Assembly: GCF_022436485.1 (NCBI RefSeq)
Contig: NZ_JAKUDO010000001.1
Location: 2,046,001 to 2,110,000 of the forward strand
From: Agrococcus sp. ARC_14
GTDB lineage: Bacteria > Actinomycetota > Actinomycetes > Actinomycetales > Microbacteriaceae
Reading direction: 5' to 3'
DNA: 64,000 nucleotides
Numbering within the stretch: the first letter of the stretch is position 1; each line of letters opens with the position of its first letter. Under the pieces are notes generated by a model, which made no database searches, was not told the origin of the DNA, and saw nothing but the letters and a program-made list of their open reading frames with translations. Of the stretch, positions 1 through 64,000 are shown piece by piece. The position numbers and the translations under genes were made by a program.

Positions 1-176
1 ACCTCGACCTGACGATCCACCTGCACCGCCAGCCGGAGGGTGCATGGGTCGGCTACGACACGACCGTCATCTTCGGGCCCAGCGGCCAGGGCACCACGAG
101 CACCGAGCTGCACGATCAGCGGGGCCATGTCGGCCGGGCGTCGCAGACGCTGACGGTGCGGCCAGCGCAGCGCTGA
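1..176 (+). CDS. C-terminal end of a thioesterase family protein (partial)
   Basis: An open frame enters from the left edge (first complete codon at base 3) and stops at TGA 174-176, giving 57 residues. The tail contains WVGYDTTVIFGPSGQGTTST followed by a short strand ending in SQTLTVRP, which is typical of the C-terminal half of hot-dog acyl-CoA thioesterase-like proteins of actinobacteria. Such proteins hydrolyse acyl-CoA thioesters in the cytoplasm, but the active site and start lie outside the window, so substrate cannot be judged. It converges on the ASCH gene, with only 9 bases between the two stops. Confidence 0.6.
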   Translation, partial: LDLTIHLHRQPEGAWVGYDTTVIFGPSGQGTTSTELHDQRGHVGRASQTLTVRPAQR

Positions 177-185
177 GCGCTGCGA

Positions 186-716
186 TCAGTGCGCGTCCGC
201 GTGCTCCGGCGGCCACACCACGGTGAAGCGCTCGAAGACGATCTCGTCGTCCTCCGACCAGCTCGCGCCGCGCGCCGCGGTGGTGCGCTGCCAGTAGCGG
301 CGATGCTCCGCCCGCCACGACGCGATCGAGCCGTCGTCCTCGCCCTCGTCTGCGGCGAACGCCGGGTCGACGCTGTCGAACGGTCCGATACGCAGCTCGG
401 TGCTGCGGATGATGATGCGCGGCACGCCGCGGCCGTCGCAGGCGATCCAGTGCGAGCCGACGCGGGGCAGCTGCTCTCCTCCCGCGAGGAACTCGGAGAC
501 GAGCTCGGCGGTCGCCCGCTTGCGCCCGCTCAGCACGATCTCGAGCAGCTGATCGGCGAGCTGCTCCGAGTCGCCGAAGCGCTCGACGGTGTGCTCGGCG
601 CCGGCTGCGACGGCCGCGGGATGCGCGATCGCGTAGGACTCCCACATGGCGGCAGCAGCCGCGAGATCGGGGGCGCCCGCGGGCGTCGTCGTCGGCGAGG
701 CGCTCACGTCTGACAT
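186..716 (-). CDS. ASCH domain-containing protein
   Basis: A 176-residue protein. After an Ala/Pro-rich N-terminus the core follows the ASCH pattern: a helix (FGDSEQLADQLLEIVLSG) with the RKRAT segment, then GSHWIACDGRG, IIIRSTELRIGPFDSVD and the final EIVFERFTVVW strand. ASCH domains have a PUA-like fold and are thought to bind RNA or act as small RNA-linked enzymes; the exact role of this bacterial subgroup is not known. The ATG at 716 gives the usual family length. It is 85 bases downstream of the DsbA-like gene on the same strand and may be co-transcribed with it. Confidence 0.8.
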   Translation of the reverse strand: MSDVSASPTTTPAGAPDLAAAAAMWESYAIAHPAAVAAGAEHTVERFGDSEQLADQLLEIVLSGRKRATAELVSEFLAGGEQLPRVGSHWIACDGRGVPRIIIRSTELRIGPFDSVDPAFAADEGEDDGSIASWRAEHRRYWQRTTAARGASWSEDDEIVFERFTVVWPPEHADAH

Positions 717-801
717 CGTGCCACGACCCGGTCGAGCAGCGCATCGCGCTGCGCCTCTGGCGACCCAGACCTGCAGCGACTCGATGCGGCTCCCGCGCTG
801 G

Positions 802-1449
802 CTACTCGTCGAGCGCTGCCTGGATCGCCGTCTCGAGGTCGTCGTAGTTCTGCAGCTCGAGCAGCGTGCCGTCGACGAAGAACGTCGGCGTCGACTCCAC
901 GCCGGCCTCGACGCCCGCGGTGTAGTCGAGCGCGATGCGGTCGGCGGTCGCCTCGGCGGTCACGGCCTCGTCGTAGGCGGCCATGTCGAGCCCGAGCTCC
1001 TCGGCGAATCCTCGGAAGGTCGCCGCGGCATCATCGGTGCCCGTCCATTCGGCCTGCGTCTCGAAGATGCGGCTGTGCATCGCCTCGAACTGATCCTGCT
1101 GCGCGGCGGCCTCCGCTGCTGCGGCGGCGGGCACGGCGTTGGCGTGCATCTGCAGCGGGAAGTAGCGCACCGCGAACGTCACCTGACCCTCGTAGCGCTC
1201 GCGCAGATCCTCCACCACCGGGTGGAACTGCCCGCACGCGGGGCACTCGTAGTCGAAGAACTCCACCACCACCGGGGCGCCCTCCCCCGCGTCGTCCAGC
1301 ACGTGCGTGCTCTCCTCGACCAGCTGCACGTCACCGCCGGCCTCGGGCTGGGCACGTTCCCAGGGGCGCACGACGAGCAGGGCGACGGCGACGATCAGCA
1401 CGAACGCCCCCACGACGGCGGCGATGCTGGCTGCAGCGTTCTTCGACAT
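802..1449 (-). CDS. Membrane-anchored DsbA-like thioredoxin-fold protein
   Basis: 215 residues. The upstream frame is open, but the ATG at 1449 starts directly before a classical anchor: a short basic N-terminus and one hydrophobic helix at about residues 8-27. The extracytoplasmic domain carries FFDYECPACGQFHP with the CxxC redox pair C69/C72 and the cis-proline segment STPTFFVDG, with an alpha-helical insertion between them. This is the DsbA/DsbG fold found in actinobacterial secreted-protein oxidation or disulfide maintenance. No partner such as DsbB or VKOR is in the window. The oxidase versus reductase role cannot be told from sequence. Confidence 0.85.
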   Translation of the reverse strand: MSKNAAASIAAVVGAFVLIVAVALLVVRPWERAQPEAGGDVQLVEESTHVLDDAGEGAPVVVEFFDYECPACGQFHPVVEDLRERYEGQVTFAVRYFPLQMHANAVPAAAAAEAAAQQDQFEAMHSRIFETQAEWTGTDDAAATFRGFAEELGLDMAAYDEAVTAEATADRIALDYTAGVEAGVESTPTFFVDGTLLELQNYDDLETAIQAALDE

Positions 1450-1555
1450 GCGTACCAGGCTACCGACGACACGGGCCTTACCTCGCGCATCCCACCTGTG
1501 GATTCGGCCTGGAGTCGGGCCGCGCAGCCTCGGTCGACCGGAGTAGCCTCGCCGG

Positions 1556-1843
1556 GTGGAGTTCGAGTTCCGTGCCGTCGCGATCGAATGGCGCGGGCCC
1601 GCGCCCTTCGTCTTCGCGCCGGTGCCATCCGACGAAGCCGAGATCATCCGCGACAGCGCGTCGGAGCTCACATACGGCTGGGGCGTCATCCCCGCCGAGG
1701 CGACGATCGGCGGCACGACCTTCACGACCTCGCTCTTCCCGCGCGATGGCGGCTACCTGCTGCCCATCAAGGTCGCGGTGCAACGGGCAGAGGGCGTCGC
1801 CATCGGCGACGAGGTGACGGTGCGGATGCGACTCGGCCGCTGA
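1556..1843 (+). CDS. DUF1905 domain-containing protein
   Basis: A 95-residue protein starting at GTG 1556. It has the short beta-rich DUF1905 pattern: an N-terminal strand EFEFRAVAIEWRGPAPFVF, the central TYGWGVIPAEATIGGTTFTT segment, FPRDGGYLLPIK, and the C-terminal GDEVTVRMRL. The family is small, widespread in actinobacteria and without assigned function; some longer relatives carry a second YdeI-like domain, absent here. It is divergent from the DsbA-like gene, with 106 bases between them for both promoters. Confidence 0.75.
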   Translation: MEFEFRAVAIEWRGPAPFVFAPVPSDEAEIIRDSASELTYGWGVIPAEATIGGTTFTTSLFPRDGGYLLPIKVAVQRAEGVAIGDEVTVRMRLGR

Positions 1844-1946
1844 TGAGGCGGGGCACAGTCGGCGCATGCCCGGCAGTCAGTCCCGACGAGTAGCATCGCC
1901 CGCGCCCGGTGCCGCGCACCGCGGGGCACCTCGACGAAGGGATCGC

Positions 1947-4184
1947 ATGGACATCGCAGCACGGATCGGCCGCATCACGGCATCCGCTTCGACGGCCGCC
2001 GAGCGCACCGTCCATCGGCTCGCGAAGCCCGCCGCGATCCTGCTCGCGCCCGTGCTGCTGCGCCAGGCGAAGCAGCTGCAGCGCAACCTGGTGTGGCTGC
2101 CGGAGCCCAAGGGCCAGCGCCACGGCACGATCGCAGCGCCCCTGAGCGCGACCGCGGAGGCACCGCCGCTGCGGCTGCTGGCGATCGGCGACTCCACCGC
2201 GACCGGCGTGGGCGCCGACAGGCTCGACGACGGACTGGTGCTGCAGACCGCCGCGCGCCTGGCGCTGAGCGAGCAGCGCCCCGTCGAGTGGCGCATCATC
2301 GGCCTCGAGGGCTTGACGGCCGCGCAGGTGCTCGAGCGCCACTTGCCCGAGGTCGAGCAGGAGTGGGATGCGATCCTGCTGCTCGTGGGTGCCAACGACG
2401 CCCTGCAGCTCGTCGGTCGCACCTCGTTCGCGAGGTCGATCCGCCGCCTCGTCGCCGGGCTCGCCGAGCACCTCGCTCCCGGCGGCGTGATCGGCCTCAC
2501 GGGCGCGCCGCAGATCGACACCTTCGTGTGGCTGCCGCAGCCCATCCGCTCGCTCATCGGCGGCCACGCACGCACCCTCGACGACGTGCAGCAGCGCATC
2601 GCCGCCACCGATGAGCGCGTCATCCATCTGCCCACGCCCGCGATCGTCGAGCCCGAGCAGCATGCGGCAGACGGCTTCCACCCCTCGGCGGCGGGATACC
2701 GGCTCTGGTCGAGCATCGTCGCTCCGCGACTCGCACAGGCACTGCAGCGCCGCGCCGTCGCGGAGCCAGCGCGGCAGGAAGCGGCGGCCCCGCGCGCCGA
2801 GTCGGAGGCGCAGGCCGCGCAGCACGTCCGTCGAGGCATCGTGCCGCCCTACTTGCTCGAGCAGCTGGCCGCCGCCGACCTCCCGACGGCCTCGATCGTC
2901 GCCGAGCGCACCCTCGGGCTCGACCGCGGCATCCGCGCAGAGCGCGAGGCCCATCCCACCGCCCACCCGAGCCTCGTGCCCGACCGGCCCGCGCGCGTCC
3001 CGGGCGAGGCGCCGGCGCCGCACCGCGTCATCAGCGACGCGAAGGGCTCGACGACGCTGCCGGGCACGGTCGTGCGCAACGAGGGCCAAGACGCGACCGG
3101 CGATACCGCGGCCGACCAGGCCTACGAGGGGCTGGGCGCCTCGTGGCAGCTGCTCATGGCGGCCTTCGAGCGCGACTCGCTCGACGGTGCCGGCCTGCCG
3201 CTGCAGGCGACGGTGCACTACGGCCAGCAGTACGCGAACGCGTTCTGGGATGGCACGCGCATGGTGTTCGGAGACGGCGACGGCGAGATCTTCGCGGGCT
3301 TCACCAACGCGGTCGACGTCATCGGCCACGAGCTCGGCCACGGTGTCATCTCCTCCACAGCCGATCTCGTCTACCGCGACCAGCCCGGCGCGCTCAACGA
3401 GTCGATCGCCGACGTGCTCGGCTCGCTCGTCAAGCAGCACTCGCTCGACCAGACCGCAGAGCAGGCCGACTGGCTCATCGGCTCCGGCGTCTTCACCGAC
3501 ACGGTGCAGGGCGTGGCGCTGCGTTCGATGGCTGCTCCCGGGACGGCCTACGACGACCCTGCGCTCGGCAAGGATCCGCAACCCGGCCACATGGATGACT
3601 TCGTCGTCACGCGCGACGACCTGGGTGGCGTGCACATCAACTCCGGCATCCCGAACAAGGCCTTCCACCTCGTCGCGACCACCATCGGCGGCCGCGCGTG
3701 GGAGGCGCCAGGGCTCATCTGGATGGACGCCCTCACCGGCGGGCTCTCCCCCACCGCCGACTTCGCGACGTTCGCGGCCGCCACTGTCGACGCATCCGTC
3801 GCCAGGTTCGGTGAGGACGCCGCCGAGACGCAGGCGGTGCGCGATGCCTGGGCCGCGGTCGGCGTGACCGGGTCGGCGGTGCCGGATGCGTCGGTGGACG
3901 ACGAGGTCAGGCTCGCGCGCACGGGCGGCATGCTGGGCAGGACGCAGGCGGCAGTGCTCGAGCTGGAGATCATCCCGGGCGACGACCGCGAGCAGCTGGA
4001 CACGCTCGTGGCCTCCGGCGTGCTGGAGGATCTCGAGTCGCAGACGCTGCCGGATGCGCCGCTGTGGCGGGTCACCGTCGAGACGAAGTGCGACGTGACG
4101 GTCGCCGAACCGCTGCTGCCGGAGGAGGTGCTGGCGCTGTTCCGCCGCCTGCTCGAGCTCGGCGACGAACCGCCCGCGCCGTAG
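1947..4184 (+). CDS. Three-domain fusion: SGNH/GDSL hydrolase, M4 (protealysin-like) metallopeptidase, emfourin-like inhibitor domain
   Basis: 745 residues. ATG 1947 is preceded by a Shine-Dalgarno-like GAAGGGA; an in-frame upstream start at 1866 is less likely. Residues 75-265 form an SGNH esterase: block I GDSTATG with nucleophile S83, block III GAND at 148-151, block V DGFHPS with D242 and H245. After an Ala/Glu-rich linker (about 270-293), residues 296-645 are a complete M4 peptidase. They comprise the protealysin-type propeptide mark IVPPYLL, zinc motif HELGH 461-465, third ligand in GALNESIAD (E485) and transition-state histidine in HINSG (H563). Residues 651-740 match the emfourin (M4 inhibitor) family: RTGG near the start and a closing LPEEVLALFRRLLEL helix. 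There is no obvious secretion signal; protealysin relatives are often cytoplasmic. In the family the inhibitor usually sits in a neighbouring gene. The SGNH fusion is not one I know, and no stop, start codon or ribosome site is seen at the junctions. Confidence 0.85.
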   Translation: MDIAARIGRITASASTAAERTVHRLAKPAAILLAPVLLRQAKQLQRNLVWLPEPKGQRHGTIAAPLSATAEAPPLRLLAIGDSTATGVGADRLDDGLVLQTAARLALSEQRPVEWRIIGLEGLTAAQVLERHLPEVEQEWDAILLLVGANDALQLVGRTSFARSIRRLVAGLAEHLAPGGVIGLTGAPQIDTFVWLPQPIRSLIGGHARTLDDVQQRIAATDERVIHLPTPAIVEPEQHAADGFHPSAAGYRLWSSIVAPRLAQALQRRAVAEPARQEAAAPRAESEAQAAQHVRRGIVPPYLLEQLAAADLPTASIVAERTLGLDRGIRAEREAHPTAHPSLVPDRPARVPGEAPAPHRVISDAKGSTTLPGTVVRNEGQDATGDTAADQAYEGLGASWQLLMAAFERDSLDGAGLPLQATVHYGQQYANAFWDGTRMVFGDGDGEIFAGFTNAVDVIGHELGHGVISSTADLVYRDQPGALNESIADVLGSLVKQHSLDQTAEQADWLIGSGVFTDTVQGVALRSMAAPGTAYDDPALGKDPQPGHMDDFVVTRDDLGGVHINSGIPNKAFHLVATTIGGRAWEAPGLIWMDALTGGLSPTADFATFAAATVDASVARFGEDAAETQAVRDAWAAVGVTGSAVPDASVDDEVRLARTGGMLGRTQAAVLELEIIPGDDREQLDTLVASGVLEDLESQTLPDAPLWRVTVETKCDVTVAEPLLPEEVLALFRRLLELGDEPPAP

Positions 4185-4209
4185 CGCCGGGCCGCCCCCG
4201 CGGACGCCG

Positions 4210-4305
4210 CGCCGTACGCGCCCCGCTCGCGCCTCGCCTTCCGCGCCCCGCTCGCGCCTCGCCGTACGCGCCCCGCTCGCGCCTCGCCTTCCACGCCCTC
4301 GCTGG
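4210..4305. repeat. 25-bp tandem repeat, about 3.8 copies
   Basis: Units of 25 bases start at 4210, 4235, 4260 and 4285. Units 1 and 3 are identical and begin CGCCGTACGCG; unit 2 begins CGCCTTCCGCG; unit 4 begins CGCCTTCCACG and decays. All share the core CGCCCCGCTCGCGCCT. It lies in the convergent gap after the protease fusion and is not inside a supported gene. Confidence 0.85.
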
Positions 4306-4333
4306 CACGCCGCCTCCCTCGCCGTGCTCGCCC

Positions 4334-4393
4334 GCAGAATGTCGAGTTGGAGCACGATTGTCGCGACACACGTGCTCCAACTCGACAATCTGC
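4334..4393. repeat. 60-bp palindromic element, copy A
   Basis: The arms 4334-4356 and 4371-4393 are inverted repeats (22 of 23 positions match) around a 14-base centre that itself contains the palindrome TGTCGCGACA. A second copy with the same centre is at 5525-5584. Copy A sits between the convergent stops of the protease fusion and the nuclease-like gene, so it could also end transcription from both sides. Confidence 0.85.
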
Positions 4394-4462
4394 CGGGGCG
4401 GGTTGTGCAGCGGCGGGCGCAGAGGGAGGCGACGGTCAGGCGCAGCGCGCGTGCGACCGCGG

Positions 4463-5413
4463 TCAGGCGGCAGGGACTCGCTGCGACAGCGCCGCCCGGC
4501 GGCGCAGCACGTCGGCCAGGTCGGCCAGCCACTGCTCGGCGCTGGGCACGAAGTCACGATTCGTCGCGCGCACCACGTGCAGCCCGACCCGATCGAAGTC
4601 GCGGTACTTCTGGATGTCTCGATCCCACTGCTGCTTGGAGCGATGGCCTTCACCTTCGTACTCCTCGACGACACCCGATTCCCGGTGCATCAGGTCGGCG
4701 CGCCCGAGGAACCTGTTCGTCCCAGGTTCGAGCACCTTCACCTGCACCTCGGGCTCGGGCATGCCGGCGTCGACGATGAGCAGTCGCATGTCGGTCTCGC
4801 GCGGTGATTCGACGCGGGACCGGATGCGCGGCAGCGCGCTGCGCAGGGTGGCGGCGCCGGCCATGCGATTCCAGCGCTCCGTGATGGCCCGCAGGTCGTC
4901 GAGCGTCGCGAGCGGGCCGGGGATGCGTCGATCTGGATAGCGCTCGAACGCCGAGATGAGCGCGTCTCCGATGACGACCAGCTCGTGCACGGTGCACCGC
5001 TCACCCATGAGCGCCCACGCGAGCGCAGGGGATGCGACGCGCACGCCCTCGACGTCCCACACGTCGAAGTGAGATGTGGCGATGCGTCGGACCCGCACCT
5101 CGTCGCGCTCGGGATGACCACGACCGATCACCGAGACGACGTGCACATCGTTGTCCTGCGCAAGGCGCCATGGCACCGGGAGTCCGAGGAGTGCGAGCGC
5201 GGATGGCCCGCCGAAGCACTGCCACGGTCGGAGCAGCGGTGCGAAGGCCTGCGCTCGCTCGAGCACTGAGGTCGGTGCCTCGAGCGTGCGAACGCCTCTG
5301 TACGGCGTGCAGAAGTCGGCGCCACGCAGGACGCCTCGCGTCAATCCCTGGTCGAGCGCGTCGCGGAGCGCGAAGCCCTCGCGGCGCAGCGTCTCGGGCA
5401 GCTCGTCTTGCAC
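4463..5413 (-). CDS. AbiEi-like / DUF559-type protein with PD-(D/E)XK nuclease-like C-terminus
   Basis: 316 residues from GTG 5413; longer in-frame starts would run through the palindrome at 5525-5584 and give low-complexity sequence, so the shorter start is preferred. Residues 1-140 resemble the winged-helix and linker region of AbiEi-type antitoxin-like proteins (CFGGPSALALLGLPVPWRL; then SPALAWALMGERCTVHELV). Residues 200-305 look like a Vsr/DUF559 nuclease fold: E207, D240 in GRADL, the acidic run VVEEYEGEGH (E250, E251, E253, H257), then WDRDIQKYRDFDRVGLHVVR. This is a common orphan type in Microbacteriaceae; whether it cuts DNA or acts as an antitoxin is unknown, and no toxin partner is adjacent. 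The gene is bracketed by the two 60-bp palindromes. Confidence 0.65.
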   Translation of the reverse strand: MQDELPETLRREGFALRDALDQGLTRGVLRGADFCTPYRGVRTLEAPTSVLERAQAFAPLLRPWQCFGGPSALALLGLPVPWRLAQDNDVHVVSVIGRGHPERDEVRVRRIATSHFDVWDVEGVRVASPALAWALMGERCTVHELVVIGDALISAFERYPDRRIPGPLATLDDLRAITERWNRMAGAATLRSALPRIRSRVESPRETDMRLLIVDAGMPEPEVQVKVLEPGTNRFLGRADLMHRESGVVEEYEGEGHRSKQQWDRDIQKYRDFDRVGLHVVRATNRDFVPSAEQWLADLADVLRRRAALSQRVPAA

Positions 5414-5524
5414 CCCGCGAAGATCGCACAGTCGAAGACGCCGCTGCCGACGCTCTCCACAGCCCCGCAGGCCCCCGGCATCGGCCTCCCGGCGCCACCC
5501 CGCCCCGGCCCTCGCTCGCCGAGC

Positions 5525-5584
5525 GCAGATTGTCAGGTCGGGGCACGATTGTCGCGACAGACGTGCCCCAACTCGACAATCTGC
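5525..5584. repeat. 60-bp palindromic element, copy B
   Basis: Arms 5525-5547 and 5562-5584 are inverted repeats (20 of 23 match). The 14-base centre is identical to copy A except for one base and again includes TGTCGCGACA. It lies between the start of the nuclease-like gene and the stop of the ThDP enzyme gene, both on the minus strand, so it may also serve as terminator for the latter. Confidence 0.85.
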
Positions 5585-5627
5585 CTCGAGGGGAGGCGGG
5601 GCGCTGCGGGGCGCGGCGGGGCGCTGG

Positions 5628-7340
5628 CTACTTGGCAGCCGCTCGCATCGCTGCCTCGCGGATCTCGACGATGTAGGGGGCGACCACCTGCTGGCTGACG
5701 CGGCAGTCTGCGACGAAGACGCCCTCGGCACCGGACGCGAGCCACGCCTCGAGCTGCCGCAGGTCGTCGAGCGTCTCGATCACGGCACCAGCAGCGCCCA
5801 GCCCACGGCCGAGCGCCGCGAAGTCGACCTGGTCGATGAGCATGGGCTCCTCTGCCACGCCGCGCACGGCGTACTGGTGCACCTCTGCGCCATATGCGGC
5901 GTCGTTCACGACGATGACGACGCCGTGACGCACCGTGCGCACGACGCTGTCGAGATCGGCGAGCCCCATGAGCGCACCGCCATCGCCCGAGAGCAGCACG
6001 ATGGTCGACTCGGGGCGCGCCGCACCCGCTCCGACGGCGCTCGGGAACCCCAGGCCGATGGTCTGGAACGCCGTGCCGACCATGATCAGGCGCTCCGGAT
6101 CGGCGACCGAGAGGTGCGTCGGGCCCCAGCCGATGAAGTGGCCGCCGTCCTGCACGATCACCCGATCGGCGGGCAGGATGCGCTCCAGCGCGTGGAAGAG
6201 GCTGCGCGGGTCGAGGCGGCCGTCGGGAGCGGCGGCGTCCCCAGCCTCACGCTCGAGGTGCGCGCCCGTGACATCGCCGACGCCAGCATCCGCCCACGCG
6301 GCATCGGCGTGAGCGCCGTCACCCTCGGCGCCGACCAGCGCGAGCAGCGCCTCGGCGACCAGCCGCGCATCGCCGCGCACGAGCTCGTCGACGCGCCCGT
6401 TCGTCGCTGCCGGGAGCACGTCGACCTGCAGGATGCGCGCGTCGTGCGCGAAGGCATCGCCGAAGCGGGTCTGGAACTGGTTGAGGCTCGCGCCGACGAC
6501 GAGCACGACATCGGCCTGCTCGATCGCTGCAGCGGCGCGCTCCGAGGCGAAGCCGCCGCAGATGCCGAGGTGGCGCTCGGCCGCCGAGAAGATGCCGCTG
6601 CCGAGCGCGCTCGAGGCGGTGCGTGCACTCAGGCGCTCGGCGAGCGCGCGCAGCGCGTCGTCGGCTCCCGCCAGATGCGCGCCACGGCCGGCCAGCAGCA
6701 GCGGACGGCGGGCGGTGGTCAGCAGCTCGGCGACCTCCGCGAGCTGCTCGGCGTCGAGCGAGACGAACGCGGCTTCCGATGACGGCAGCGCCGCAGCCCG
6801 CTCCCCGTCGCCGTCGCCGTCGCCGTCGAGCGGCGCGTGGCCGATGTCGTACGGGATCGCCAGCACGACGGGACGGCTCTCGACCAGCGCCGTCTCGACC
6901 GCGTGCCGAGCGGCGGCTCGGGCGTCGTCGCGACCGACGACGATCGTCGCCGCGCCGATCGCCGAGGCGACGGCCAGCTGGTCGACGTCCCACGGCCGGG
7001 CGCCGGTGGTCGGCTGGTCGCCGACGACGCAGACGAGTGGGATGCGCGCCTGGGCGGCCTCGGCGAGCGCGGTGATCGCGTTCGTGAAGCCGGGCCCGTA
7101 GGTCGTGGTGGCGACGGCCAGCCTCCCGCTCGCGCGGTAGAAGGCGTCGGCAGCCGCGACGGTCGCGGTCTCGTGCCGCACGGTCGTCAGGCGCATGGCG
7201 CCGCGCCGCACCACCGCGTCGAGGAACCAGGCGTTGCCGTTGCCCATCAGACCGAAGACGTCGGTGGCGTGCTGCTCGAGCTCTGCCGCGATGGCGGCAG
7301 AGACGGAGCTCGTGGCTGGGATGTCGAGTGCGTCAGACAT
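5628..7340 (-). CDS. Thiamine diphosphate-binding enzyme (acetolactate synthase-like)
   Basis: 570 residues from ATG 7340 with GGAGAA upstream. The three-domain ThDP layout is clear: the N-terminal pyrimidine-binding domain with catalytic glutamate in TVRHETAT (E58), the central nucleotide-type domain, and the C-terminal pyrophosphate domain with GDGGALMGLADLDS followed by NDAAYG. Family members decarboxylate 2-oxo acids or synthesise acetolactate-type products. No regulatory small subunit or branched-chain amino acid gene is near, so a biosynthetic IlvB role is unlikely and the substrate is unknown. A DGDGDGDG linker comes from a hexanucleotide repeat at 6805-6828. The 209 bases upstream, to the ATPase gene, show no other gene. 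Confidence 0.8.
   Translation of the reverse strand: MSDALDIPATSSVSAAIAAELEQHATDVFGLMGNGNAWFLDAVVRRGAMRLTTVRHETATVAAADAFYRASGRLAVATTTYGPGFTNAITALAEAAQARIPLVCVVGDQPTTGARPWDVDQLAVASAIGAATIVVGRDDARAAARHAVETALVESRPVVLAIPYDIGHAPLDGDGDGDGERAAALPSSEAAFVSLDAEQLAEVAELLTTARRPLLLAGRGAHLAGADDALRALAERLSARTASSALGSGIFSAAERHLGICGGFASERAAAAIEQADVVLVVGASLNQFQTRFGDAFAHDARILQVDVLPAATNGRVDELVRGDARLVAEALLALVGAEGDGAHADAAWADAGVGDVTGAHLEREAGDAAAPDGRLDPRSLFHALERILPADRVIVQDGGHFIGWGPTHLSVADPERLIMVGTAFQTIGLGFPSAVGAGAARPESTIVLLSGDGGALMGLADLDSVVRTVRHGVVIVVNDAAYGAEVHQYAVRGVAEEPMLIDQVDFAALGRGLGAAGAVIETLDDLRQLEAWLASGAEGVFVADCRVSQQVVAPYIVEIREAAMRAAAK
6805..6828. repeat. Hexanucleotide microsatellite (CCGTCG)x4 inside the ThDP enzyme gene
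   Basis: Four perfect CCGTCG units encode the acidic DGDGDGDG loop between the first and central domains of the ThDP enzyme. Six-base units keep the frame, so copy-number change would lengthen or shorten the linker without breaking the gene. Confidence 0.8.
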
Positions 7341-7549
7341 GGGGTTCTCCGAGAGAGCAGGAGGCTCTGCGCTGCAGCGCTGCTGCGACACGCACGGAAC
7401 CTCGTCGATGGGGTCCATGTGTGTCGCGCGCGGATGCGCGTGGCCTCATTTCTCGAGACCGGCGCCACGGCGCCTGACCGGCCCATGCTAGCGAACGCCG
7501 CGCGCCCGCGGAAGGCGATGCGCTGCAGCTGCCGACCGGCGCGCTGCGA

Positions 7550-8704
7550 CTAGGCGCGGAAGCTCTCCCGCGCCTTCGTCGGCATGCCGAGCTGCGCGTC
7601 GTGCGGATGCTCGCGCAGGTGCTCGCGCATGCGCGGGATGGCGAACCCCACCAGCCCGCGCGCCGGCGCCACGATGATGCCCCCGTCGAGCAGCCTGGCG
7701 CGCTGCCGTGCCGCGTTGCCTGCCGTCGTCTCCATGCGCTCCGCCACGACCGCCGTCGATGCGGGCTCGTCGTCCTGCGCCATCGCCAGCAGATAGTCGC
7801 GGTCGCGGCTCGAGAGTCCGCGCAGCGCCGGCACGATCACGCTCTCCCCCATCGCGGCGTAGGCGACCTCGACGGCGTGCTGCACCGCATCCGTCGTGAT
7901 CTCCGAGGTGCTGGGGGTGTACTCCCAGGCGCGGGCACCGATCGACTGCACCAGGTAGGGGTAGCCCTCGCTCGCCCTGGCTGCGCGCTCGAGCGCCGCC
8001 TCGCCGATCGTGCGGCCGCGGCTGCGCACGGGCTCGGCGACGGCAGCGCGCGTCTCGGGCAGCGTGAGCGTGTCGAGCCGCACCTGCTGCGCGCGGCGGA
8101 AGAAGGTGAGTCCGTCGGCGTCGAGCGCCGCGGCGATCGAGGCCGGCACGCCCGCTGCGACGATGGCGATGCGGCGATCCTCGCGCATCAGGTGCTGCAC
8201 GGCGATCGCGATGCGGCGCAGCTGCTCGAGCGAGGCCTTCGAGACCTCGTCGAGCGAGACGAGCAGCCCGGCGCCGCGGGCCTCGGCGAGCTCGACGAGC
8301 CGCGCAAGCATGCTCTCGAGCCGCGGCTCGCGGTCATAGCGCTGCTGCACGTCGGTGCGCACGCCGCCCAGCTGCGAGACCGTCAGCCCCGTCACCTCGC
8401 GGCTCACCGCATCCGGATCCTGCTCCTGCAGCATCGCCGGCAGCCGGTCGTGCTCGAGCGCGTCGATGAGCCCTGCGTGCAGCGTGCCGTGCACCACCGT
8501 CCAGTCGTGGGCGAGCGCCGCATCCTCGACGGCGTTCAGCAGCACGGTCTTGCCCACGCCGCGCATGCCGGTCACGAGCGCCGCGCGGTAGGGCGACCAC
8601 GCGCCGAGGCCGAAGACCTCGCGCCACTCGTCGAGCAGCGCATCTCTGCCAGCGAGCATGGGCGGCGAGATGCCGAATCCGGGCCTGAAGGGGTTGTCGT
8701 GCAC
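7550..8704 (-). CDS. AAA-type ATP-binding protein with C-terminal winged helix
   Basis: 384 residues from GTG 8704; the longer open frame upstream is the shadow of the membrane-protein gene. Walker A GMRGVGKT is at 46-53 and Walker B LLVSLDE at 147-153, followed by an Orc/STAND-like arginine-rich region and a helical lid (EGYPYLVQSIGARAWEY). Residues about 300-370 resemble a winged helix (GLSSRDRDYLLAMAQDDE, then ERMETTAGNAARQRARLLDGGII) as in Orc1/Cdc6-like solitary ATPases. Such stand-alone genes are frequent in actinobacteria and of unknown role; they may be DNA-linked switches. It is divergent from the lysoplasmalogenase-like gene. Confidence 0.7.
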   Translation of the reverse strand: MHDNPFRPGFGISPPMLAGRDALLDEWREVFGLGAWSPYRAALVTGMRGVGKTVLLNAVEDAALAHDWTVVHGTLHAGLIDALEHDRLPAMLQEQDPDAVSREVTGLTVSQLGGVRTDVQQRYDREPRLESMLARLVELAEARGAGLLVSLDEVSKASLEQLRRIAIAVQHLMREDRRIAIVAAGVPASIAAALDADGLTFFRRAQQVRLDTLTLPETRAAVAEPVRSRGRTIGEAALERAARASEGYPYLVQSIGARAWEYTPSTSEITTDAVQHAVEVAYAAMGESVIVPALRGLSSRDRDYLLAMAQDDEPASTAVVAERMETTAGNAARQRARLLDGGIIVAPARGLVGFAIPRMREHLREHPHDAQLGMPTKARESFRA

Positions 8705-8794
8705 GCGCCCACTCTGCCACCGGCTGCCGACACGTCCAGCCGACACGTCGTGCCCGTGCGCCCTCGCGGGCGCGAGCCGTGGAACGATAGGCCC

Positions 8795-9541
8795 ATGCCC
8801 GCGTCGCCGCTGCCCCGTGCCCTGCGCATGGGGCTGTTCGTCGCAGCGGTCGCGCTGGCCGTCAACCTGCTCGCGGCAGCGCTGATCGGGCTCGAGATCG
8901 GCGACGCCGACGTGCTCGACGCGCTGCGCACCGTGCTCATGTGGGCGATGCTGCCGCCGATCGCGATCGCGCTCGTGCGCATCGGCGCGCTCAGGCATCG
9001 CGTCGGCGTCTGGCACGTGATCGGTCTGCTGCTGTGCTGGCTCGGCGATGGCCTGGGCGCGACGACCGGCATCACGATCGTCCTGCTCGCGGCCTTCCTG
9101 CTCGGCCACATCGCCTACCTCGCAGCGCTCTGGCCGACCCGCAGGCGCTCGCTCGCCTGGGGCCCGACCGCGATCGGCTACGCGTTCGTGGCGCTGCTCG
9201 CCGGCGGCATCACCGCCGCCAACGCGGGAGCGCTCGCGGTGCCCGTGCTCCTGTACTCCCTCCTGCTCGCCGCGATGGCCGCGTTCGCCGCGATCGACAC
9301 CGCAGGGTTCCTCGGCGGCCTGCTCTTCCTGGTGAGCGACCTCGTGCTCGGCCTCGGCCTGTTCGTGATGGACATCCCCGACCCGCTGCGCACCTTCTGC
9401 GTGCTCATCCCCTACGTCGGTGCGCAGGCGCTGCTCGCCATCAGCCTGCAGCAGCGACTCGCGCTCGGCGAGGCGATGCCCACGGCGCCCGCCACCGGCA
9501 TCCCGGCACGCACCACGTCTGGCTATTACCGCACCGAATAG
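8795..9541 (+). CDS. Lysoplasmalogenase family (YhhN/TMEM86-like) membrane protein
   Basis: 248 residues with about eight hydrophobic helices. Motifs expected of the YhhN family are visible: LLLCWLGDGLGA, LLGHIAYLAALW, and near the end FLVSDLVLGLGLFV. The two conserved aspartates in membrane segments (LGD and SDL) are the presumed active-site residues of this intramembrane hydrolase family. In animals the family cleaves the vinyl-ether of lysoplasmalogens; the bacterial substrate is not established. ATG 8795 gives a short cytoplasmic lead before the first helix. Confidence 0.75.
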   Translation: MPASPLPRALRMGLFVAAVALAVNLLAAALIGLEIGDADVLDALRTVLMWAMLPPIAIALVRIGALRHRVGVWHVIGLLLCWLGDGLGATTGITIVLLAAFLLGHIAYLAALWPTRRRSLAWGPTAIGYAFVALLAGGITAANAGALAVPVLLYSLLLAAMAAFAAIDTAGFLGGLLFLVSDLVLGLGLFVMDIPDPLRTFCVLIPYVGAQALLAISLQQRLALGEAMPTAPATGIPARTTSGYYRTE

Positions 9542-9597
9542 CAAACATCAGCGACACAGGCTGGACTACTACCAACGCGTCTGCTGAGATCGAAGCC

Positions 9598-10365
9598 ATG
9601 CAGCACGATTCCGGCACCGCAGCACCCGCCCCCGTCATCGGCATCCTCGGCGGCATGAGCTGGCACTCGACGATCGAGTACTACCGCGCCGTCAACGAAC
9701 GCGTCGCGGCGGCCCGCGGCGGCCACGCATCCGCCCGCATCCTGCTCTCCAGCCTCGACTTCGCCGAGATCCGCGACTGCCAGCTGCGCGAGGACTGGGC
9801 TGCTGCCGGCGACATCCTCGCCCGCGAGGCCGAGGTGCTCGAGCGCGCCGGAGCATCCTCGATCGCGATCGCCACCAACCTCATGCACAAGGTCGCGCCC
9901 GCCGTCGAGGCCCGCATCCGCGTGCCGCTCGTGCACATCGGCGATGCGGTGGCGGATGCAGCAGGTCGCGCCGGGGCGCGCACCCTCGGCATCGTGGGCA
10001 CGCAGTGGGTGATGGCGGAGTCGTTCTATGCCGAGCGGCTCGCCGCGCACGGCATCGCCGCCGTCGTGCCGCCGGTCGGCGTGCAGGCCGAGCTCGACCG
10101 CATCATCTTCGACGAGCTCACGCAGGGGGTGGTGACGGATGCGTCGCGCGCGGTCTACCGAGCGGCCTTCGCCGCGCTCGCGGCCGCGGGCGCCGAGGCG
10201 ATCGTGCTCGCGTGCACCGAGATCATGCTGCTGGTGGATGCGGCCGACGCCGCCGTGCCGCTGATCGACTCGTGCGAGGCGCACGCGGATGCACTGGCGC
10301 GCATCGCGCTGGGCACGATGCGCCCCGACGCGCTCGCGCCAGACGGGTCGGCACCCGTCGCATAG
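9598..10365 (+). CDS. Aspartate/glutamate racemase family protein (YgeA-like)
   Basis: 255 residues. The N-terminus GILGGMSWHSTIEYYRAVNE and SLDFAEIRDCQ are diagnostic of the YgeA subgroup. The first catalytic block reads IATNLMHK, with T93 where classical racemases have cysteine, as in E. coli YgeA; the second block ACTEI keeps cysteine C206. The family interconverts L- and D-aspartate or glutamate without cofactor. The Leu at 95 in place of the usual Thr is a small departure. It is convergent with the LysR gene (22 bases apart). D-Glu for peptidoglycan would normally come from MurI, so a dedicated wall role is not implied. Confidence 0.8.
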   Translation: MQHDSGTAAPAPVIGILGGMSWHSTIEYYRAVNERVAAARGGHASARILLSSLDFAEIRDCQLREDWAAAGDILAREAEVLERAGASSIAIATNLMHKVAPAVEARIRVPLVHIGDAVADAAGRAGARTLGIVGTQWVMAESFYAERLAAHGIAAVVPPVGVQAELDRIIFDELTQGVVTDASRAVYRAAFAALAAAGAEAIVLACTEIMLLVDAADAAVPLIDSCEAHADALARIALGTMRPDALAPDGSAPVA

Positions 10366-10387
10366 CACCGGCGGCGCGAGGCGTGCC

Positions 10388-11284
10388 TCAGCGGCTGCTC
10401 TCGCTCCACAGTGAGCGCATGGCATCGAGCACGGTGCTGACCGCCGGGACGCGCTCGGCACCGTGGCGGTAGCGCAGCGAGACCGTGCGGCCCGAGCCGT
10501 CGGCGAGCGGCGCGACCACCACGTCGTCGCGGGTGAGCACGCGGAGCGCCATCGCCGACAGCAGCGTCACCGAGCCGGTGGCCGCGACGAACGACTGCGA
10601 AGCGACGAAGTCGTCGGTCTCGAACTGGATCTTGGGCGTGAAGCCCGCCTCGCTCGCGAGCGTCTCGAGGTGTGCGCGGCAGCGGGTGCAGCCGCCCACC
10701 CAGTCGGCGCCGGCCAGCGCCGCGATGTCGACCGGTCCGCCGGTGGCGAGCTCGTGACCGATCGGCAGCACGATGCACGAGGGGTCCTCGCCCAGCTCGA
10801 CGCGTGCCAGCTGCACGTCGTCGTGGAGCTCTTCGTACTCGAAGACGACCGCCACGTCGGCGTCGCCGGAGAGCACCGCCTCGATCGCCTCCGGAGGCTC
10901 GAGCTCGATGACGCGGGCGGTGAGGCGCGGCACCGCGAGCCTCGCGGCGGCGATGGCGCGCGGCACGAAGTCGGCGAGCGCGGAGGGGAACGCGGCGATC
11001 GTCACGCTGCCAGCACCCTCCGCGAGCGAGGTCAGCTCGGCCTCTGCCGAGCCGAGCAGCCCGGCGATGCCGTCGGCGTGCCGCAGCAGGCGCTCGCCGG
11101 CCTCGGTGAGCGTCACGCCGGTCGACGAGCGCAGCAGCAGCGCCTGGCCGACCTCCTCCTCGAGCAGGCGGATGTGCTGGCTCACGGCAGGCTGCGTCCA
11201 GCCGAGCGCGCGGGCACCGCCGGAGACGGAGCCCTCGCGCGCGACCGTGCGGAAGATCAAGATGCGTCGCGGGTCGAGCTGCAT
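10388..11284 (-). CDS. LysR family transcriptional regulator
   Basis: 298 residues from ATG 11284. Residues 1-60 are the LysR winged helix (RILIFRTVAREGSVSGGARA, then QPAVSQHIRLLEEEVG), followed by the linker helix and a two-lobed effector domain starting at about residue 88 (GSVTIAAFPSALADFVPRAI). It lies 48 bases behind the EamA transporter gene on the same strand, so it may regulate that exporter or be co-transcribed with it. The effector is unknown. Confidence 0.85.
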   Translation of the reverse strand: MQLDPRRILIFRTVAREGSVSGGARALGWTQPAVSQHIRLLEEEVGQALLLRSSTGVTLTEAGERLLRHADGIAGLLGSAEAELTSLAEGAGSVTIAAFPSALADFVPRAIAAARLAVPRLTARVIELEPPEAIEAVLSGDADVAVVFEYEELHDDVQLARVELGEDPSCIVLPIGHELATGGPVDIAALAGADWVGGCTRCRAHLETLASEAGFTPKIQFETDDFVASQSFVAATGSVTLLSAMALRVLTRDDVVVAPLADGSGRTVSLRYRHGAERVPAVSTVLDAMRSLWSESSR

Positions 11285-11332
11285 GCGTCCAGCATGCCGC
11301 ACTCCCCGCTGACGATGCTCATGCCGTGCCGC

Positions 11333-12256
11333 TCACTCGCCCGGCATGCGCACCGGTGCGTCGATCGCCCCGGTGGGCGGCTCGTCGCGCCGCGATGGTC
11401 GTCGTGCCGCGAGCAGCTCGACGGCATACATCGCGCCCAGGATCATGCCGCCCCCGACGATCAGGCGCCAGGTCAGGCCCTCGCCGCCGAATGCCACCGC
11501 GAAGGCCGTCGCCCAGACGGGCTCCGCAGTCATGATGACGGCGGCGCGGGTGGCGCTGATCTGCGCCTGCGCCCAGGTCTGCACCCACATCGCGCCGATC
11601 GAGGCGAACACGACCATGTAGAGCATCGACGCCCACTGCTCACCCGTCGAGGGCAGCGTGATACCGTCGGGTGCGCCGCCGACGAGGCAGATCACCCCGA
11701 TCACCCACAGCTGCACGATCGAGATGCCGAGCGCATGCTCCACGCGGGCCCACCGTGCGGTGGCGATGATGTGCAGCGCATAGGCCAGGGCGCCGCCGAG
11801 CGTGAGGGCCTCCCCGAGCCCGAAGGAGATGCCCGTGAGCGTCAGCACGACGAGTCCCGCGGCGGCGACGGCCACGGCGATCCAGGTGCTGCGCTCGATG
11901 CGCTGTCGGAACGCCAGGGCGGCGATGAGCGGGGTCAGCACGACGTAGACGCCGGTGAGGAAGCCGCTCACGGACGCCGCCGTCGTCTCGAGTCCGATGG
12001 TCTGCAGGATCTGCGCAGCGGTGTAGAGGAGGCCGAGCACGATCGAGCGCAGCAGCAGCGGCCTGCCGAGCCTGACGATGCGCTTCCAGGCGATCGCGGT
12101 CATGACGGCGGCGGCGATGAGGAAGCGGACGCCGAGGAAGTCGAGCGAGGGCACGTGCTCGACCAGATCCTTGATGAGGAAGAAGGTCGATCCCCACACG
12201 ATCGTGAGGGCGACCAGGAGCACCGTCGCCAGCCGCGAGCTGCCCGTGTCTGCCAC
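11333..12256 (-). CDS. EamA family (drug/metabolite transporter) permease
   Basis: 307 residues with ten predicted membrane helices in two EamA repeats. The first repeat begins with VALTIVWGSTFFLIKDLVEH; the second ends in MTAEPVWATAFAVAFGGEGL, the usual signature before the last two helices. A hydrophilic Arg/Pro tail follows. DMT proteins of this type export amino acids or small metabolites. The LysR gene is immediately downstream. The substrate cannot be read from sequence. Confidence 0.85.
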   Translation of the reverse strand: MADTGSSRLATVLLVALTIVWGSTFFLIKDLVEHVPSLDFLGVRFLIAAAVMTAIAWKRIVRLGRPLLLRSIVLGLLYTAAQILQTIGLETTAASVSGFLTGVYVVLTPLIAALAFRQRIERSTWIAVAVAAAGLVVLTLTGISFGLGEALTLGGALAYALHIIATARWARVEHALGISIVQLWVIGVICLVGGAPDGITLPSTGEQWASMLYMVVFASIGAMWVQTWAQAQISATRAAVIMTAEPVWATAFAVAFGGEGLTWRLIVGGGMILGAMYAVELLAARRPSRRDEPPTGAIDAPVRMPGE

Positions 12257-12287
12257 CCGCTCAGCCTAGGCGGCTACGGTTGCCTCC

Positions 12288-12584
12288 ATGAGCGAGCAGC
12301 AGTCTGAGCAGATCGAGGTCGTCGACAATGCAGCGGCCACCCGCTACGAGGCGCGCATCGACGGCGCCCTCGCCGGCTTCGCCGACTACCGGGATGCGGA
12401 GGGCGTGCGCGCCTTCACCCACACCGAGGTGGATTCGGCCTTCGGCGGCCGCGGCGTCGGCTCGACCCTCGTCGACGAGGCGATGCGCGCGACGATCGCG
12501 GAGGGCAAGCGCATCAAGCCGATCTGCTCCTTCGTCGTCGCCCGTTCGGCAGCCGACGAGTTCGCCGCGCACGTCGTGCACTGA
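12288..12584 (+). CDS. Small GNAT family N-acetyltransferase (YidJ/YjdJ-like)
   Basis: 98 residues. The compact single-domain form has RYEARIDGALAGFADYR, TEVDSAFGGRGVGSTLVDEA (the acetyl-CoA pyrophosphate loop GGRGVGS) and IKPICSFVVA. This short class (Gtn10/YjdJ type) is about 90-110 residues and includes proteins lacking a classic acceptor domain; substrate unknown. It is divergent from EamA with 31 bases between starts, which leaves room for only overlapping promoters. Confidence 0.8.
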   Translation: MSEQQSEQIEVVDNAAATRYEARIDGALAGFADYRDAEGVRAFTHTEVDSAFGGRGVGSTLVDEAMRATIAEGKRIKPICSFVVARSAADEFAAHVVH

Positions 12585-12632
12585 GTCCGGCGGCGACGGC
12601 CCGAGGGGGTCGTCGCTCCCAGCTCCACCGCG

Positions 12633-13316
12633 CTATTCGCCGAAGCCGTTCCCTGCCAGCGCCTCGATCGCGGCGATCGCCTCCGCGGCCTGCTGCCCGG
12701 TCGCCTCGAAGCGCACCAGCGTGCCTCGATCCAGTCCCAGCGCCAGCACCCGCAGCATGCTCTTCGCGTCGACGCCGTTGACCGTCACCTGCGCGTCATA
12801 GGCGCTCGCGGTGCGCACCAGCTCTGCAGCCGGCCTGGCGTGCAGCCCGTGCTCGTTCTGCAGCTCGATCTCGAGCACCGAGCCGGCCTCCGCAGCAGCG
12901 GGGTCAGCAACGGGGCTCGACGGTGCAGCGGCCTCCGCGGCCGCCGGCGCCTGATCCTGCGCGGCGGCCAGCACGGCGTCGAGGCTCGCTCCCGACTCCG
13001 CGGTCACCGCCGCAGCCACGGCACCCTCGACGATCGGTGCATCGGCGATGCGGATGCGTTCGGGCGCGTCGGCGAAGTCGAGGGCCGTCTCGGCGGTCAG
13101 CACGGCGGAGCCGAGGTCGCACAGCACGATGACGCCGTCGCCGGAGTCGGCGGTCGCGAACGCGGCCTGCACCCTGTCGAAGCTCGTGCCGATGCCGCCG
13201 TCGTCGGTGCCGCCCGCGGCGATGATCGCGACGGTCGGCGCCATCTGTGCCGCGAGCTCAACGACACCCTCGGCGATCTTCGCCGAGTGGGAGACGATGA
13301 CGAGGCCGACGGTCAC
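12633..13316 (-). CDS. dhaM: DhaM: PTS-dependent dihydroxyacetone kinase phosphoryl-donor subunit (EIIA-HPr fusion)
   Basis: 227 residues from GTG 13316, which overlaps the dhaL stop by four bases (GTGA). Residues 1-125 are the mannose-type EIIA domain with phosphohistidine H10 in IVSHSAK and the AAGGTDDGGIGTSFD loop. After an Ala/Pro linker, residues 146-227 are an HPr domain: H159 in EHGLHARPAAELV and serine S186 in DAKSMLRVLALG. It passes phosphate from the PTS (PEP, EI) to the ADP bound in DhaL. The enzyme-I-like domain of the E. coli subunit is missing; a two-domain form is usual in actinobacteria. It is last in dhaK-dhaL-dhaM. Confidence 0.92.
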   Translation of the reverse strand: MTVGLVIVSHSAKIAEGVVELAAQMAPTVAIIAAGGTDDGGIGTSFDRVQAAFATADSGDGVIVLCDLGSAVLTAETALDFADAPERIRIADAPIVEGAVAAAVTAESGASLDAVLAAAQDQAPAAAEAAAPSSPVADPAAAEAGSVLEIELQNEHGLHARPAAELVRTASAYDAQVTVNGVDAKSMLRVLALGLDRGTLVRFEATGQQAAEAIAAIEALAGNGFGE

Positions 13317-13932
13317 TGCGTGTCCGCAGCGGCGCGCAGGATGAGCGATGTGGACTCGGCGCCCGGGTCGCGGTGCCCGACGGCGCGCTCCCCAAGGTAG
13401 GAGGCCCTGCCCTTGTGCGCGACGAGCGGCTCGGTCGCGACGGCGCCCGCTGCCGCAGCGACCGCCGCAGCCTCGAGCGCAGCGCGCACGTCGTCGCCCG
13501 CGGCCGCGGCCGCGTCGACGGCCGGCGTCCACGCATCCACCATCGTCTTGTCCTGCAGCTCTGCCTTGCCGCGCGCCACGATGCCGTCGCGCGCTGCCGC
13601 CAGCACCTCGACGAGGCCGGCGGCGTCGAGCTCCGGACGATCGCCGGCCGCCATGGCCGCCTTGAGGAACGCGGTGCCGTAGAGCGGGCCGGCAGCACCG
13701 CCGACCGTCGAGATCAGCGTCGTCGCGACGAGCTTCAGCACCGCGCCCGGCGTCGGCGCGTCATCGAGCGCCTCGAGCTTCCCCAGCACTGCCTGGAAGC
13801 CGCGGTCGAGGTTCTCGCCGTGGTCGGCGTCGCCGATGGCGCGATCGAGCGCGGTGAGCTCGGCCTTGCGCTCCGCCACCTGCGCGGCGACCGCCTCGAT
13901 CCAGCGTCGGGTCCAGGCGCCGTCGAGGCCGC

Positions 13933-13936
<4 letters not shown>
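13313..13936 (-). CDS. dhaL: DhaL: ADP-binding subunit of dihydroxyacetone kinase
   Basis: 207 residues. GTG 13936 is chosen because it makes a four-base GTGA overlap with the dhaK stop; an ATG nine bases upstream (13945) is possible. Nucleotide/Mg binding residues are seen in [18 protein letters not shown], and [25 protein letters not shown] and [20 protein letters not shown] complete the DhaL helical barrel signature. It carries a tightly bound ADP that is rephosphorylated by DhaM and delivers phosphate to dihydroxyacetone on DhaK. Confidence 0.93.
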
Positions 13937-14937
<1,001 letters not shown>

Positions 14938-15091
14938 GGTGGGCCTCTCCTCGCGGTGATCCAGCGCCGGTGGTCCTCACTGGTGGTCCGACGTGTCCTC
15001 ACGCTACGCCCCGGGCGCTGGATTCTCGACGCATCCTGCAGAAAAATCTGCGCCGTTCCCGCACAGCGTTCCGAACCCCGGTTAGGGTGTG

Positions 15092-15115
15092 CGTACCACC
15101 CGAGCGGGCGGTACG
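15092..15115. promoter_or_regulatory. Palindromic operator-like site upstream of glpF
   Basis: The sequence reads CGTACC-(A)CCCG-AG-CGGG-(C)-GGTACG, an imperfect 24-base palindrome with 10 of 11 arm positions paired. It sits 36 bases before the glpF start in the divergent dhaK/glpF gap, a likely place for a repressor to control the glycerol genes. No regulator gene is adjacent, so the binding protein is unknown. Confidence 0.4.
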
Positions 15116-15150
15116 GGCGACGTCGCCCGGATACGAGAAAGCAGGGACCT

Positions 15151-15933
15151 GTGGAACTCAACCTCGGTCTGGTATTCCTCTCTGAGCTGGTGGGCACAGC
15201 GATGCTCGTGCTGCTCGGCTGTGGCGTCGTCGCCAACGTCGTACTGAAGGCCAACAAGGGCTTCGGTGGCGGCTTCCTCATGATCAACTTCGGCTGGGGC
15301 CTCGCGGTCTTCGCCGGTGTCATCGTGGCGGCCTACTCCGGTGCACACCTCAACCCGGCCGTCACGCTCGGCCTGTGGGCGAACTCGCTCGCGACCGGCG
15401 GCGACTTCAACGCGGCAGCGCTGCCCGCCTATCTCGGCGGCGAGTTCCTCGGCGCGTTCCTGGGCGCCGTGCTCTGCTGGCTGGCGTACAAGCAGCACTT
15501 CGACCTGGAGGAGGACCCGGGCGCCAAGCTCGGCACGTTCTCGACCGGCCCAGGCATCCGCTCGAACGGCTGGAACCTCGTCACCGAGATCATCGCGACC
15601 TTCGTGCTCGTCTTCGTCGTCATCGGCTTCGGCTTCCAGAACGGCGACGCCGCCGCGACGGTCCCGGTCGGCCTGGCGTCGCTCGGCGCCCTGCCGGTGG
15701 CCCTGCTCGTCGTCGGCATCGGCGCCTCGCTCGGTGGCCCGACCGGCTACGCCATCAACCCCGCCCGTGACCTCGGCCCGCGCATCGCGCATGCCGTGCT
15801 GCCCATCAAGGGCAAGGGCTCGAGCGACTGGTCCTACGCGTGGGTCCCCGTGGCGGGCCCGATCATCGGCGGCGTGCTCGCCGGCCTGCTCGCTCCGGTG
15901 CTCATCGCGGGAGTCGCGGGCTTCGCAGCCTGA
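15151..15933 (+). CDS. glpF: GlpF: glycerol uptake facilitator (aquaglyceroporin)
   Basis: 260 residues from GTG 15151 (GCAGGGA upstream). Six membrane helices plus the two half-helices with NPA boxes: HLNPAV (N68) and AINPARDLGPR (N203). Arg206 and the following Asp207 are the selectivity signs of glycerol-conducting rather than water-only channels. It imports glycerol down its gradient for GlpK, which follows 87 bases later on the same strand. An intervening hairpin may reduce read-through. Confidence 0.93.
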   Translation: MELNLGLVFLSELVGTAMLVLLGCGVVANVVLKANKGFGGGFLMINFGWGLAVFAGVIVAAYSGAHLNPAVTLGLWANSLATGGDFNAAALPAYLGGEFLGAFLGAVLCWLAYKQHFDLEEDPGAKLGTFSTGPGIRSNGWNLVTEIIATFVLVFVVIGFGFQNGDAAATVPVGLASLGALPVALLVVGIGASLGGPTGYAINPARDLGPRIAHAVLPIKGKGSSDWSYAWVPVAGPIIGGVLAGLLAPVLIAGVAGFAA

Positions 15934-15939
15934 TCCACG

Positions 15940-15967
15940 AGGAGGGGGCCCCACGGCCCCCTCCTCT
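15940..15967 (+). terminator. Hairpin between glpF and glpK
   Basis: AGGAGGGGGCC pairs with GGCCCCCTCCT around a CCAC-type loop, followed by a short pyrimidine run CTCCAG. It is terminator-like but has no U tract; it may attenuate transcription from glpF into glpK or protect the glpF message. Confidence 0.55.
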
Positions 15968-16020
15968 CCAGTTTCGCGCACCAGCAGCCACCACATCCAT
16001 CACCCAACGAAGGAGTTCCG

Positions 16021-17532
16021 GTGAACGACTACGTCATCGCCATCGACCAGGGCACGACCTCGACTCGCGCCATCCTCTTCGACCACGCCGGGAGCATCGT
16101 CTCGACGGGCCAGCTCGAGCACGAGCAGATCTTCCCGCAGGCAGGCTGGGTCGAGCACGACCCCGTGGAGATCTGGAACAACACCCGCGAGGTGATCGGT
16201 CAGGCGCTCTCGAAGGCCAACGTCACGCGGCACAACGTGAAGGCCATCGGCATCACGAACCAGCGCGAGACCGCCGTGGTCTGGAACAAGACGACCGGTG
16301 AGCCGGTCTACAACGCGATCGTCTGGCAGGACACCCGCACGCAGAAGATCGTCGACCGGCTGGCCGACGGCGACACCGACCGCTACAAGCAGAAGGTCGG
16401 CCTGCCGCTGGCGACCTACTTCTCCGGCACGAAGATCGTCTGGATCCTCGAGAACGTCGAGGGTGCACGCGAGGCGGCGGACGCGGGCGAGCTCATCTTC
16501 GGCACCACCGACACCTGGGTGCTGTGGAACCTGACGGGAGGCGTCAACGGTGGCGTGCATGCCACCGACGTCACGAATGCCTCGCGCACGCTCTTCATGG
16601 ATCTCGAGAGCACCACCTGGGACGACGCGATCCTGGCCGACTTCGGGGTTCCGAAGTCGATGCTGCCGGAGATCAAGTCGTCGTCGGGCGAGTTCGGCAT
16701 CGCCTCGACCGACTCGCTGCTGCGCGAGACGCCCATCACGGGCATCCTCGGCGACCAGCAGGCCGCGACCTTCGGCCAGGCGGCGTTCGACCAGGGCGAG
16801 GCGAAGAACACCTACGGCACCGGCAACTTCCTGATCTTCAACACCGGCACCGAGATCGTGCACTCGAAGAACGGGCTGCTCACCACCGTCGGCTACAAGA
16901 TCGGCGACGAGCCGACGCACTACGCGCTGGAGGGATCGATCGCCGTGACGGGCTCGCTCATCCAGTGGCTGCGCGACAACCTCGGCCTCATCAAGGACGC
17001 GCCCGCGGTCGAGGAGCTCGCGAAGACGGTGGAGGACAACGGCGGCGCCTACTTCGTGCCCGCGTTCTCCGGCCTGTTCGCGCCGTACTGGCGACCGGAT
17101 GCGCGTGGCGCTCTGGTCGGTCTCACCCGGTACGTCAACAAGGGTCACATCGCTCGCGCGGCCCTCGAGGCGACGGCGTTCCAGACGGCGGAGGTCGTCG
17201 ACGCGGTGAACGCAGACTCGGGCGTCGACCTGACCGAGCTGAAGGTCGACGGCGGCATGATCGCCAACGACACGCTCATGCAGTTCCAGGCCGACATCCT
17301 GCGCGTGCCGGTCATCCGGCCTGTGGTGGCCGAGACCACTGCGCTCGGCGCTGCCTACGCTGCCGGCCTCGCGGTCGGCTTCTGGGGCTCGCTCGACGAG
17401 CTGCGCCAGCAGTGGCAGGAGGACAGCCGCTGGGAGCCGCAGATGGAGCAGGAGGCGCGCGACCGCACCTACCGCAACTGGAAGAAGGCTGTGCAGAAGA
17501 CGCTCGACTGGGTCGACGACGACATCGACTGA
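16021..17532 (+). CDS. glpK: GlpK: glycerol kinase
   Basis: 503 residues from GTG 16021 with AAGGAG nine bases upstream. FGGY kinase signatures are complete: [13 protein letters not shown] (phosphate loop), [20 protein letters not shown], the [14 protein letters not shown] segment, and [15 protein letters not shown]. Length matches the family. It converts imported glycerol to sn-glycerol-3-phosphate with ATP in the cytoplasm. Adjacent to glpF and opposite dhaKLM. The histidine of the PTS-activated Firmicutes type is not obvious, so HPr control is not claimed. Confidence 0.95.
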
Positions 17533-17543
17533 TTCGACAGAGA

Positions 17544-17573
17544 GAAAGGGGGCGGCTGCGGTCGCCCCCTTTC
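17544..17573. terminator. Bidirectional terminator after glpK
   Basis: GAAAGGGGGCG pairs perfectly with CGCCCCCTTTC (11 bp) across an 8-base loop. It lies in the 42-base convergent gap between glpK and the membrane-protein gene, and works on either strand: the A-rich/T-rich ends flank the stem. Confidence 0.75.
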
Positions 17574-17574
17574 G

Positions 17575-18519
17575 TCATGTCGCGCGCTGCTCGGGGTTGC
17601 TGAGCCAGATGACGGCAGCGGCGATCGCGACGATCACCATCGTCGCCCGCGCGGTGGTGACAGCGAGCACGATCGACGCCCACCAGTCGTCCTCGGCGGA
17701 GAGCCTGCCGCGGGCCACCGGCTGCTTCGCAGAGATGGCGACGGCGATCGCGATGAGGTCGAGCCCCGCGAGCATCGCGATGACGGCGTAGCGCCGACGC
17801 TGCTGCTCTCCCGTCCGCGACGCGCGACCCGACGCGTGCGGCTCGGCGACGTTCGCGACCGGCAGCAGCGCCCGCAGCCAGCCGTCGAGCCACCAGCCGA
17901 GCAGCACGAGACCGAGCAGGAGCACGAGCATCACGGCGCGGGCGATCGCCTCGTCGGCGCTCGTGAGCGCCTCCTCCCACGGGTTCTGCGCGATGCGGGT
18001 GCGCAGCACGGGCAGTGCCCTGGCGAAGAACGCCGCGCCAGCCGCCGCGTAGCCGAGCACCACGATCAGGATCGTGAGCGGATGCCGCATGCGCACGAGC
18101 ATCCAGGCCACCAGCAGCGCTGCCCCCGCGGCGAACTCGATGGCGTCGAGCGCGCCGTAGCTCGTCGCTCCCAGCAGCGTCGTCGACTGCATCAGCACGA
18201 CGGCCGCGCTGGTGACCGCGAACAGCACGATGCAGTACACGGCGGCGATGCGGTAGCCGCGGGAGGCGGGTGCGACGAGCGCGGCGAGCAGCAGCAGCAG
18301 CACGCCGATGCTGCGCAGCGTCACCGAAGGCGAGAGCGCGGGCGGCGGATGGAGCAGCAGGGTCAGGCCGAGGCACGCGAGGAGCCCGCCGACGGCCAGC
18401 GAGACGAGCAGCAGCGAGCGCGAGGCGCGGTCGGCCCAGCGCAGCGGCCAGGTGTGCCAGACCTCCTCGCTCGACCAGCTCGACTGGCGCTGCGCCCGCG
18501 GCTGCTCGACGGCCGTCAC
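17575..18519 (-). CDS. Multispanning membrane protein of unknown function, downstream of trpD
   Basis: 314 residues from GTG 18519, seven bases after the trpD stop, so probably co-transcribed. There are about eight hydrophobic segments (for example SLLLVSLAVGGLLACLGLTL, then LLLLLAALV, VYCIVLFAVTSAAVVL and a last one near the C-terminus IVAIAAAVIWL) with one long soluble loop around residues 175-200 and a polar stretch before the seventh helix. I do not recognise the family. Position next to trpD is the only hint and does not imply a role in tryptophan synthesis. Confidence 0.6.
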   Translation of the reverse strand: MTAVEQPRAQRQSSWSSEEVWHTWPLRWADRASRSLLLVSLAVGGLLACLGLTLLLHPPPALSPSVTLRSIGVLLLLLAALVAPASRGYRIAAVYCIVLFAVTSAAVVLMQSTTLLGATSYGALDAIEFAAGAALLVAWMLVRMRHPLTILIVVLGYAAAGAAFFARALPVLRTRIAQNPWEEALTSADEAIARAVMLVLLLGLVLLGWWLDGWLRALLPVANVAEPHASGRASRTGEQQRRRYAVIAMLAGLDLIAIAVAISAKQPVARGRLSAEDDWWASIVLAVTTARATMVIVAIAAAVIWLSNPEQRAT

Positions 18520-18526
18520 GAGGTGA

Positions 18527-19579
18527 TCAGCTCGCGGCTCGGCGCCACGCCTCGAGCGTGCGCGCGGCAGCACCCGAGTCGATCGCCTGGGTCGCGACCG
18601 CGAGCTCCTCGGCGATGCGCTCCTTCATCGGGCGATCCTTCTGGCGCGGATCGCTGTCGAGCCGCCAGGCGACCAGCGCCGCTGCTGCGTTGAGCAGCAC
18701 GATGTCGCGCACCGCCCCGAGCTCGCCGTCGAGCGTGCGTCGCAGCACCTCGGCGTTGTGCTCCGGCGAGCCGCCGCGCAGGTCGTCGAGCGACGCGCGC
18801 GGGATGCCGAACTCACGCGGATCGATGTCGTGCTCGACGACGTCGCCGCGCGCCACCTCCCACAGCTCCGAGTGGCCGGTGGTGGTGACCTCGTCGAGGC
18901 CGTCCTCGCCGCGCACCACGAGCGCAGTCGCGCCACGGGTCGCGAACACGCCGACGAACTGCTCGATGATGTGCTTGTCGGCGACGCCCACGAGCGAGAC
19001 CTCCGGCCGCGCCGGGTTCACCAGCGGGCCGAGGTAGTTGAACACGGTCGGCACGCCCAGCTGCGCGCGCACGGGGCCCGCGTGCCGGAAGCCGGGGTGG
19101 AAGCGCGTCGCCCACGCGAACGAGATGCCGGCCTCGTCGAGGATCTGGCGCACGCGAGCGGGGTCGTCATCGGCCGGCACGAGGCCGAGCGCATCCAGCA
19201 CGTCGGATGCGCCGGAGGACGAGGAGACGGCGCGGTTGCCGTGCTTGAGCACCGGCACGCCGCTCGCCGCGACGACGATGCTCGCCGTCGTCGAGATGTT
19301 CACCGTGTGCTGGCGGTCGCCGCCCGTGCCGACGATGTCGACCACTCGCGTCTCGCCCGGCAGCGGCACCGCGGCCTCGAGGATCGCGTCGCGGAATCCG
19401 ACCAGCTCTTCGGCGACGACGCCCTTCGAGCGCAGGGCGATGAGGAACCCGGCGATCTGCGCTTCAGAGGCGTGTCCGGCGACGACTTCTGCCATCGCCC
19501 ACTCGGCCTGACGGATCGCGAGATCCTCGCCTTCCAGCAGCGTCTCGAGCACGACTGGCCAGGTCAAGAGGCGATCCAT
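18527..19579 (-). CDS. trpD: TrpD: anthranilate phosphoribosyltransferase
   Basis: 350 residues. The glycosyltransferase family 3 fold is clear: N-terminal helical domain (GFLIALRSKGVVAEEL), VDIVGTGGD (PRPP pyrophosphate site), the NISTTAS loop, KHGNRAVSSSSGASDVLDALG (anthranilate and metal region), and FNYLGPLVNPARP. It transfers phosphoribosyl from PRPP to anthranilate in tryptophan synthesis. In actinobacteria it is commonly split from the rest of trp and sits beside ctaE, as here (divergent, 77 bases). A membrane protein follows in the same direction. Confidence 0.94.
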   Translation of the reverse strand: MDRLLTWPVVLETLLEGEDLAIRQAEWAMAEVVAGHASEAQIAGFLIALRSKGVVAEELVGFRDAILEAAVPLPGETRVVDIVGTGGDRQHTVNISTTASIVVAASGVPVLKHGNRAVSSSSGASDVLDALGLVPADDDPARVRQILDEAGISFAWATRFHPGFRHAGPVRAQLGVPTVFNYLGPLVNPARPEVSLVGVADKHIIEQFVGVFATRGATALVVRGEDGLDEVTTTGHSELWEVARGDVVEHDIDPREFGIPRASLDDLRGGSPEHNAEVLRRTLDGELGAVRDIVLLNAAAALVAWRLDSDPRQKDRPMKERIAEELAVATQAIDSGAAARTLEAWRRAAS

Positions 19580-19656
19580 GGGCCCAGCCTATCTTTTTGC
19601 GGCACGCTGTCTGTCGGGTCGAGACCCATGCCAGATCTGTCACTAGGATGGATCTC

Positions 19657-20295
19657 GTGTCCACTACTGCGCTCCCCACGTCGCCGGCTTCGGCGCCGAT
19701 GATCAGGCGGCCGAACACTGTTGCGGTCGGCACGATCGTCTGGCTCGGCAGCGAGGTCATGTTCTTCGCCGGCCTGTTCGCGATCTACTTCACGCTTCGA
19801 TCGATGTCCGGTGACCTCTTCGCCACCGAGGCCGAGAAGCTGAACGTGCTCTTCGCCACGATCAACACGATGATCCTGCTGGCCTCGAGCTTCACCTGCC
19901 AGGCGGGCGCCAACGCGGCGGAGCACCACCAGGCGCGCAGGACGGGCGGGCGCTTCCAGTTCGCCAAGTGGGGCATGATCGAGTGGTTCTACCTGACCTA
20001 CGCGATGGGCTCGATCTTCGTGATCCTGCAGGTCTTCGAGTACCTCGAGCTGATCCACCACGGAGTGACGCTGTCGTCGAACTCCTACGGCTCGGCCTTC
20101 TACCTCACGACCGGCTTCCACGGCCTGCACGTCACGGGCGGCCTGTTCGCGTTCCTGTTCGTCATCGGACGCGCATACGCGGTGAAGCGCTTCGCTCGCA
20201 AGGAAGCGACGAGCGCGCACGTGATCTCGTACTACTGGCACTTCGTCGACGTGGTCTGGATCGGCCTGTACCTCGTCATCTACTGGCTCAAGTAA
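19657..20295 (+). CDS. ctaE: CtaE: cytochrome c oxidase subunit III
   Basis: 212 residues from GTG 19657 (AGGATGG upstream); ATG 19648 in frame is an alternative. Five to six membrane helices of a short subunit III, with VGTIVWLGSEVMFFAGLFAIYFTLR, FYLTTGFHGLHVTGG and ISYYWHFVDVVWIGLY. It belongs to the aa3 oxidase of the actinobacterial bcc-aa3 supercomplex. First of ctaE-qcrC-qcrA-qcrB; the qcrC start follows within 20 bases. The catalytic subunits ctaC/ctaD are not in the window. Confidence 0.93.
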   Translation: MSTTALPTSPASAPMIRRPNTVAVGTIVWLGSEVMFFAGLFAIYFTLRSMSGDLFATEAEKLNVLFATINTMILLASSFTCQAGANAAEHHQARRTGGRFQFAKWGMIEWFYLTYAMGSIFVILQVFEYLELIHHGVTLSSNSYGSAFYLTTGFHGLHVTGGLFAFLFVIGRAYAVKRFARKEATSAHVISYYWHFVDVVWIGLYLVIYWLK

Positions 20296-20313
20296 CGGTT
20301 GGGGCTGAACACG

Positions 20314-21123
20314 TTGGCATCACGCAAGAAGACTGGTCGCAGGCATCCGCTGGCGAGCGCTGCCATGCTCCTCATCGGGCTGGTCGCCGCTGGCGGCGCA
20401 TCCGCGGCCGTCAGCACGGTCGCGAACGCCGAGCCCGCTGGCTCGTCCGCGCACTCGCAGGCACTGACCGCCGAGGACGGCGCTGAGCTGTTCCGGGCGA
20501 ACTGCGCGACCTGTCACGGCCTGAACGCCGAGGGCACCGAGCACGGCACGAGCCTCATCGGCGTCGGCGCGGCATCGGTCAACTTCCAGGTCATGACCGG
20601 CCGCATGCCCATGGCCTTCCAGGGCCCGCAGGCGCTGCAGCGCGCTCCGCAGTTCACGCAGGAGCAGTCGGATGCGATGGGCGACTGGATCGGCTCGCTC
20701 GCTCCCGGCCCGGAGCGCCCCTCCGAGGAGCAGCTCGACACGTCCGCGGTCTCCGACGAGGAGCTCGCTGAGGGCGGTGAGCTGTTCCGCATCAACTGCG
20801 CGATGTGCCACAACCTCGCCGGCGCGGGCGGCGCCCTCACAGAGGGCAAGTTCGCCCCGAACCTGCACGACATCGACGCCGCGCACATCTACGAGGCGAT
20901 GCTGACCGGCCCGCAGAACATGCCGGTGTTCAACGACAACAACATCTCCCCGGATCAGAAGCGCCAGATCATCGCGTACCTGCACTACCTGGACGAGAAC
21001 CCCTCGGTCGGCGGCTTCGATCTCGGCAGCCTCGGCCCGGTCTCGGAGGGTCTGTTCATCTGGATCTTCGGTCTCGGCGGCATCGTCGCGATCACGGTCT
21101 GGCTCACGTCGAAGCCGAACTGA
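20314..21123 (+). CDS. qcrC: QcrC: diheme cytochrome c subunit of the bc1-type complex
   Basis: 269 residues if begun at TTG 20314 (LASRKKTGRRHPLA, matching the usual family start); TTG 20299 would add five residues. One N-terminal anchor at about 13-35, two heme c sites CATCH (64-68) and CAMCH (162-166), and a C-terminal membrane helix GLFIWIFGLGGIVAITVWLT. The two hemes pass electrons directly to the oxidase, replacing a soluble cytochrome c, as known for Corynebacterium and Mycobacterium. Confidence 0.93.
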   Translation: MASRKKTGRRHPLASAAMLLIGLVAAGGASAAVSTVANAEPAGSSAHSQALTAEDGAELFRANCATCHGLNAEGTEHGTSLIGVGAASVNFQVMTGRMPMAFQGPQALQRAPQFTQEQSDAMGDWIGSLAPGPERPSEEQLDTSAVSDEELAEGGELFRINCAMCHNLAGAGGALTEGKFAPNLHDIDAAHIYEAMLTGPQNMPVFNDNNISPDQKRQIIAYLHYLDENPSVGGFDLGSLGPVSEGLFIWIFGLGGIVAITVWLTSKPN

Positions 21124-21153
21124 TCCATGGCGCAGGACACAGAGAGGAACAGC

Positions 21154-22269
21154 ATGTCGGCTGAGGACCAGTCGGCTCCTGGACAGCACGAGGTGGTCGC
21201 CTACGACCGCGGTGCAGCCATCGAGCAGTCGGACGCGTTCGAGAACCCGGGCCTTCCCCCGCATCGACCGCGCCAGACGGATCTGCACCCGCACAAGGAG
21301 CGCCGAGCAGAGCGCCAGGTCGTCGGGTGGTTCCTCGCATCGATCATCGGCTCCGTGCTCGCGATCGTCGCCTACATCGCCGTGCCGATCGAGCTCGGCA
21401 ACATGGCGAGCGTGCGGCTGAACAACCTGTTCCTCGGCCTCGCCATCGCACTGGGGCTGCTCGGCATCGGCTTCGGCGGCATGCACTGGGCTCGTCAGCT
21501 CATGAGCAGCCACGAGGTCGTGGAGGAGCGCCACCCCTCGCGCGGCTCCGAGCAGACGCGCGCCCGCGCCGTCGAGATCTTCCAGCTCGGCGACGAGGAG
21601 TCTGGCTTCTCGCGCCGCTCGCTGATCCGCAACACGCTCATCGGGGCCGTCGCGCTGCTGCCGCTGCCCGCCGTCGTGCTGTTCCGCGACCTCGCCCCCG
21701 CGCAGGACGCTGCAGAGGCGATCGCGCACACGATGTGGCGCCCGGGCTCGCGCCTGGCGCTCGATCCCTCTGGCTCCCCCATCAGGGCAGCGGACGTCAC
21801 GATCGGCTCCGCCTTCCACGTCATCCCCGAGGAGCTCGCCTCCATCGGCCACAACGAGGGCTATCTCGACCAGAAGGCGCTCGCCGCCGTGCTGCTCGTC
21901 CGCGTGCCGACCGACCGGCTGAAGATCGCTCCCGGCCGCGAGGACTGGTCGTACGACGGCATCGTCGCGTACTCCAAGATCTGCACCCACGTCGGCTGCC
22001 CCGTCGCGCTCTACGAGCAGCAGACGCACCACCTGCTGTGCCCCTGCCACCAGTCGACGTTCGACGTCACCGAGCACGCGAAGGTCGTCTTCGGCCCCGC
22101 GAAGCGCCCGCTGCCGCAGCTGCCGATCACCGTCGACGACGAGGGCTACCTCGTCGCACGGCGCGACTTCACCGAGCCCATCGGCGCCTCGTTCTTCGAG
22201 CGCCTGCACCACGTCGACGAAGAGGCGCACATCCCGCTCTCGGCCGCTGAGACGGAGACCCGCGCATGA
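21154..22269 (+). CDS. qcrA: QcrA: Rieske iron-sulfur subunit
   Basis: 371 residues from ATG 21154, chosen for the strong GAGAGGAA seven bases upstream; ATG 21127 would add nine residues. An acidic N-terminal extension precedes three membrane helices (the actinobacterial form), then a Rieske domain with 2Fe-2S ligands in CTHVGC and CPCHQSTFD. FGPAKRPLPQLPI ends the cluster-binding fold. It moves electrons from menaquinol to QcrC. It overlaps qcrB by four bases. Confidence 0.94.
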   Translation: MSAEDQSAPGQHEVVAYDRGAAIEQSDAFENPGLPPHRPRQTDLHPHKERRAERQVVGWFLASIIGSVLAIVAYIAVPIELGNMASVRLNNLFLGLAIALGLLGIGFGGMHWARQLMSSHEVVEERHPSRGSEQTRARAVEIFQLGDEESGFSRRSLIRNTLIGAVALLPLPAVVLFRDLAPAQDAAEAIAHTMWRPGSRLALDPSGSPIRAADVTIGSAFHVIPEELASIGHNEGYLDQKALAAVLLVRVPTDRLKIAPGREDWSYDGIVAYSKICTHVGCPVALYEQQTHHLLCPCHQSTFDVTEHAKVVFGPAKRPLPQLPITVDDEGYLVARRDFTEPIGASFFERLHHVDEEAHIPLSAAETETRA

Positions 22270-23855
22270 CCGCCACCGCCACGCGTCCCTCCCTCACGTC
22301 GAAGGCGTCGAACTACATCGACGAGCGCACCAGCATCTCGAGCATGGTGTCGGCACTCGGCCGCAAGGTCTTCCCCGACCACTGGTCGTTCATGCTCGGC
22401 GAGATCATCCTCTACTCGTTCGTCGCGATCCTGCTCTCCGGCACGTTCCTGACGTTCTTCTTCGAGCCGTCGATGACCGAGGTCCACTACGAGGGCTCCT
22501 ACGTGCCGCTCAAGGGCGTCGCGATGTCGGCCGCGTACGCCTCGACGCTCGACATCTCCTTCGACATCCGCGGCGGCCTGCTCATGCGGCAGCTGCACCA
22601 CTGGTCGGCGCTGCTGTTCGTCGCCGCCATCGGCCTGCACATGCTGCGCGTGTTCTTCACGGGCGCCTTCCGCAAGCCTCGCGAGATCAACTGGGTCGTC
22701 GGCTTCATCCTCTTCATCCTCGCGATGGCTGAGGGCTTCACCGGCTACTCGCTGCCCGACGACCTGCTCTCGGGCAACGGCCTGGCGATCATCAACGGCA
22801 TGGTCAAGGGCATCCCCGTCGTCGGCACCTGGATCTCGTACCTGCTGTTCGGCGGCATCTTCCCCGGCTCCGACATCGTGCCGCGCCTGTTCGTGCTGCA
22901 CATCATGCTGCTGCCTGCGCTCGTGATCGCGTTCATCGGCATTCACATGGTGCTGCTGATCGTCAACAAGCACACCGACTTCGCCGGCCCCGGCAAGACC
23001 AACGATGTCGTCGTCGGCGCGCCGATCATGCCGCTGTTCGCTGCGAAGGCAGGCTCGTTCTTCTTCATCGTCTTCGGCGTGCTGGTGGCGATCGCATCGA
23101 CCTTCACCATCCTGCCGGTCTGGGAGTACGGGCCGTACGATCCGTCGCCCGTCTCGGCGGGCACCCAGCCAGACTGGTACATCGGCTTCGCCGACGGCGC
23201 GCTGCGATTGGCGCCAGGACTCGAATCCGAGCTGTTCGGCTTGACCTTCTCGTGGAACATCCTGATACCGCTGGTCGTGCTCGGCGGGTTCATCGTGCTG
23301 GTGATGTTCTATCCGTTCATCGAGGCGTGGATCACGGGCGACAAGCGCGAGCACCACATCGCCGAGCGTCCCCGCAACAACCCGACGCGCACCGCGATCG
23401 GCGCTGCAGGCGTCTGGTTCTACGCGATCCTCTGGGCCGCGGCCTCGTCGGACCTGATCGCGACGCACTTCCACCTGAACGTCTTCCAGGTCACCTGGGC
23501 GCTGCAGGCGGCGCTCATCCTGGGCACGGTGCTGGTGTACTGGCTCACGAAGCGCATCGCGCTCGGCCTGCAGAAGAAGGATCGCGAGATCCTGCTGCAC
23601 GGCTACGAGTCGGGCAACATCCGCAGGCTCCCCGGTGGCGAGTACATCGAGGTGCACGAGCAGCTCGACGAGTACCAGTCCTGGAAGCTCAAGTCCTTCG
23701 AGAGCTACGAGCCCGTGATGGTGCGGCCCAACGCCGACGGCAAGATCACGCCGTTCACGCACGCGCGCGCCGCCCTCACCCGCTGGTTCTTCGAGGACCG
23801 CATCGCGCCGGTCACGCGCGGCGAGATCGAGGCGTCTCGCCACGACCACCACTGA
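22266..23855 (+). CDS. qcrB: QcrB: cytochrome b subunit of the bc1-type complex
   Basis: 529 residues, starting in an ATGA overlap with qcrA. The cytochrome b body has heme histidines in RQLHHWSALLFVAAIGLHMLR and FVLHIMLLPALVIAFIGIHM, the quinol-site segment DLLSGNGLAI, and the PDWYIGFADGALR loop. It has a C-terminal extension after the eighth helix, ending at about residue 529, usual in actinobacteria. Part of the menaquinol:cytochrome c reductase joined to the aa3 oxidase. Confidence 0.95.
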   Translation: MTATATRPSLTSKASNYIDERTSISSMVSALGRKVFPDHWSFMLGEIILYSFVAILLSGTFLTFFFEPSMTEVHYEGSYVPLKGVAMSAAYASTLDISFDIRGGLLMRQLHHWSALLFVAAIGLHMLRVFFTGAFRKPREINWVVGFILFILAMAEGFTGYSLPDDLLSGNGLAIINGMVKGIPVVGTWISYLLFGGIFPGSDIVPRLFVLHIMLLPALVIAFIGIHMVLLIVNKHTDFAGPGKTNDVVVGAPIMPLFAAKAGSFFFIVFGVLVAIASTFTILPVWEYGPYDPSPVSAGTQPDWYIGFADGALRLAPGLESELFGLTFSWNILIPLVVLGGFIVLVMFYPFIEAWITGDKREHHIAERPRNNPTRTAIGAAGVWFYAILWAAASSDLIATHFHLNVFQVTWALQAALILGTVLVYWLTKRIALGLQKKDREILLHGYESGNIRRLPGGEYIEVHEQLDEYQSWKLKSFESYEPVMVRPNADGKITPFTHARAALTRWFFEDRIAPVTRGEIEASRHDHH

Positions 23856-23861
23856 GTCGGA

Positions 23862-23896
23862 GACGAAGGGGCCCGGTTCACCCGGGCCCCTTCGTC
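23862..23896 (+). terminator. Strong hairpin terminator after qcrB
   Basis: A perfect 15-bp stem, GACGAAGGGGCCCGG with its complement, around a 5-base loop begins seven bases after the qcrB stop and is followed by GTTCGATTC. It closes the respiratory operon. Confidence 0.8.
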
Positions 23897-23959
23897 GTTC
23901 GATTCTGAAGGAATAGCCGCACCCCGGATGCGTTGACCCGGGTGGAGAGGACACCACCC

Positions 23960-25045
23960 ATGAGCATCGAGTTCGGCGCACACACCTTCGCAGCAGTCCC
24001 CGTCGTCGACGGCCGTCCGGTGAGCCACGCGCAGGTGCTGCGCGATGTCGTCGCCGAGGGCGTCGCGGCCGAGCGGGCCGGCATGGCGTTCTTCGGCATC
24101 GGCGAGCACCACCGGGCAGACTTCGCGGCCAGCGCGCCGGAGATCGTGCTGGGCGCGCTCGCGTCGGTGACCGAGCGCATCCGCCTCGGCACCGCCGTCA
24201 CGGTGCTCTCCTCGAATGACCCCGTGCGGGTGTTCGAGCAGTTCTCGACGCTCGACGGCGTCTCAGGCGGTCGCGCAGAGCTGATCGTGGGGCGTGGCTC
24301 GTTCGTCGAGTCGTTCCCGCTCTTCGGCTACCGGCTCGAGGACTACCAGGACCTCTTCGAGGAGCGCCTGGAGCTGCTCGCCGCCCTCGTGCGCGAGGAG
24401 CCGGTCACGTGGAGCGGCCGCCTGCGCACGTCGCTGTCGGAGCAGTCGGTCTTCCCGCGCTCGCACGCTGCGGAGCAGGGCGGGCGGATGCCGGTCTGGG
24501 TCGGCGTCGGCGGCTCACCGGAGTCGGTCATCCGCACGGCGAAGCACGGCTTCGACATGATGCTCGCGATCATCGGCGGCAGCCCCGCGCAGTTCGCGCC
24601 CTTCGCCGGGCTCTACCGGAAGGCGATGGAGCAGTTCGGGCACACCGCTGCCGATGGCACACCGCTCGGCCGCGTCGGCATGCACTCCCCCGGCCTCGTC
24701 GCCGAGTCGGATGCCGAGGCCAAGCGCATCCTCATGCCGCAGTGGATGGTCTTCCGCAACCGCATCGGGCGGGAGCGCGGCTGGGGCGATGCGACCGAGC
24801 GCGAGTTCGACGAACAGGTCAGCGAGCACGGCGCGATGTTCGCAGGCAGCCCCGAGACGGTGGCGCAGAAGATCGCCTGGGCGGCACAGACGCTCGGTGT
24901 CGAGCGCTTCGACCTGAAGTACGACTCGGGCACCAGCCACGCCGACAACCTGCGCTCGCTCGAGCTGTTCGGCACGGAGGTCATCCCGCGCGTGCGGCAG
25001 CTGCTCGGGGCGCCTGCATCGCCTGCATCGCCTGCAGAGATGTGA
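23960..25045 (+). CDS. LLM class flavin-dependent oxidoreductase
   Basis: 361 residues from ATG 23960 (GGAGAGG upstream). Luciferase-like TIM-barrel features: FFGIGEHHRADFAASAPEIV, ASVTERIRLGTAVTVLSSNDPVRVFEQF, LDGVSGGRAELIVGRGS, and MPVWVGVGGSPESVIRTA. The family uses reduced FMN or F420 to oxidise small molecules. The C-terminal tail is a short repeat (ASPASPAEM, DNA 25011-25037). It is monocistronic, standing between the qcrB terminator and a convergent kinase. Unrelated in context to the second luciferase-like gene at 51577. Confidence 0.85.
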   Translation: MSIEFGAHTFAAVPVVDGRPVSHAQVLRDVVAEGVAAERAGMAFFGIGEHHRADFAASAPEIVLGALASVTERIRLGTAVTVLSSNDPVRVFEQFSTLDGVSGGRAELIVGRGSFVESFPLFGYRLEDYQDLFEERLELLAALVREEPVTWSGRLRTSLSEQSVFPRSHAAEQGGRMPVWVGVGGSPESVIRTAKHGFDMMLAIIGGSPAQFAPFAGLYRKAMEQFGHTAADGTPLGRVGMHSPGLVAESDAEAKRILMPQWMVFRNRIGRERGWGDATEREFDEQVSEHGAMFAGSPETVAQKIAWAAQTLGVERFDLKYDSGTSHADNLRSLELFGTEVIPRVRQLLGAPASPASPAEM

Positions 25046-25046
25046 C

Positions 25047-25081
25047 CATCGGCCGGTATGCGCCCGCCTTGGCGGCCGATG
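25047..25081. terminator. Hairpin in the convergent gap
   Basis: CATCGGCCG (25047-25055) pairs with CGGCCGATG (25073-25081) around a 17-base loop, starting two bases after the LLM gene stop and facing the phosphotransferase stop. No U tract, so function as terminator is only likely. Confidence 0.4.
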
Positions 25082-25117
25082 ACCAATCTCTGCCGGAGAG
25101 CGGATGGGTCGGCGCGA

Positions 25118-26290
25118 CTAGGCGAGCACGGCCTCGGCGCGCTCCAGCAGCCGCTGCGCCGAGGATGCGCCGCGGTCGTCGCCGCGGCCGGCGTTGGCGA
25201 GCGCGTGACCGAGCAGGTGCGTCACCGCGATCGCCGTGACGCGGGCGTCGCCCTCCCAGCCGGCCTGCAGCTCGTCGGCGAACGCGGCGAGCGCGTGCGC
25301 CGACTCCGCCGACGGCGCGCGCTCGATGGCAGAGACCACCACGTGCCCGAACAGTGCACCGCGGTCGTCGGCCGGGTCGCCGAGGCCTGCCGTGTCGATG
25401 TCGAGGATGCCGGTGATCGCCGACGGGTCCTGCTCGTCGACGAAGATCTGGCCGAGGTGCAGGTCGCCGTGGATCGTGACGGGTCGCGGCACCGGCGTCG
25501 CCGCGTAGCGCTCCCGCACGGCGGCGGCCAGCTTGGCCGTCTGCCGCGCGAAGACCGGCGCCGTCTCCTCCATGCGATCCGCGTACCAGTCGACGCGGCG
25601 GGCCAGCGACTCCCTGGCGCCGATCGTCACGGGCACGCTCGCGATGTGGCGGGTGAGCTCGTCGAGCCCGCGGGCGAAGCGCGGCCGGTCGATCCGCTCG
25701 AAGACGTCGATCGCGGGAACGCCGGGCAGCTCACCGAGCAGCACCAGGCCCGCCTCCGAGAAGCCCAGCGAGCGCGGCACGGGGATGCCGGCGCCACGGA
25801 AGCGCTCGTGCAGGTCGTGGATCGTGGCGGCGAGCGAGGGGTGCACGACCTTCGCGAACCAGCTGTCGGTGGCGGTGTCGACGCGCAGCACCGCGCGCTT
25901 GCCGGGGCGGTACGCCTCCATGCGCAGGCTCGCGCCCTCCGCGGCGATGCCGAACTTCGCCAGCACGACGCCCGCGGCCTCGGGGTAGGAGACAGCGGGC
26001 AGCGATGGCAGTGACGGATCCTGCGGGTACACCCAGGCGGTCAGCCTGCGACCGGATGCGTCGGCGAGCTCGACCGTGTGCTCGTCGGTCGGAGCGGTCG
26101 GCGAGGTGTTGACGTAGATCGTCACCCGCTCGATGGTGTCCTGCGGCGTGCGGACCCCGCAGGAGAAGCCCACGATGAAGCCCTCGTTGACAGGCTCGAC
26201 ATCCTTCTGCGCGAAGTCGACGAGCTCGCGGCCGCTCTCGGCGAGGAGCCGCATGAGCACGGCGGCGGCGTTGTCGAGCATGGGCCCCAT
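25118..26290 (-). CDS. Aminoglycoside phosphotransferase (APH) family kinase
   Basis: 390 residues from ATG 26290 (ATG 26281 also possible). The kinase C-lobe is clear: Brenner motif VTIHGDLHLGQIFVDE and the metal loop ILDIDTAGLGDPADDRG; the N-lobe lysine region is about residues 135-160 (PGKRAVLRVDTATDSWFAKVV). The first 110 residues are an extra beta-rich part before the kinase. This layout is closer to small-molecule or sugar kinases of actinobacteria than to drug-resistance APH enzymes, so resistance is not inferred. Divergent from the FUSC gene (50 bases). Confidence 0.75.
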   Translation of the reverse strand: MGPMLDNAAAVLMRLLAESGRELVDFAQKDVEPVNEGFIVGFSCGVRTPQDTIERVTIYVNTSPTAPTDEHTVELADASGRRLTAWVYPQDPSLPSLPAVSYPEAAGVVLAKFGIAAEGASLRMEAYRPGKRAVLRVDTATDSWFAKVVHPSLAATIHDLHERFRGAGIPVPRSLGFSEAGLVLLGELPGVPAIDVFERIDRPRFARGLDELTRHIASVPVTIGARESLARRVDWYADRMEETAPVFARQTAKLAAAVRERYAATPVPRPVTIHGDLHLGQIFVDEQDPSAITGILDIDTAGLGDPADDRGALFGHVVVSAIERAPSAESAHALAAFADELQAGWEGDARVTAIAVTHLLGHALANAGRGDDRGASSAQRLLERAEAVLA

Positions 26291-26340
26291 CCAACACCCA
26301 GGCGCCCGAGTTCCTGCCACGGCACGCGTATCGTTGAGCC

Positions 26341-27402
26341 ATGCGTTGGCTGGGACGTCTCATGACCGAGCAGCAGGAGTCATGGCTGCAGGTGCTGAAG
26401 GTCGTCGTCGCGATCGCGCTGTCGTGGTTCGCGAGCCAGCTGCTGCTGGGCATCGAGCTGCCGGTCTTCGCCGCGATCGCGGCGCTGCTGGTCGTCGCGC
26501 CCAGCGTCAACCAGTCGCTCGGCAAGGGCATCGAGCGCTCGATCGGCGTGCTGGGCGGCGTCGTGCTCGCCTGGCTCGCGAGCCTCGTGCTGCCGCCGGG
26601 CCCGATGATGGTGCTCGCCGTCACCGTGCTCGCGGTGATCGTCGCGCGGCTGCTGCGGCTGGCCCCGATGGCGGCCAACCAGGTGCCGATCAGCGCCATG
26701 ATCCTGCTGGCGCTCGGCGCTGGCAGCGGGCCGCTGTTCGGCTTCGAGCGCGTCGTGGAGACCCTCATCGGCGCGGTCATCGCGCTGATCATCAACCTCG
26801 TGGTCGTGCCGCCCGTGCATCACGAGCCGGCAGAGCGAGTCATGCGCGAGCTCGCGCATGCCATCGCCGACGCCTACGAGCGCGTCGACCGCTCGCTCAC
26901 GTCAGCGGCACCGCCCCAGCAACTGCTCGAGGACGCCAGGGCGCTGCGCAGCGGGATCCAGTCGACCAGAGGGGCGATGGACGCACTCGAGGAGTCCACG
27001 CGCCTCAACCCGCGTGCGAAGGGCCTGCGCGGCAGGCTCGAGCGCGACGAGCAGCTGCTGCTCACCCTCACGGTGCTGGCGAACCGCGTCATCGGCATGT
27101 CGCGCTCCATCGCCGATCGCGCCGACGCATTCGGTGCCGACGCATCCATCGCCGGGGATCCCACCGTGCGGCGCATCGCCTCCGAGTCGCGCAGGATCGC
27201 GCACGAGGTGCGCATGCTCGTCGACCGGCAGGCGCGCGACGACGGCAGGACGACGTCGATGCCTGCGATCGACGGCCCGCTGCTGACGAAGCCGATCGAG
27301 GTGCCACGGCCCCATCCCGAGCACTGGGTGCTCATCGGCGCCCTGCTGGAGGACGTGCGTCAGGCCAGGGAGTCGCTGGCGGCCGACGCCGAGGGCGTGT
27401 AG
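26341..27402 (+). CDS. FUSC / aromatic-acid exporter-like membrane protein
   Basis: 353 residues. Residues 15-160 form about six closely spaced helices, as in half of a FUSC/ArAE exporter (VVVAIALSWFASQLLLGIEL; VNQSLGKGIERSIGVLGGVV; LIGAVIALIINLVVVPP), followed by a soluble alpha-helical domain with REL...AHAIADAYERVDRSL and RSGIQSTRGAMDAL segments. Such proteins are thought to export aromatic acids or relieve metabolic stress. The last 43 bases overlap the convergent gene at 27360. Confidence 0.75.
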   Translation: MRWLGRLMTEQQESWLQVLKVVVAIALSWFASQLLLGIELPVFAAIAALLVVAPSVNQSLGKGIERSIGVLGGVVLAWLASLVLPPGPMMVLAVTVLAVIVARLLRLAPMAANQVPISAMILLALGAGSGPLFGFERVVETLIGAVIALIINLVVVPPVHHEPAERVMRELAHAIADAYERVDRSLTSAAPPQQLLEDARALRSGIQSTRGAMDALEESTRLNPRAKGLRGRLERDEQLLLTLTVLANRVIGMSRSIADRADAFGADASIAGDPTVRRIASESRRIAHEVRMLVDRQARDDGRTTSMPAIDGPLLTKPIEVPRPHPEHWVLIGALLEDVRQARESLAADAEGV

Positions 27403-27875
27403 GGAACCAGCCACTGCAGCCGCCAGAACTCCTCGGCGCTCAGCTCGAACGAATGGGTGTCGATCGAGACCGATCTGCGCACCTGGTCGGGATCGAGGTG
27501 GGGGCGGGCGAGGATCGTGACGGCGGGCTGGCGCAGCAGCGTCGACCTGCCGTAGTGGATGGCGATGATGTCGGGCGTCGCGGGCGTGTCGGAGACCACG
27601 TAGGCGCTCGCCAGCAGCCGCGAGCGGCCGAGCATGCGCCACGAGAAGTGCCTGCCGGCCCACGCGGCCTCGGCGATGACCTCGCGGTCGCCCTTGTCGG
27701 GGCGGTGGTACTCGTAGACCTCGCGCAGCTGCAGCGGCGAGTTGCGCACAAGCTCGTAGGTGACGCGGGTGTTCTTGCGCTGCGCGTTCGTCCAGTACGG
27801 GAAGGTCGTCGCGCGGATCGCCCAGGTGCCGCGGAGCAGCCGAGCGAGCTCGGCGGGGTCTGCGACGCGTGACAT
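27360..27875 (-). CDS. Hypothetical protein, 171 residues
   Basis: Starts at ATG 27875. The sequence has alternating strand-like segments (TRVTYELVRNSPLQLREVYEYH; HFSWRMLGRSRLLASAYVVS; IIAIHYGRSTLLRQPAVTILAR) and no membrane part, with a calycin or lipocalin-like look, but I do not recognise the family. EFWRLQWLVPY near the C-terminus is notable. Its 3' end overlaps FUSC by 43 bases tail to tail. Divergent from the HD gene with 33 bases between starts, so their promoters overlap. Confidence 0.65.
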   Translation of the reverse strand: MSRVADPAELARLLRGTWAIRATTFPYWTNAQRKNTRVTYELVRNSPLQLREVYEYHRPDKGDREVIAEAAWAGRHFSWRMLGRSRLLASAYVVSDTPATPDIIAIHYGRSTLLRQPAVTILARPHLDPDQVRRSVSIDTHSFELSAEEFWRLQWLVPYTPSASAASDSLA

Positions 27876-27908
27876 GGCTTCAGGATAACCGCCGCTACGC
27901 TTCACGTC

Positions 27909-28373
27909 ATGGAGGTCGGCGGTCTGCAGCACGCGATCCTCGTCGCGGCGCGCGCATATCAGGGCCGCACCGACCGTCAGGGCGAGCCCTACGTGGCTCA
28001 CGCGATCCGCGTCATGCTCGACGTCGCGGGCGACGACGCACGCGCGGTGGCGATCCTCCACGACGTCATCGAGTGGGGCACCATCACGACGCGGGAGTTT
28101 CTCGGCGAGCACTTCCCGCGGCCGATCGTCGACGCCGTCGACGCCCTCACCATCCGGCCCGACGAGCCGCTGGAGCACTCGGTGGCGCGCATCCGGGCGG
28201 ATGCGCTCGCCACGGCCGTCAAGCACGCCGACCTGCGCGACAACGCGCAGGCGTGGCGGCTCGACGCCATGCCCGATGCCGCGACGCGCGCGCGGATGCT
28301 GGCGCAGTACCGCCGCGCTGCCGAGCTGCTCGGCACGACGCTCGACGCGATCTGCGGGCGCGAGGTCAGCTGA
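27909..28373 (+). CDS. Small HD-domain hydrolase (SpoT/MESH1-like)
   Basis: 154 residues, the size of single-domain small alarmone hydrolases. Metal and catalytic residues line up with the Rel/SpoT hydrolase domain: H31 in YVAHAIRVM, H51-D52 in AILHDVIEW, and D108 in VKHADLRDN. E55 of the ED pair is kept, but the next residue is W instead of D or N. This suggests ppGpp or another nucleotide as substrate, with altered chemistry possible. It has no synthetase domain. It is convergent with the first FemX-like gene. Confidence 0.7.
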   Translation: MEVGGLQHAILVAARAYQGRTDRQGEPYVAHAIRVMLDVAGDDARAVAILHDVIEWGTITTREFLGEHFPRPIVDAVDALTIRPDEPLEHSVARIRADALATAVKHADLRDNAQAWRLDAMPDAATRARMLAQYRRAAELLGTTLDAICGREVS

Positions 28374-28382
28374 GCCGCAGCC

Positions 28383-29447
28383 CTACCAGATGCCCCACGG
28401 GCGCCTGCGCACCCGGCGCTCGATCGGCAGCAGCAGCCGCAGGAACAGTCGGTAGCGCCGCTCGTCGAGCACGAGGTCGTGGCTCGGCAGGTGGTCGACG
28501 ATGGGGCCGAACAGGCGCTTGAAGATGCCGGGCCCGTGCATGCGGTGCGACTCGTCGTCGGCGAGCCACGACGGCGGCGTCGCGTAGGTGTCGTAGACCT
28601 CGCGGCCCTGCTCCTTGAACCACTGCATGGCCGTCCAGCGCATCAGGTGCGCGCCACCGCGGATCGCGCGGTCCGGCACGGAGCCGCCGTCCTTGGCGAG
28701 CGCGTAGCGCCCGAAGCCGATCATGAACGCGGATGCCTGGGGGCCGTCGTGCGCGCCGTCGTAGCCGAACCAGAAGTGGCCCTGGCCGCGCTCGCACAGC
28801 TCAGCCCAGAGCGTGCGGTAGTAGTCGTAGGGCTTCATCGACGCGACGCCCTTGCCGCCCGCGACGGTCTGCATGAGCTCGTACATCTGCCGGTAGGTCG
28901 ACTCCCCCGGCTCCATCTTCTCCACCCGGTAGCCGTGCTTGACGGCGTTGCGGATGTGGTTGCGCAGCTTCTTGTTGAAGCCAGCGAAGATGTCGTCCAC
29001 CGAGGGCTGCAGGTCGACGAGCACCGTGTGGATGTTCTGCTGGATGGTGTTCGTGCGGCGGAAGCCCGCGGCCTCGAGCGCCGCGCGCCGCTCGGGCGTG
29101 TCGATCTCGTAGGGCTCCACCTTGACCGCGTACACGCCCTCCGTGACATCCCCGCGGGCAGCGCGCAGCGCATCCGCGATGCCCGGCAGATCCTCGAAGG
29201 CCGCACCCGGCCCGAGCGGCAGGTACCAGAAGCGGCCGGCGAGGCTGCGGTGCTCGAGCGCGAGCACATGCACGGTGGCCGGGCCCTCGAGCACCAGGAA
29301 GACGGGATGGAGGCGCTCGGTGGACTTCAGGCGCGCGTAGGCGAGGCCCTGGGTCCACTGGCCGCCGTCGGGGTTCGCCTCGACGCGGGCATCCCAGTCG
29401 GTCAGCTCGTCCTGCCGCGCGCGGCGGATGGTCCATGCGGTGGTCAT
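28383..29447 (-). CDS. FemX-like peptidoglycan bridge aminoacyltransferase (third gene of tandem)
   Basis: 354 residues. Two GNAT-like halves: the first with WYLPLGPGAAFEDLPGIADAL and VKVEPYE, the second with NKKLRNHIRNAVKHGYRVEK, AGGKGVASM, and KDGGSVPDRAIRGGAHLMRWTAMQWF. This is the Fem/MurM fold that adds amino acids from tRNA to lipid II. It is clearly paralogous to the two upstream genes but the most diverged (its substrate region lacks FVT.AGR). Eight bases follow the preceding stop, so all three are one operon. Confidence 0.8.
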   Translation of the reverse strand: MTTAWTIRRARQDELTDWDARVEANPDGGQWTQGLAYARLKSTERLHPVFLVLEGPATVHVLALEHRSLAGRFWYLPLGPGAAFEDLPGIADALRAARGDVTEGVYAVKVEPYEIDTPERRAALEAAGFRRTNTIQQNIHTVLVDLQPSVDDIFAGFNKKLRNHIRNAVKHGYRVEKMEPGESTYRQMYELMQTVAGGKGVASMKPYDYYRTLWAELCERGQGHFWFGYDGAHDGPQASAFMIGFGRYALAKDGGSVPDRAIRGGAHLMRWTAMQWFKEQGREVYDTYATPPSWLADDESHRMHGPGIFKRLFGPIVDHLPSHDLVLDERRYRLFLRLLLPIERRVRRRPWGIW

Positions 29448-29455
29448 GCTGGCTC

Positions 29456-30538
29456 CTATCGCAGTGCGTCGGTGCCGGGCTTGATGCGCCACTCGATGCG
29501 ACGCACGGCCCGCTCCCAGAGCAGGTGGCGCGCGCGGCGCAGCACGATGTCGAACGACGGCAGGTAGCTCACGACCGGCCCGAACTTCTTCTTGAACTGG
29601 CCGACGCCGTAGTACCAGTGCGTCTCGTCGTCCATCTGCTCCGGCCGCGGGGTGCCGCACAGGTCGAAGGCCGTCTTGCCGTCGGCGGCGGCATCCTGCA
29701 TCGCGCGCCACAGCAGCAGCGCGGCTCCCCCGGCGATGGCCCGCGAGGGGCGAGAGCCGCCGTCCTTGTAGACGGCGGTGCGGCCGGCGAGCGTCACGAA
29801 GATCGCAGCCTGCGCCTCGTCGCCCTCGCCGTCGTAGCCGAAGTAGAAGCGGCCGTTGCGGGACTTCGCGAACTCGCCCCAGAACAGCCGGTAGTAGGCG
29901 TACTCCCGCATCGCGGCGACGCCCTTGCCGCCGTTGATCGTCTTGAGCAGCTCGTAGAAGCGCTCGAAGTCGGCCTCGGTGGCATCCTGCGCCTCGATCC
30001 GCTCGATCCGGTAGCCCTTGGTCTCAGCACCGCGGATCGAGGAGCGCAGCTTCTTCTGGAACTCCATGATGAGCTCGTCGCCGAGCGTGAGGTCGAGCAC
30101 GACCGTGTGCGTGAGCAGCTGCATGTCGCGGCTGCGCACCGTGCCTGCGGCCTCCATGCGGGCGATCAATTCGGGGCTGCGCAGGAGGTGCGGCTCGACC
30201 TTGATGGCGAGGAGACCCTGCTGCTGCATGCCGAACGCGCGCAGCGCCGCCACCATGCCCTCGAGGTCGTCGCAGGTGGGTCCGAGCGGGATGTACCAGT
30301 AGCGACCGAGCCAGACCGTGCCCTCATGCGCGAGCGCGTAGACGGTCTGCGCGCCCTCGACGACGAGGAAGCGCGGCTGCAGGCGGTCGTAGCGCTTGAT
30401 CTCGCCCATCGCGCGAGCGCTCGTCATGATGCCGCCGTCGGGGTTCAGCTCGATCAGGGCGTCCCAGCGCGCGATCTCGTCATCCGTCGCGAAGCGGACG
30501 GTGGTTGCTCGCGCGGTCGTGGTCTGCGCGCCGGTCAT
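29456..30538 (-). CDS. FemX-like peptidoglycan bridge aminoacyltransferase (second gene)
   Basis: 360 residues, starting in an ATGA overlap with the first gene. It shares with it IELNPDGG, RYWYIPLGP, VVLDLTLGDE, NGGKGVAAMREYAYY, AIFVTLAGRTAVYKDGGSRPSRAIAGGAALLLWRAMQDA and the RRIEWRIKPGTDALR tail. The helical coiled arm that contacts tRNA is short, as in actinobacterial members. Likely adds an amino acid to the lipid II stem, in the cytoplasm. Confidence 0.82.
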   Translation of the reverse strand: MTGAQTTTARATTVRFATDDEIARWDALIELNPDGGIMTSARAMGEIKRYDRLQPRFLVVEGAQTVYALAHEGTVWLGRYWYIPLGPTCDDLEGMVAALRAFGMQQQGLLAIKVEPHLLRSPELIARMEAAGTVRSRDMQLLTHTVVLDLTLGDELIMEFQKKLRSSIRGAETKGYRIERIEAQDATEADFERFYELLKTINGGKGVAAMREYAYYRLFWGEFAKSRNGRFYFGYDGEGDEAQAAIFVTLAGRTAVYKDGGSRPSRAIAGGAALLLWRAMQDAAADGKTAFDLCGTPRPEQMDDETHWYYGVGQFKKKFGPVVSYLPSFDIVLRRARHLLWERAVRRIEWRIKPGTDALR

Positions 30539-31608
30539 CGCAGGGTGTCCGGGCCCTTCTTGATGCGCCACTCGATGCGGCGGACGACGCGCTCCCACAG
30601 CCGGTGGCGCATCGGCTGCAGCACCAGGTCGAACGACGGCAGGAAGCTCGAGATCTGGCCGAAGCGCAGCTTGAACTGCGCCAGGCCGTGGAACGGATGC
30701 GTGGGGTCGTCGGCGCGCTCCGGCGGCGGCGTGCCCGCCAGGTCGAAGGCCAGCTTGCCGTCGGCGATCGCGTCCTGCATCGCCGTCCACAGCAGCAGCG
30801 CAGAGCCGCCGTTGATCTTGCGGTCGGGGCGCGAGCCGCCGTCCTTGTAGACCACGGTGCGGCCTGCGGTCGTCACGAAGATGCCCGACTGCGGCTCGCC
30901 GGAGTCGTCGTCGTAGCCGAAGTAGAAGCGGCCGGTGCCGTTGGCGGTGAACGCGCCCCAGAACTCGTCGTAGTAGGCGCGCTCGCGCATGCCCGCCATG
31001 CCCTTGCCGCCCGCGACGGTGAGCATCATCGCGTACATGCGGTCGAAGGTGGCAGGGCTCGGCTCTGGCCGCTCGACGCGGTAGCCCTTCTTGGTCGCAC
31101 CGCGCACCTGACGCCGGATCATCTGCGAGAAGGAGGCGAAGAGCTCCTCTTCACCCATCGTGAGATCGAGCACGACCGTGTGCGTCATGACCTGCATGTC
31201 GCGACTCTGCTCGAGGCCGAGGGCGACGAGCTCGTTGATGCGCTCCGGCGAGCGCTCGAGGTGCGGCTCGATCTTCACGACCAGCAGCCCGGGCTCCTCG
31301 GCCGCGAACGAGCGCAGCGCCGCGACGACGGGCGCCATGTCGGTCGCGGTCGGCCCCATCGGCAGGTACCAGTAGCGGCCCAGCGAGACCTTCCCCTCGA
31401 GGGCGAGGGCGTGGATGCGCTCGGTCGCGCCGTCGGGCACCGGCGCGTCGATCACGAGGAAGACGGGCTCGAGACCGTCGAACCGCTTCGTCTGGGCGAA
31501 CGCGAGCGACTGGACCATGTGGCCGCCGTCGGGGTTCGTCTCGATGAGCGCATCCCACTCGACGATCTCGTCGGAGGAGGCGCGGCGGACGGAAGCTGCG
31601 ATGGGCAT
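30535..31608 (-). CDS. FemX-like peptidoglycan bridge aminoacyltransferase (first gene)
   Basis: 357 residues, first gene of the three. Motifs match the second: ALIETNPDGG, GRYWYLPMGP, HTVVLDLTMGEEELFASF, AGGKGMAGMRERAYY, FVTTAGRTVVYKDGGSRPDRKINGGSALLLW, and RRIEWRIKKGPDTLR. The two upstream copies are much closer to each other than to the third. In Microbacteriaceae the B-type peptidoglycan has unusual cross-links, so several ligases of different specificity are plausible. A leader of about 70 bases separates it from the gntP stop. Confidence 0.82.
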   Translation of the reverse strand: MPIAASVRRASSDEIVEWDALIETNPDGGHMVQSLAFAQTKRFDGLEPVFLVIDAPVPDGATERIHALALEGKVSLGRYWYLPMGPTATDMAPVVAALRSFAAEEPGLLVVKIEPHLERSPERINELVALGLEQSRDMQVMTHTVVLDLTMGEEELFASFSQMIRRQVRGATKKGYRVERPEPSPATFDRMYAMMLTVAGGKGMAGMRERAYYDEFWGAFTANGTGRFYFGYDDDSGEPQSGIFVTTAGRTVVYKDGGSRPDRKINGGSALLLWTAMQDAIADGKLAFDLAGTPPPERADDPTHPFHGLAQFKLRFGQISSFLPSFDLVLQPMRHRLWERVVRRIEWRIKKGPDTLR

Positions 31609-31642
31609 GGAACCTCTCGGTGTGGCGGGCCCCACCAGCCTA

Positions 31643-31665
31643 CGACGCGCCCCGCGGGGCCGTCG
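31643..31665 (-). terminator. Hairpin after gntP
   Basis: CGACG...GCCC pairs with GGGC...CGTCG (nine pairs, one bulge) 15 bases downstream of the gntP stop on the minus strand, ahead of the FemX operon. No U tract. Confidence 0.4.
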
Positions 31666-31679
31666 TCGGCTCGCCGCTC

Positions 31680-33035
31680 CTACAGCAGGATCAGGCTCAT
31701 CACCCAGACGGTGGCGAAGGCCGCGACGCCCTGCAGGCCGGTCGCGGGCGTGAGCGTGCGGTAGGCGGTCGCCGTCGGGATGCGGCTGAACTGCGACACC
31801 ACCCAGAAGTAGGAGTCGTTGGCGTGCGAGACGACCATGGCGCCCGCCCCGATCGCGAGCACCGAGAGCACCGCGCCGGTGGGCGAGTCGAGGCCGAGCG
31901 ACGGCAGGATCGGCAGCAGCATGACCGACGTCGTGACCATCGCGACGGTCGAGGAGCCCTGCGCCGTCTTCAGCGCCGCCGAGATGATGAACGGCACCGC
32001 GATGCCGAGGCCGAGTGTCGCGAGGTGCTCGGAGAGGAAGTCGGTGATGCTGCTCGCGCCGAGCACGCCACCGAAGGCCGCGCCTGCCGCCGTGATCATG
32101 AGGATCGGCGCTGCGATCGTGATCGAGTCGACGATCTGCGTGTTGAAGCGCTCGAGCTTGCCGTGGCCGCGCAGCAGGAAGATCGCGACGATGAGCCCGA
32201 GCCCGAGCGCCACGACCGGCGTGCCGGTGAAGGTGACGGTCTGCGTGAACCAGCCATCGCCGAACGGCTGCATCGGCAGCTTCGCGATCGACGAGAGGCA
32301 GATGAGGATGATCGGCAGCAGGATCGGCAGGAAGGCCAGCATCCCGTTGGGCAGCCTGCCGTACGACGCGCGGAGCTCGTCGTAGCTCTGCTCGACCTCG
32401 CCCTCGCCGACCGGCAGCAGCTCGACCTCGCGCTTGAGGAAGCGGTTCGCGTACAGCAGCGCGACGCCCGCAGAGACGGCGGCGACGATGAGACCGAGGC
32501 CGATGAGCAGGCCGAGGCTGTCGGCGACCTCGAGGTTCGAGGCGGCCGCGAGGGGTCCCGGCGTCGGCGGCACGAGCGTGTGCGTGGCGTACAGGCCGGT
32601 CATGAGCGCGATCGACATCGCGACGAGCGACGTGCCGGTGCGGGCCGCGATCGCCTTCTTCAGCGAGTTGAGGATCACGAAGCCGGAGTCGCAGAACACC
32701 GGGATCGAGACGATGTAGCCGATGATGCTCATGGTGAGGGTCGGGAACCGCGTCCCCATCAGCTTGATGATGCCGTCGGCCATGGCGATCGCGCCGCCGG
32801 AGCGCTCGAGCAGCACGCCGATCATCGTGCCGAACAGGATCACGAGCCCGATGCCGCCCATCGTGTTGCCGAACGAGGTCGTGATCGTCGGGATGATCTC
32901 CTCAGCCGGCAGCCGGAAGGCGAAGGCGCCGATGAATGCGGCGGCGAGCAGCGCGAGGAACGGCGAGATCTTGAAGCGGGCCGTGACGACCACGATCCCG
33001 ATCACGAGCAGCAGGAGTGTCAGCAGATCCAGCAT
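31680..33035 (-). CDS. GntP family permease, probable glycerate transporter
   Basis: 451 residues, about twelve hydrophobic segments. GntP features include GTMIGVLLERSGGAIAMADGII, IPVFCDSGFVIL, THTLVPPTPGPLAAA and VVSHANDSYFWVVSQFS. The family carries gluconate, glycerate and related acids with protons. Its place directly after a glycerate kinase and a CdaR-type regulator points to glycerate rather than gluconate. Start ATG 33035 with AAGAGAGAGA upstream. Confidence 0.85.
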   Translation of the reverse strand: MLDLLTLLLLVIGIVVVTARFKISPFLALLAAAFIGAFAFRLPAEEIIPTITTSFGNTMGGIGLVILFGTMIGVLLERSGGAIAMADGIIKLMGTRFPTLTMSIIGYIVSIPVFCDSGFVILNSLKKAIAARTGTSLVAMSIALMTGLYATHTLVPPTPGPLAAASNLEVADSLGLLIGLGLIVAAVSAGVALLYANRFLKREVELLPVGEGEVEQSYDELRASYGRLPNGMLAFLPILLPIILICLSSIAKLPMQPFGDGWFTQTVTFTGTPVVALGLGLIVAIFLLRGHGKLERFNTQIVDSITIAAPILMITAAGAAFGGVLGASSITDFLSEHLATLGLGIAVPFIISAALKTAQGSSTVAMVTTSVMLLPILPSLGLDSPTGAVLSVLAIGAGAMVVSHANDSYFWVVSQFSRIPTATAYRTLTPATGLQGVAAFATVWVMSLILL

Positions 33036-33123
33036 GGTGCGGTCTCTCTCTTTCGGGGAGGTCTCCGGTGACGTCCCGGTCGGTGGATGCCGCCGGCGCG
33101 TGGCGCCGTGGCGGCGAGCAGTG

Positions 33124-34293
33124 TCATCGCTCGCGCAGCGCCGCCGTGAGCAGCGCGCATCCGTGCGCTGCGGTCTCGGCGATGCGCCGGGGGGCGTCGG
33201 CCACGAGCTCGTCGAGCGTCGCCGGCCCATCCGCGATGGAGAAGGCCGCGGTGATGCCTGCCTCGCGGCATTCCGCGGCGCTGAGTCGCACCGTTCCTGC
33301 GATGACGACGATGGGGGTGCCCGTGGGCGCTTCGCGACGCACGAGGTCGACGACCTTGCCGCCGAGCGACTGCGAGTCGAGCTGGCCCTCCCCCGTGAGC
33401 ACCAGCGATGCGCCGAGCATCGCCGAGCGCACGCCGATGGCCTCGCCGACGAGGTCGGAGCCGGCGACCGTCTCGGCCCCGAGCAGCGCGACAGCGGCGA
33501 GGGCCATGCCACCGGCGCCCCCGAGGCCGGGGCGGCGCAGCAGCGCGCCGGGATCGATCCCCACGGTCTGCGCGAGCACCTCGGCGAGATGCAGGAGCCC
33601 GGCGTCGATGACGGCGATGGCGGCGGCGTCGGCGCCCTTCTGCGGGCCGAACACCGCAGCAGCGCCCCTGGGCCCGCAGAGCGGGTTGTCGACGTCGACC
33701 GCGATGCGCCAGCCGGCGTCGCGTGCCCGCGCGTCGAGCCCGTCGACGTCGATCCGGACGACGTCGGCCAGGCCGCGCGCGCCGGGCCGCACCTGCGCGC
33801 CCTGCGCGTCGAGGAACCGGGCCCCCAGTGCGGTCAGCAGGCCGACGCCGCCGTCACTCGTCGCCGATCCGCCGATGCACAGCAGCAGCGCGTCGGCGCC
33901 GTCGGCGAGCGCGGCGAGCGCGATCGTGCCGACGCCTGCGGTGTCGGCGTCGAGCGGCTGCAGCGGCTGGTCGGCAACCCATGGCAGCCCGTTGGCCTCT
34001 GCCGCCTCGATGATGGCCGTGCCGCGATCGCGGCTCAGGCCGTACCGGGCCCTCCGCGGCCGCCCCAGGGCATCCGTCGTCTGCACCTGGCGCGGTTCCT
34101 GACCCCAGGCCGCGAGCATCGCATCGAGCGTGCCCTCGCCGCCATCGGCGAGCGGGAGCGCGAGGTAGTCCGCGTCGTCGCCGAAGACGCTCCGAGCGCC
34201 CTCCAGCATCGCCTGCGCAGCGATCGCGGCCGAGCAGCTTCCCTTGAACGAGTCGGGAGCTGCCACGATGAGTGGGCGTCGGCGGCCAGGCAT
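33124..34293 (-). CDS. Glycerate kinase (GlxK/GarK family)
   Basis: 389 residues. Motifs: IVAAPDSFKGSCSA at the start, PLADGGEGTLDAM, CIGGSATSDGGVGLL, DVDNPLCGPRGAAAVFGPQKGA, and LTGEGQLDSQSLGGKV. This type phosphorylates D-glycerate to 2- or 3-phosphoglycerate. It lies between the regulator and the permease with 48 and 88 base gaps, so the three form a glycerate-use operon. Confidence 0.92.
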   Translation of the reverse strand: MPGRRRPLIVAAPDSFKGSCSAAIAAQAMLEGARSVFGDDADYLALPLADGGEGTLDAMLAAWGQEPRQVQTTDALGRPRRARYGLSRDRGTAIIEAAEANGLPWVADQPLQPLDADTAGVGTIALAALADGADALLLCIGGSATSDGGVGLLTALGARFLDAQGAQVRPGARGLADVVRIDVDGLDARARDAGWRIAVDVDNPLCGPRGAAAVFGPQKGADAAAIAVIDAGLLHLAEVLAQTVGIDPGALLRRPGLGGAGGMALAAVALLGAETVAGSDLVGEAIGVRSAMLGASLVLTGEGQLDSQSLGGKVVDLVRREAPTGTPIVVIAGTVRLSAAECREAGITAAFSIADGPATLDELVADAPRRIAETAAHGCALLTAALRER

Positions 34294-34341
34294 GGGATCG
34301 AGCCTAGATTCGGCCCTCGCCCGATGGAATGGGCGAGGTGG

Positions 34342-35535
34342 CTACGTCTCGGACGGATCGACCGTCGCAAGGTGTGCATGCTGCACACCCGGCTCGCCGC
34401 CGAGCTCGGGCTCGGACGCGGGTGACGGCTCCGGCTCGATCGGCCGCACAGCTCGCTGCAGCACGAGCGCGAGGCGGAGCGTGGCCGCGTCGCCCGCAGC
34501 ACGAGGATCGAGCCCCGAGATCCTGGTCACCCGCGCGAGCCGCTGCATGACCGTGTTCCTGTGCGTGTAGCCACGCAGCGCGGCGGCCGCGACGCTGCCG
34601 GTGTCGAGGAAGTGGCGGAGCGTGTCGAGATCGACGACGCGCAGCCCGGCAAGGTGTCTGCGGAACGCCTCCGCGGTGTCGGCCGGCAGCATCGCCGCTG
34701 CGGCCTCCACGCCCAGCGACGCCGTGTCGAGCGGCGCTGAGGCGTCCGGCAGCAGCTCGGGCCGCGCCGCGAGCAGCGCGAGCTGGGCGGCCTCGAGCCT
34801 GAGCGCCTCCGCCGACTCGCAGCGCAGCGAGCTGACGACCCGTACCTCCGTGCCCAGCTGCTCGAGCAGCAGCGGTGAGACGCGGACGCGCCTGGGTGCG
34901 GCAGCGCCCGCCGCGGCTGACCTGAGGATCCACATCGTCCCGCGCAGCACGGCGACGATCGCCGGCGCCTCGCCCGCGCGGACCCGCAGCTGCGCCACCG
35001 TGCGCGGATCGAACGCTGCATCCTGCTGGGTGGTGGACAGCACCGCGTGCAGCACCCACGGAGCTGGGATGTCGGCGCGGCGGCGCTGCAGCGAGGCCAG
35101 CGCGAGCCTCGGCGTCGTGCCGAAGACGAGTCGTGCGAGCAGCTCGCGGTCCTGCGCATCGCGGCGCGCCTCCTGACCGAGCTCGAGCTCGCGGTCGAGC
35201 AGCAGCGCGATGGTCAGGACGAGCACAGCGGCGATGGGTCGCACGGTCACGGGATCGCCCGTCACGCCGACGACGCCGATGATGCGGCCGCGGTGGAGCA
35301 GCGGCAGGTTGACCCCGGGGCGCTCACCGGGCCGTGCGGTCTCGGCACGCACCTCGACAGGCGCGCCGCGCTCGGCCGCCTCGCGCGCCCCGGGGTGGTG
35401 CTGGCCAACCCGACTCGCGTCGCCGGAGGCGATGATCAGCCCGGCCGCATCCATCAGGTTGAGGTTGGTCTCGAGCGTCGACTCGAGCTGCTCGACGATG
35501 CGCTGGGCAAGCGCCGCGCTCAAGTACGTGGGCAT
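34342..35535 (-). CDS. CdaR-type (sugar diacid) transcriptional regulator
   Basis: 397 residues. Residues 1-135 are the sugar-diacid recognition domain (LSAALAQRIVEQLESTLETN; GLIIASGDASRVGQHHPGA; GVVGVTGDPVTVRPIAAVL); a middle region follows, and the C-terminal PucR-type helix-turn-helix is VAAAALRGYTHRNTVMQRLARV. Relatives activate glucarate, galactarate and glycerate genes in response to glycerate. First gene of the cluster, so it probably controls itself and the kinase and permease. Confidence 0.87.
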   Translation of the reverse strand: MPTYLSAALAQRIVEQLESTLETNLNLMDAAGLIIASGDASRVGQHHPGAREAAERGAPVEVRAETARPGERPGVNLPLLHRGRIIGVVGVTGDPVTVRPIAAVLVLTIALLLDRELELGQEARRDAQDRELLARLVFGTTPRLALASLQRRRADIPAPWVLHAVLSTTQQDAAFDPRTVAQLRVRAGEAPAIVAVLRGTMWILRSAAAGAAAPRRVRVSPLLLEQLGTEVRVVSSLRCESAEALRLEAAQLALLAARPELLPDASAPLDTASLGVEAAAAMLPADTAEAFRRHLAGLRVVDLDTLRHFLDTGSVAAAALRGYTHRNTVMQRLARVTRISGLDPRAAGDAATLRLALVLQRAVRPIEPEPSPASEPELGGEPGVQHAHLATVDPSET

Positions 35536-35566
35536 GCCTGCAGTCTAGGTTTGCGCGTGCGGCGCG

Positions 35567-36388
35567 CTACGGGGTGCCAGGGGCAGCCGGCGGTGCCGCC
35601 GGTGGGGCGCTCGTCGGCGCGGCGGTCGGCGCAGTCGTGGGCTCCCCGCGCAGGTCGCGCACCAGCAGGGTCGCGCCCACGATCGCGACGGGCGTCGCGA
35701 TCACGGCGACCCCGGGGATCAGCAGCAGCAGGTAGGCGACGATGCCGAAGCCCATGGTGCGCCACGAGCGCGTGCGCAGCAGCACGCGACGATCGGCGAG
35801 CGAGAGCCCGCGGGCATCGCCCGCGTAGCCGGTCAGCTCGCGCGCGAGCGCCCTGCCGCCCAGGATCGCGCCGAGCGTGAGGCCGAGCGCGGTGCCGACG
35901 AGCGGGATGAGGCCGACGACGAACACCACGAGTCCCGTGCCGATGGCCATGCCGATCAGCACGACCGCATCGCGCAGCCCCTTGCGCACCGAGCCCCAGA
36001 ATCCGAGCTCCGGCGCCTCGTGGTCGCCGCCGAGCCGCTGATCCACCGAGCGGGAGATCCGCTCGTAGAACGGGTCGCCGACGGCGAGCGTCACGGCGGC
36101 GAAGGTGAGCACGCACAGCACGATCACGCCGACGAGGAGGCCGAGGCTCAGCGCCACGCGCAGCAGGTCTGCCCACACGGGATCCCAGCCGTTCGCGAAC
36201 GGCGTGAGCGCGGCCGCCCATCCGCCCACCTGGAAGCTCAGGATGATGACGAGCGCGAGCATGAGCGTGCCGACGATGAGTGCGGGCACCGCGCCCATCG
36301 CCATGAGGCCGGGGCTCTTCGCCCAGGTGCCGAAGCCGCGCAGGAACAGGCCGGCGCCCGCGAAGAGCTCTGAGATCCGATGCCGCAT
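35567..36388 (-). CDS. EI24 domain-containing (CysZ-like) membrane protein
   Basis: 273 residues. Four to six membrane helices with GPFLRGFGTWAKSPGLM-like lead (residues 10-28), VGDPFYERISRSVDQRLGG and VGLIPLVGTALGLTLGAILGGRALARELTGYAGD, as in EI24/CysZ proteins. A Pro/Ala tail follows. CysZ transports sulfate in E. coli; many actinobacterial EI24 proteins are of unknown role. Upstream of the CdaR gene on the same strand with a 31-base gap, and divergent from the EamA gene. Confidence 0.78.
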   Translation of the reverse strand: MRHRISELFAGAGLFLRGFGTWAKSPGLMAMGAVPALIVGTLMLALVIILSFQVGGWAAALTPFANGWDPVWADLLRVALSLGLLVGVIVLCVLTFAAVTLAVGDPFYERISRSVDQRLGGDHEAPELGFWGSVRKGLRDAVVLIGMAIGTGLVVFVVGLIPLVGTALGLTLGAILGGRALARELTGYAGDARGLSLADRRVLLRTRSWRTMGFGIVAYLLLLIPGVAVIATPVAIVGATLLVRDLRGEPTTAPTAAPTSAPPAAPPAAPGTP

Positions 36389-36474
36389 ACGGCCATGCTG
36401 GCATGCGAGCCTGGGGTGCGCCCGGGCGTGCGGGCGGTGGCATCCGCGTGGAGCGCGATCCGTAGGATCGAGTC

Positions 36475-37488
36475 GTGCAGACCCCCACCGCCTCGACGCG
36501 GCCGACGCACGCCATCGCCGTCCTGCTCGCGGCAGTGCTGTGGGGCACGACGGGCACGGTCGCCCACTTCGCCCCGGACGGCGCCTCCGCGCTCGCGATC
36601 GGCCTCGCCACGTTCGGCATCGGCGGCGTCGTGCTCGCCGCCGTGTCTGCGAAGCGCGTGCTGGCGGTGCTGCGGCAGCGCGCGCACCTCGGCTGGGTGC
36701 TCGCCGGCGCGGTCGGCGTCGTGCTCTACCCCGCCGCCTACTACCCCTCGATGTCGCTCGCCGGCGTCGCCGTCGGCAACGTGGTCGCGCTCGGCTCCGG
36801 CCCCATCTTCGCCGCGCTGCTCGAGTGGGCGGTCGACCGGCGGCGGCCCGACCTTCGCTGGGCGGTCGCGACCGGCGTCGCCGTGGTCGGCATCGTGCTG
36901 CTCACCCTCGGCGGAGGCGGCCACGGAGCGGCCGGTGCCGCGGATGCGTCGGCCGCGCCCGCGGGCGTGGCGTTGGCGCTCGTGGCGGGGCTGGGCTACG
37001 CGCTGTATGCCTTCGCGGGGGCGAGGCTCATCGGCCGTGGCGCACCCTCCACGGGGGCGATGGGCGCCCTGTTCCTGGTCGGCGGCCTCGTCTGCCTCAG
37101 CTGGCTGGCCATCATCGGTCTCGGCTCCCTCGCCTCCCCCGCCGGGCTCCTCACGGTCGGCTACCTGGCGCTCGTGCCCATGGCGCTGAGCTACCTGCTG
37201 TTCGGCTACGGCCTGCGCATGCTCGCCTCCTCGACGGCGACGACGATCGCGCTCGCGGAGCCCATCGTCGCGACCGTGCTCGCCGTGCTCGTGGTCGGCG
37301 AGCGGCCTGCGATCATCGGCTGGATCGGTCTCGCGGTGGTGGCGCTCGGGATCGCGCTGCTCACCGCACCGCGCCGCGGGACGCGCCGGTTGACGGGCAC
37401 AGCGCTCGGAGTAGCGTCGGGGTACAGCGAACCCGAAGGAGCCGAGCATGACGCAGGACGACCCACGGACGAAGCACCGCAGCGCTGA
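36475..37488 (+). CDS. EamA family transporter
   Basis: 337 residues from GTG 36475. Ten helices in two repeats: LLAAVLWGTTGTVAHFAPDGA, YYPSMSLAGVAVGNVVALGSGP, then ALAEPIVATVLAVLVVGERP, the signature before the last pair. The final 34 residues are polar and overlap the next gene by 41 bases; they contain the Shine-Dalgarno site of the SDR gene, so this tail may be a late extension. Substrate unknown. Confidence 0.83.
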   Translation: MQTPTASTRPTHAIAVLLAAVLWGTTGTVAHFAPDGASALAIGLATFGIGGVVLAAVSAKRVLAVLRQRAHLGWVLAGAVGVVLYPAAYYPSMSLAGVAVGNVVALGSGPIFAALLEWAVDRRRPDLRWAVATGVAVVGIVLLTLGGGGHGAAGAADASAAPAGVALALVAGLGYALYAFAGARLIGRGAPSTGAMGALFLVGGLVCLSWLAIIGLGSLASPAGLLTVGYLALVPMALSYLLFGYGLRMLASSTATTIALAEPIVATVLAVLVVGERPAIIGWIGLAVVALGIALLTAPRRGTRRLTGTALGVASGYSEPEGAEHDAGRPTDEAPQR

Positions 37489-38329
37489 CTTCCCGGCGCA
37501 GCAGCAGGACGCGCAGCCCGGGCACACCGAGCAGACGGCCCCCGAGCCCGACCACGGCGAGTCGAGCTGGGTCGGCAGCGGCAGGCTCACCGGTCTGCGC
37601 GCGCTCATCACCGGCGGCGACAGCGGCATCGGCCGTGCCGTCGCCATCGCCTATGCGCGCGAGGGCGCCGACGTCGCGATCGTGCACCTGCAGGAAGAGG
37701 CGGAGGATGCCGCAGAGACGGGCAGGCTCGTCGAGGCCGAAGGTCGGCGCTTCCACGCGATGGCCCTCGACCTCGGCGAGGAGCAGGGCTGCATCGACGC
37801 GGTCGCGGGTGCCGTCGAGCAGCTCGGCGGCCTCGACGTGCTGATCAGCAATGCGGCCTACCAGCGGCAGCGGAACGGCATCGAGCAGCTCGAGGTGGCA
37901 GAGGTCGAGCGCGTGTTCCGCACGAATCTCGTCGCCGCGCTCGTGCTCGCCCGCGAGGCCGTCCCGCATCTGCGCCCCGGCGCATCCATCATCGCCACCA
38001 CCTCGATCCAGGCGGAGGAGCCATCCCCCGGCCTGCTCGACTACGCGATGACCAAGGCGGCGCTCGTCGCCTACGTCGAGGCCCTCGCCGTCGAGCTCGG
38101 CGAGCGCGGCATCCGCGTCAACGGAGTGGCGCCGGGCCCGATCTGGACGCCGCTCATCCCGGCGACCGACTTCCCCGACGAGAAGGTCGAGGAGTTCGGC
38201 AAGAACACGCCGCTGGGCCGCGCGGGCCAGCCCGCTGAGCTCGCGGGCGCCTACGTCTACCTCGCGAGCGAGGAGGCGTCGTATGTCTCGGGTGCGATCG
38301 TGCCCGTCACCGGAGGAAGGGGATTCTGA
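37448..38329 (+). CDS. Short-chain dehydrogenase/reductase (YhxC/YhdG-like)
   Basis: 293 residues; AAGGAG lies eight bases before ATG 37448. The long polar N-terminus (1-45) rich in Gln/Pro is typical of this stress-linked SDR subgroup. [22 protein letters not shown] binds NAD(P)H, ISNAAYQ is the N-A-A motif, the catalytic serine is in TTSIQ and YAMTKAAL gives the YxxxK pair. Substrate unknown. Stop and start of the next gene share one base (TGATG). Confidence 0.85.
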
Positions 38330-38586
38330 TGCCAGATCCGCACATCAAGGACGAGGAGCTGTACGAGAAGCTCCGCGACGAGGGCAACTCGAAGGAGAAG
38401 TCGGCGCGCATCGCCAACGCCGCAGCCCGCGACGGCCGCGACGAGGTCGGCGAGCGCGGCGGCGAGGCCGAGGACTACGACGATCGCACCGTCGACGAGC
38501 TGCGTCACCGGGCGAAGGAGCTCGGGATCGAGGGCTACTCCGGCCTGAAGAAGGACGAGCTCATCGAGCAGCTGCGCAACCACTGA
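38329..38586 (+). CDS. Small Rho-N/SAP-like domain protein (DUF7218 type)
   Basis: 85 residues, coupled to the SDR gene. The N-terminus [23 protein letters not shown] is followed by an acidic stretch and a C-terminal Rho N-terminal-like helix set, [32 protein letters not shown]. Such small proteins are common in actinobacteria and may bind nucleic acids; they tend to sit with stress genes. GGAGGAAGGGG precedes ATG 38329. Confidence 0.75.
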
Positions 38587-38591
38587 CACGA

Positions 38592-38627
38592 CGGCGCCCC
38601 GCGAGCGCGCCGCACCGCGGGGCGCCG
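38592..38627 (+). terminator. Hairpin terminator after the Rho-N gene
   Basis: CGGCGCCCCGCG (38592-38603) and CGCGGGGCGCCG (38616-38627) form a perfect 12-bp stem with a 12-base loop, six bases after the stop. Confidence 0.65.
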
Positions 38628-38647
38628 GTCGGTGAGAGGATGCCGCT

Positions 38648-39127
38648 GTGGAGCAGCAGCAGGGGCGCGATGAGACGCCGGAGGAGCGCGCAGATCGCAA
38701 CTTCGCCGACATCCTGCAGGAGCTGCGCGTGGTGCTCACGGGCACCCAGCTGATCTCGGGCTTCCTGCTGGCGGTCGCGTTCCAGACCGGGTTCCGGGAT
38801 CTCGACGGCGACGAGATCGTGCACTACCTCGTGCTGGTCGCCATCGCCGGGCTCGCGACGCTGCTGGGCATGACGCCCGTGGTCGTGCACCGGCTGCACT
38901 TCGCCAAGCGCATGAAGGCCGACGTCGTGCAGCTCGGCAATCGCCTGCTGATCGCGACGCTCGTGGTGGTCTCCGCGCTCGTGGTCGGCGTCACCTCGTT
39001 CATCTTCGAGGTCGTGGTCTCGCAGGCCGCGGGTCTGTGGGCGGCCGGCCTGACGGTCGCCGTCGTGGTCACGCTCTGGGCGCTCGCCTGGTCGGCGCAC
39101 CGTCACGCGCCCGACCGCGAGGCCTGA
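38648..39127 (+). CDS. DUF6328 family membrane protein
   Basis: 159 residues from GTG 38648. A polar start with TPEERADRNFADILQELRVVLTGTQLISGFLLAVAFQTGF is the family signature. Four membrane helices follow, with PVVVHRLHFAKRMKADVVQLGNR as an amphipathic loop. Function unknown; widespread in actinobacteria. Transcribed alone between two structured stretches. Confidence 0.75.
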   Translation: MEQQQGRDETPEERADRNFADILQELRVVLTGTQLISGFLLAVAFQTGFRDLDGDEIVHYLVLVAIAGLATLLGMTPVVVHRLHFAKRMKADVVQLGNRLLIATLVVVSALVVGVTSFIFEVVVSQAAGLWAAGLTVAVVVTLWALAWSAHRHAPDREA

Positions 39128-39188
39128 GCCGCACGCTCGGCCGCACCCGACCCATCCGCAGCACCGCGCACTCTGTTGCGCCGCGTTA

Positions 39189-39238
39189 CCGGTGCCCTGG
39201 CCGAGCGCTCCAGCCCCCTGCCAGGCTGACCGCACCGG
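39189..39238 (+). ncRNA. Foldable 5' leader of the methionine operon
   Basis: Nested stems are seen: CCGGTGC (39189-39195) with GCACCGG (39232-39238), enclosing CCTGGC (39196-39201) with GCCAGG (39220-39225). The 18-base loop holds GAGCGCTC, itself a palindrome. It ends 18 bases before the start codon, just before GGAGGG. I cannot match it to a known SAM, SAH or cobalamin riboswitch. It could equally be a transcription hairpin. Confidence 0.4.
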
Positions 39239-39256
39239 CACAGATGGAGGGCTGCG

Positions 39257-40456
39257 ATGAGGGCGCACTGTCGCGACGAGCACGCGTGGGACGGCTTGAC
39301 CAGGGTCGACCTGGAGCGCCCGTCGAGCCGCAAGTGGAGCCTGCACCCCGGCACGATCGGCGCCTGGGTGGCAGAGATGGACTTCGGCACCGCGCCCGCC
39401 GTGCGCGAGGCGCTGCGACGGGCCGTCGACGACGACGTGCTCGGCTACCTCTCCCCCGCGACCGCTGCAGATCTCGCCGCCGCGACCGCCGAGTGGCAGG
39501 CGCGCGAGCACGGCTGGCGGATCGATCCCGAGCGCGTGCACGCCGTCTCCGACGTGATGGCGGCGCTCGGCGTCGCCGTCGAGGAGTTCTCGCCGGCAGG
39601 CTCCGCGGTGATCGTGCCGACCCCGGCCTACATGCCCTTCCTCACCTTCCTCGAGACGCTCGGGCGCCAGGTCGTGCAGGTGCCGGGCGTCGTGGTGGAG
39701 GGGCGGTGGCAGCACGACCTGGAGGGCATCGACCGCGCGTTCGCCGCAGGCGCAGGCACGCTCGTGCTCTGCAATCCGCACAATCCCACCGGCACGGTGC
39801 TGCCGCGCGAGGAGCTCGAGCGCATCGCGGCGGTCGTCGAGCGCCGCGGCGGCCGCGTGTTCGCCGACGAGATCCACGCGTCGATCCGCTTCGACGGACG
39901 CACGCACGTGCCCTACGCATCCATCTCCGCCGCCACCGCCGCCCACACGATCACCGGCACGAGCGCGTCGAAGGCCTGGAACATCCCTGGCCTGAAGACC
40001 GCGCAGCTCATCACGTCGAACGAGGCGGATGAGGCGGCCTATCGGCGCTTCGGCTTCGCCGTCGTGCACGGGGCGTCGACGCTCGGCGTGATCGCCTCGA
40101 CCGCCGCCTACCGCGAGGGCGCCGCGTGGCTCGACGGCACCGTCGACTACCTGCAGCGCAATCGCGACCTGCTGGGCGCGCTGCTCGCCGAGCGCCTGCC
40201 GGGCGTGCGCTGGCACGCGCCGGAGGCCACGTACCTCGCCTGGCTCGACCTCGGCGGGCTCGCGCTCGGCACCGACTCCCCCGCGACGCTGCTGCGCGAG
40301 CGGGCCGGCGTCACCCTCACCGACGGCTCGCTCTGCGGCGTCGGCTCCGAACAGCACGTGCGGCTCGTGTTCGCCACCCCCGCGCCCGTGCTTGCGGAGG
40401 CGGTCGACCGGATCGCCGCTGCGCTGCAGCCGGTGAGCGCCGGCGGCGCCCGATGA
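39257..40456 (+). CDS. MalY/PatB family PLP-dependent C-S lyase or aminotransferase
   Basis: 399 residues; GGAGGG lies six bases before ATG 39257. Fold type I: WVAEMDFGTAPAV at the N-terminus, CNPHNPTG (PLP phosphate and carboxylate recognition), FADEIHASI with the PLP aspartate, SASKAWNIPGLK with Schiff-base lysine K239. The PatB/MalY group acts as cystathionine beta-lyase. As first gene of patB-metY-metF-metE it probably splits cystathionine to homocysteine or cysteine for methionine synthesis. Confidence 0.83.
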   Translation: MRAHCRDEHAWDGLTRVDLERPSSRKWSLHPGTIGAWVAEMDFGTAPAVREALRRAVDDDVLGYLSPATAADLAAATAEWQAREHGWRIDPERVHAVSDVMAALGVAVEEFSPAGSAVIVPTPAYMPFLTFLETLGRQVVQVPGVVVEGRWQHDLEGIDRAFAAGAGTLVLCNPHNPTGTVLPREELERIAAVVERRGGRVFADEIHASIRFDGRTHVPYASISAATAAHTITGTSASKAWNIPGLKTAQLITSNEADEAAYRRFGFAVVHGASTLGVIASTAAYREGAAWLDGTVDYLQRNRDLLGALLAERLPGVRWHAPEATYLAWLDLGGLALGTDSPATLLRERAGVTLTDGSLCGVGSEQHVRLVFATPAPVLAEAVDRIAAALQPVSAGGAR

Positions 40457-41739
40457 CCGCCGGGCTGGGGTTCGCGACCAGGCAGATCCACGCCGGCGCG
40501 ATCGTCGACGCCGAGGCCGGCGCGCGCGTCACCCCGATCTACCAGAGCGCCGGCTACGTCTTCGACAGCTTCGACGACGGCGTCGAGCGCTTCGCCGGCC
40601 GCAGCCGCCGCCGCGCGTACTCGCGCAACGACAACCCCACGAACGTGGTCGCGGGCAGCCGCATCGCCGATCTCGAGGGCGGCGTCGACGGCGTGCTGGT
40701 CGCGAGCGGTCAGGCCGCGATCGCCATGGCGCTCGCGGCGCTCGCGCAGGCGGGCGACCACATCCTCACCACCGACCGGCTCTATGAGGGCACGCGCGAG
40801 ATGCTGCGCGGTGCGCTGCGCCGCCAGGGGCTCGAGTTCGAGGCGCTGCCGATCGAGACGGATGAGGATGCCTGGGTCGCCGCCGTGCGGCCCCAGACCC
40901 GCGCGATCTACGCGGAGTCGATCGCGAACCCGCTCGGCGAGGTCGCCGACCTCGCGCTGCTCGGCCGGGTCTCGGCGCGCACCGGCGTGCCGCTCGTGGT
41001 CGACAACACCGTCGCGACGCCCTACCTGTGTCGCCCGTTCGAGCACGGCGCGGCCATCGTCATCCATTCGACGTCCAAGTGGCTGAGCGGCCACGGCTCG
41101 GTCATCGGCGGCGCCATCGTCGATGGCGGCACGTTCGACTGGGGTGCGGCCGCCGCGCGCTTCCCGCACCTGCACGAGCGACGGCCCGGCGGCGTGGCCT
41201 CGTTCGTCGAGCGGTGCGGCCCGGCGGCCTACGCCGCCTACCTGCGCGCGGTGGTGGTGCTCGAGCACGGCCCGAGCTTCCCGCCGACGAGCGCCTTCCT
41301 GCTGCTGCACGGCATCGAGACGCTGTCGCTGCGCATGGAGCGCCACGTCGCGAACGCGCTCGCCGTCGCCGACGCGCTCCGAGCGCATCCCGCCATCTCC
41401 CGCGTGCACTACCCCGGCGCAGGCGACGGACAGGAGGCGATCGTCGCGCGGCTGCTGCCCGACGGCGCTGGCTCGATCGTCTCGATCGACCTCGCCGGCG
41501 GGCGCGATGCAGCACGCACCTTCCTCGACCGGCTGCGGCTGATCAGCCAGATGACGCACATCGGCGACGTGCGCACGCTCGCGATCCACACCGGCAGCAC
41601 CATCCACGGGAAGCTCGACGAGCAGGAGCGCCTGGACCTCGGCATCACGCCGGGCCTCGTGCGCATCTCCGTCGGACTCGAGCAGGCCGACGACATCGTC
41701 GCCGACCTGCTGCGGGCGCTCGATGGGGTGAGCCCATGA
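40453..41739 (+). CDS. O-acetylhomoserine sulfhydrylase-like (MetY/Cys-Met metabolism PLP enzyme)
   Basis: 428 residues, ATGA overlap with the preceding gene. Cys/Met PLP family features: FATRQIHAG at the start, TPIYQSAGYVFDS, RNDNPTNVVAG, ASGQAAIAMALAAL, DNTVATPY, HSTSKWLSGHGS with PLP lysine K209, and ISVGLEQADDI. The long central part and length fit O-acetylhomoserine aminocarboxypropyltransferase (MetY) better than cystathionine gamma-synthase (about 390 residues). It likely makes homocysteine from activated homoserine and sulfide. Confidence 0.83.
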   Translation: MTAGLGFATRQIHAGAIVDAEAGARVTPIYQSAGYVFDSFDDGVERFAGRSRRRAYSRNDNPTNVVAGSRIADLEGGVDGVLVASGQAAIAMALAALAQAGDHILTTDRLYEGTREMLRGALRRQGLEFEALPIETDEDAWVAAVRPQTRAIYAESIANPLGEVADLALLGRVSARTGVPLVVDNTVATPYLCRPFEHGAAIVIHSTSKWLSGHGSVIGGAIVDGGTFDWGAAAARFPHLHERRPGGVASFVERCGPAAYAAYLRAVVVLEHGPSFPPTSAFLLLHGIETLSLRMERHVANALAVADALRAHPAISRVHYPGAGDGQEAIVARLLPDGAGSIVSIDLAGGRDAARTFLDRLRLISQMTHIGDVRTLAIHTGSTIHGKLDEQERLDLGITPGLVRISVGLEQADDIVADLLRALDGVSP

Positions 41740-42656
41740 GCCTGCGCTACTCCTTCGAGCTCTTCCCGCCGCGCGACGAGGCGGCCTCGCGCCGCGTCGA
41801 CGCCGCGGTCGACGCCTTCATCGCCCTCGAGCCGGAGTTCGTCTCGGTCACCTTCGGCGCGGGCGGCTCCACCTCGCGCCACTCGCTGACGGTGCTGCAG
41901 CGGCTGCTCGACGGCGGCGCGAACCCGATGGCGCACCTGACCTGCACGGGGCTCGGCGTCGACGAGACCGCACGGCTCGTGCGACAGTTCCTCGACGCCG
42001 GGATCACCCGCTTCCTCGCCCTGCGCGGCGACCCGCCGCAGGCGGGCGTGCGGCTGCCGACGACCTCGCTGCAGTCGGCGTCGGAGCTCGTGCAGCTGAT
42101 CCAGCGCGTCGAGTCGGAGCGCGTGCCCTACGCGGAGCTGCGGCTGCCGGGCCTGCGCGCCTCCTCGCTGTCGGAGCGGCGGGCGGCCGTCGACGTGGCC
42201 GTCGCCGCCTTCCCGAACGGCCACCCGGGCGCCGGCGTGCACCGCTCCGACATCGACGCGCTGCTGGCGAAGCAGGCTGCTGGCGCCACCATGGCGATCA
42301 CGCAGCTGTTCTTCGACCCCTACGACTACGCGCGCTTCGTCGAGCTCGCTCGCGGCAGGGGCGTCACGATCCCGATCGTGCCGGGCGTCGCCATTCCGAC
42401 TTCGCTGCGCCGGCTGGTGCGCTCCGCGGAGCTCGCGGGCGAGGGCCTGCCACGCGTGCTCGCCGATCGGCTCGAGCTGGCGAGCGCAGCGGATGCCGTG
42501 CGCATCGGCGTCGACGCAGCCGTCGCCCTGATCGGCGCGCTCGCAGAGCACGACCCGCCGGCCGTGCACCTCTACACCTTCAACGACCACCAGCCCGCGA
42601 TCGACGTCCTCCGGGGCGTCGGTGCACTGCCACTCACCACCACGGGAGCACCATGA
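41736..42656 (+). CDS. metF: MetF: methylenetetrahydrofolate reductase
   Basis: 306 residues, ATGA overlaps on both sides. FAD-dependent TIM barrel: YSFELFPPRDE, FVSVTFGAGGST, HLTCTG, FLALRGDPP, GHPGAGVHRSDI, and ITQLFFDPYDYARFV. It supplies 5-methyltetrahydrofolate for MetE, which follows directly. Slightly longer than the E. coli enzyme (296). Confidence 0.93.
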   Translation: MSLRYSFELFPPRDEAASRRVDAAVDAFIALEPEFVSVTFGAGGSTSRHSLTVLQRLLDGGANPMAHLTCTGLGVDETARLVRQFLDAGITRFLALRGDPPQAGVRLPTTSLQSASELVQLIQRVESERVPYAELRLPGLRASSLSERRAAVDVAVAAFPNGHPGAGVHRSDIDALLAKQAAGATMAITQLFFDPYDYARFVELARGRGVTIPIVPGVAIPTSLRRLVRSAELAGEGLPRVLADRLELASAADAVRIGVDAAVALIGALAEHDPPAVHLYTFNDHQPAIDVLRGVGALPLTTTGAP

Positions 42657-44911
42657 CCACCTCGTTCTTCGCCGGCGGCACGATCCTCGGCTACCCGCGC
42701 ATCGGCCGGCGCCGCGAGCTCAAGCGCGCCCTCGAGGCGCACTGGCGCGGCGCCATCGACGACGCGGCCTTCCACGCGGCGGCGAGCGCCAATCGGCTCG
42801 CCGACCTCGATCGCCTGCAGTCGCTGGGGCTGCGCGCCGCAGACGCATCGATCCCGATCGAGGCAGCGCACTACGACCACGTGCTCGACGCCACCCTGAC
42901 CTTCGGCGCCGTGCCGCCGCGGCTGCGCGGGCGGCTCCCCGTGGGGCTCGCCGGCGAGTGGCTGCTGGCCCGCGGCGACGGCGACGACGCGCCGCTCGAG
43001 ATGACCAAGTGGCTCGACTCGAACTACCACTACCTGGTGCCGGAGCTCGACGCCGAGACCACCTTCTCGCTCGCCGACACCCGCATCGTCGACAGGTTCA
43101 TCGAGGCAGCGCGCGCCGGCGTGCACGGCCGCCCCGTGGTGGTCGGGCCCGCGACCTACCTCGCGCTCGCGAAGGCCGAGGGCATCCGCCCCATCGAGCT
43201 CGCAGAGCGCCTGGTGCCCGCCTACGGCGCCCTCGGCGAGGCCCTCGCGGCGGCCGGTGCCACCTGGGTGCAGCTCGACGAGCCCGCCCTGGTCGCCGAC
43301 CTCGAGCAGGTGAGCCTCGACGAGCTGCAGTCAGTGGCGCGCGCCGGAGCGCTCGCGCTCCGGGCCGCTGGCCTGCGGGTGCTGCTGCACGTCGGACACG
43401 GGGATGCCGCGGGTCGCGTCGAGCCGCTGGCCGACGCGGTCGACGCCATCGCGATCGACCTCGTGCGCGGCACGGCGCCCGAGACCGGCGCCACGCCGCT
43501 GGTGGCCGGCGTCGTGCACGGCCGCAATGTCTGGCGCACCGACCTCGACGGCGCCCTGGAGCGCGTGCGAGCGCTCGCGGCGCGCGGTCCGGTCGCCGTC
43601 GGCACCAGCACGAGCCTGCTGCACGTGCCGCACGATCTGACGATCGAGGAGGCGCTGCCGCAGCGACTGCGGTCGTGGCTGGCCTTCGCCGACCAGAAGG
43701 TGGCGGAGGTGGTGGCGCTCGCCGCCGCCGCTCACGGTGCGGTCGACGAGGCTGCGTTCGCCGCTGCCCGCGCCGCCGTCGCCGACCGCGCTGCAGCCCC
43801 GGGCGTGCGCGACGGCGCGGTGCGCGCGCGGCTCGCCGCGCTGCCCGCCGATGCACGCGACCGCGCGCCCTACGCCGACCGCGCCGCAGTGCAGCAGCAG
43901 GTGCTCGAGCTGCCGCCGCTGCCGACCACCACCATCGGCTCGTTCCCGCAGACCGGCGAGATCCGCACCGCGCGCGCCCGTCACGCCCGCGGCGAGCTCG
44001 ACGACGCGGGCTACACGGAGGTGCTGCGCGCCGAGGTGCGCCGCGTCATCGAGCTGCAGGAGGAGCTGGGGCTCGACGTGCTCGTGCACGGCGAGCCCGA
44101 GCGCAACGACATGGTGCAGTACTTCGCCGAGCACTTCGATGGCTTCGCCGCCACGCAGCACGGCTGGGTGCAGTCCTACGGCTCGCGGGCGACGCGGCCG
44201 TCGATCCTGTGGGGCGATGTCTCCCGGAGCGGCCCCTTCACCGTCGAGTGGATCGCCTACGCGCAGTCGCTCACCGAGCGCGTCGTCAAGGGCATGCTCA
44301 CCGGTCCCGTGACGATCCTCGCGTGGTCGTTCGTGCGCGACGACCAGCCGTTGGGCGAGACGGCCGATCAGATCGCGCTCGCGCTCGCCGACGAGATCGC
44401 CGACCTCGAGGCAGCGGGCATCCGCATCGTGCAGGTCGACGAGCCCGCCCTGCGCGAGCTGCTGCCGCTGCGGCGCGAGGCGCGGCCCGCCTACCTCGAC
44501 TGGTCGGTGGGCGCCTTCCGCCTCGCGACCGCCGCGGCTGCTCCTGCCACCCAGATCCACACCCACCTCTGCTACTCCGAGTTCAACACCGTGGTGGGGG
44601 CGATCGACGGTCTCGACGCCGACGTGACGAGCATCGAGGCCGCACGGTCTGGCATGGAGGTCGTCGGCGCGCTCACCGAGCATGGCTTCGGGCGCGGCAT
44701 CGGCCCGGGTGTCTATGACATCCACTCACCCCGAGTGCCGACAGCCGACGAGCTCGACCGACTGCTCGGCACCGCGACCGCCGGCATCCCCGAAGGCCTG
44801 CTGTGGGTCAACCCCGACTGCGGGCTGAAGACCCGCGGCTACGACGAGACCGTCGCGAGCCTGCGAGGTCTCGTCGAAGCAGCGCAGCGCGCTCGCGCGG
44901 TGAAGGTGTGA
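42653..44911 (+). CDS. metE: MetE: cobalamin-independent methionine synthase
   Basis: 752 residues. The N-terminal half has LGYPRIGRRRELKRALEAHW and TKWLDSNYHYLVPE; the C-terminal catalytic half has TTTIGSFPQTGEIR, HGEPERNDMVQYFAE, the zinc site HTHLCYSEFN and WVNPDCGLKTR. It methylates homocysteine with 5-methyl-tetrahydropteroyltri-L-glutamate. Coupled by ATGA to metF. Length matches the family (about 750-760). Confidence 0.94.
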   Translation: MTTSFFAGGTILGYPRIGRRRELKRALEAHWRGAIDDAAFHAAASANRLADLDRLQSLGLRAADASIPIEAAHYDHVLDATLTFGAVPPRLRGRLPVGLAGEWLLARGDGDDAPLEMTKWLDSNYHYLVPELDAETTFSLADTRIVDRFIEAARAGVHGRPVVVGPATYLALAKAEGIRPIELAERLVPAYGALGEALAAAGATWVQLDEPALVADLEQVSLDELQSVARAGALALRAAGLRVLLHVGHGDAAGRVEPLADAVDAIAIDLVRGTAPETGATPLVAGVVHGRNVWRTDLDGALERVRALAARGPVAVGTSTSLLHVPHDLTIEEALPQRLRSWLAFADQKVAEVVALAAAAHGAVDEAAFAAARAAVADRAAAPGVRDGAVRARLAALPADARDRAPYADRAAVQQQVLELPPLPTTTIGSFPQTGEIRTARARHARGELDDAGYTEVLRAEVRRVIELQEELGLDVLVHGEPERNDMVQYFAEHFDGFAATQHGWVQSYGSRATRPSILWGDVSRSGPFTVEWIAYAQSLTERVVKGMLTGPVTILAWSFVRDDQPLGETADQIALALADEIADLEAAGIRIVQVDEPALRELLPLRREARPAYLDWSVGAFRLATAAAAPATQIHTHLCYSEFNTVVGAIDGLDADVTSIEAARSGMEVVGALTEHGFGRGIGPGVYDIHSPRVPTADELDRLLGTATAGIPEGLLWVNPDCGLKTRGYDETVASLRGLVEAAQRARAVKV

Positions 44912-44966
44912 CCTGAGCGCGAGCGCGCGGCGATTGTTCCAGATCCATCACATCCGTTCCATATTC

Positions 44967-44991
44967 GTGACAAACGTGCCAGTATCGTCAC
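44967..44991 (+). promoter_or_regulatory. Inverted repeat at the start of the NTase gene
   Basis: GTGAC (44967-44971) and GTCAC (44987-44991) form an inverted repeat that ends on the base before ATG 44992, in a locally AT-richer stretch with TATCGT between. The placement suggests self-regulation of the NTase-HEPN pair by the winged helix, as with many toxin-antitoxin operons. The exact -10/-35 is not clear. Confidence 0.35.
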
Positions 44992-45618
44992 ATGAATCTC
45001 AGCGAGCCGCTTGACGGTCTGACGACCGCGGTGGGGTCTGCTGTGCTGCGTGTGCTCGCGCGCACGGATTCGGGACTCTCCGGACGCCAGGTGCATGCGC
45101 TGGCAGGCATCGGCTCGACCTCCAGCGTGCACCGGGCGCTGGCGGGCTATGTGGAGGTCGGCCTGGTGAGCCCTGAGGCGCGACCGCCCGCGATCATCTA
45201 CCGCGCCAATCGCGAACACGTGCTGTGGCCCGTCGTCGAACTGGCGATCGGCGCGAGATCACGGGCATTCGACAGCATCCGACGCTTCTGCGAGGAGGAT
45301 CTGCCCGCCGACCTCGGGCTCACCGTCCTCGTCTACGGCTCGGTCGCCCGTCGCGAATCGACGCGCGAGTCGGATCTGGATCTGTTCGTCGTCTACCCCG
45401 ACGGCATGGACGAGGACGCAAGGTCGGAGCTCAACTACCGGATCGCGCAGCACGTCGAGCGCATCACGGGCAACGAGGCACAGGTCTACTCCATCGAACG
45501 CGCGGAGCTCGACCAGCGGATCGCCGACCACGATCCGCTGGTCAGCAATGTGCTGACCGACGGCATGCTCGTCGCCGGGCCGGCACTCCCGCGAGCCGCA
45601 CGGCGCGCCATCGCATGA
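44992..45618 (+). CDS. Winged-helix nucleotidyltransferase (MNT-type, probable antitoxin)
   Basis: 208 residues. Residues 10-80 form a winged helix (SGRQVHALAGIGSTSSVHRAL; GLVSPEARPPAIIYRAN). Residues 105-140 carry the minimal nucleotidyltransferase motif: GS at 116-117 and the DxD pair D128/D130 in SDLDLFVV. MNT enzymes such as MntA AMPylate or otherwise modify a HEPN partner. The next gene overlaps by ATGA and encodes a HEPN-like protein. Combining a DNA-binding part with the enzyme would allow autoregulation. Confidence 0.75.
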   Translation: MNLSEPLDGLTTAVGSAVLRVLARTDSGLSGRQVHALAGIGSTSSVHRALAGYVEVGLVSPEARPPAIIYRANREHVLWPVVELAIGARSRAFDSIRRFCEEDLPADLGLTVLVYGSVARRESTRESDLDLFVVYPDGMDEDARSELNYRIAQHVERITGNEAQVYSIERAELDQRIADHDPLVSNVLTDGMLVAGPALPRAARRAIA

Positions 45619-46025
45619 GCCCTCGAATCAGTCCTCGACGGCAGCCGATGGATGCCGCCGCTGTGCGCATCCGCCTCAACGATGCCCGGACGCGTCTGGT
45701 CTCCGCAGAGCTGCAGCTCGGCGGAGACAGCCAGCACGAGTGGAAGCATGCCGCTGAGATCGCCGTCAGTGCCGGCATCGCGGCAAGCGACGCGATCTGC
45801 GGGCACGTGCTCGGCTACAAGGTTGCATCCGAGTCCCATCGCGACGCAGTCGCAGCGCTGCGAGAAGCCTCCAGCGCCGCCACCGCCAAGCATCTCGACA
45901 CGCTGCTGGCAGCCAAATCCACCCAGTCCCACGGTGACCGCCTGCCCACCCACGCGGATGCGTCGCGCCACGTCCTGCACGCTCAACGGCTCCTTGACGC
46001 AGCCGAGTCCACCGTCAGCACCTGA
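45615..46025 (+). CDS. HEPN-like helical protein, probable toxin partner of the NTase
   Basis: 136 residues, ATGA-coupled. The helical pattern of actinobacterial HEPN proteins is visible: HAAEIAVSAGIAASDAICGH, then SHRDAVAALREAS, LDTLLAAKSTQSHGD, and ASRHVLHAQRLLDAAEST. I do not find a clean RX4-6H ribonuclease motif; the nearest are RHVLH and RLPTH (RX3H), so catalysis is uncertain. The long N-terminal basic stretch PRISPRRQP may be dispensable, since a second ATG lies at residue 12. Confidence 0.65.
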   Translation: MSPRISPRRQPMDAAAVRIRLNDARTRLVSAELQLGGDSQHEWKHAAEIAVSAGIAASDAICGHVLGYKVASESHRDAVAALREASSAATAKHLDTLLAAKSTQSHGDRLPTHADASRHVLHAQRLLDAAESTVST

Positions 46026-46121
46026 ACGGCTCGCTGCCCGCAGCGACGCCTGGGCACCAGCGGACGCATGCGGTCGACGATGACCTCCTCGTCCCGCCGC
46101 TGGCAGGACTAGCGTGGCCGC

Positions 46122-46334
46122 ATGCCGCGGATGCAGCCGGTGGAGTCGTCGAGCATCGAGGCCGTGGGCTTCGAGCCGACGCGCAACGAGCTGACCGTGC
46201 GGTTCGTCGGCGGCGCCAGCTACATCTACGGCATGGTGCCGCGCGCGGTGTTCGACGAGCTGCTGGCCGCCGCCTCGAAGGGCCGGTTCGTGAACCAGCA
46301 CATCAAGCCGCGATACCCCGTGCGGAGCGCATGA
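46122..46334 (+). CDS. KTSC domain-containing small protein
   Basis: 70 residues. The short KTSC fold is seen: SSSIEAVGFEPTRNELTVRFVGGASYIYGMVPRAVFDEL, then GRFVNQHIKPRYPVR. KTSC proteins are found alone or fused to lysyl-tRNA synthetase-like or nuclease parts; function is unknown. It stands alone after the NTase-HEPN pair and before the ABC operon. Confidence 0.75.
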   Translation: MPRMQPVESSSIEAVGFEPTRNELTVRFVGGASYIYGMVPRAVFDELLAAASKGRFVNQHIKPRYPVRSA

Positions 46335-46422
46335 CGCCCACGCCCATCGGGCGGTGACGACCTTCAGCCTTCTGTGACGCCGTGTTGCGCCGCGGCGTGC
46401 GGCGCGCCTGGCAATCGGCTTT

Positions 46423-46441
46423 GCTTGGGTCAGCACCAAGC
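46423..46441 (+). promoter_or_regulatory. Small hairpin upstream of the ABC operon
   Basis: GCTTGG (46423-46428) pairs with CCAAGC (46436-46441) around a 7-base loop. It ends 20 bases before the GTG of the substrate-binding protein, next to the GGAGG site. Could be an operator half or leader element. Confidence 0.3.
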
Positions 46442-46460
46442 ACCGCTTATGGAGGTCATC

Positions 46461-48116
46461 GTGAACCGCTCCCCGCATCCCCGTCGCACAGCCATCGCCG
46501 GCGCCGCCATCGTCGCCCTCGCGCTCACGGCCTGCTCGGCCAGCGAAGCGACCTCACCGCAGGCGGGAGGCGACGGCCCGGTCGCCGGCGGCACGCTCAC
46601 CTACCTCGAGCACCAGGCCTACACCTCGCTCTACCCGCCGTCGGCCGGCTTCTACCCCAACGGCGCGCTCGTCAACAACCTGACCGCGCGGCTGCTGCAC
46701 CAGGACCCGGAGACGCTCGAGCTCGAGCCGTGGATCGCGACGGCGCTGCCGGAGGTCTCGGCGGACGCCACCGAGTACACCTTCGACCTCCGCACCGACG
46801 TGACGTACTCCGACGGCACGCCGCTCACCGCCGAGAACGTGGTCGCCAACATCGACCTCTTCGGCCTGGGCGACCAGGATCGCGCGCTCATCGTGAGCGA
46901 GGCGATCAACAACTACGAGCGCGGCGAGGTCGTCGACGAGGACACGGTGCGCTTCCACTTCAGCGCCCCCTCGCCCGGCTTCGGGCAGGCCGTCTCCACC
47001 ATCAACTCCGGTCTGCTGGCGGATGCCTCGCTCGAGCTCGACTCCGAGGGATTCGGCCCCGGCAACGCCACGCAGGTGATCGGCGCTGGCCCCTTCGTCG
47101 TGGAGTCGGAGGAGCTCGGCGCGAGCATCCGGCTCGCCGCTCGCGACGACTACGCCTGGGCGCCGCCGAGAGCCTCGAACCAGGCACGGGCGCACCTCGA
47201 CACCGTCGACATCGTGATCGCGCCAGAGGACAGCGTGCGCATCGGATCCCTCACCTCCGGCCAGGCGCACATCGCGCGCCAGGTGGAGCCGCAGCACGAG
47301 GAGCAGGTGGCCGCCGCCGGCCTCGAGATCGTCGCCGCGCAGACGAACGGCGTGAACAACGGCCTCAGCTTCCGCTTCGACCACCCGCTGTTGCAGGACA
47401 TCCGCGTGCGCCAGGCGCTCATCGCGGGCATCGACCGACAGGAGGTCGTCTCGTCGATCTTCTCCGAGGGCTACCCGCTGGCGACCTCGTCGCTCAGCCA
47501 GACGGCCCTCGGGTACGAGGAGCAGTCGGGCGCCTACGAGTTCGATCAGGAGCGCGCGAACGCGCTGCTCGACGAGGCCGGCTGGGAGCTCGGCTCCGAC
47601 GGCATCCGTGTCCGCGACGGCCAGCGCCTGCACCTGGTCGTGAACGAGGCGCTCCCCCAGCCCCGCTCGCGGGATGTCATCACGCTCGTCTCGCAGCAGC
47701 TGCGCGAGATCGGCGTGGAGCTCGAGCTCTTCCAGGGCGATCAGGCCGCGCAGACCGCCGCAGCGACCGACATCGACCAGATCCAGATCTACCACTCGAT
47801 GGTCGGCCGGGCCGACTTCGACGTCATCAAGAGCCAGTACTCGATCGAGAACCGCAGCACGCTGCTCAACGCCGACGAGTCGGGCGCCCCCATCGACGCC
47901 GAGCTCGAGGCGCTGCTGCAGCAGGTCGCCTCCGAGCCCGACACCGAGGCCCGCGCCGCCGCTTCCGCCGCCGTCCAGGCCCACCTCACCGAGCAGGCCT
48001 ACGTGCTGCCCTTCTTCGAGGAGCCGCAGGTCTACGGCCTGCAGCCGGTCGTGCACGGCTTCGAGACCGAGTCGGTCGGCCGCCCCAGCTTCGCGGGCGT
48101 CTGGCTCGAGGGCTGA
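46461..48116 (+). CDS. ABC transporter substrate-binding lipoprotein (SBP_bac_5, peptide/nickel type)
   Basis: 551 residues from GTG 46461, eight bases after TGGAGG. A lipoprotein signal (basic PHPRRTA, hydrophobic core, lipobox LTAC with C25) is followed by a family 5 solute-binding protein: DGPVAGGTLTYLEHQAYTSL, PWIATALPEVSADATEYTFDLR, YSDGTPLTAENV, and VRQALIAGIDR. Binding proteins of the KPN_01854 group head operons with a luciferase-like monooxygenase, CMD and AhpD proteins, as here. Substrate unknown. Confidence 0.87.
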   Translation: MNRSPHPRRTAIAGAAIVALALTACSASEATSPQAGGDGPVAGGTLTYLEHQAYTSLYPPSAGFYPNGALVNNLTARLLHQDPETLELEPWIATALPEVSADATEYTFDLRTDVTYSDGTPLTAENVVANIDLFGLGDQDRALIVSEAINNYERGEVVDEDTVRFHFSAPSPGFGQAVSTINSGLLADASLELDSEGFGPGNATQVIGAGPFVVESEELGASIRLAARDDYAWAPPRASNQARAHLDTVDIVIAPEDSVRIGSLTSGQAHIARQVEPQHEEQVAAAGLEIVAAQTNGVNNGLSFRFDHPLLQDIRVRQALIAGIDRQEVVSSIFSEGYPLATSSLSQTALGYEEQSGAYEFDQERANALLDEAGWELGSDGIRVRDGQRLHLVVNEALPQPRSRDVITLVSQQLREIGVELELFQGDQAAQTAAATDIDQIQIYHSMVGRADFDVIKSQYSIENRSTLLNADESGAPIDAELEALLQQVASEPDTEARAAASAAVQAHLTEQAYVLPFFEEPQVYGLQPVVHGFETESVGRPSFAGVWLEG

Positions 48117-48123
48117 GGCGCGG

Positions 48124-49059
48124 ATGCCCTACGCACTCCGGCGCACGGGCCAGGCGGTCCTGGTCGTGGTCGCGACCTTCGTGCTGGCCTTCCTGCTGCT
48201 GCACGCGCTGCCGGGCGATGCCATCGTCGCCCGGTACGCGAGCCCGGAGCTCGGCCTGAGCACCGCGCAGCTGCAGGAGCTGCGCGAGGTCTACGGCGTC
48301 GACCAGCCGATCTGGGTGCAGCTGTGGCAGTCGGCGGTCGGCTTCCTGACGGGAGACCTCGGCACCTCGCTGCAGAACGGCGCCGACGTCGAGGCCCTCA
48401 TCGCCACGGCGCTGCCGTCGACGCTCGCGCTCGCATCGCTCGGCTTCGTCGTCGCGGTGCTGCTGGCCGTCGGCATCGCGGTCGCCGCGACCTTCTCGGG
48501 GGCGGAGTGGCTGCGCCGCGCGTTCCGCTCGCTGCCGCCGCTGTTCGTCTCGATCCCGGTCTTCTGGCTCGGCATCGTGCTGCTGCAGGTGGTCTCGTTC
48601 CGACTCGGCCTCGTGCCCGTCATCAACGCGAATCCCGTGGAGGCGCTCATCCTGCCCGTCATCACGCTCGCGGTGCCGATCGCCGCACCGCTCGCGCAGG
48701 TGCTCATCCGCAGCATCGACGACACCGTCGCCGAGCCCTTCATCGCCGTGGCGGCCTCGCGCGGTGCGAGCCCCCGCTGGCTGCTGTCGAAGGAGGTCGC
48801 GCGCAACTCGCTGCTGCCGACGCTCACGATCGCGGGCGTGCTGTTCGGCGAGCTGATCGCCGGTGCCGTCGTGACCGAGACCGTCTTCGCCCGCACCGGC
48901 CTCGGCCGCCTGACGCAGGAGGCGGTCGCGACGCGCGACATCCCGGTGCTGCAGGCGATCGTCGTCATCTCGGCGGTCGGCTTCGTGGCGATCAACCTGC
49001 TCGTCGACCTCGTCGCCCCGGCGATCGACCCGCGGCTGCGGAAGGCGGTGCACGCATGA
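48124..49059 (+). CDS. ABC transporter permease (DppB-like)
   Basis: 311 residues. An N-terminal helix, LGTSLQNGADVEALIATALPSTLALA, then the EAA loop VAASRGASPRWLLSKEVARNSLLPTL, and GAVVTETVFARTGLGRLTQEAVATRD. Six membrane segments in total. It pairs with the next permease. Seven bases separate it from the lipoprotein stop and it overlaps the next gene by ATGA. Confidence 0.9.
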   Translation: MPYALRRTGQAVLVVVATFVLAFLLLHALPGDAIVARYASPELGLSTAQLQELREVYGVDQPIWVQLWQSAVGFLTGDLGTSLQNGADVEALIATALPSTLALASLGFVVAVLLAVGIAVAATFSGAEWLRRAFRSLPPLFVSIPVFWLGIVLLQVVSFRLGLVPVINANPVEALILPVITLAVPIAAPLAQVLIRSIDDTVAEPFIAVAASRGASPRWLLSKEVARNSLLPTLTIAGVLFGELIAGAVVTETVFARTGLGRLTQEAVATRDIPVLQAIVVISAVGFVAINLLVDLVAPAIDPRLRKAVHA

Positions 49060-49904
49060 GCGCCATCGCCTCGAGCCTGCTGCCCAGGCGCACGGAGCGC
49101 GCGGCTCGCCCGCGTCCGCGCGCCACCCTCGTCCTCGCCATCGCGGTGCTCGCGCTCGCCCTCGCGTGGGCCGTCGTGCCGTGGCTGTTCACCGCGCAGG
49201 ACCCGATCGCCGGTGTCGCGCTCGATGCCCTGCAGGCGCCCAGCGCCGCGCATCCGTTCGGCACCGACGCCACCGGCCGCGATCTGCTCGCCCGCGTCAT
49301 CTTCGGCGCCGGCAACTCGCTCGCCGGCGCCGCCATCGCCGTGCTCGTCGGCCTCGTGGTCGGCACCGCGATCGGCGTGCTCGCCGGCTCGACCGGCGGC
49401 GTCGTCGAGGAGGCGCTCATGCGCGTCGTCGACGTGCTGCTGGCCATCCCCGGACTGCTGCTCTCGCTCAGCGTGATCGTGCTGCTCGGCTTCGGCGTCA
49501 CGAACGCCGCCATCGCGGTGGGCATCACCTCGATCGCCGTGTTCGCGCGGCTCGCGCGCTCGCAGGTCGTGCGCGTGCGCCGCAGCGACTACGTCGAGGC
49601 GGCGTTCGGCTCCGGCGGCTCGTTCCTCGCCGTGCTGTGGCGCCATGTGCTGCCCAACTCGCTCGGCGCCGTGCTGGCGCTCGCGGCGCTGCAGTTCGGC
49701 AGCGCCATCCTGCAGATCTCCACCCTCGGCTTCCTGGGCTACGGCGCGCCGCCTCCCACTCCCGAGTGGGGCCTGCTCATCGCGGAGAGCCGCGACTACG
49801 TCGCCACCGCCTGGTGGCTCACCACGCTGCCGGGGCTCGTCGTCGCGGCCGTCGTGCTGTCGGCCAACCGGATCGCGGCAGCAGTCAGAGGAGGAACGAG
49901 ATGA
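49056..49904 (+). CDS. ABC transporter permease (DppC-like)
   Basis: 282 residues. HPFGTDATGRDLLARVIFGA is the usual DppC signature; AAFGSGGSFLAVLWRHVLPNSLG holds the EAA-type loop, and STLGFLGYGAPPPTPEWGLLIAESRDY follows. Six membrane helices. It forms the channel with the preceding permease. ATGA overlap with the ATPase gene. Confidence 0.9.
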   Translation: MSAIASSLLPRRTERAARPRPRATLVLAIAVLALALAWAVVPWLFTAQDPIAGVALDALQAPSAAHPFGTDATGRDLLARVIFGAGNSLAGAAIAVLVGLVVGTAIGVLAGSTGGVVEEALMRVVDVLLAIPGLLLSLSVIVLLGFGVTNAAIAVGITSIAVFARLARSQVVRVRRSDYVEAAFGSGGSFLAVLWRHVLPNSLGAVLALAALQFGSAILQISTLGFLGYGAPPPTPEWGLLIAESRDYVATAWWLTTLPGLVVAAVVLSANRIAAAVRGGTR

Positions 49905-51580
49905 GCGCACTGCTCACGATCGACGACCTGGCCATCTCCTACCGCGCCCGCAGGGAGCGCCGCACGGTCGTCCACGGCGTCAGCCTCGAGGTGCAGCGCG
50001 GCGAGGTGCTCGCCCTGGTCGGCGAGTCTGGCTCCGGCAAGACCACCATCGGGCAGTCGATCATCGGCCTGCTGCCAGAGGGCGGCCGCATCGAGCGCGG
50101 TGGTGTCCACCTGCAGCTCGCGGGCGGCCCCGTCGACCTCACCCGGCTCTCCCAGCGCGCGCTGCAGGAGATCCGCGGGGCCCGCATCGCGCTCGTGCCG
50201 CAGGATCCCGGCACCTCGCTCAACCCAGTGCAGACGATCGGCGCCTCGGTCGCCGCGCCCATGCGCATCCATCGCTGGGGCACGAAGGAGGCGATCCGGC
50301 GCCGCGTGACCGACCTGCTCGAGCGGGTCGGCCTCGATGACCCGGAGCGACGCGCGAGGCAGTACCCGCACGAGCTCTCCGGCGGCATGCGGCAGCGCGC
50401 GCTCATCGCGGCCGCGATCGCGCTCGAGCCCGACCTGATCATCGCCGACGAGCCCACCAGCGCCCTCGACGTCACCGTGCAGCGCCGCATCCTCGACCTG
50501 CTCGACGATCTGCGCGCGGAGCTCGGCTCGAGCGTGCTGCTCATCACCCACGACCTCGCGGTCGCCGCCGAGCGCGCAGACAGCATCGCGGTGCTGCAGG
50601 CGGGCAGGCTCGAGGAGCACGGCGATGTCCGCCGGGTGCTGCGCGATCCCGAGAGCGACTACACCGCAGCGCTGCTGGCCGACGCGCCGGCGCTCTCGGA
50701 CGCCTCACCCCGGTTGCCGCGTCTCGCGGCGGAGCCGCTCGTCACGATCGACATGCTCGTGCACGACTACGGCCGTCGAGGATCCGGCACAGGGGCGGAT
50801 GCGTTCCGTGCCGTCGACGGCGTCGGCCTGCAGATCGCGCCGGGCACGACGCACGCGCTCGTCGGCGAGTCCGGCTCGGGCAAGACCACCATCGGCCGCG
50901 CGCTCGCCGGCTTCCACCGCCCCACCTCTGGCACGATCCGCATCGGCGAGCTCGACGTGCTCGCCGAGCGCGGCAGTCGCAGGCTGCGCCGCGCGGTGCA
51001 GCTCGTCTCGCAGAACCCCTTCGCCTCGCTCGATCCGCGCCGCACGATCGGGCAGACGATCGGCGAGCCGCTGCAGAACCTCCCGATCGCCGAGGGCGGC
51101 GTGCGAGACCGGCGACGGCTCGCCGAGCGCGTCGCCGCCGCCCTCGAACAGGTCGCCCTGCCCGCAGAGACCGCAGCACGGCTCCCCCGCGAGCTCTCCG
51201 GCGGGCAGCGGCAGCGCGTCGCGATCGCGCGTGCGCTCATCATCGAGCCGGCGCTGGTCGTGCTCGACGAGGCGGTCTCGGCGCTCGACGTCACCGTGCA
51301 ATCGCAGATCCTCGAGCTGCTCGAGCGACTGCAGCGCGAGCTCGGCCTCACCTACCTGTTCATCACCCACGACCTCGCGGTCGTGCGCCGCATCGCCGAC
51401 ACCGTCACGGTGCTGCGGCGCGGGCGCGCGGTCGAGACGGGCACGGCACAGCAGGTGCTGACGAGCCCGCAGCACGAGTACACGCAGGCGCTGCTCGAGG
51501 CAGTGCCCGCACCCGACTGGCTGCGGGACGCCCGCCGCGATCAGCGCTCATCATCGACCGGGCAGCTGGAGGTGGCGTGA
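49901..51580 (+). CDS. ABC transporter ATP-binding protein, fused DppD-DppF type
   Basis: 559 residues with two complete nucleotide-binding domains. Walker A GESGSGKT occurs at 41-48 and 322-329; LSGGM at 159-163 and LSGGQ near 438; Walker B IIADEP and VVLDEA, each followed by a THDLAV switch. Note the second Walker B ends in DEA rather than DEP. A linker of about 40 residues joins them. It powers import of the unknown ligand. A GTGA overlap leads into the luciferase-like gene. Confidence 0.9.
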   Translation: MSALLTIDDLAISYRARRERRTVVHGVSLEVQRGEVLALVGESGSGKTTIGQSIIGLLPEGGRIERGGVHLQLAGGPVDLTRLSQRALQEIRGARIALVPQDPGTSLNPVQTIGASVAAPMRIHRWGTKEAIRRRVTDLLERVGLDDPERRARQYPHELSGGMRQRALIAAAIALEPDLIIADEPTSALDVTVQRRILDLLDDLRAELGSSVLLITHDLAVAAERADSIAVLQAGRLEEHGDVRRVLRDPESDYTAALLADAPALSDASPRLPRLAAEPLVTIDMLVHDYGRRGSGTGADAFRAVDGVGLQIAPGTTHALVGESGSGKTTIGRALAGFHRPTSGTIRIGELDVLAERGSRRLRRAVQLVSQNPFASLDPRRTIGQTIGEPLQNLPIAEGGVRDRRRLAERVAAALEQVALPAETAARLPRELSGGQRQRVAIARALIIEPALVVLDEAVSALDVTVQSQILELLERLQRELGLTYLFITHDLAVVRRIADTVTVLRRGRAVETGTAQQVLTSPQHEYTQALLEAVPAPDWLRDARRDQRSSSTGQLEVA

Positions 51581-52608
51581 TGGCGCCGACGATCGGATTC
51601 TTCACCCGCGTGCTCGACGACGCGGCGGCGGCGGAGCGCTACCGCATCGCGCTCGAGCACATCGAGCTCGCCGAGCAGCTGGGCTTCGAGACGGCGTGGG
51701 TCGCGCAGCATCACCTCGACGGCGCGGAGGGCGGACTGCCCTCGCCCTTCGTGCTGCTCGCGGCGGCAGCGGCGCGCACCACGCGCATCCGCCTCGGCAC
51801 CGCCATCCTCACCCTCGCGCACGAGCACCCGGCGCGAGCCGCGGAGGACGCCGCCGTGCTCGACGCGCTCTCCGGCGGACGCGCAGAGCTGGGGCTCGGC
51901 ACCGGCGGCAGCCCGCGCACGCTGAGCGCCTTCGGCGAGGACCCCGCGCTCCGCCGCGCGATCTACGACGCGAAGCTCGTGCGGCTGCGCTCGCTGCTCG
52001 ACGGCAGCGGCGACGTGGCGATCTATCCGCAGCAGTCCACCGGCCTCGAGGGCCGCATCTGGCAGGCGACGTTCTCGGTCGAGGGCGCCCGCGCCATCGG
52101 CGCGCAGGGCGACGGGCTCATGCTCTCGCGCGTGCAGCCCGTTCCCGCCGACCACACCGGCGCCGAGCCGCCGCGCGTCTGGGAGGTGCAGCGGCTGCTC
52201 GTCGATGCCTACCGCGAGGCGCTGCCCGTCGGCGTCGCCCCGCGCATCCTCGCCTCGCGCAGCGTCGTGGTCGTCGATCAGGCAGACCGCCGGACGGTGC
52301 GGGCGCTCGCGGAGACCGGCATCGGCAGGCAGGTCGCGCAGCTGCACGGGGTCGCGCCGGGCTCGCTCTCGCTCGACGAGCTGCTCGTGCGCAGCGAGAC
52401 CCACCTCGGCACCGCCGCGGAGGTCGCCGAGTCGCTCGCGGCCGATTCGGTCGCCGCCGAGGCGACCGAGGTGTCGATCCAGGTGCACTCGGTCGACCCC
52501 GATGCATCCATCACCGCCCGCTCGCTCGAGCTGTTCGCACGAGAGGTCGCGCCGGCGCTCGGCTGGCGCGCAGCACCAGAGACCCAGGAGGAGCGCCATG
52601 TCGCGTGA
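51577..52608 (+). CDS. Luciferase-like FMN-dependent monooxygenase (KPN_01858-like)
   Basis: 343 residues, GTG 51577 overlapping the ATPase stop (ATG 51580 also possible). LLM features: AEQLGFETAWVAQHHLDG, RTTRIRLGTAILTLAHEHPAR, LDALSGGRAELGLGTGGS. A small NADPH:FMN partner is absent. The gene order (binding protein, permeases, ATPase, this enzyme, CMD protein, AhpD protein) follows a known but biochemically undefined cluster type. It may oxidise the imported compound, for example a sulfur or amine compound; that is a guess. Confidence 0.82.
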   Translation: MMAPTIGFFTRVLDDAAAAERYRIALEHIELAEQLGFETAWVAQHHLDGAEGGLPSPFVLLAAAAARTTRIRLGTAILTLAHEHPARAAEDAAVLDALSGGRAELGLGTGGSPRTLSAFGEDPALRRAIYDAKLVRLRSLLDGSGDVAIYPQQSTGLEGRIWQATFSVEGARAIGAQGDGLMLSRVQPVPADHTGAEPPRVWEVQRLLVDAYREALPVGVAPRILASRSVVVVDQADRRTVRALAETGIGRQVAQLHGVAPGSLSLDELLVRSETHLGTAAEVAESLAADSVAAEATEVSIQVHSVDPDASITARSLELFAREVAPALGWRAAPETQEERHVA

Positions 52609-53308
52609 CGTCATCGACCACCTCGCCGAGATCCCCGCAGGATCGCGACTCGACGAGATCCGGAGGGCGCGCCCCGATGCGCGCGAGCACGCGCAGCAGA
52701 GCTTCCTCGCGCTGCTCGAGCCCGCCGAGCCTGGTGCGCTCGCGCTCGAGGATCGCTACGCCGTCGCCGCGTACGTCGCGCTGCTGCACGACGCAGAGGC
52801 GGCCGAGGCTGCGGATGCCGACGACACCCGCTCGCGCTCGTCGTCGTTCTACCTCGAGCTGCTCGCCGACGCCGCGGAGCCGGCCATCCTCGACGCCGTG
52901 CGCGACGCCGCGGTCGCGGGTCGCGCATCCGGGCCCTACGGCGACTACCGCGAGCCGCAGCTGCGCGCCGAGGCGGTCGCAGGCCCGGTCGCGACGATCG
53001 AGCGCGGTGTGCTCGGCGAGCGCCTGGCGGCCGCGCTCGAGCACGCGCACCTGCTGGTGCTGCACCCGCGCGATGCGCGTCCCGAGTCGCTGCGCGCCCT
53101 CACGGCGGCGGGCTGGGGTGCCGACGCGATCGTCTCGCTGAGCCAGCTCATCGCCTTCCTCGCCTTCCAGCTGCGGCTCGTGCACGGCCTCCGCGTGCTC
53201 GCCGCGACCCCCGCACCCGCCACGCCGGCACCCGCCGCACCGGCAACCGCCACACCCGCATCCGCCACACCCGCATCCGCCACCGAGCTCGAGGAGGCCC
53301 GCGCATGA
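52598..53308 (+). CDS. CMD domain protein (Avi_7170-like), peroxidase-fold
   Basis: 236 residues, starting 11 bases before the preceding stop. VIDHLAEIPAGSRLDEIRRARPDAREHAQQSFLALL and LEDRYAVAAYVALLHD, then DAIVSLSQLIAFLAFQLRLVHGLRVL, fit the carboxymuconolactone decarboxylase-like family that pairs with AhpD proteins. It lacks the CxxC pair. The C-terminus (about 208-230) is a repetitive Ala/Thr/Pro tail from DNA 53216-53283. Confidence 0.72.
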   Translation: MSRDVIDHLAEIPAGSRLDEIRRARPDAREHAQQSFLALLEPAEPGALALEDRYAVAAYVALLHDAEAAEAADADDTRSRSSSFYLELLADAAEPAILDAVRDAAVAGRASGPYGDYREPQLRAEAVAGPVATIERGVLGERLAAALEHAHLLVLHPRDARPESLRALTAAGWGADAIVSLSQLIAFLAFQLRLVHGLRVLAATPAPATPAPAAPATATPASATPASATELEEARA

Positions 53309-53916
53309 CCGCGATCACCGACTACCCGACCCTGCGCCGGCCCGAGGCGTTCACGCAGGACGGCCTCGGCTGGGTGCCCTGGGCGCCGCCGGTGCCGGAG
53401 GCCGAGCTCACCGAGGCGCAGCGCGAGGGGCTCGTGGAGCCTGGGCGCGCGAAGAGCCCGTACTTCCGGCTGCTGGCGCGCGACCCCGAGGCGCTGCGGG
53501 CGCGCACGCTCACCGATCTCGACATCTTCCACAACGAGGACGGCGGCATCCCGCGCTGGGAGCGCGAGCTCTCGGCCGCCGCCGCATCGCGCGTGAACGG
53601 CTGCGTCTTCTGCGCCTCGGTGCATGCGCGGGCGGCGTCGCGCCTCTCCGGTCGCGCTGAGGATGTGCAGCGGCTGCTCGACGAGGGCGTCGACGCAGAT
53701 GGTCGAGGATCGGGCGTCGACGAGCGCTGGGACGCGATCGTGGATGCGTCGGCAGCCTTGACGGCGACGCCCTCGGCCTTCGACGCCGGGCACGTCGATC
53801 GCCTCCGCGCGGCCGGCATCGACGATGCGGGCATCGTCGACCAGCTCAGCGGCGCGGCCTTCTTCAACTGGGCGAACCGGCTGATGCTGTCGCTCGGCGA
53901 GCCGGAGGTCGTCTGA
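53305..53916 (+). CDS. Alkylhydroperoxidase (AhpD) domain protein (Avi_7169-like)
   Basis: 203 residues, ATGA overlap. The redox site CVFCASVHA (C100, C103, H107) sits in the helical AhpD fold, preceded by PRWERELSAAAASRVNG. AhpD-like proteins reduce peroxides or disulfides with a lipoyl or thiol partner. Beside a monooxygenase, it may detoxify peroxide or act on a hydroperoxy product. Its stop shares one base with the next start. Confidence 0.82.
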   Translation: MTAITDYPTLRRPEAFTQDGLGWVPWAPPVPEAELTEAQREGLVEPGRAKSPYFRLLARDPEALRARTLTDLDIFHNEDGGIPRWERELSAAAASRVNGCVFCASVHARAASRLSGRAEDVQRLLDEGVDADGRGSGVDERWDAIVDASAALTATPSAFDAGHVDRLRAAGIDDAGIVDQLSGAAFFNWANRLMLSLGEPEVV

Positions 53917-54575
53917 TGGGCGTGCCCCGCGTGCTCGACCACATCGTGCTGGCAGGGCCCGACCTCGCTGCGCTCGTCGACGGCTTCGAGCGCACCACCG
54001 GCGTGCGGGCGGCTCCCGGCGGCCGGCACCCGAGCGGCACCGCGAACGCGCTGATCGCCTTCTCGCGCGGCGGCGAGCGGGTGCGGCAGTACCTCGAGCT
54101 CATCGGCCCCGACGCCGAGGCCGGCTGGGCGGCGGCCGATGTGCCGCGGTTCGGCATCGCCGGGCTCTCGGCACCGAGGGTCGCGAGCTTCGCGATCGCG
54201 CCGGACGATCTCGACGCGGCTGTCGCCGCCGCACGCGACGCGGGGCTGGCATACGGCGACATCGAGCCGCTCTCCCGCACGACGCCGGACGGGCGCGAGC
54301 TCGCCTGGCGCCTCGGGCTGCCGAGCGACGAGACCGAGCCGCCGTTCCTCATCGACTGGGGCGCGACCCCGCATCCCGCGCTCGACGATCTGCCGGTGCT
54401 CGAGCTCGTCGCGCTGCGACGCCTGACGCGCGAGCCCGACGCGGAGCGCGCACGCTTCGCCGCGCTCGGCATCGAGGTCGGCGACGGGCCGGATGCGCTG
54501 CAGATCGCCGAGGCGGATGGCGACGGGATCGAGCTCGAGGTGGCGGTCGAGGGCGGCACGGTGGTCATCCGCTGA
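53916..54575 (+). CDS. VOC family protein (glyoxalase-like)
   Basis: 219 residues. The first VOC half begins RVLDHIVLAGPDLAALVDGFERTTGV with a metal-type histidine; HPSGTANALIAF and RQYLELIGPD follow. The second half contains LPVLELVALRRLTREPDAERARFAALGIE. It resembles the glyoxalase_3 group, whose substrates are mostly unknown. Last gene of the ABC/flavin operon. Confidence 0.8.
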   Translation: MGVPRVLDHIVLAGPDLAALVDGFERTTGVRAAPGGRHPSGTANALIAFSRGGERVRQYLELIGPDAEAGWAAADVPRFGIAGLSAPRVASFAIAPDDLDAAVAAARDAGLAYGDIEPLSRTTPDGRELAWRLGLPSDETEPPFLIDWGATPHPALDDLPVLELVALRRLTREPDAERARFAALGIEVGDGPDALQIAEADGDGIELEVAVEGGTVVIR

Positions 54576-54660
54576 CAGCTCTGCTCTTCCCTTCCCGGCC
54601 CCGCCGCGCTTTGCTGGCAGTGCGAGGAGATCTCTCGCGCTGCAGTCAAGGAGGACGGCA

Positions 54661-54897
54661 ATGGCATCTGTCGCACGGATCACCACCATCAGCGCCCGCT
54701 CGGAGCAGAGCTTCGAGGACGCGATCAGCCAGGGCATCGCGCGCGCGAACGAGACGCTGCGCGGCATCGAGGGCGCGTGGGTCAAGGACCACGTCGTCAA
54801 CATCAAGGACGGCACCATCACCTCGTGGCAGGTCACGATGGAGCTCACGTTCGTGCTCGACGACGCGGGCCCCGTGGTCGACGGCTCGGCCGACTGA
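54661..54897 (+). CDS. Dodecin (flavin-binding)
   Basis: 78 residues; AAGGAGG lies seven bases before ATG 54661. Dodecin features are complete: VARITTISARSEQSFEDAISQGIARANETLRGIEGAWVKD, VNIKDGTITSWQVTMELTFVL, with the flavin-stacking W in TSWQVTM. Dodecins form 12-mers that store FMN, riboflavin or related flavins. Lying 85 bases after the flavin-linked operon, it may buffer flavin for the monooxygenase. Confidence 0.9.
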   Translation: MASVARITTISARSEQSFEDAISQGIARANETLRGIEGAWVKDHVVNIKDGTITSWQVTMELTFVLDDAGPVVDGSAD

Positions 54898-54904
54898 GCC
54901 TCGC

Positions 54905-54985
54905 CGGCAGCGGCGCACAGGAGCGCGGGGCCGACGCGGGTGCATGCCTCGGTCGACCCCGCGGAGCGCCTGTGCGCCGCTGCCG
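54905..54985 (+). terminator. Long structured hairpin after dodecin
   Basis: CGGCAGCGGCGCACAGG (54905-54921) is perfectly complementary to 54969-54985 (17 bp), enclosing 47 bases with further internal pairing (GCGGGG with CCCCGC). It starts seven bases after the dodecin stop. It is far longer than a simple terminator. Confidence 0.6.
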
Positions 54986-55074
54986 TCCCGCAATCAACGG
55001 ACCCGCGCATCCGAATGCTTCCCTGTGATTCGCATCTGAGTACGCTGTTACGCAACTGAGACGGGGAGATGACG

Positions 55075-56664
55075 ATGTCCGACATCACATTCCAGCTGCT
55101 GGCGATCGGGATCTACTTCGCGGCGATGATCGCGATCGGCCTCTACGCGGCTCGCAAGACCAAGAGCCACGAGGACTACATGCTCGCGGGCCGCGACCTC
55201 AACCCGTTCACCGCGGCGCTCTCGGCCGGCGCATCCGACATGTCGGGCTGGCTCATGATGGGTCTGCCGGGCGCCATCTACGCCGCCGGGCTCATCGAGG
55301 CCTGGATCGCGATCGGCCTGACGATCGGCGCCTTCCTCAACTGGCAGTTCGTCGCCCCCAGGCTGCGGGCCTACACCGAGGTCTCGAACAACTCGATCAC
55401 GATCCCGAGCTTCTTCGAGAACCGCCTCCGCGACCGCACGCGGCTGCTCCGCGTCGTCTCGGGCGTCATCATCCTCGTCTTCTTCACCTTCTACGTCTCC
55501 TCCGGCATGGTCGCCGGCGGCGTCTTCTTCGAGTCGACGTACGGCGTCGAGTACATCTGGGGCATGCTGCTCGTCAGCGGCGTCACGCTGCTCTACACGC
55601 TCTTCGGCGGCTTCCTCGGCGCATCGCTCACGGATGTCGTGCAGGGCCTGATGATGTTCTTCGCCCTCATCATCGTGCCGGTCATCGCCTTCTTCACCGT
55701 CGGCGGCCTGCAGGGCGTGCAGCAGGGCATCGCAGACTCCGGAGCCCGGCTGACCGGCCTCTTCCCTGCCGAGATGGACGGCATGGTCTGGCTCGGCATC
55801 ATCTCTGCCCTCGCCTGGGGTCTCGGCTACGTCGGCCAGCCGCACATCATCGTGCGCTTCATGGCCCTCAAGACCGTGCACGACGCGAAGGCCGGTCGCA
55901 ACATCGGCATCAGCTGGATGGCGATCTCGCTCATCGGCGCGGTCGTCGCCGGCTTCGTCGGCATCGCCTATGTGGAGCAGCAGGGCATCGAGCTCTCCAA
56001 CCCGGAGACGGTGGTGCTGCTGATGTCGCAGGCGCTGCTGCACCCGTTCCTGGCCGGCCTCGTGCTGGCCGCCGTGCTCGCCGCGATCATGTCGACGCTC
56101 TCCAGCCAGCTGATCGTCTGCTCGTCGGCGCTCGTCGAGGATCTCTTCCAGGTGTTCGCCAAGCGGCAGCCATCGCAGAAGGTGCTCGTCATCCTCGGCC
56201 GCGCTTGCGTGCTCGCCGTCGCGGTCATCGCCATGCTGCTCGCCATCACGCCGAGCGACACCATCCTCGGCCTCGTCGGCTTCGCCTGGGCGGGCTTCGG
56301 TGCCGCGTTCGGCCCGATCGTGGTGCTGAGCCTCTACTGGCGCAAGCTCACAAACTGGGGAGCGCTCGCCGGCATGATCGTGGGCGCTGCGACCGTGTTC
56401 ATCTGGGATGCCATCGAGAAGGCGAACACCGTCGACGGCACGGTCGCGACCGGCTTCGAGTTCTTCACGCTCTACGAGATCGTGCCGGGCTTCTTCCTCA
56501 ACCTGCTCGTCGCCGTGGTCGTCAGCCTGGCAGCCCCCAAGCACAACCCGGAGGTCGACGAGGAGTTCACGCGCACCGGCACGATCGTCGCTCTCGGCAA
56601 GGGGGCGACGGTCGCCGACCACCCGAGCGCAGCGGCCGCGGCCGACCGCAACGCGCTGCCCTGA
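55075..56664 (+). CDS. putP: PutP-like sodium/proline symporter
   Basis: 529 residues. ATG 55075 is preferred because GGGGAG is six bases upstream; ATG 55069 abuts that site. About 13 helices with solute:sodium symporter motifs: HEDYMLAGRDLNPFTAALSAGASDMSGWLMMGLPG (the PutP Na+/proline region), ALAWGLGYVGQPHIIVRFMA, and GFAWAGFGAAFGP. It imports proline with sodium. Flanked by hairpins on both sides, so it is a single transcript. Confidence 0.9.
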   Translation: MSDITFQLLAIGIYFAAMIAIGLYAARKTKSHEDYMLAGRDLNPFTAALSAGASDMSGWLMMGLPGAIYAAGLIEAWIAIGLTIGAFLNWQFVAPRLRAYTEVSNNSITIPSFFENRLRDRTRLLRVVSGVIILVFFTFYVSSGMVAGGVFFESTYGVEYIWGMLLVSGVTLLYTLFGGFLGASLTDVVQGLMMFFALIIVPVIAFFTVGGLQGVQQGIADSGARLTGLFPAEMDGMVWLGIISALAWGLGYVGQPHIIVRFMALKTVHDAKAGRNIGISWMAISLIGAVVAGFVGIAYVEQQGIELSNPETVVLLMSQALLHPFLAGLVLAAVLAAIMSTLSSQLIVCSSALVEDLFQVFAKRQPSQKVLVILGRACVLAVAVIAMLLAITPSDTILGLVGFAWAGFGAAFGPIVVLSLYWRKLTNWGALAGMIVGAATVFIWDAIEKANTVDGTVATGFEFFTLYEIVPGFFLNLLVAVVVSLAAPKHNPEVDEEFTRTGTIVALGKGATVADHPSAAAAADRNALP

Positions 56665-56670
56665 CCGAGC

Positions 56671-56716
56671 CGGCGACGGCGGTCGCGGACACCTGTTCGT
56701 CGCCCGCCGTTCGCCG
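56671..56716 (+). terminator. Hairpin after putP
   Basis: CGGCGACGGCGG (56671-56682) pairs with CCGCCGTTCGCCG (56704-56716) with one bulge, seven bases after the putP stop. Confidence 0.45.
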
Positions 56717-56790
56717 ACCGGACACGGGCGCCGCGATAGCCTGAGTGGTCGCGGCGCCTGGGTGCGTGCTGCGGCGTGCCCGGAGGCGAG

Positions 56791-59700
56791 ATGAGCGAGA
56801 CGACAGCAGGAGTCCTGGCGAGCGGACACCTGGCACCGTCGCCCCGCACCCTGCTCGACGTGCTGCGCGAGAGCGTGCTCTCGAACCCCGACGGCTCCGC
56901 GCTCGAGGATGCGCAGGGCGCGCTCTCCTATCGCGAGCTCATGGCGGCCGTCATCCGCACCGCTGCCCGCCTCTCCCTCGAGGGCGTCGGCCGCGGCGAT
57001 CGGGTCGGGGTGCGAATGCCCTCCGGCACGCGAGCGCTGTACATCGCGATCCTGGGCATCATGGCCGCGGGCGCCGCCTACGTGCCCGTCGACGCCGACG
57101 ACCCGGAGGAGCGCGCGCAGCTCGTCTTCGGCGAGGCCGGCGTCGCCGGAGTCATCACCGGCAGCGGGCAGTACACGGCCGCGGACCGGTCTGGCAGCGC
57201 CGTCGACACCGCCCGCCCAGCCACGACCGTCACCGCGACTGCGCTCTTCGAAGGCGACCCCGCGCATCCGAGCACGGCAGGGCTGCCGATCCCGACGCTG
57301 CCGACACCCGACGACGACGCGTGGATCATCTTCACCTCCGGCTCGACGGGCACGCCGAAGGGCGTCGCCGTCAGCCACCGCTCGGCTGCCGCCTTCGTCG
57401 ACGCCGAGTCGCGCATCTTCCTGCAGGAGGAGCCGATCGGGCCCGGCGATCGCGTGCTGGCGGGGCTCTCCGTCGCGTTCGACGCCAGCTGCGAGGAGAT
57501 GTGGCTCGCGTGGGGCCACGGCGCCTGCCTCGTGCCGGCGCCCCGCTCGCTCGTGCGCAGCGGCATGGACCTGGGCCCGTGGCTCACGCTGCGCGGCATC
57601 ACGATCGTCTCGACCGTGCCGACGCTCGCGTCGCTGTGGCCCGCATCGTCGCTCGAGAACGTGCGGCTGCTCATCTTCGGCGGCGAGGCCTGCCCGCAAG
57701 AGCTGGTCGACCGGCTGGCGACCGAGGGCCGCGAGGTCTGGAACACCTACGGGCCGACCGAGGCGACCGTCGTCGCCTGCGCGGCGCAGCTCTCCCCCGG
57801 CGAGCCCGTGCGCATCGGCCTGCCGCTCGACGGGTGGGATCTCGCGGTCGTCGACGAGGCCGGGCAGCCGGTCGCCGAGGGCGGCACCGGCGAGCTCATC
57901 ATCGGCGGCGTCGGCCTCGCGCACTACCTCGACCCCGCGAAGGATGCGGAGAAGTACGCGCCGCTCCCCTCGCTCGGGTGGCAGCGCGCCTATCGATCCG
58001 GCGACATGGTGCGCTTCGACCGCGACGGGCTCTTCTTCGCCGGCCGCGCCGACGACCAGGTGAAGGTCGGCGGCCGCCGCATCGAGCTCGGCGAGATCGA
58101 GGCGGCGCTCAGCGCGCTGCCCGGCGTGAGCGCCGCAGCCGTGGCGGTGCAGCAGACGGATGCGGGCAACCAGGTGCTGGTGGGCTACCTCGGCTGCGAC
58201 GTGGAGACCTTCGACCGCCAAGCGGCCAACGAGCGGCTGCGCGAGGCGCTGCCGGCGGCGATCGTGCCGGTGCTCGCCCTGCTGCCGGAGCTGCCCGTGC
58301 GGGTCTCCGGCAAGGTCGACAAGCGAGCGCTCCCCTGGCCGCTCGAGGAGAGCGCCTTCGAGGCGTCCGGCAGCGCGCCGGGGCTCGCGGCGCTCGCCGC
58401 CGACTGGCAAGCGGTGCTCGGCCTGCCGGCGACCGGCGAGGACGACGACTTCTTCGCGCTCGGCGGCGGCTCCCTCGCGGCTGCGCAGCTCGTCACCCGC
58501 ATCCGGCAGCGCGACCCCGAGTTCACGGTCGCCGACATCTACGCCTACCCGCGCCTGGGCGCGATGGCGGCAGAGCTCGCCGCACGCGTCTCCACCGGCG
58601 CGCAGGAGCCCGCCTCGACGCACGAGATCGCGCGCACGCCCAAGGACACCCAGTGGATCCAGACGCTGCTGGGCGTGCCGCTGTTCATCCTCAGCGGCAC
58701 GCGCTGGCTGCTGGCCGCCCTCACGATCTCGACGCTGCTGCAGGCGTGGACGGGCTTCGAGGCACTGCCGACGGCGAACCCGTGGCTGCTGGTCGTCGGG
58801 CTGGCGATCTTCGCGACCCCCTTCGGGCGCATGGGCATCGCGGTGGTGGCGGCCAGGCTGCTGCTGCGCGGCCTGCAGGCCGGCGACTACCCGCGCGGCG
58901 GCAGCGTGCACCTGCGACTGTGGCTCGCCGAGCAGATCGCGCAGCAGGCGGGCGCCGTGAGCCTCGCCGGCGCACCGTGGGTGACGCTGTACGCGCGGGC
59001 CCTCGGCGCCAGGATCGGCAGAGATGCAGACCTGCATTCGGTGCCGCCCGTCACGGGCATGCTGCGCATCGGCAACGGCGCATCCATCGAGCCGGAGGTC
59101 GACCTCACCGGCTACTGGATCGACGGCGACCTCGTGCGCATCGGCGCGATCCGCATCGGCGCGCGCAGCTCGGTGGGCGCGCGCTCGACCCTCGCCCCCG
59201 GCACCCGCATCGGCAAGGACGCTGTCGTCGAGCCCGGCTCCGCCGTCTTCGGCCGCGTGCGATCCGGCGAGCGCTGGTCTGGCTCCCCCGCCCGCCGCGT
59301 CGGCTCGGCGAAGTCGTGGTGGCCGGCGGAGCGCCCGCCGCACACGAAGGGCTGGGCGTGGGCCTATGGCCTCTCGGCGATCGGCCTCTCGCTCATCCCG
59401 CTGCTGGCATTCCTCGCCGGCGGCGTCGTGCTCGCGCTCGGCATCCGCGGTGCCGACGGCCTCGGCGAGGTCGCGCTGCTCGCGCTCGCCTGGCTGGTGC
59501 CCGCAGCGCTCGTCGCCGGGCTCGTGCTCGCCGGACTCATCGTGCTGGTGGTGCGGCTGCTCGCGATCGGCCTCACGGCCGGCGTCTTCCCCGTGCACAG
59601 CGCCAACGGCTGGAAGGTCTGGGCGACGGAGCGGCTGCTCGATGCTGCGCGCACGATCCTCTTCCCGCTCTACGCATCCCTCTTCACGCCCGTCTGGCTG

Positions 59701-60765
59701 CGCATGCTCGGCGCCCGCATCGGCCGCGATGCCGAGATCTCGACGGTGCTGCTCATCCCCACCATGACGACCGTGCACTCCGGAGCCTTCCTCGCCGACG
59801 ACACGCTCGTCGCCTCCTACGAGCTGGGCGGCGGCTGGGTGCGCATCGCGCATGCCGAGATCGGAGAGCGGGCCTTCCTCGGCAACTCCGGCATGGCGAG
59901 CGCCGGCAACCGCATCCCGAACGACGCCCTCGTCGCGGTGCTCTCGGCAGCGCCCCGCAAGTCGAAGAAGGGCTCGTCGTGGCTCGGCTCCCCGCCCGTG
60001 CGGCTGCGGCGCACGCCGGTCGAGACCGACATCGCCCGCACCTACGAGCCGCCGCTGCGGCTGCGCGTCGCCCGCACGCTGTGGGAGCTGTGCCGCATCG
60101 TTCCGGTGTTCGTCACGATCGCGATCGGCATCGGCGTCATGCTCACCCTGCTGTGGGTGGCGGATGCGTGGGGCGGGCTCGCGGCGGTGCTGCTGAGCGG
60201 CGTCGTGATGCTCGCCGCCGGCGCCGTCGCGGCCGGTGTCAGCACGGCCGCGAAGTGGGCGCTCGTCGGTCGGATCCCGGCGGCCGAGACGCCGCTGTGG
60301 TCGTCGTTCGTGTGGCGCAGCGAGGTCGCAGACACCTTCGTCGAGATGGTGGCTGCGCCCTGGTTCGCACAGTCTGCGGCCGGCACCCCAGCGCTCGTCT
60401 GGTGGCTGCGCAGCCTCGGCGCGACGATCGGGCACGGCGTCTGGTGCGAGAGCTACTGGCTGCCGGAGGCCGACCTCGTGACGCTCGGGGATGCATCCAC
60501 CGTCAACCGCGGCTGCGTGGTCCAGACCCACCTCTTCCACGACCGGATCATGTCGATCGACGCCGTCACGCTCGATCACGGCGCGACGCTCGGTCCGCAC
60601 AGCGTCATCCTGCCCGCCGCCCGCATCGGCGAGCACGCCACCGTCGGCCCCGCCTCGCTCGTCATGCGCGGCGAGCTCGTGCCCGATCGCAGCCGCTGGA
60701 GCGGCAACCCGATCGGGCCGTGGCGCGAGGTGAAGGTCGCCGACTACCATGCGGTGAGCACATGA
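56791..60765 (+). CDS. Pls/PosA-type non-ribosomal peptide synthetase (A-PCP-membrane-hexapeptide)
   Basis: 1324 residues; GGAGGCGAG precedes ATG 56791. Residues 1-515 are an adenylation domain: FTSGSTGTPKGVAVSH, FDAS at 230-233, NTYGPTEATV, YRSGD and GKVDKRALP. Residues 530-600 are a peptidyl carrier with attachment serine S561 in GGGSLAAAQL. There is no condensation domain. The rest alternates paired membrane helices with left-handed beta-helix (hexapeptide) blocks: about 760-850, 980-1060 and 1210-1310. This is the layout of epsilon-poly-L-lysine synthetase and relatives, in which the soluble repeats join amino acids in an iterative way. The monomer (lysine, diaminobutyrate, alanine) is not readable by eye. 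Overlaps the M1 peptidase gene by ATGA. Confidence 0.9.
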   Translation: MSETTAGVLASGHLAPSPRTLLDVLRESVLSNPDGSALEDAQGALSYRELMAAVIRTAARLSLEGVGRGDRVGVRMPSGTRALYIAILGIMAAGAAYVPVDADDPEERAQLVFGEAGVAGVITGSGQYTAADRSGSAVDTARPATTVTATALFEGDPAHPSTAGLPIPTLPTPDDDAWIIFTSGSTGTPKGVAVSHRSAAAFVDAESRIFLQEEPIGPGDRVLAGLSVAFDASCEEMWLAWGHGACLVPAPRSLVRSGMDLGPWLTLRGITIVSTVPTLASLWPASSLENVRLLIFGGEACPQELVDRLATEGREVWNTYGPTEATVVACAAQLSPGEPVRIGLPLDGWDLAVVDEAGQPVAEGGTGELIIGGVGLAHYLDPAKDAEKYAPLPSLGWQRAYRSGDMVRFDRDGLFFAGRADDQVKVGGRRIELGEIEAALSALPGVSAAAVAVQQTDAGNQVLVGYLGCDVETFDRQAANERLREALPAAIVPVLALLPELPVRVSGKVDKRALPWPLEESAFEASGSAPGLAALAADWQAVLGLPATGEDDDFFALGGGSLAAAQLVTRIRQRDPEFTVADIYAYPRLGAMAAELAARVSTGAQEPASTHEIARTPKDTQWIQTLLGVPLFILSGTRWLLAALTISTLLQAWTGFEALPTANPWLLVVGLAIFATPFGRMGIAVVAARLLLRGLQAGDYPRGGSVHLRLWLAEQIAQQAGAVSLAGAPWVTLYARALGARIGRDADLHSVPPVTGMLRIGNGASIEPEVDLTGYWIDGDLVRIGAIRIGARSSVGARSTLAPGTRIGKDAVVEPGSAVFGRVRSGERWSGSPARRVGSAKSWWPAERPPHTKGWAWAYGLSAIGLSLIPLLAFLAGGVVLALGIRGADGLGEVALLALAWLVPAALVAGLVLAGLIVLVVRLLAIGLTAGVFPVHSANGWKVWATERLLDAARTILFPLYASLFTPVWLRMLGARIGRDAEISTVLLIPTMTTVHSGAFLADDTLVASYELGGGWVRIAHAEIGERAFLGNSGMASAGNRIPNDALVAVLSAAPRKSKKGSSWLGSPPVRLRRTPVETDIARTYEPPLRLRVARTLWELCRIVPVFVTIAIGIGVMLTLLWVADAWGGLAAVLLSGVVMLAAGAVAAGVSTAAKWALVGRIPAAETPLWSSFVWRSEVADTFVEMVAAPWFAQSAAGTPALVWWLRSLGATIGHGVWCESYWLPEADLVTLGDASTVNRGCVVQTHLFHDRIMSIDAVTLDHGATLGPHSVILPAARIGEHATVGPASLVMRGELVPDRSRWSGNPIGPWREVKVADYHAVST

Positions 60766-62141
60766 GCCGCAGCAGCCAGAGCCCAGCGCCCGCCACGCAG
60801 CCCGTCGGCGGCGAGCCCTACGCCCCCGCATCCGGCAGCCTCGGCTGGAGCGCGCTGCACTACGACCTCGAGCTGCAGTACCGCATGGCCACGAATCGGC
60901 TCGACGCTGTCGCGCGCATCACCGGGCGCGCCGAGCGCGAGCTGACGGCGATCGGGCTCGACCTCGTCGGCCTGCGCGTCGGCAAGGTCGTGGTCGACGG
61001 CGAGCGCCGCACGCAGCACGCACAGCGGCCGGGCAGGCTCACCGTCACGCCGGCGGCGCCGATCGCCGCGGGTGCGACGTTCGAGCTCGAGATCGCCTAC
61101 TCCGGATCCCCCGCGCCACGCAGAAGCCCCTGGGGGACGGTCGGCTGGGAGGAGCTCGAGGACGGCGTGATCGTCGCCTCGCAGCCCACCGGCGCCCCCA
61201 CCTGGTACCCGTGCAACGACCGCCCCTCGAACAAGGCGACCCACCGCATCCGCATCACCACCGAGCAGAGCTACCGGGTCATCGCGACGGGCGCGCTCGT
61301 CGATGAGCGCACGAGCTCAGGGCGCACGACCCGCACCTTCGAGAGCCGCGTGCCGGTCGCCACCTACCTCACCACCGTGCAGATCGGTCGGTATGTGCGC
61401 CGCGCGACCTCACAGGACGAGGTGCCGGTCGTGGCGTACTACCCACCGGCGCTCGAGCGGCGGGTGCTCGCGGATCTCGCACCGCTGCCGCGCATGCTCA
61501 CGTGCTTCGTCGAGCGCTTCGGGCCCTACCCCTTCGATGACTACACCGTGGTCGTCACGGCCGACGACCTGGAGATACCGCTGGAGTCGCAGGCGGGTGC
61601 GGTGTTCGGCGCCAACCTCATCGACGGGCACGGCGGCGAGGAGCGCCTCGTCGCGCACGAGCTCGCGCATCAGTGGTTCGGCAACAGCGTCGGGGTGGCC
61701 GGCTGGCAGCACATCTGGCTCAACGAGGGGCTCGCGTGCTACGCGGAGTGGCTGTGGTCGGAAGCGGCCGGCAGGCAGTCGACCGACGAGCTCGCGCGCG
61801 AGCACCACCGGCTGCTGCAGCGGCTGCCGCAGGACATCGTGCTCGGCGACCCGGGTGCCGCGCTCATGTTCGACGACCGCATCTACAAGCGCGGCGCCCT
61901 GCTCGTGCACGCGCTGCGGCTGACGCTCGGCGATGTGCGCCTCTTCGGCCTGCTGCACGACTGGACGGCGCTGCACGCGCAGTCGACCGCGACCACCGAG
62001 GATTTCCGGCGGCTGGCGAACAAGGCCTCGGATGCGCCGCTCGACGCGCTCTTCGATGCGTGGCTGGTCGAGACGGCGCTGCCGCCGCTGCCCGTCTCGC
62101 AGGTGCGGACCGGCAGTGCGAAGGCCCGCCACCGGCGCTGA
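60762..62141 (+). CDS. M1 family metallopeptidase coupled to the Pls-like synthetase
   Basis: 459 residues, about half the size of aminopeptidase N. The zinc site is HELAHQWFGNSVGVAG (H299, E300, H303) with E322 in WLNEGLACYAEW. The GAMEN exopeptidase motif is replaced by ESQAGAVFG, so aminopeptidase activity may differ. An N-terminal beta saddle precedes (ALHYDLELQYRM...). No signal peptide is seen. Coupling to the synthetase suggests processing, immunity or degradation of its product; M1-type poly-lysine-degrading enzymes are reported from producers, which supports but does not prove this. Confidence 0.85.
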   Translation: MSRSSQSPAPATQPVGGEPYAPASGSLGWSALHYDLELQYRMATNRLDAVARITGRAERELTAIGLDLVGLRVGKVVVDGERRTQHAQRPGRLTVTPAAPIAAGATFELEIAYSGSPAPRRSPWGTVGWEELEDGVIVASQPTGAPTWYPCNDRPSNKATHRIRITTEQSYRVIATGALVDERTSSGRTTRTFESRVPVATYLTTVQIGRYVRRATSQDEVPVVAYYPPALERRVLADLAPLPRMLTCFVERFGPYPFDDYTVVVTADDLEIPLESQAGAVFGANLIDGHGGEERLVAHELAHQWFGNSVGVAGWQHIWLNEGLACYAEWLWSEAAGRQSTDELAREHHRLLQRLPQDIVLGDPGAALMFDDRIYKRGALLVHALRLTLGDVRLFGLLHDWTALHAQSTATTEDFRRLANKASDAPLDALFDAWLVETALPPLPVSQVRTGSAKARHRR

Positions 62142-62209
62142 GCGACCACCCGGGACGGCGGCCGCTCAGCGGTCGTCGAGGTGCTCGGCACTCGCCGAGA
62201 CTCATCGCG

Positions 62210-62851
62210 TCAGAGCGCTCGGCCGCGATACATCCGCGCTGCCAGGGCCGTCGCGATGACGATCCCGACGATGCCGATCAGGATGCCGACGAGCACCATG
62301 ACCTCGACGGGCGTGCTGGCCAGCGCCTGCTGCAGCGGAGCGAGCATGCCGGTGGCCTGTCCGAGCCAGGCCCCACCCGCCACCACGAACGCCGGGGCGT
62401 AGGCCATGAGGCGCCCGCGGGAGTAGCCGATGCGGAAGAACACGGGCAGCTGCAGCGCCAACGACAGGCCGACGATCGCCGCGGCCGCAGCGTGCGCGAT
62501 CAGCAGGATCCCCGGCGCCACCTGATCGCCGCGCACGGCGGCCATCACGAGCGTCACGGCAGTGGCGAGCGCGGCGGCGGAGAGGTAATAGGTCACCAGC
62601 GCGATGACGCGACCGATGACCACCGTGCTGCGCGCAATCGGCAGCAGCCCGTAGAGCGTGTCGAGGCGGCCCTTCTCGTCGCCCAGGAACGGCGCCGAGA
62701 CCATGAGCGAGGTGACGAGCGCTGCAGCCAGGATCGCCATCCCCGGCACGGGCAGCACGACGCCGACCACGACGACGAACAGCAGCGTGAGGAGCGTCTG
62801 CTTCCGGGCGAACCACGAGAGCAGGTCGAAGCGTGCGAATGCGGCGATCAT
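62210..62851 (-). CDS. ABC-2 type membrane protein
   Basis: 213 residues with six hydrophobic segments (FVVVVGVVLPVPGMAILAAALV; FLGDEKGRLDTLYGLLPIARSTVVIGRVIALV; and LVGILIGIVGIVIATAL at the end). The DEKGRLDTLYGLLPI loop is characteristic of the ABC2_membrane_5-like half-exporters found with GntR regulators. It overlaps the ATPase gene by ATGA. Convergent with the M1 gene. Confidence 0.82.
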   Translation of the reverse strand: MIAAFARFDLLSWFARKQTLLTLLFVVVVGVVLPVPGMAILAAALVTSLMVSAPFLGDEKGRLDTLYGLLPIARSTVVIGRVIALVTYYLSAAALATAVTLVMAAVRGDQVAPGILLIAHAAAAAIVGLSLALQLPVFFRIGYSRGRLMAYAPAFVVAGGAWLGQATGMLAPLQQALASTPVEVMVLVGILIGIVGIVIATALAARMYRGRAL

Positions 62852-63699
62852 GCGGCGACCTCCGCTCGCTCAGCACCGAGGTGCACGACGATGTCGTCGA
62901 TGCTCGCGGCATCGATCACCACCTCAGCGCCGAAGCCCGCCGAGTCCTCCATGCGGATGAGTCCCGACCACTGCTCACCGGAGCGCTGCACACCGACGAC
63001 GGGGCCGTCGGGCACCGCGCCCGCGCCGCGCGCCATCGCGAACTGCTCGACCACCTCGTGCAGCGGCCCGTGGTGGGCGATGCGCCCGCCCACGAGCACG
63101 ACGAGGTCGTCGGCGAGGCCCTCGAGCTCTGCGGTGATGTGCGTCGAGACCAGCACGGCATGGTCGGGGTCGACCATGAACTCGCGGATGATGGCGGCGA
63201 TCTCGCGGCGGGAGGCAGGGTCGAGCCCACTGGAGGGCTCGTCGAGGATCAGCAGCTCCGGCGTCTGCGCGAGCGCCGTCGCGAGCGAGAGCTTGATGCC
63301 CTCGCCGCGCGAGAGCTCACCGACGCGGCGTGACTGCGGCACCGACAGCCTGGCGAGCAGGTCGACGAACCGCTGCTCATCCCACTGCGGGTAGAACGGC
63401 GCGATGCGACGGCCGAGCGTCGGCACCTTCCACTCCTCTGCGGCGGTGGGCTGGTCGAGCACGATGCCTGTGCGCGCGAGTGCGTGCGGCGAACCAGCCG
63501 GGAGACCGAAGGTCTCGGCGCGACCGCCATCGGGGGCGATGAGCCCGAGCATCGCTCGGATCGCGGTGGTCTTGCCCGCCCCGTTGGGGCCCACCAGCCC
63601 GACGACCGTGCCGCGCGGCACCGCGAACGAGATGCCGTCGAGCTCGAAGCTCGGTCGCTGGACGCGCAGATCTTCGATCCTCGCCAGGTTGTCAGTCAT
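62848..63699 (-). CDS. ABC transporter ATP-binding protein
   Basis: 283 residues; GGAGGAAGC precedes ATG 63699. Walker A GPNGAGKTT at about 34-42, Q-loop VLDQPTA, signature LSRGEGIKLSLATAL (LSRGE rather than LSGGQ), Walker B LLILDEPSSGLDP and the H-switch STHI. The C-terminal part after about 200 is a regulatory extension. It forms an exporter with the downstream permease. Start overlaps the GntR stop by eight bases. Confidence 0.87.
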   Translation of the reverse strand: MTDNLARIEDLRVQRPSFELDGISFAVPRGTVVGLVGPNGAGKTTAIRAMLGLIAPDGGRAETFGLPAGSPHALARTGIVLDQPTAAEEWKVPTLGRRIAPFYPQWDEQRFVDLLARLSVPQSRRVGELSRGEGIKLSLATALAQTPELLILDEPSSGLDPASRREIAAIIREFMVDPDHAVLVSTHITAELEGLADDLVVLVGGRIAHHGPLHEVVEQFAMARGAGAVPDGPVVGVQRSGEQWSGLIRMEDSAGFGAEVVIDAASIDDIVVHLGAERAEVAA

Positions 63700-64000
63700 G
63701 CTTCCTCCAGATCTCGTCAAGCCGGTCATGGATGTCTGCCCTGCCGAGGCGGGCGTCGCGAGCGGCGAGGATGGTCTCCCGCAGCAGCTCGTCGACGCGT
63801 TCGTGCAGCGCCGTGCTCGCGGTGCCCGGATCGATCTCGAGCACCACGAAGCCGCGCCCGTGTGCGCTCTGCACCAGCCCTTCGGCGATGAGGTCGTTGT
63901 AGGCGCGGGTGACGGTGACGATGCTCACCCGCAGATCCGCCGCGAACTGTCGCAGCGACGGCAGCGACTGCCCCGCCTGCACCTCACCCGAGAGGATCGC
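63692..64000 (-). CDS. GntR family regulator, YtrA-type (partial)
   Basis: The frame runs off the right edge; 102 residues are present before the stop at 63692. The winged helix reads LSGEVQAGQSLPSLRQFAADL, RVSIVTVTRAYNDLIAEGLVQSAHGRGFVV; after it comes a short dimerisation tail (ALHERVDELLRETI). No large effector domain, as in YtrA regulators that repress adjacent ABC exporters in response to cell-wall stress. The N-terminus is outside. Confidence 0.87.
   Translation of the reverse strand, partial: AILSGEVQAGQSLPSLRQFAADLRVSIVTVTRAYNDLIAEGLVQSAHGRGFVVLEIDPGTASTALHERVDELLRETILAARDARLGRADIHDRLDEIWRKHD

Follow-up and report, generated by a model that had tools for sequence, protein, structure and literature searches.

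How can a protease that is fused to its own inhibitor ever be turned on? Such a fusion lies in the window, the 64,000-nucleotide stretch of Agrococcus sp. ARC_14 DNA analyzed here, on a 2.7-Mb contig. A single open frame of 745 codons runs without interruption from ATG 1947 to the stop codon at 4182-4184 (Table 1). A sequence-only reading had described one polypeptide containing an SGNH hydrolase, a protealysin-like M4 protease and an emfourin, and Pfam matches to all of these bear it out. Its count of three modules has to be raised to four; a protealysin-type propeptide between the esterase and the protease had been overlooked. The fused architecture is real, restricted to Agrococcus and assembled from known parts. 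We give an even chance to the reading that the gene product is a self-processing cytoplasmic polyprotein, in the order esterase, propeptide, protease and inhibitor.

Table 1. Features of the fusion gene in window coordinates; a slash marks a predicted cut
Feature	Position	Strand	Residues	Details
Whole gene: SGNH hydrolase - protealysin propeptide - M4 protease - emfourin	1947..4184	+	745 aa	
Shine-Dalgarno-like AAGGGA ahead of ATG 1947	1937..1942	+		by eye
N-terminal helix	1950..2084	+	2-46	predicted model and hydropathy
SGNH/GDSL hydrolase domain	2163..2750	+	73-268	S83, G119, N150, D242, H245
Variable linker	2751..2831	+	269-295	
Predicted first autocleavage site R-G/I-V-P-P-Y	2832..2852	+	296-302	cut between 2837 and 2838
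Protealysin-type propeptide	2838..3005	+	about 298-353	profile alignment and predicted fold
M4 (protealysin-like) catalytic domain	3006..3866	+	354-640	
HELGH zinc-binding motif	3327..3341	+	461-465	
Emfourin domain	3903..4160	+	653-738	family loop R-T-G-G-M-L-G at 658-664

The mechanically called frame begins further upstream, at 1866; the start at 1947 is preferred because the N-termini of homologues agree with it and because AAGGGA precedes it. No sigma-70-type promoter was found in a scan of 1500-4600. The gene is the sole match to itself in its own genome at E <= 0.001, and its closest named relatives are Agrococcus proteins (P0002 from A. baldri, 84%). The protein search yielded 1790 matches among 7995 scored candidates, with lengths 0.55-1.75 times that of the query, and the best 120 were used. 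Among these, 24 full-length clusters of 715-761 aa, the window's included, have the complete architecture. The SGNH residues S83, G119, N150, D242 and H245 and the M4 residues H461, E462, H465, E485 and H563 are unchanged in all 24, in line with the intact active sites claimed from the sequence alone.

SGNH hydrolases are defined by blocks I, II, III and V, which carry the catalytic Ser, Gly, Asn and Asp/His. The first module belongs to this group by its blocks and by a match to Pfam Lipase_GDSL_2 (PF13472; residues 79-253, E 1e-16), and is predicted to have esterase activity. It has its fold and catalytic residues in common with the SGNH/GDSL hydrolases ("lysophospholipase L1-like esterase"), the structures nearest in fold being EstL5 (8ik1), 7e16 and TesA (4jgg). 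Hydropathy gives no membrane span: the top 19-residue mean of the whole protein is 1.18, at residue 168, and that of the N-terminal helix is about 1.0. A transmembrane form is unsupported by these values.

The third module, a thermolysin-fold M4 domain with HExxH, Glu and His, is a protealysin-like protease (Peptidase_M4 at 366-468, E 4e-25; Peptidase_M4_C at 472-640, E 5e-49). Its assignment to the protealysin group holds, the top PDB match being protealysin itself (2vqx, E 4e-105). The predicted mature N-terminus is E354, by homology to AKTSTGG, given as the N-terminus of mature protealysin in the available part of PMC7311988. A short propeptide of about 50 aa with a PP(L) motif is present ahead of it, as judged from the fold and from a profile alignment to 2vqx that begins at residue 5 of protealysin. 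At E up to 1, Pfam PLN_propep (PF16485) matches 7 of the 24 clusters (best E 0.012), the window protein being without a match. In the predicted model the propeptide-protease part has a zymogen-like fold, a result to be read with the fact that AlphaFold has probably seen 2vqx.

At the SGNH/protease junction, Gly-Ile-Val-Pro-Pro is found in 24/24 clusters, and in the profile alignment the window's copy falls on protealysin S/VIPP. The linker before it varies from 4 to 27 aa, with a mean pairwise identity of 0.35 over the same clusters. The junction motif also occurs in 83 of 90 M4 rows that have no SGNH domain, 81 of the 83 with a leader of 28 residues or fewer. Since these SGNH-less proteins have the same motif after a short leader, the SGNH module takes the leader's position. 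The junctions had been thought free of any stop, start or ribosome site. The frame indeed has no stop; a start-like GTG is nevertheless seen at the SGNH junction, where GAGG, a four-base gap and the GTG codon of V299 (2841-2843) lie at 2833-2843 within GIVPP (by eye). This arrangement is absent from the 13 other fused loci, which have different bases there (by eye), and use of the V299 GTG as a translation start is unlikely.

The C-terminal domain is an emfourin by its match to PF20242 (residues 656-735, E 2e-7), modest at 31.8 bits yet above the cut-off of 27, and protease inhibition is its predicted function. PF20242 matches 24/24 clusters at E up to 1. Together with emfourin (M4in; 6zyg, "Protealysin-associated protein") the domain has the R-[ST]-G-G-x-x-G loop, and differs from it in being fused to the protease C-terminus. 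A profile built from 25 emfourin domains, the window's included, reaches 6zyg at E 5e-4; the profile used for the 2vqx alignment does so at E 0.69 only, and phmmer with the emfourin domain alone against the PDB found no emfourin. The loop reads GGMLG in 29 and GGTLG in one of rows P0001-P0030, and is variable elsewhere, with GGFAG the commonest form beside GGLLG, GGLAG, GGVAG and a few GGMLG. In the full-length predicted model a stretch scoring under 50 lies in this loop, at 662-664, and the domain arrangement is unsure because the pTM is only 0.61. When the predicted mature part is modelled by itself (pLDDT 93, pTM 0.80), the under-50 stretch is gone, which is compatible with emfourin docking after loss of the propeptide, without showing it.

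The sequence-only reading had called the SGNH fusion one it had not seen described, and its distribution is indeed restricted. A search with residues 1-290 (7993 candidates), blind to fusions with another kind of SGNH, recovered the 24 clusters, a truncated Agrococcus protein (P0026) and a distant SGNH protein (P0121, 31% identity). Matches spanning SGNH and M4 occur in at least 6 of 299 genomes of the family, all in the window's genus among the matches listed, and in 3 of 347 genomes of the order, again only in that genus (E <= 1e-60). The domain order that had been proposed for a search of Microbacteriaceae is thus present in the family, but in Agrococcus only among the matches listed. Elsewhere in the family the matches listed include eight to SGNH alone, with identities of 37-43%; no listed M4 match adjoins any of them. 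The SGNH addition was found only in Agrococcus. M4-emfourin fusions that lack SGNH are frequent: PF20242 is present in 85 of the 90 rows P0031-P0120 (among the best 120 of 1790). These actinobacterial proteins of about 440-540 aa have M4 and emfourin in one chain, as in the window, and lack the SGNH hydrolase. The M4-emfourin fusion is therefore already known in databases, and the SGNH part is what is new. In a class-wide sample emfourin matches were found in 82 of 296 genomes, and the best-scoring 30 loci were examined by motif search. A separate M4 gene lies directly upstream on the same strand in 25, as expected from the statement that emfourin is usually a neighbor gene, and 2 are fusions, so that 27 of 30 adjoin or are joined to an M4 motif; of the other three, two have no such motif within 1.5 kb and one runs into a contig end. 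The SGNH-M4-emfourin fusion is not described in the titles and abstract openings searched, a set that leaves most subscription literature outside and is no proof of absence. To our knowledge, the protealysin-like proteases of Gram-positive bacteria have been little studied. Single-domain database names mislead here: many such proteins are called "protealysin inhibitor emfourin" at NCBI, a name that hides both the protease and the esterase.

The states of the locus were surveyed in 24 Agrococcus genomes, the window's included. Both parts are present in 17, and 14 of these have them fused. The parts are adjacent and separate in two (G004 and G005), in which the TGA stop of the SGNH gene lies within the ATGA that starts the pro-M4-emfourin gene, with AGGAG about 10 bases ahead. 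The locus is broken apart in one, G011. There the SGNH gene retains its left neighbors (DsbA-like, DUF1905) and the M4-emfourin gene its right neighbors (TPP enzyme, AAA protein, Asp/Glu racemase), which places the break between the two. Three separate genes in close relatives would have spoken against the fusion; two are found, the emfourin being joined to the protease. Three genomes (G008, G021, G023) have M4-emfourin alone, with the DsbA-like and racemase genes adjoining. In G003, G012 and G015 no M4-emfourin match was found, and SGNH matches are of 24-33% identity only (the G003 and G015 genomes are less than 90% complete). In G020 the only match is to emfourin, over 71 residues of an open frame of 72 aa. 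With fused, overlapping and dispersed versions in one genus, the switching-on question becomes testable.

The linker of one fused gene, that of G019, contains AGAGGA and an in-frame GTG start (L005, about 2320-2345) similar to that of the split G005 gene; this genome may make the fusion plus the protease part alone. In G011 a duplicated GTGGGTGGCCCCACCTAGG-type repeat comes after the SGNH gene (L097, about 7600-7750, and L098). The frame after it resembles, we presume, HNH/DUF222 proteins, and that upstream of the displaced M4 gene is presumably ComF-like.

The junction has changed more than once, since the M4-emfourin tree of 34 rows rejects a grouping of every fused row in a single clade (p-AU 0.003). 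The fused state needs 4 changes in this tree, 2 of them forced by the starred branches. An earlier tree of 45 rows gave 6 changes, at least 4 forced; it excluded the partial P0026 and included P0025 and P0027, which are "split" by gene calls alone (P0027 lacks an initial M), and the 34-row set is the same minus these two and 9 outgroup rows. The rpoB tree, made from 20 genomes (G003, G004, G009 and G015 lack a full rpoB match), also gives 4 changes, 2 forced, and cannot order fusion and split because the deep branches of the main clade stay open. The changes are not polarisable: one old fusion followed by several splits fits, and so does repeated fusion of an overlapping pair. A clade lacking SGNH, its locus partly syntenic, points to a later joining of the SGNH module to the protease, or to its loss in that clade.

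Over 27 rows the divergence of the SGNH part tracks that of M4-emfourin (r 0.73, a value reached in 0 of 2000 permutations), less closely when one member of a pair is split (r 0.45, 72 pairs). The nearest relative of a split pair is the same by both parts for G004 and different for G005 and G011. Each module has dN/dS below 1: among nine pairs, of which the nearly identical L012/L013 carries little information, SGNH has 0.14-0.37, the propeptide 0.00-0.63, M4 0.00-0.27 and emfourin 0.10-0.40. Linker residues 269-295 give 0.39-2.64, and five of the seven pairs that could be computed exceed 1.

That some related species have the esterase as a separate gene suggests a chain built to cut itself apart, and the biology of protealysin offers a route. 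In the available part of PMC6778150, protealysin of Serratia proteamaculans makes its first autocut inside the cell at Arg-Ser/Val-Ile, right before the PPL motif, losing seven residues; the precursor (2vqx) is inactive, and processing and activation follow lysis. By homology, the M4 part here would be made as a protealysin-type zymogen with its active site filled by its own propeptide. A first autocut at Gly297/Ile298, directly before Pro-Pro, would release the whole SGNH esterase where protealysin sheds its 7-residue leader. A second cut near Gly353/Glu354 would remove the propeptide, the emfourin remaining on the protease C-terminus as a second, intramolecular lock. That the ancestral leader-removal site of a zymogen protease frees the fused esterase, with propeptide and then emfourin as two successive locks, is advanced more tentatively, at somewhat below even.

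In Serratia, according to the available part of PMC9505478, the inhibitor is encoded by a separate gene in the same operon and binds protealysin 1:1 at the active-site region, whereas the window's inhibitor is in the same chain; given that binding, the attached emfourin would be a natural second lock. Its fixed attachment could instead serve folding. If the cut frees the SGNH module, the covalent link would serve mainly 1:1 co-production, and a conserved releasing cut would let fused, overlapping and separated versions all persist. With 14 of 17 both-part genomes fused, the link itself could be useful.

It is rather unlikely, on the other hand, that the fusion is roleless, close-set genes flipping between overlapping and fused forms through slight shifts of frame in a tail under no constraint. 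Such flipping fits the ATGA overlaps of G004 and G005, the G005-like start in G019 and the several state changes in the trees; it fits poorly with a fused state in several well-separated lineages and with a start relic in G019 only, among 14 fused loci (by eye). Neutral flipping and self-cleavage are compatible, and both could be true.

The protein had been read as a self-inhibited protease, cytoplasmic or cell-associated, joined to an esterase. The fusion itself stands, whereas a durable joint enzyme, in which SGNH stays on and positions or guides the protease, for instance at membrane lipids by way of the N-terminal helix, is unlikely: it is weakened because 3 of the 24 genomes (G004, G005, G011) have the parts as separate open genes. 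A linker that differs in length and sequence, and a protealysin autocut motif at the junction, also speak against it. What it would account for is the retention of the fusion in 14 genomes, the correlated divergences, lower with one split member, and the invariant SGNH active site.

For the protealysin/emfourin pair of Serratia, the available part of PMC9505478 contains a proposal of the kind that would make the window's protein a delivered antibacterial esterase-protease toxin with emfourin as built-in antidote. Here this is very improbable. An antidote joined to its toxin moves along with it, hydropathy, the sole export-related check, gives no membrane span, PADLOC-DB has no match to the protein at E up to 0.01, and the neighbors are ASCH, DsbA-like, DUF1905, TPP-enzyme, AAA and Asp/Glu-racemase proteins by Pfam, mostly syntenic in relatives (a comparison that leaves out the "LysoTMEM" neighbor query, a doubtful frame). 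An assembly or annotation artefact, such as the frameshift for which resequencing had been advised, can practically be discounted because the fused frame recurs in 14 of 24 genus genomes and in 24 clusters, with dN/dS below 1 for each module.

Several further features lie downstream of the gene. A GC-rich tandem repeat (4192-4313; period 25, or 50 with 2.4 copies) comes right after the stop codon. On the minus strand, the frame at 4463-5731 (422 aa) matches no Pfam family at E up to 0.001; G004 and G005 have similar sequence next to the locus. Between the convergent frames, 4335-4392 is a long palindrome (hairpin -38.8 kcal/mol, z -7.7), whose motif has 11 matches in the genome at up to 3 mismatches. 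Some of these pair up as arms of a single palindrome, and another match lies at 5547-5578; the element may be an intergenic repeat scattered over the genome or a terminator that works in both directions.
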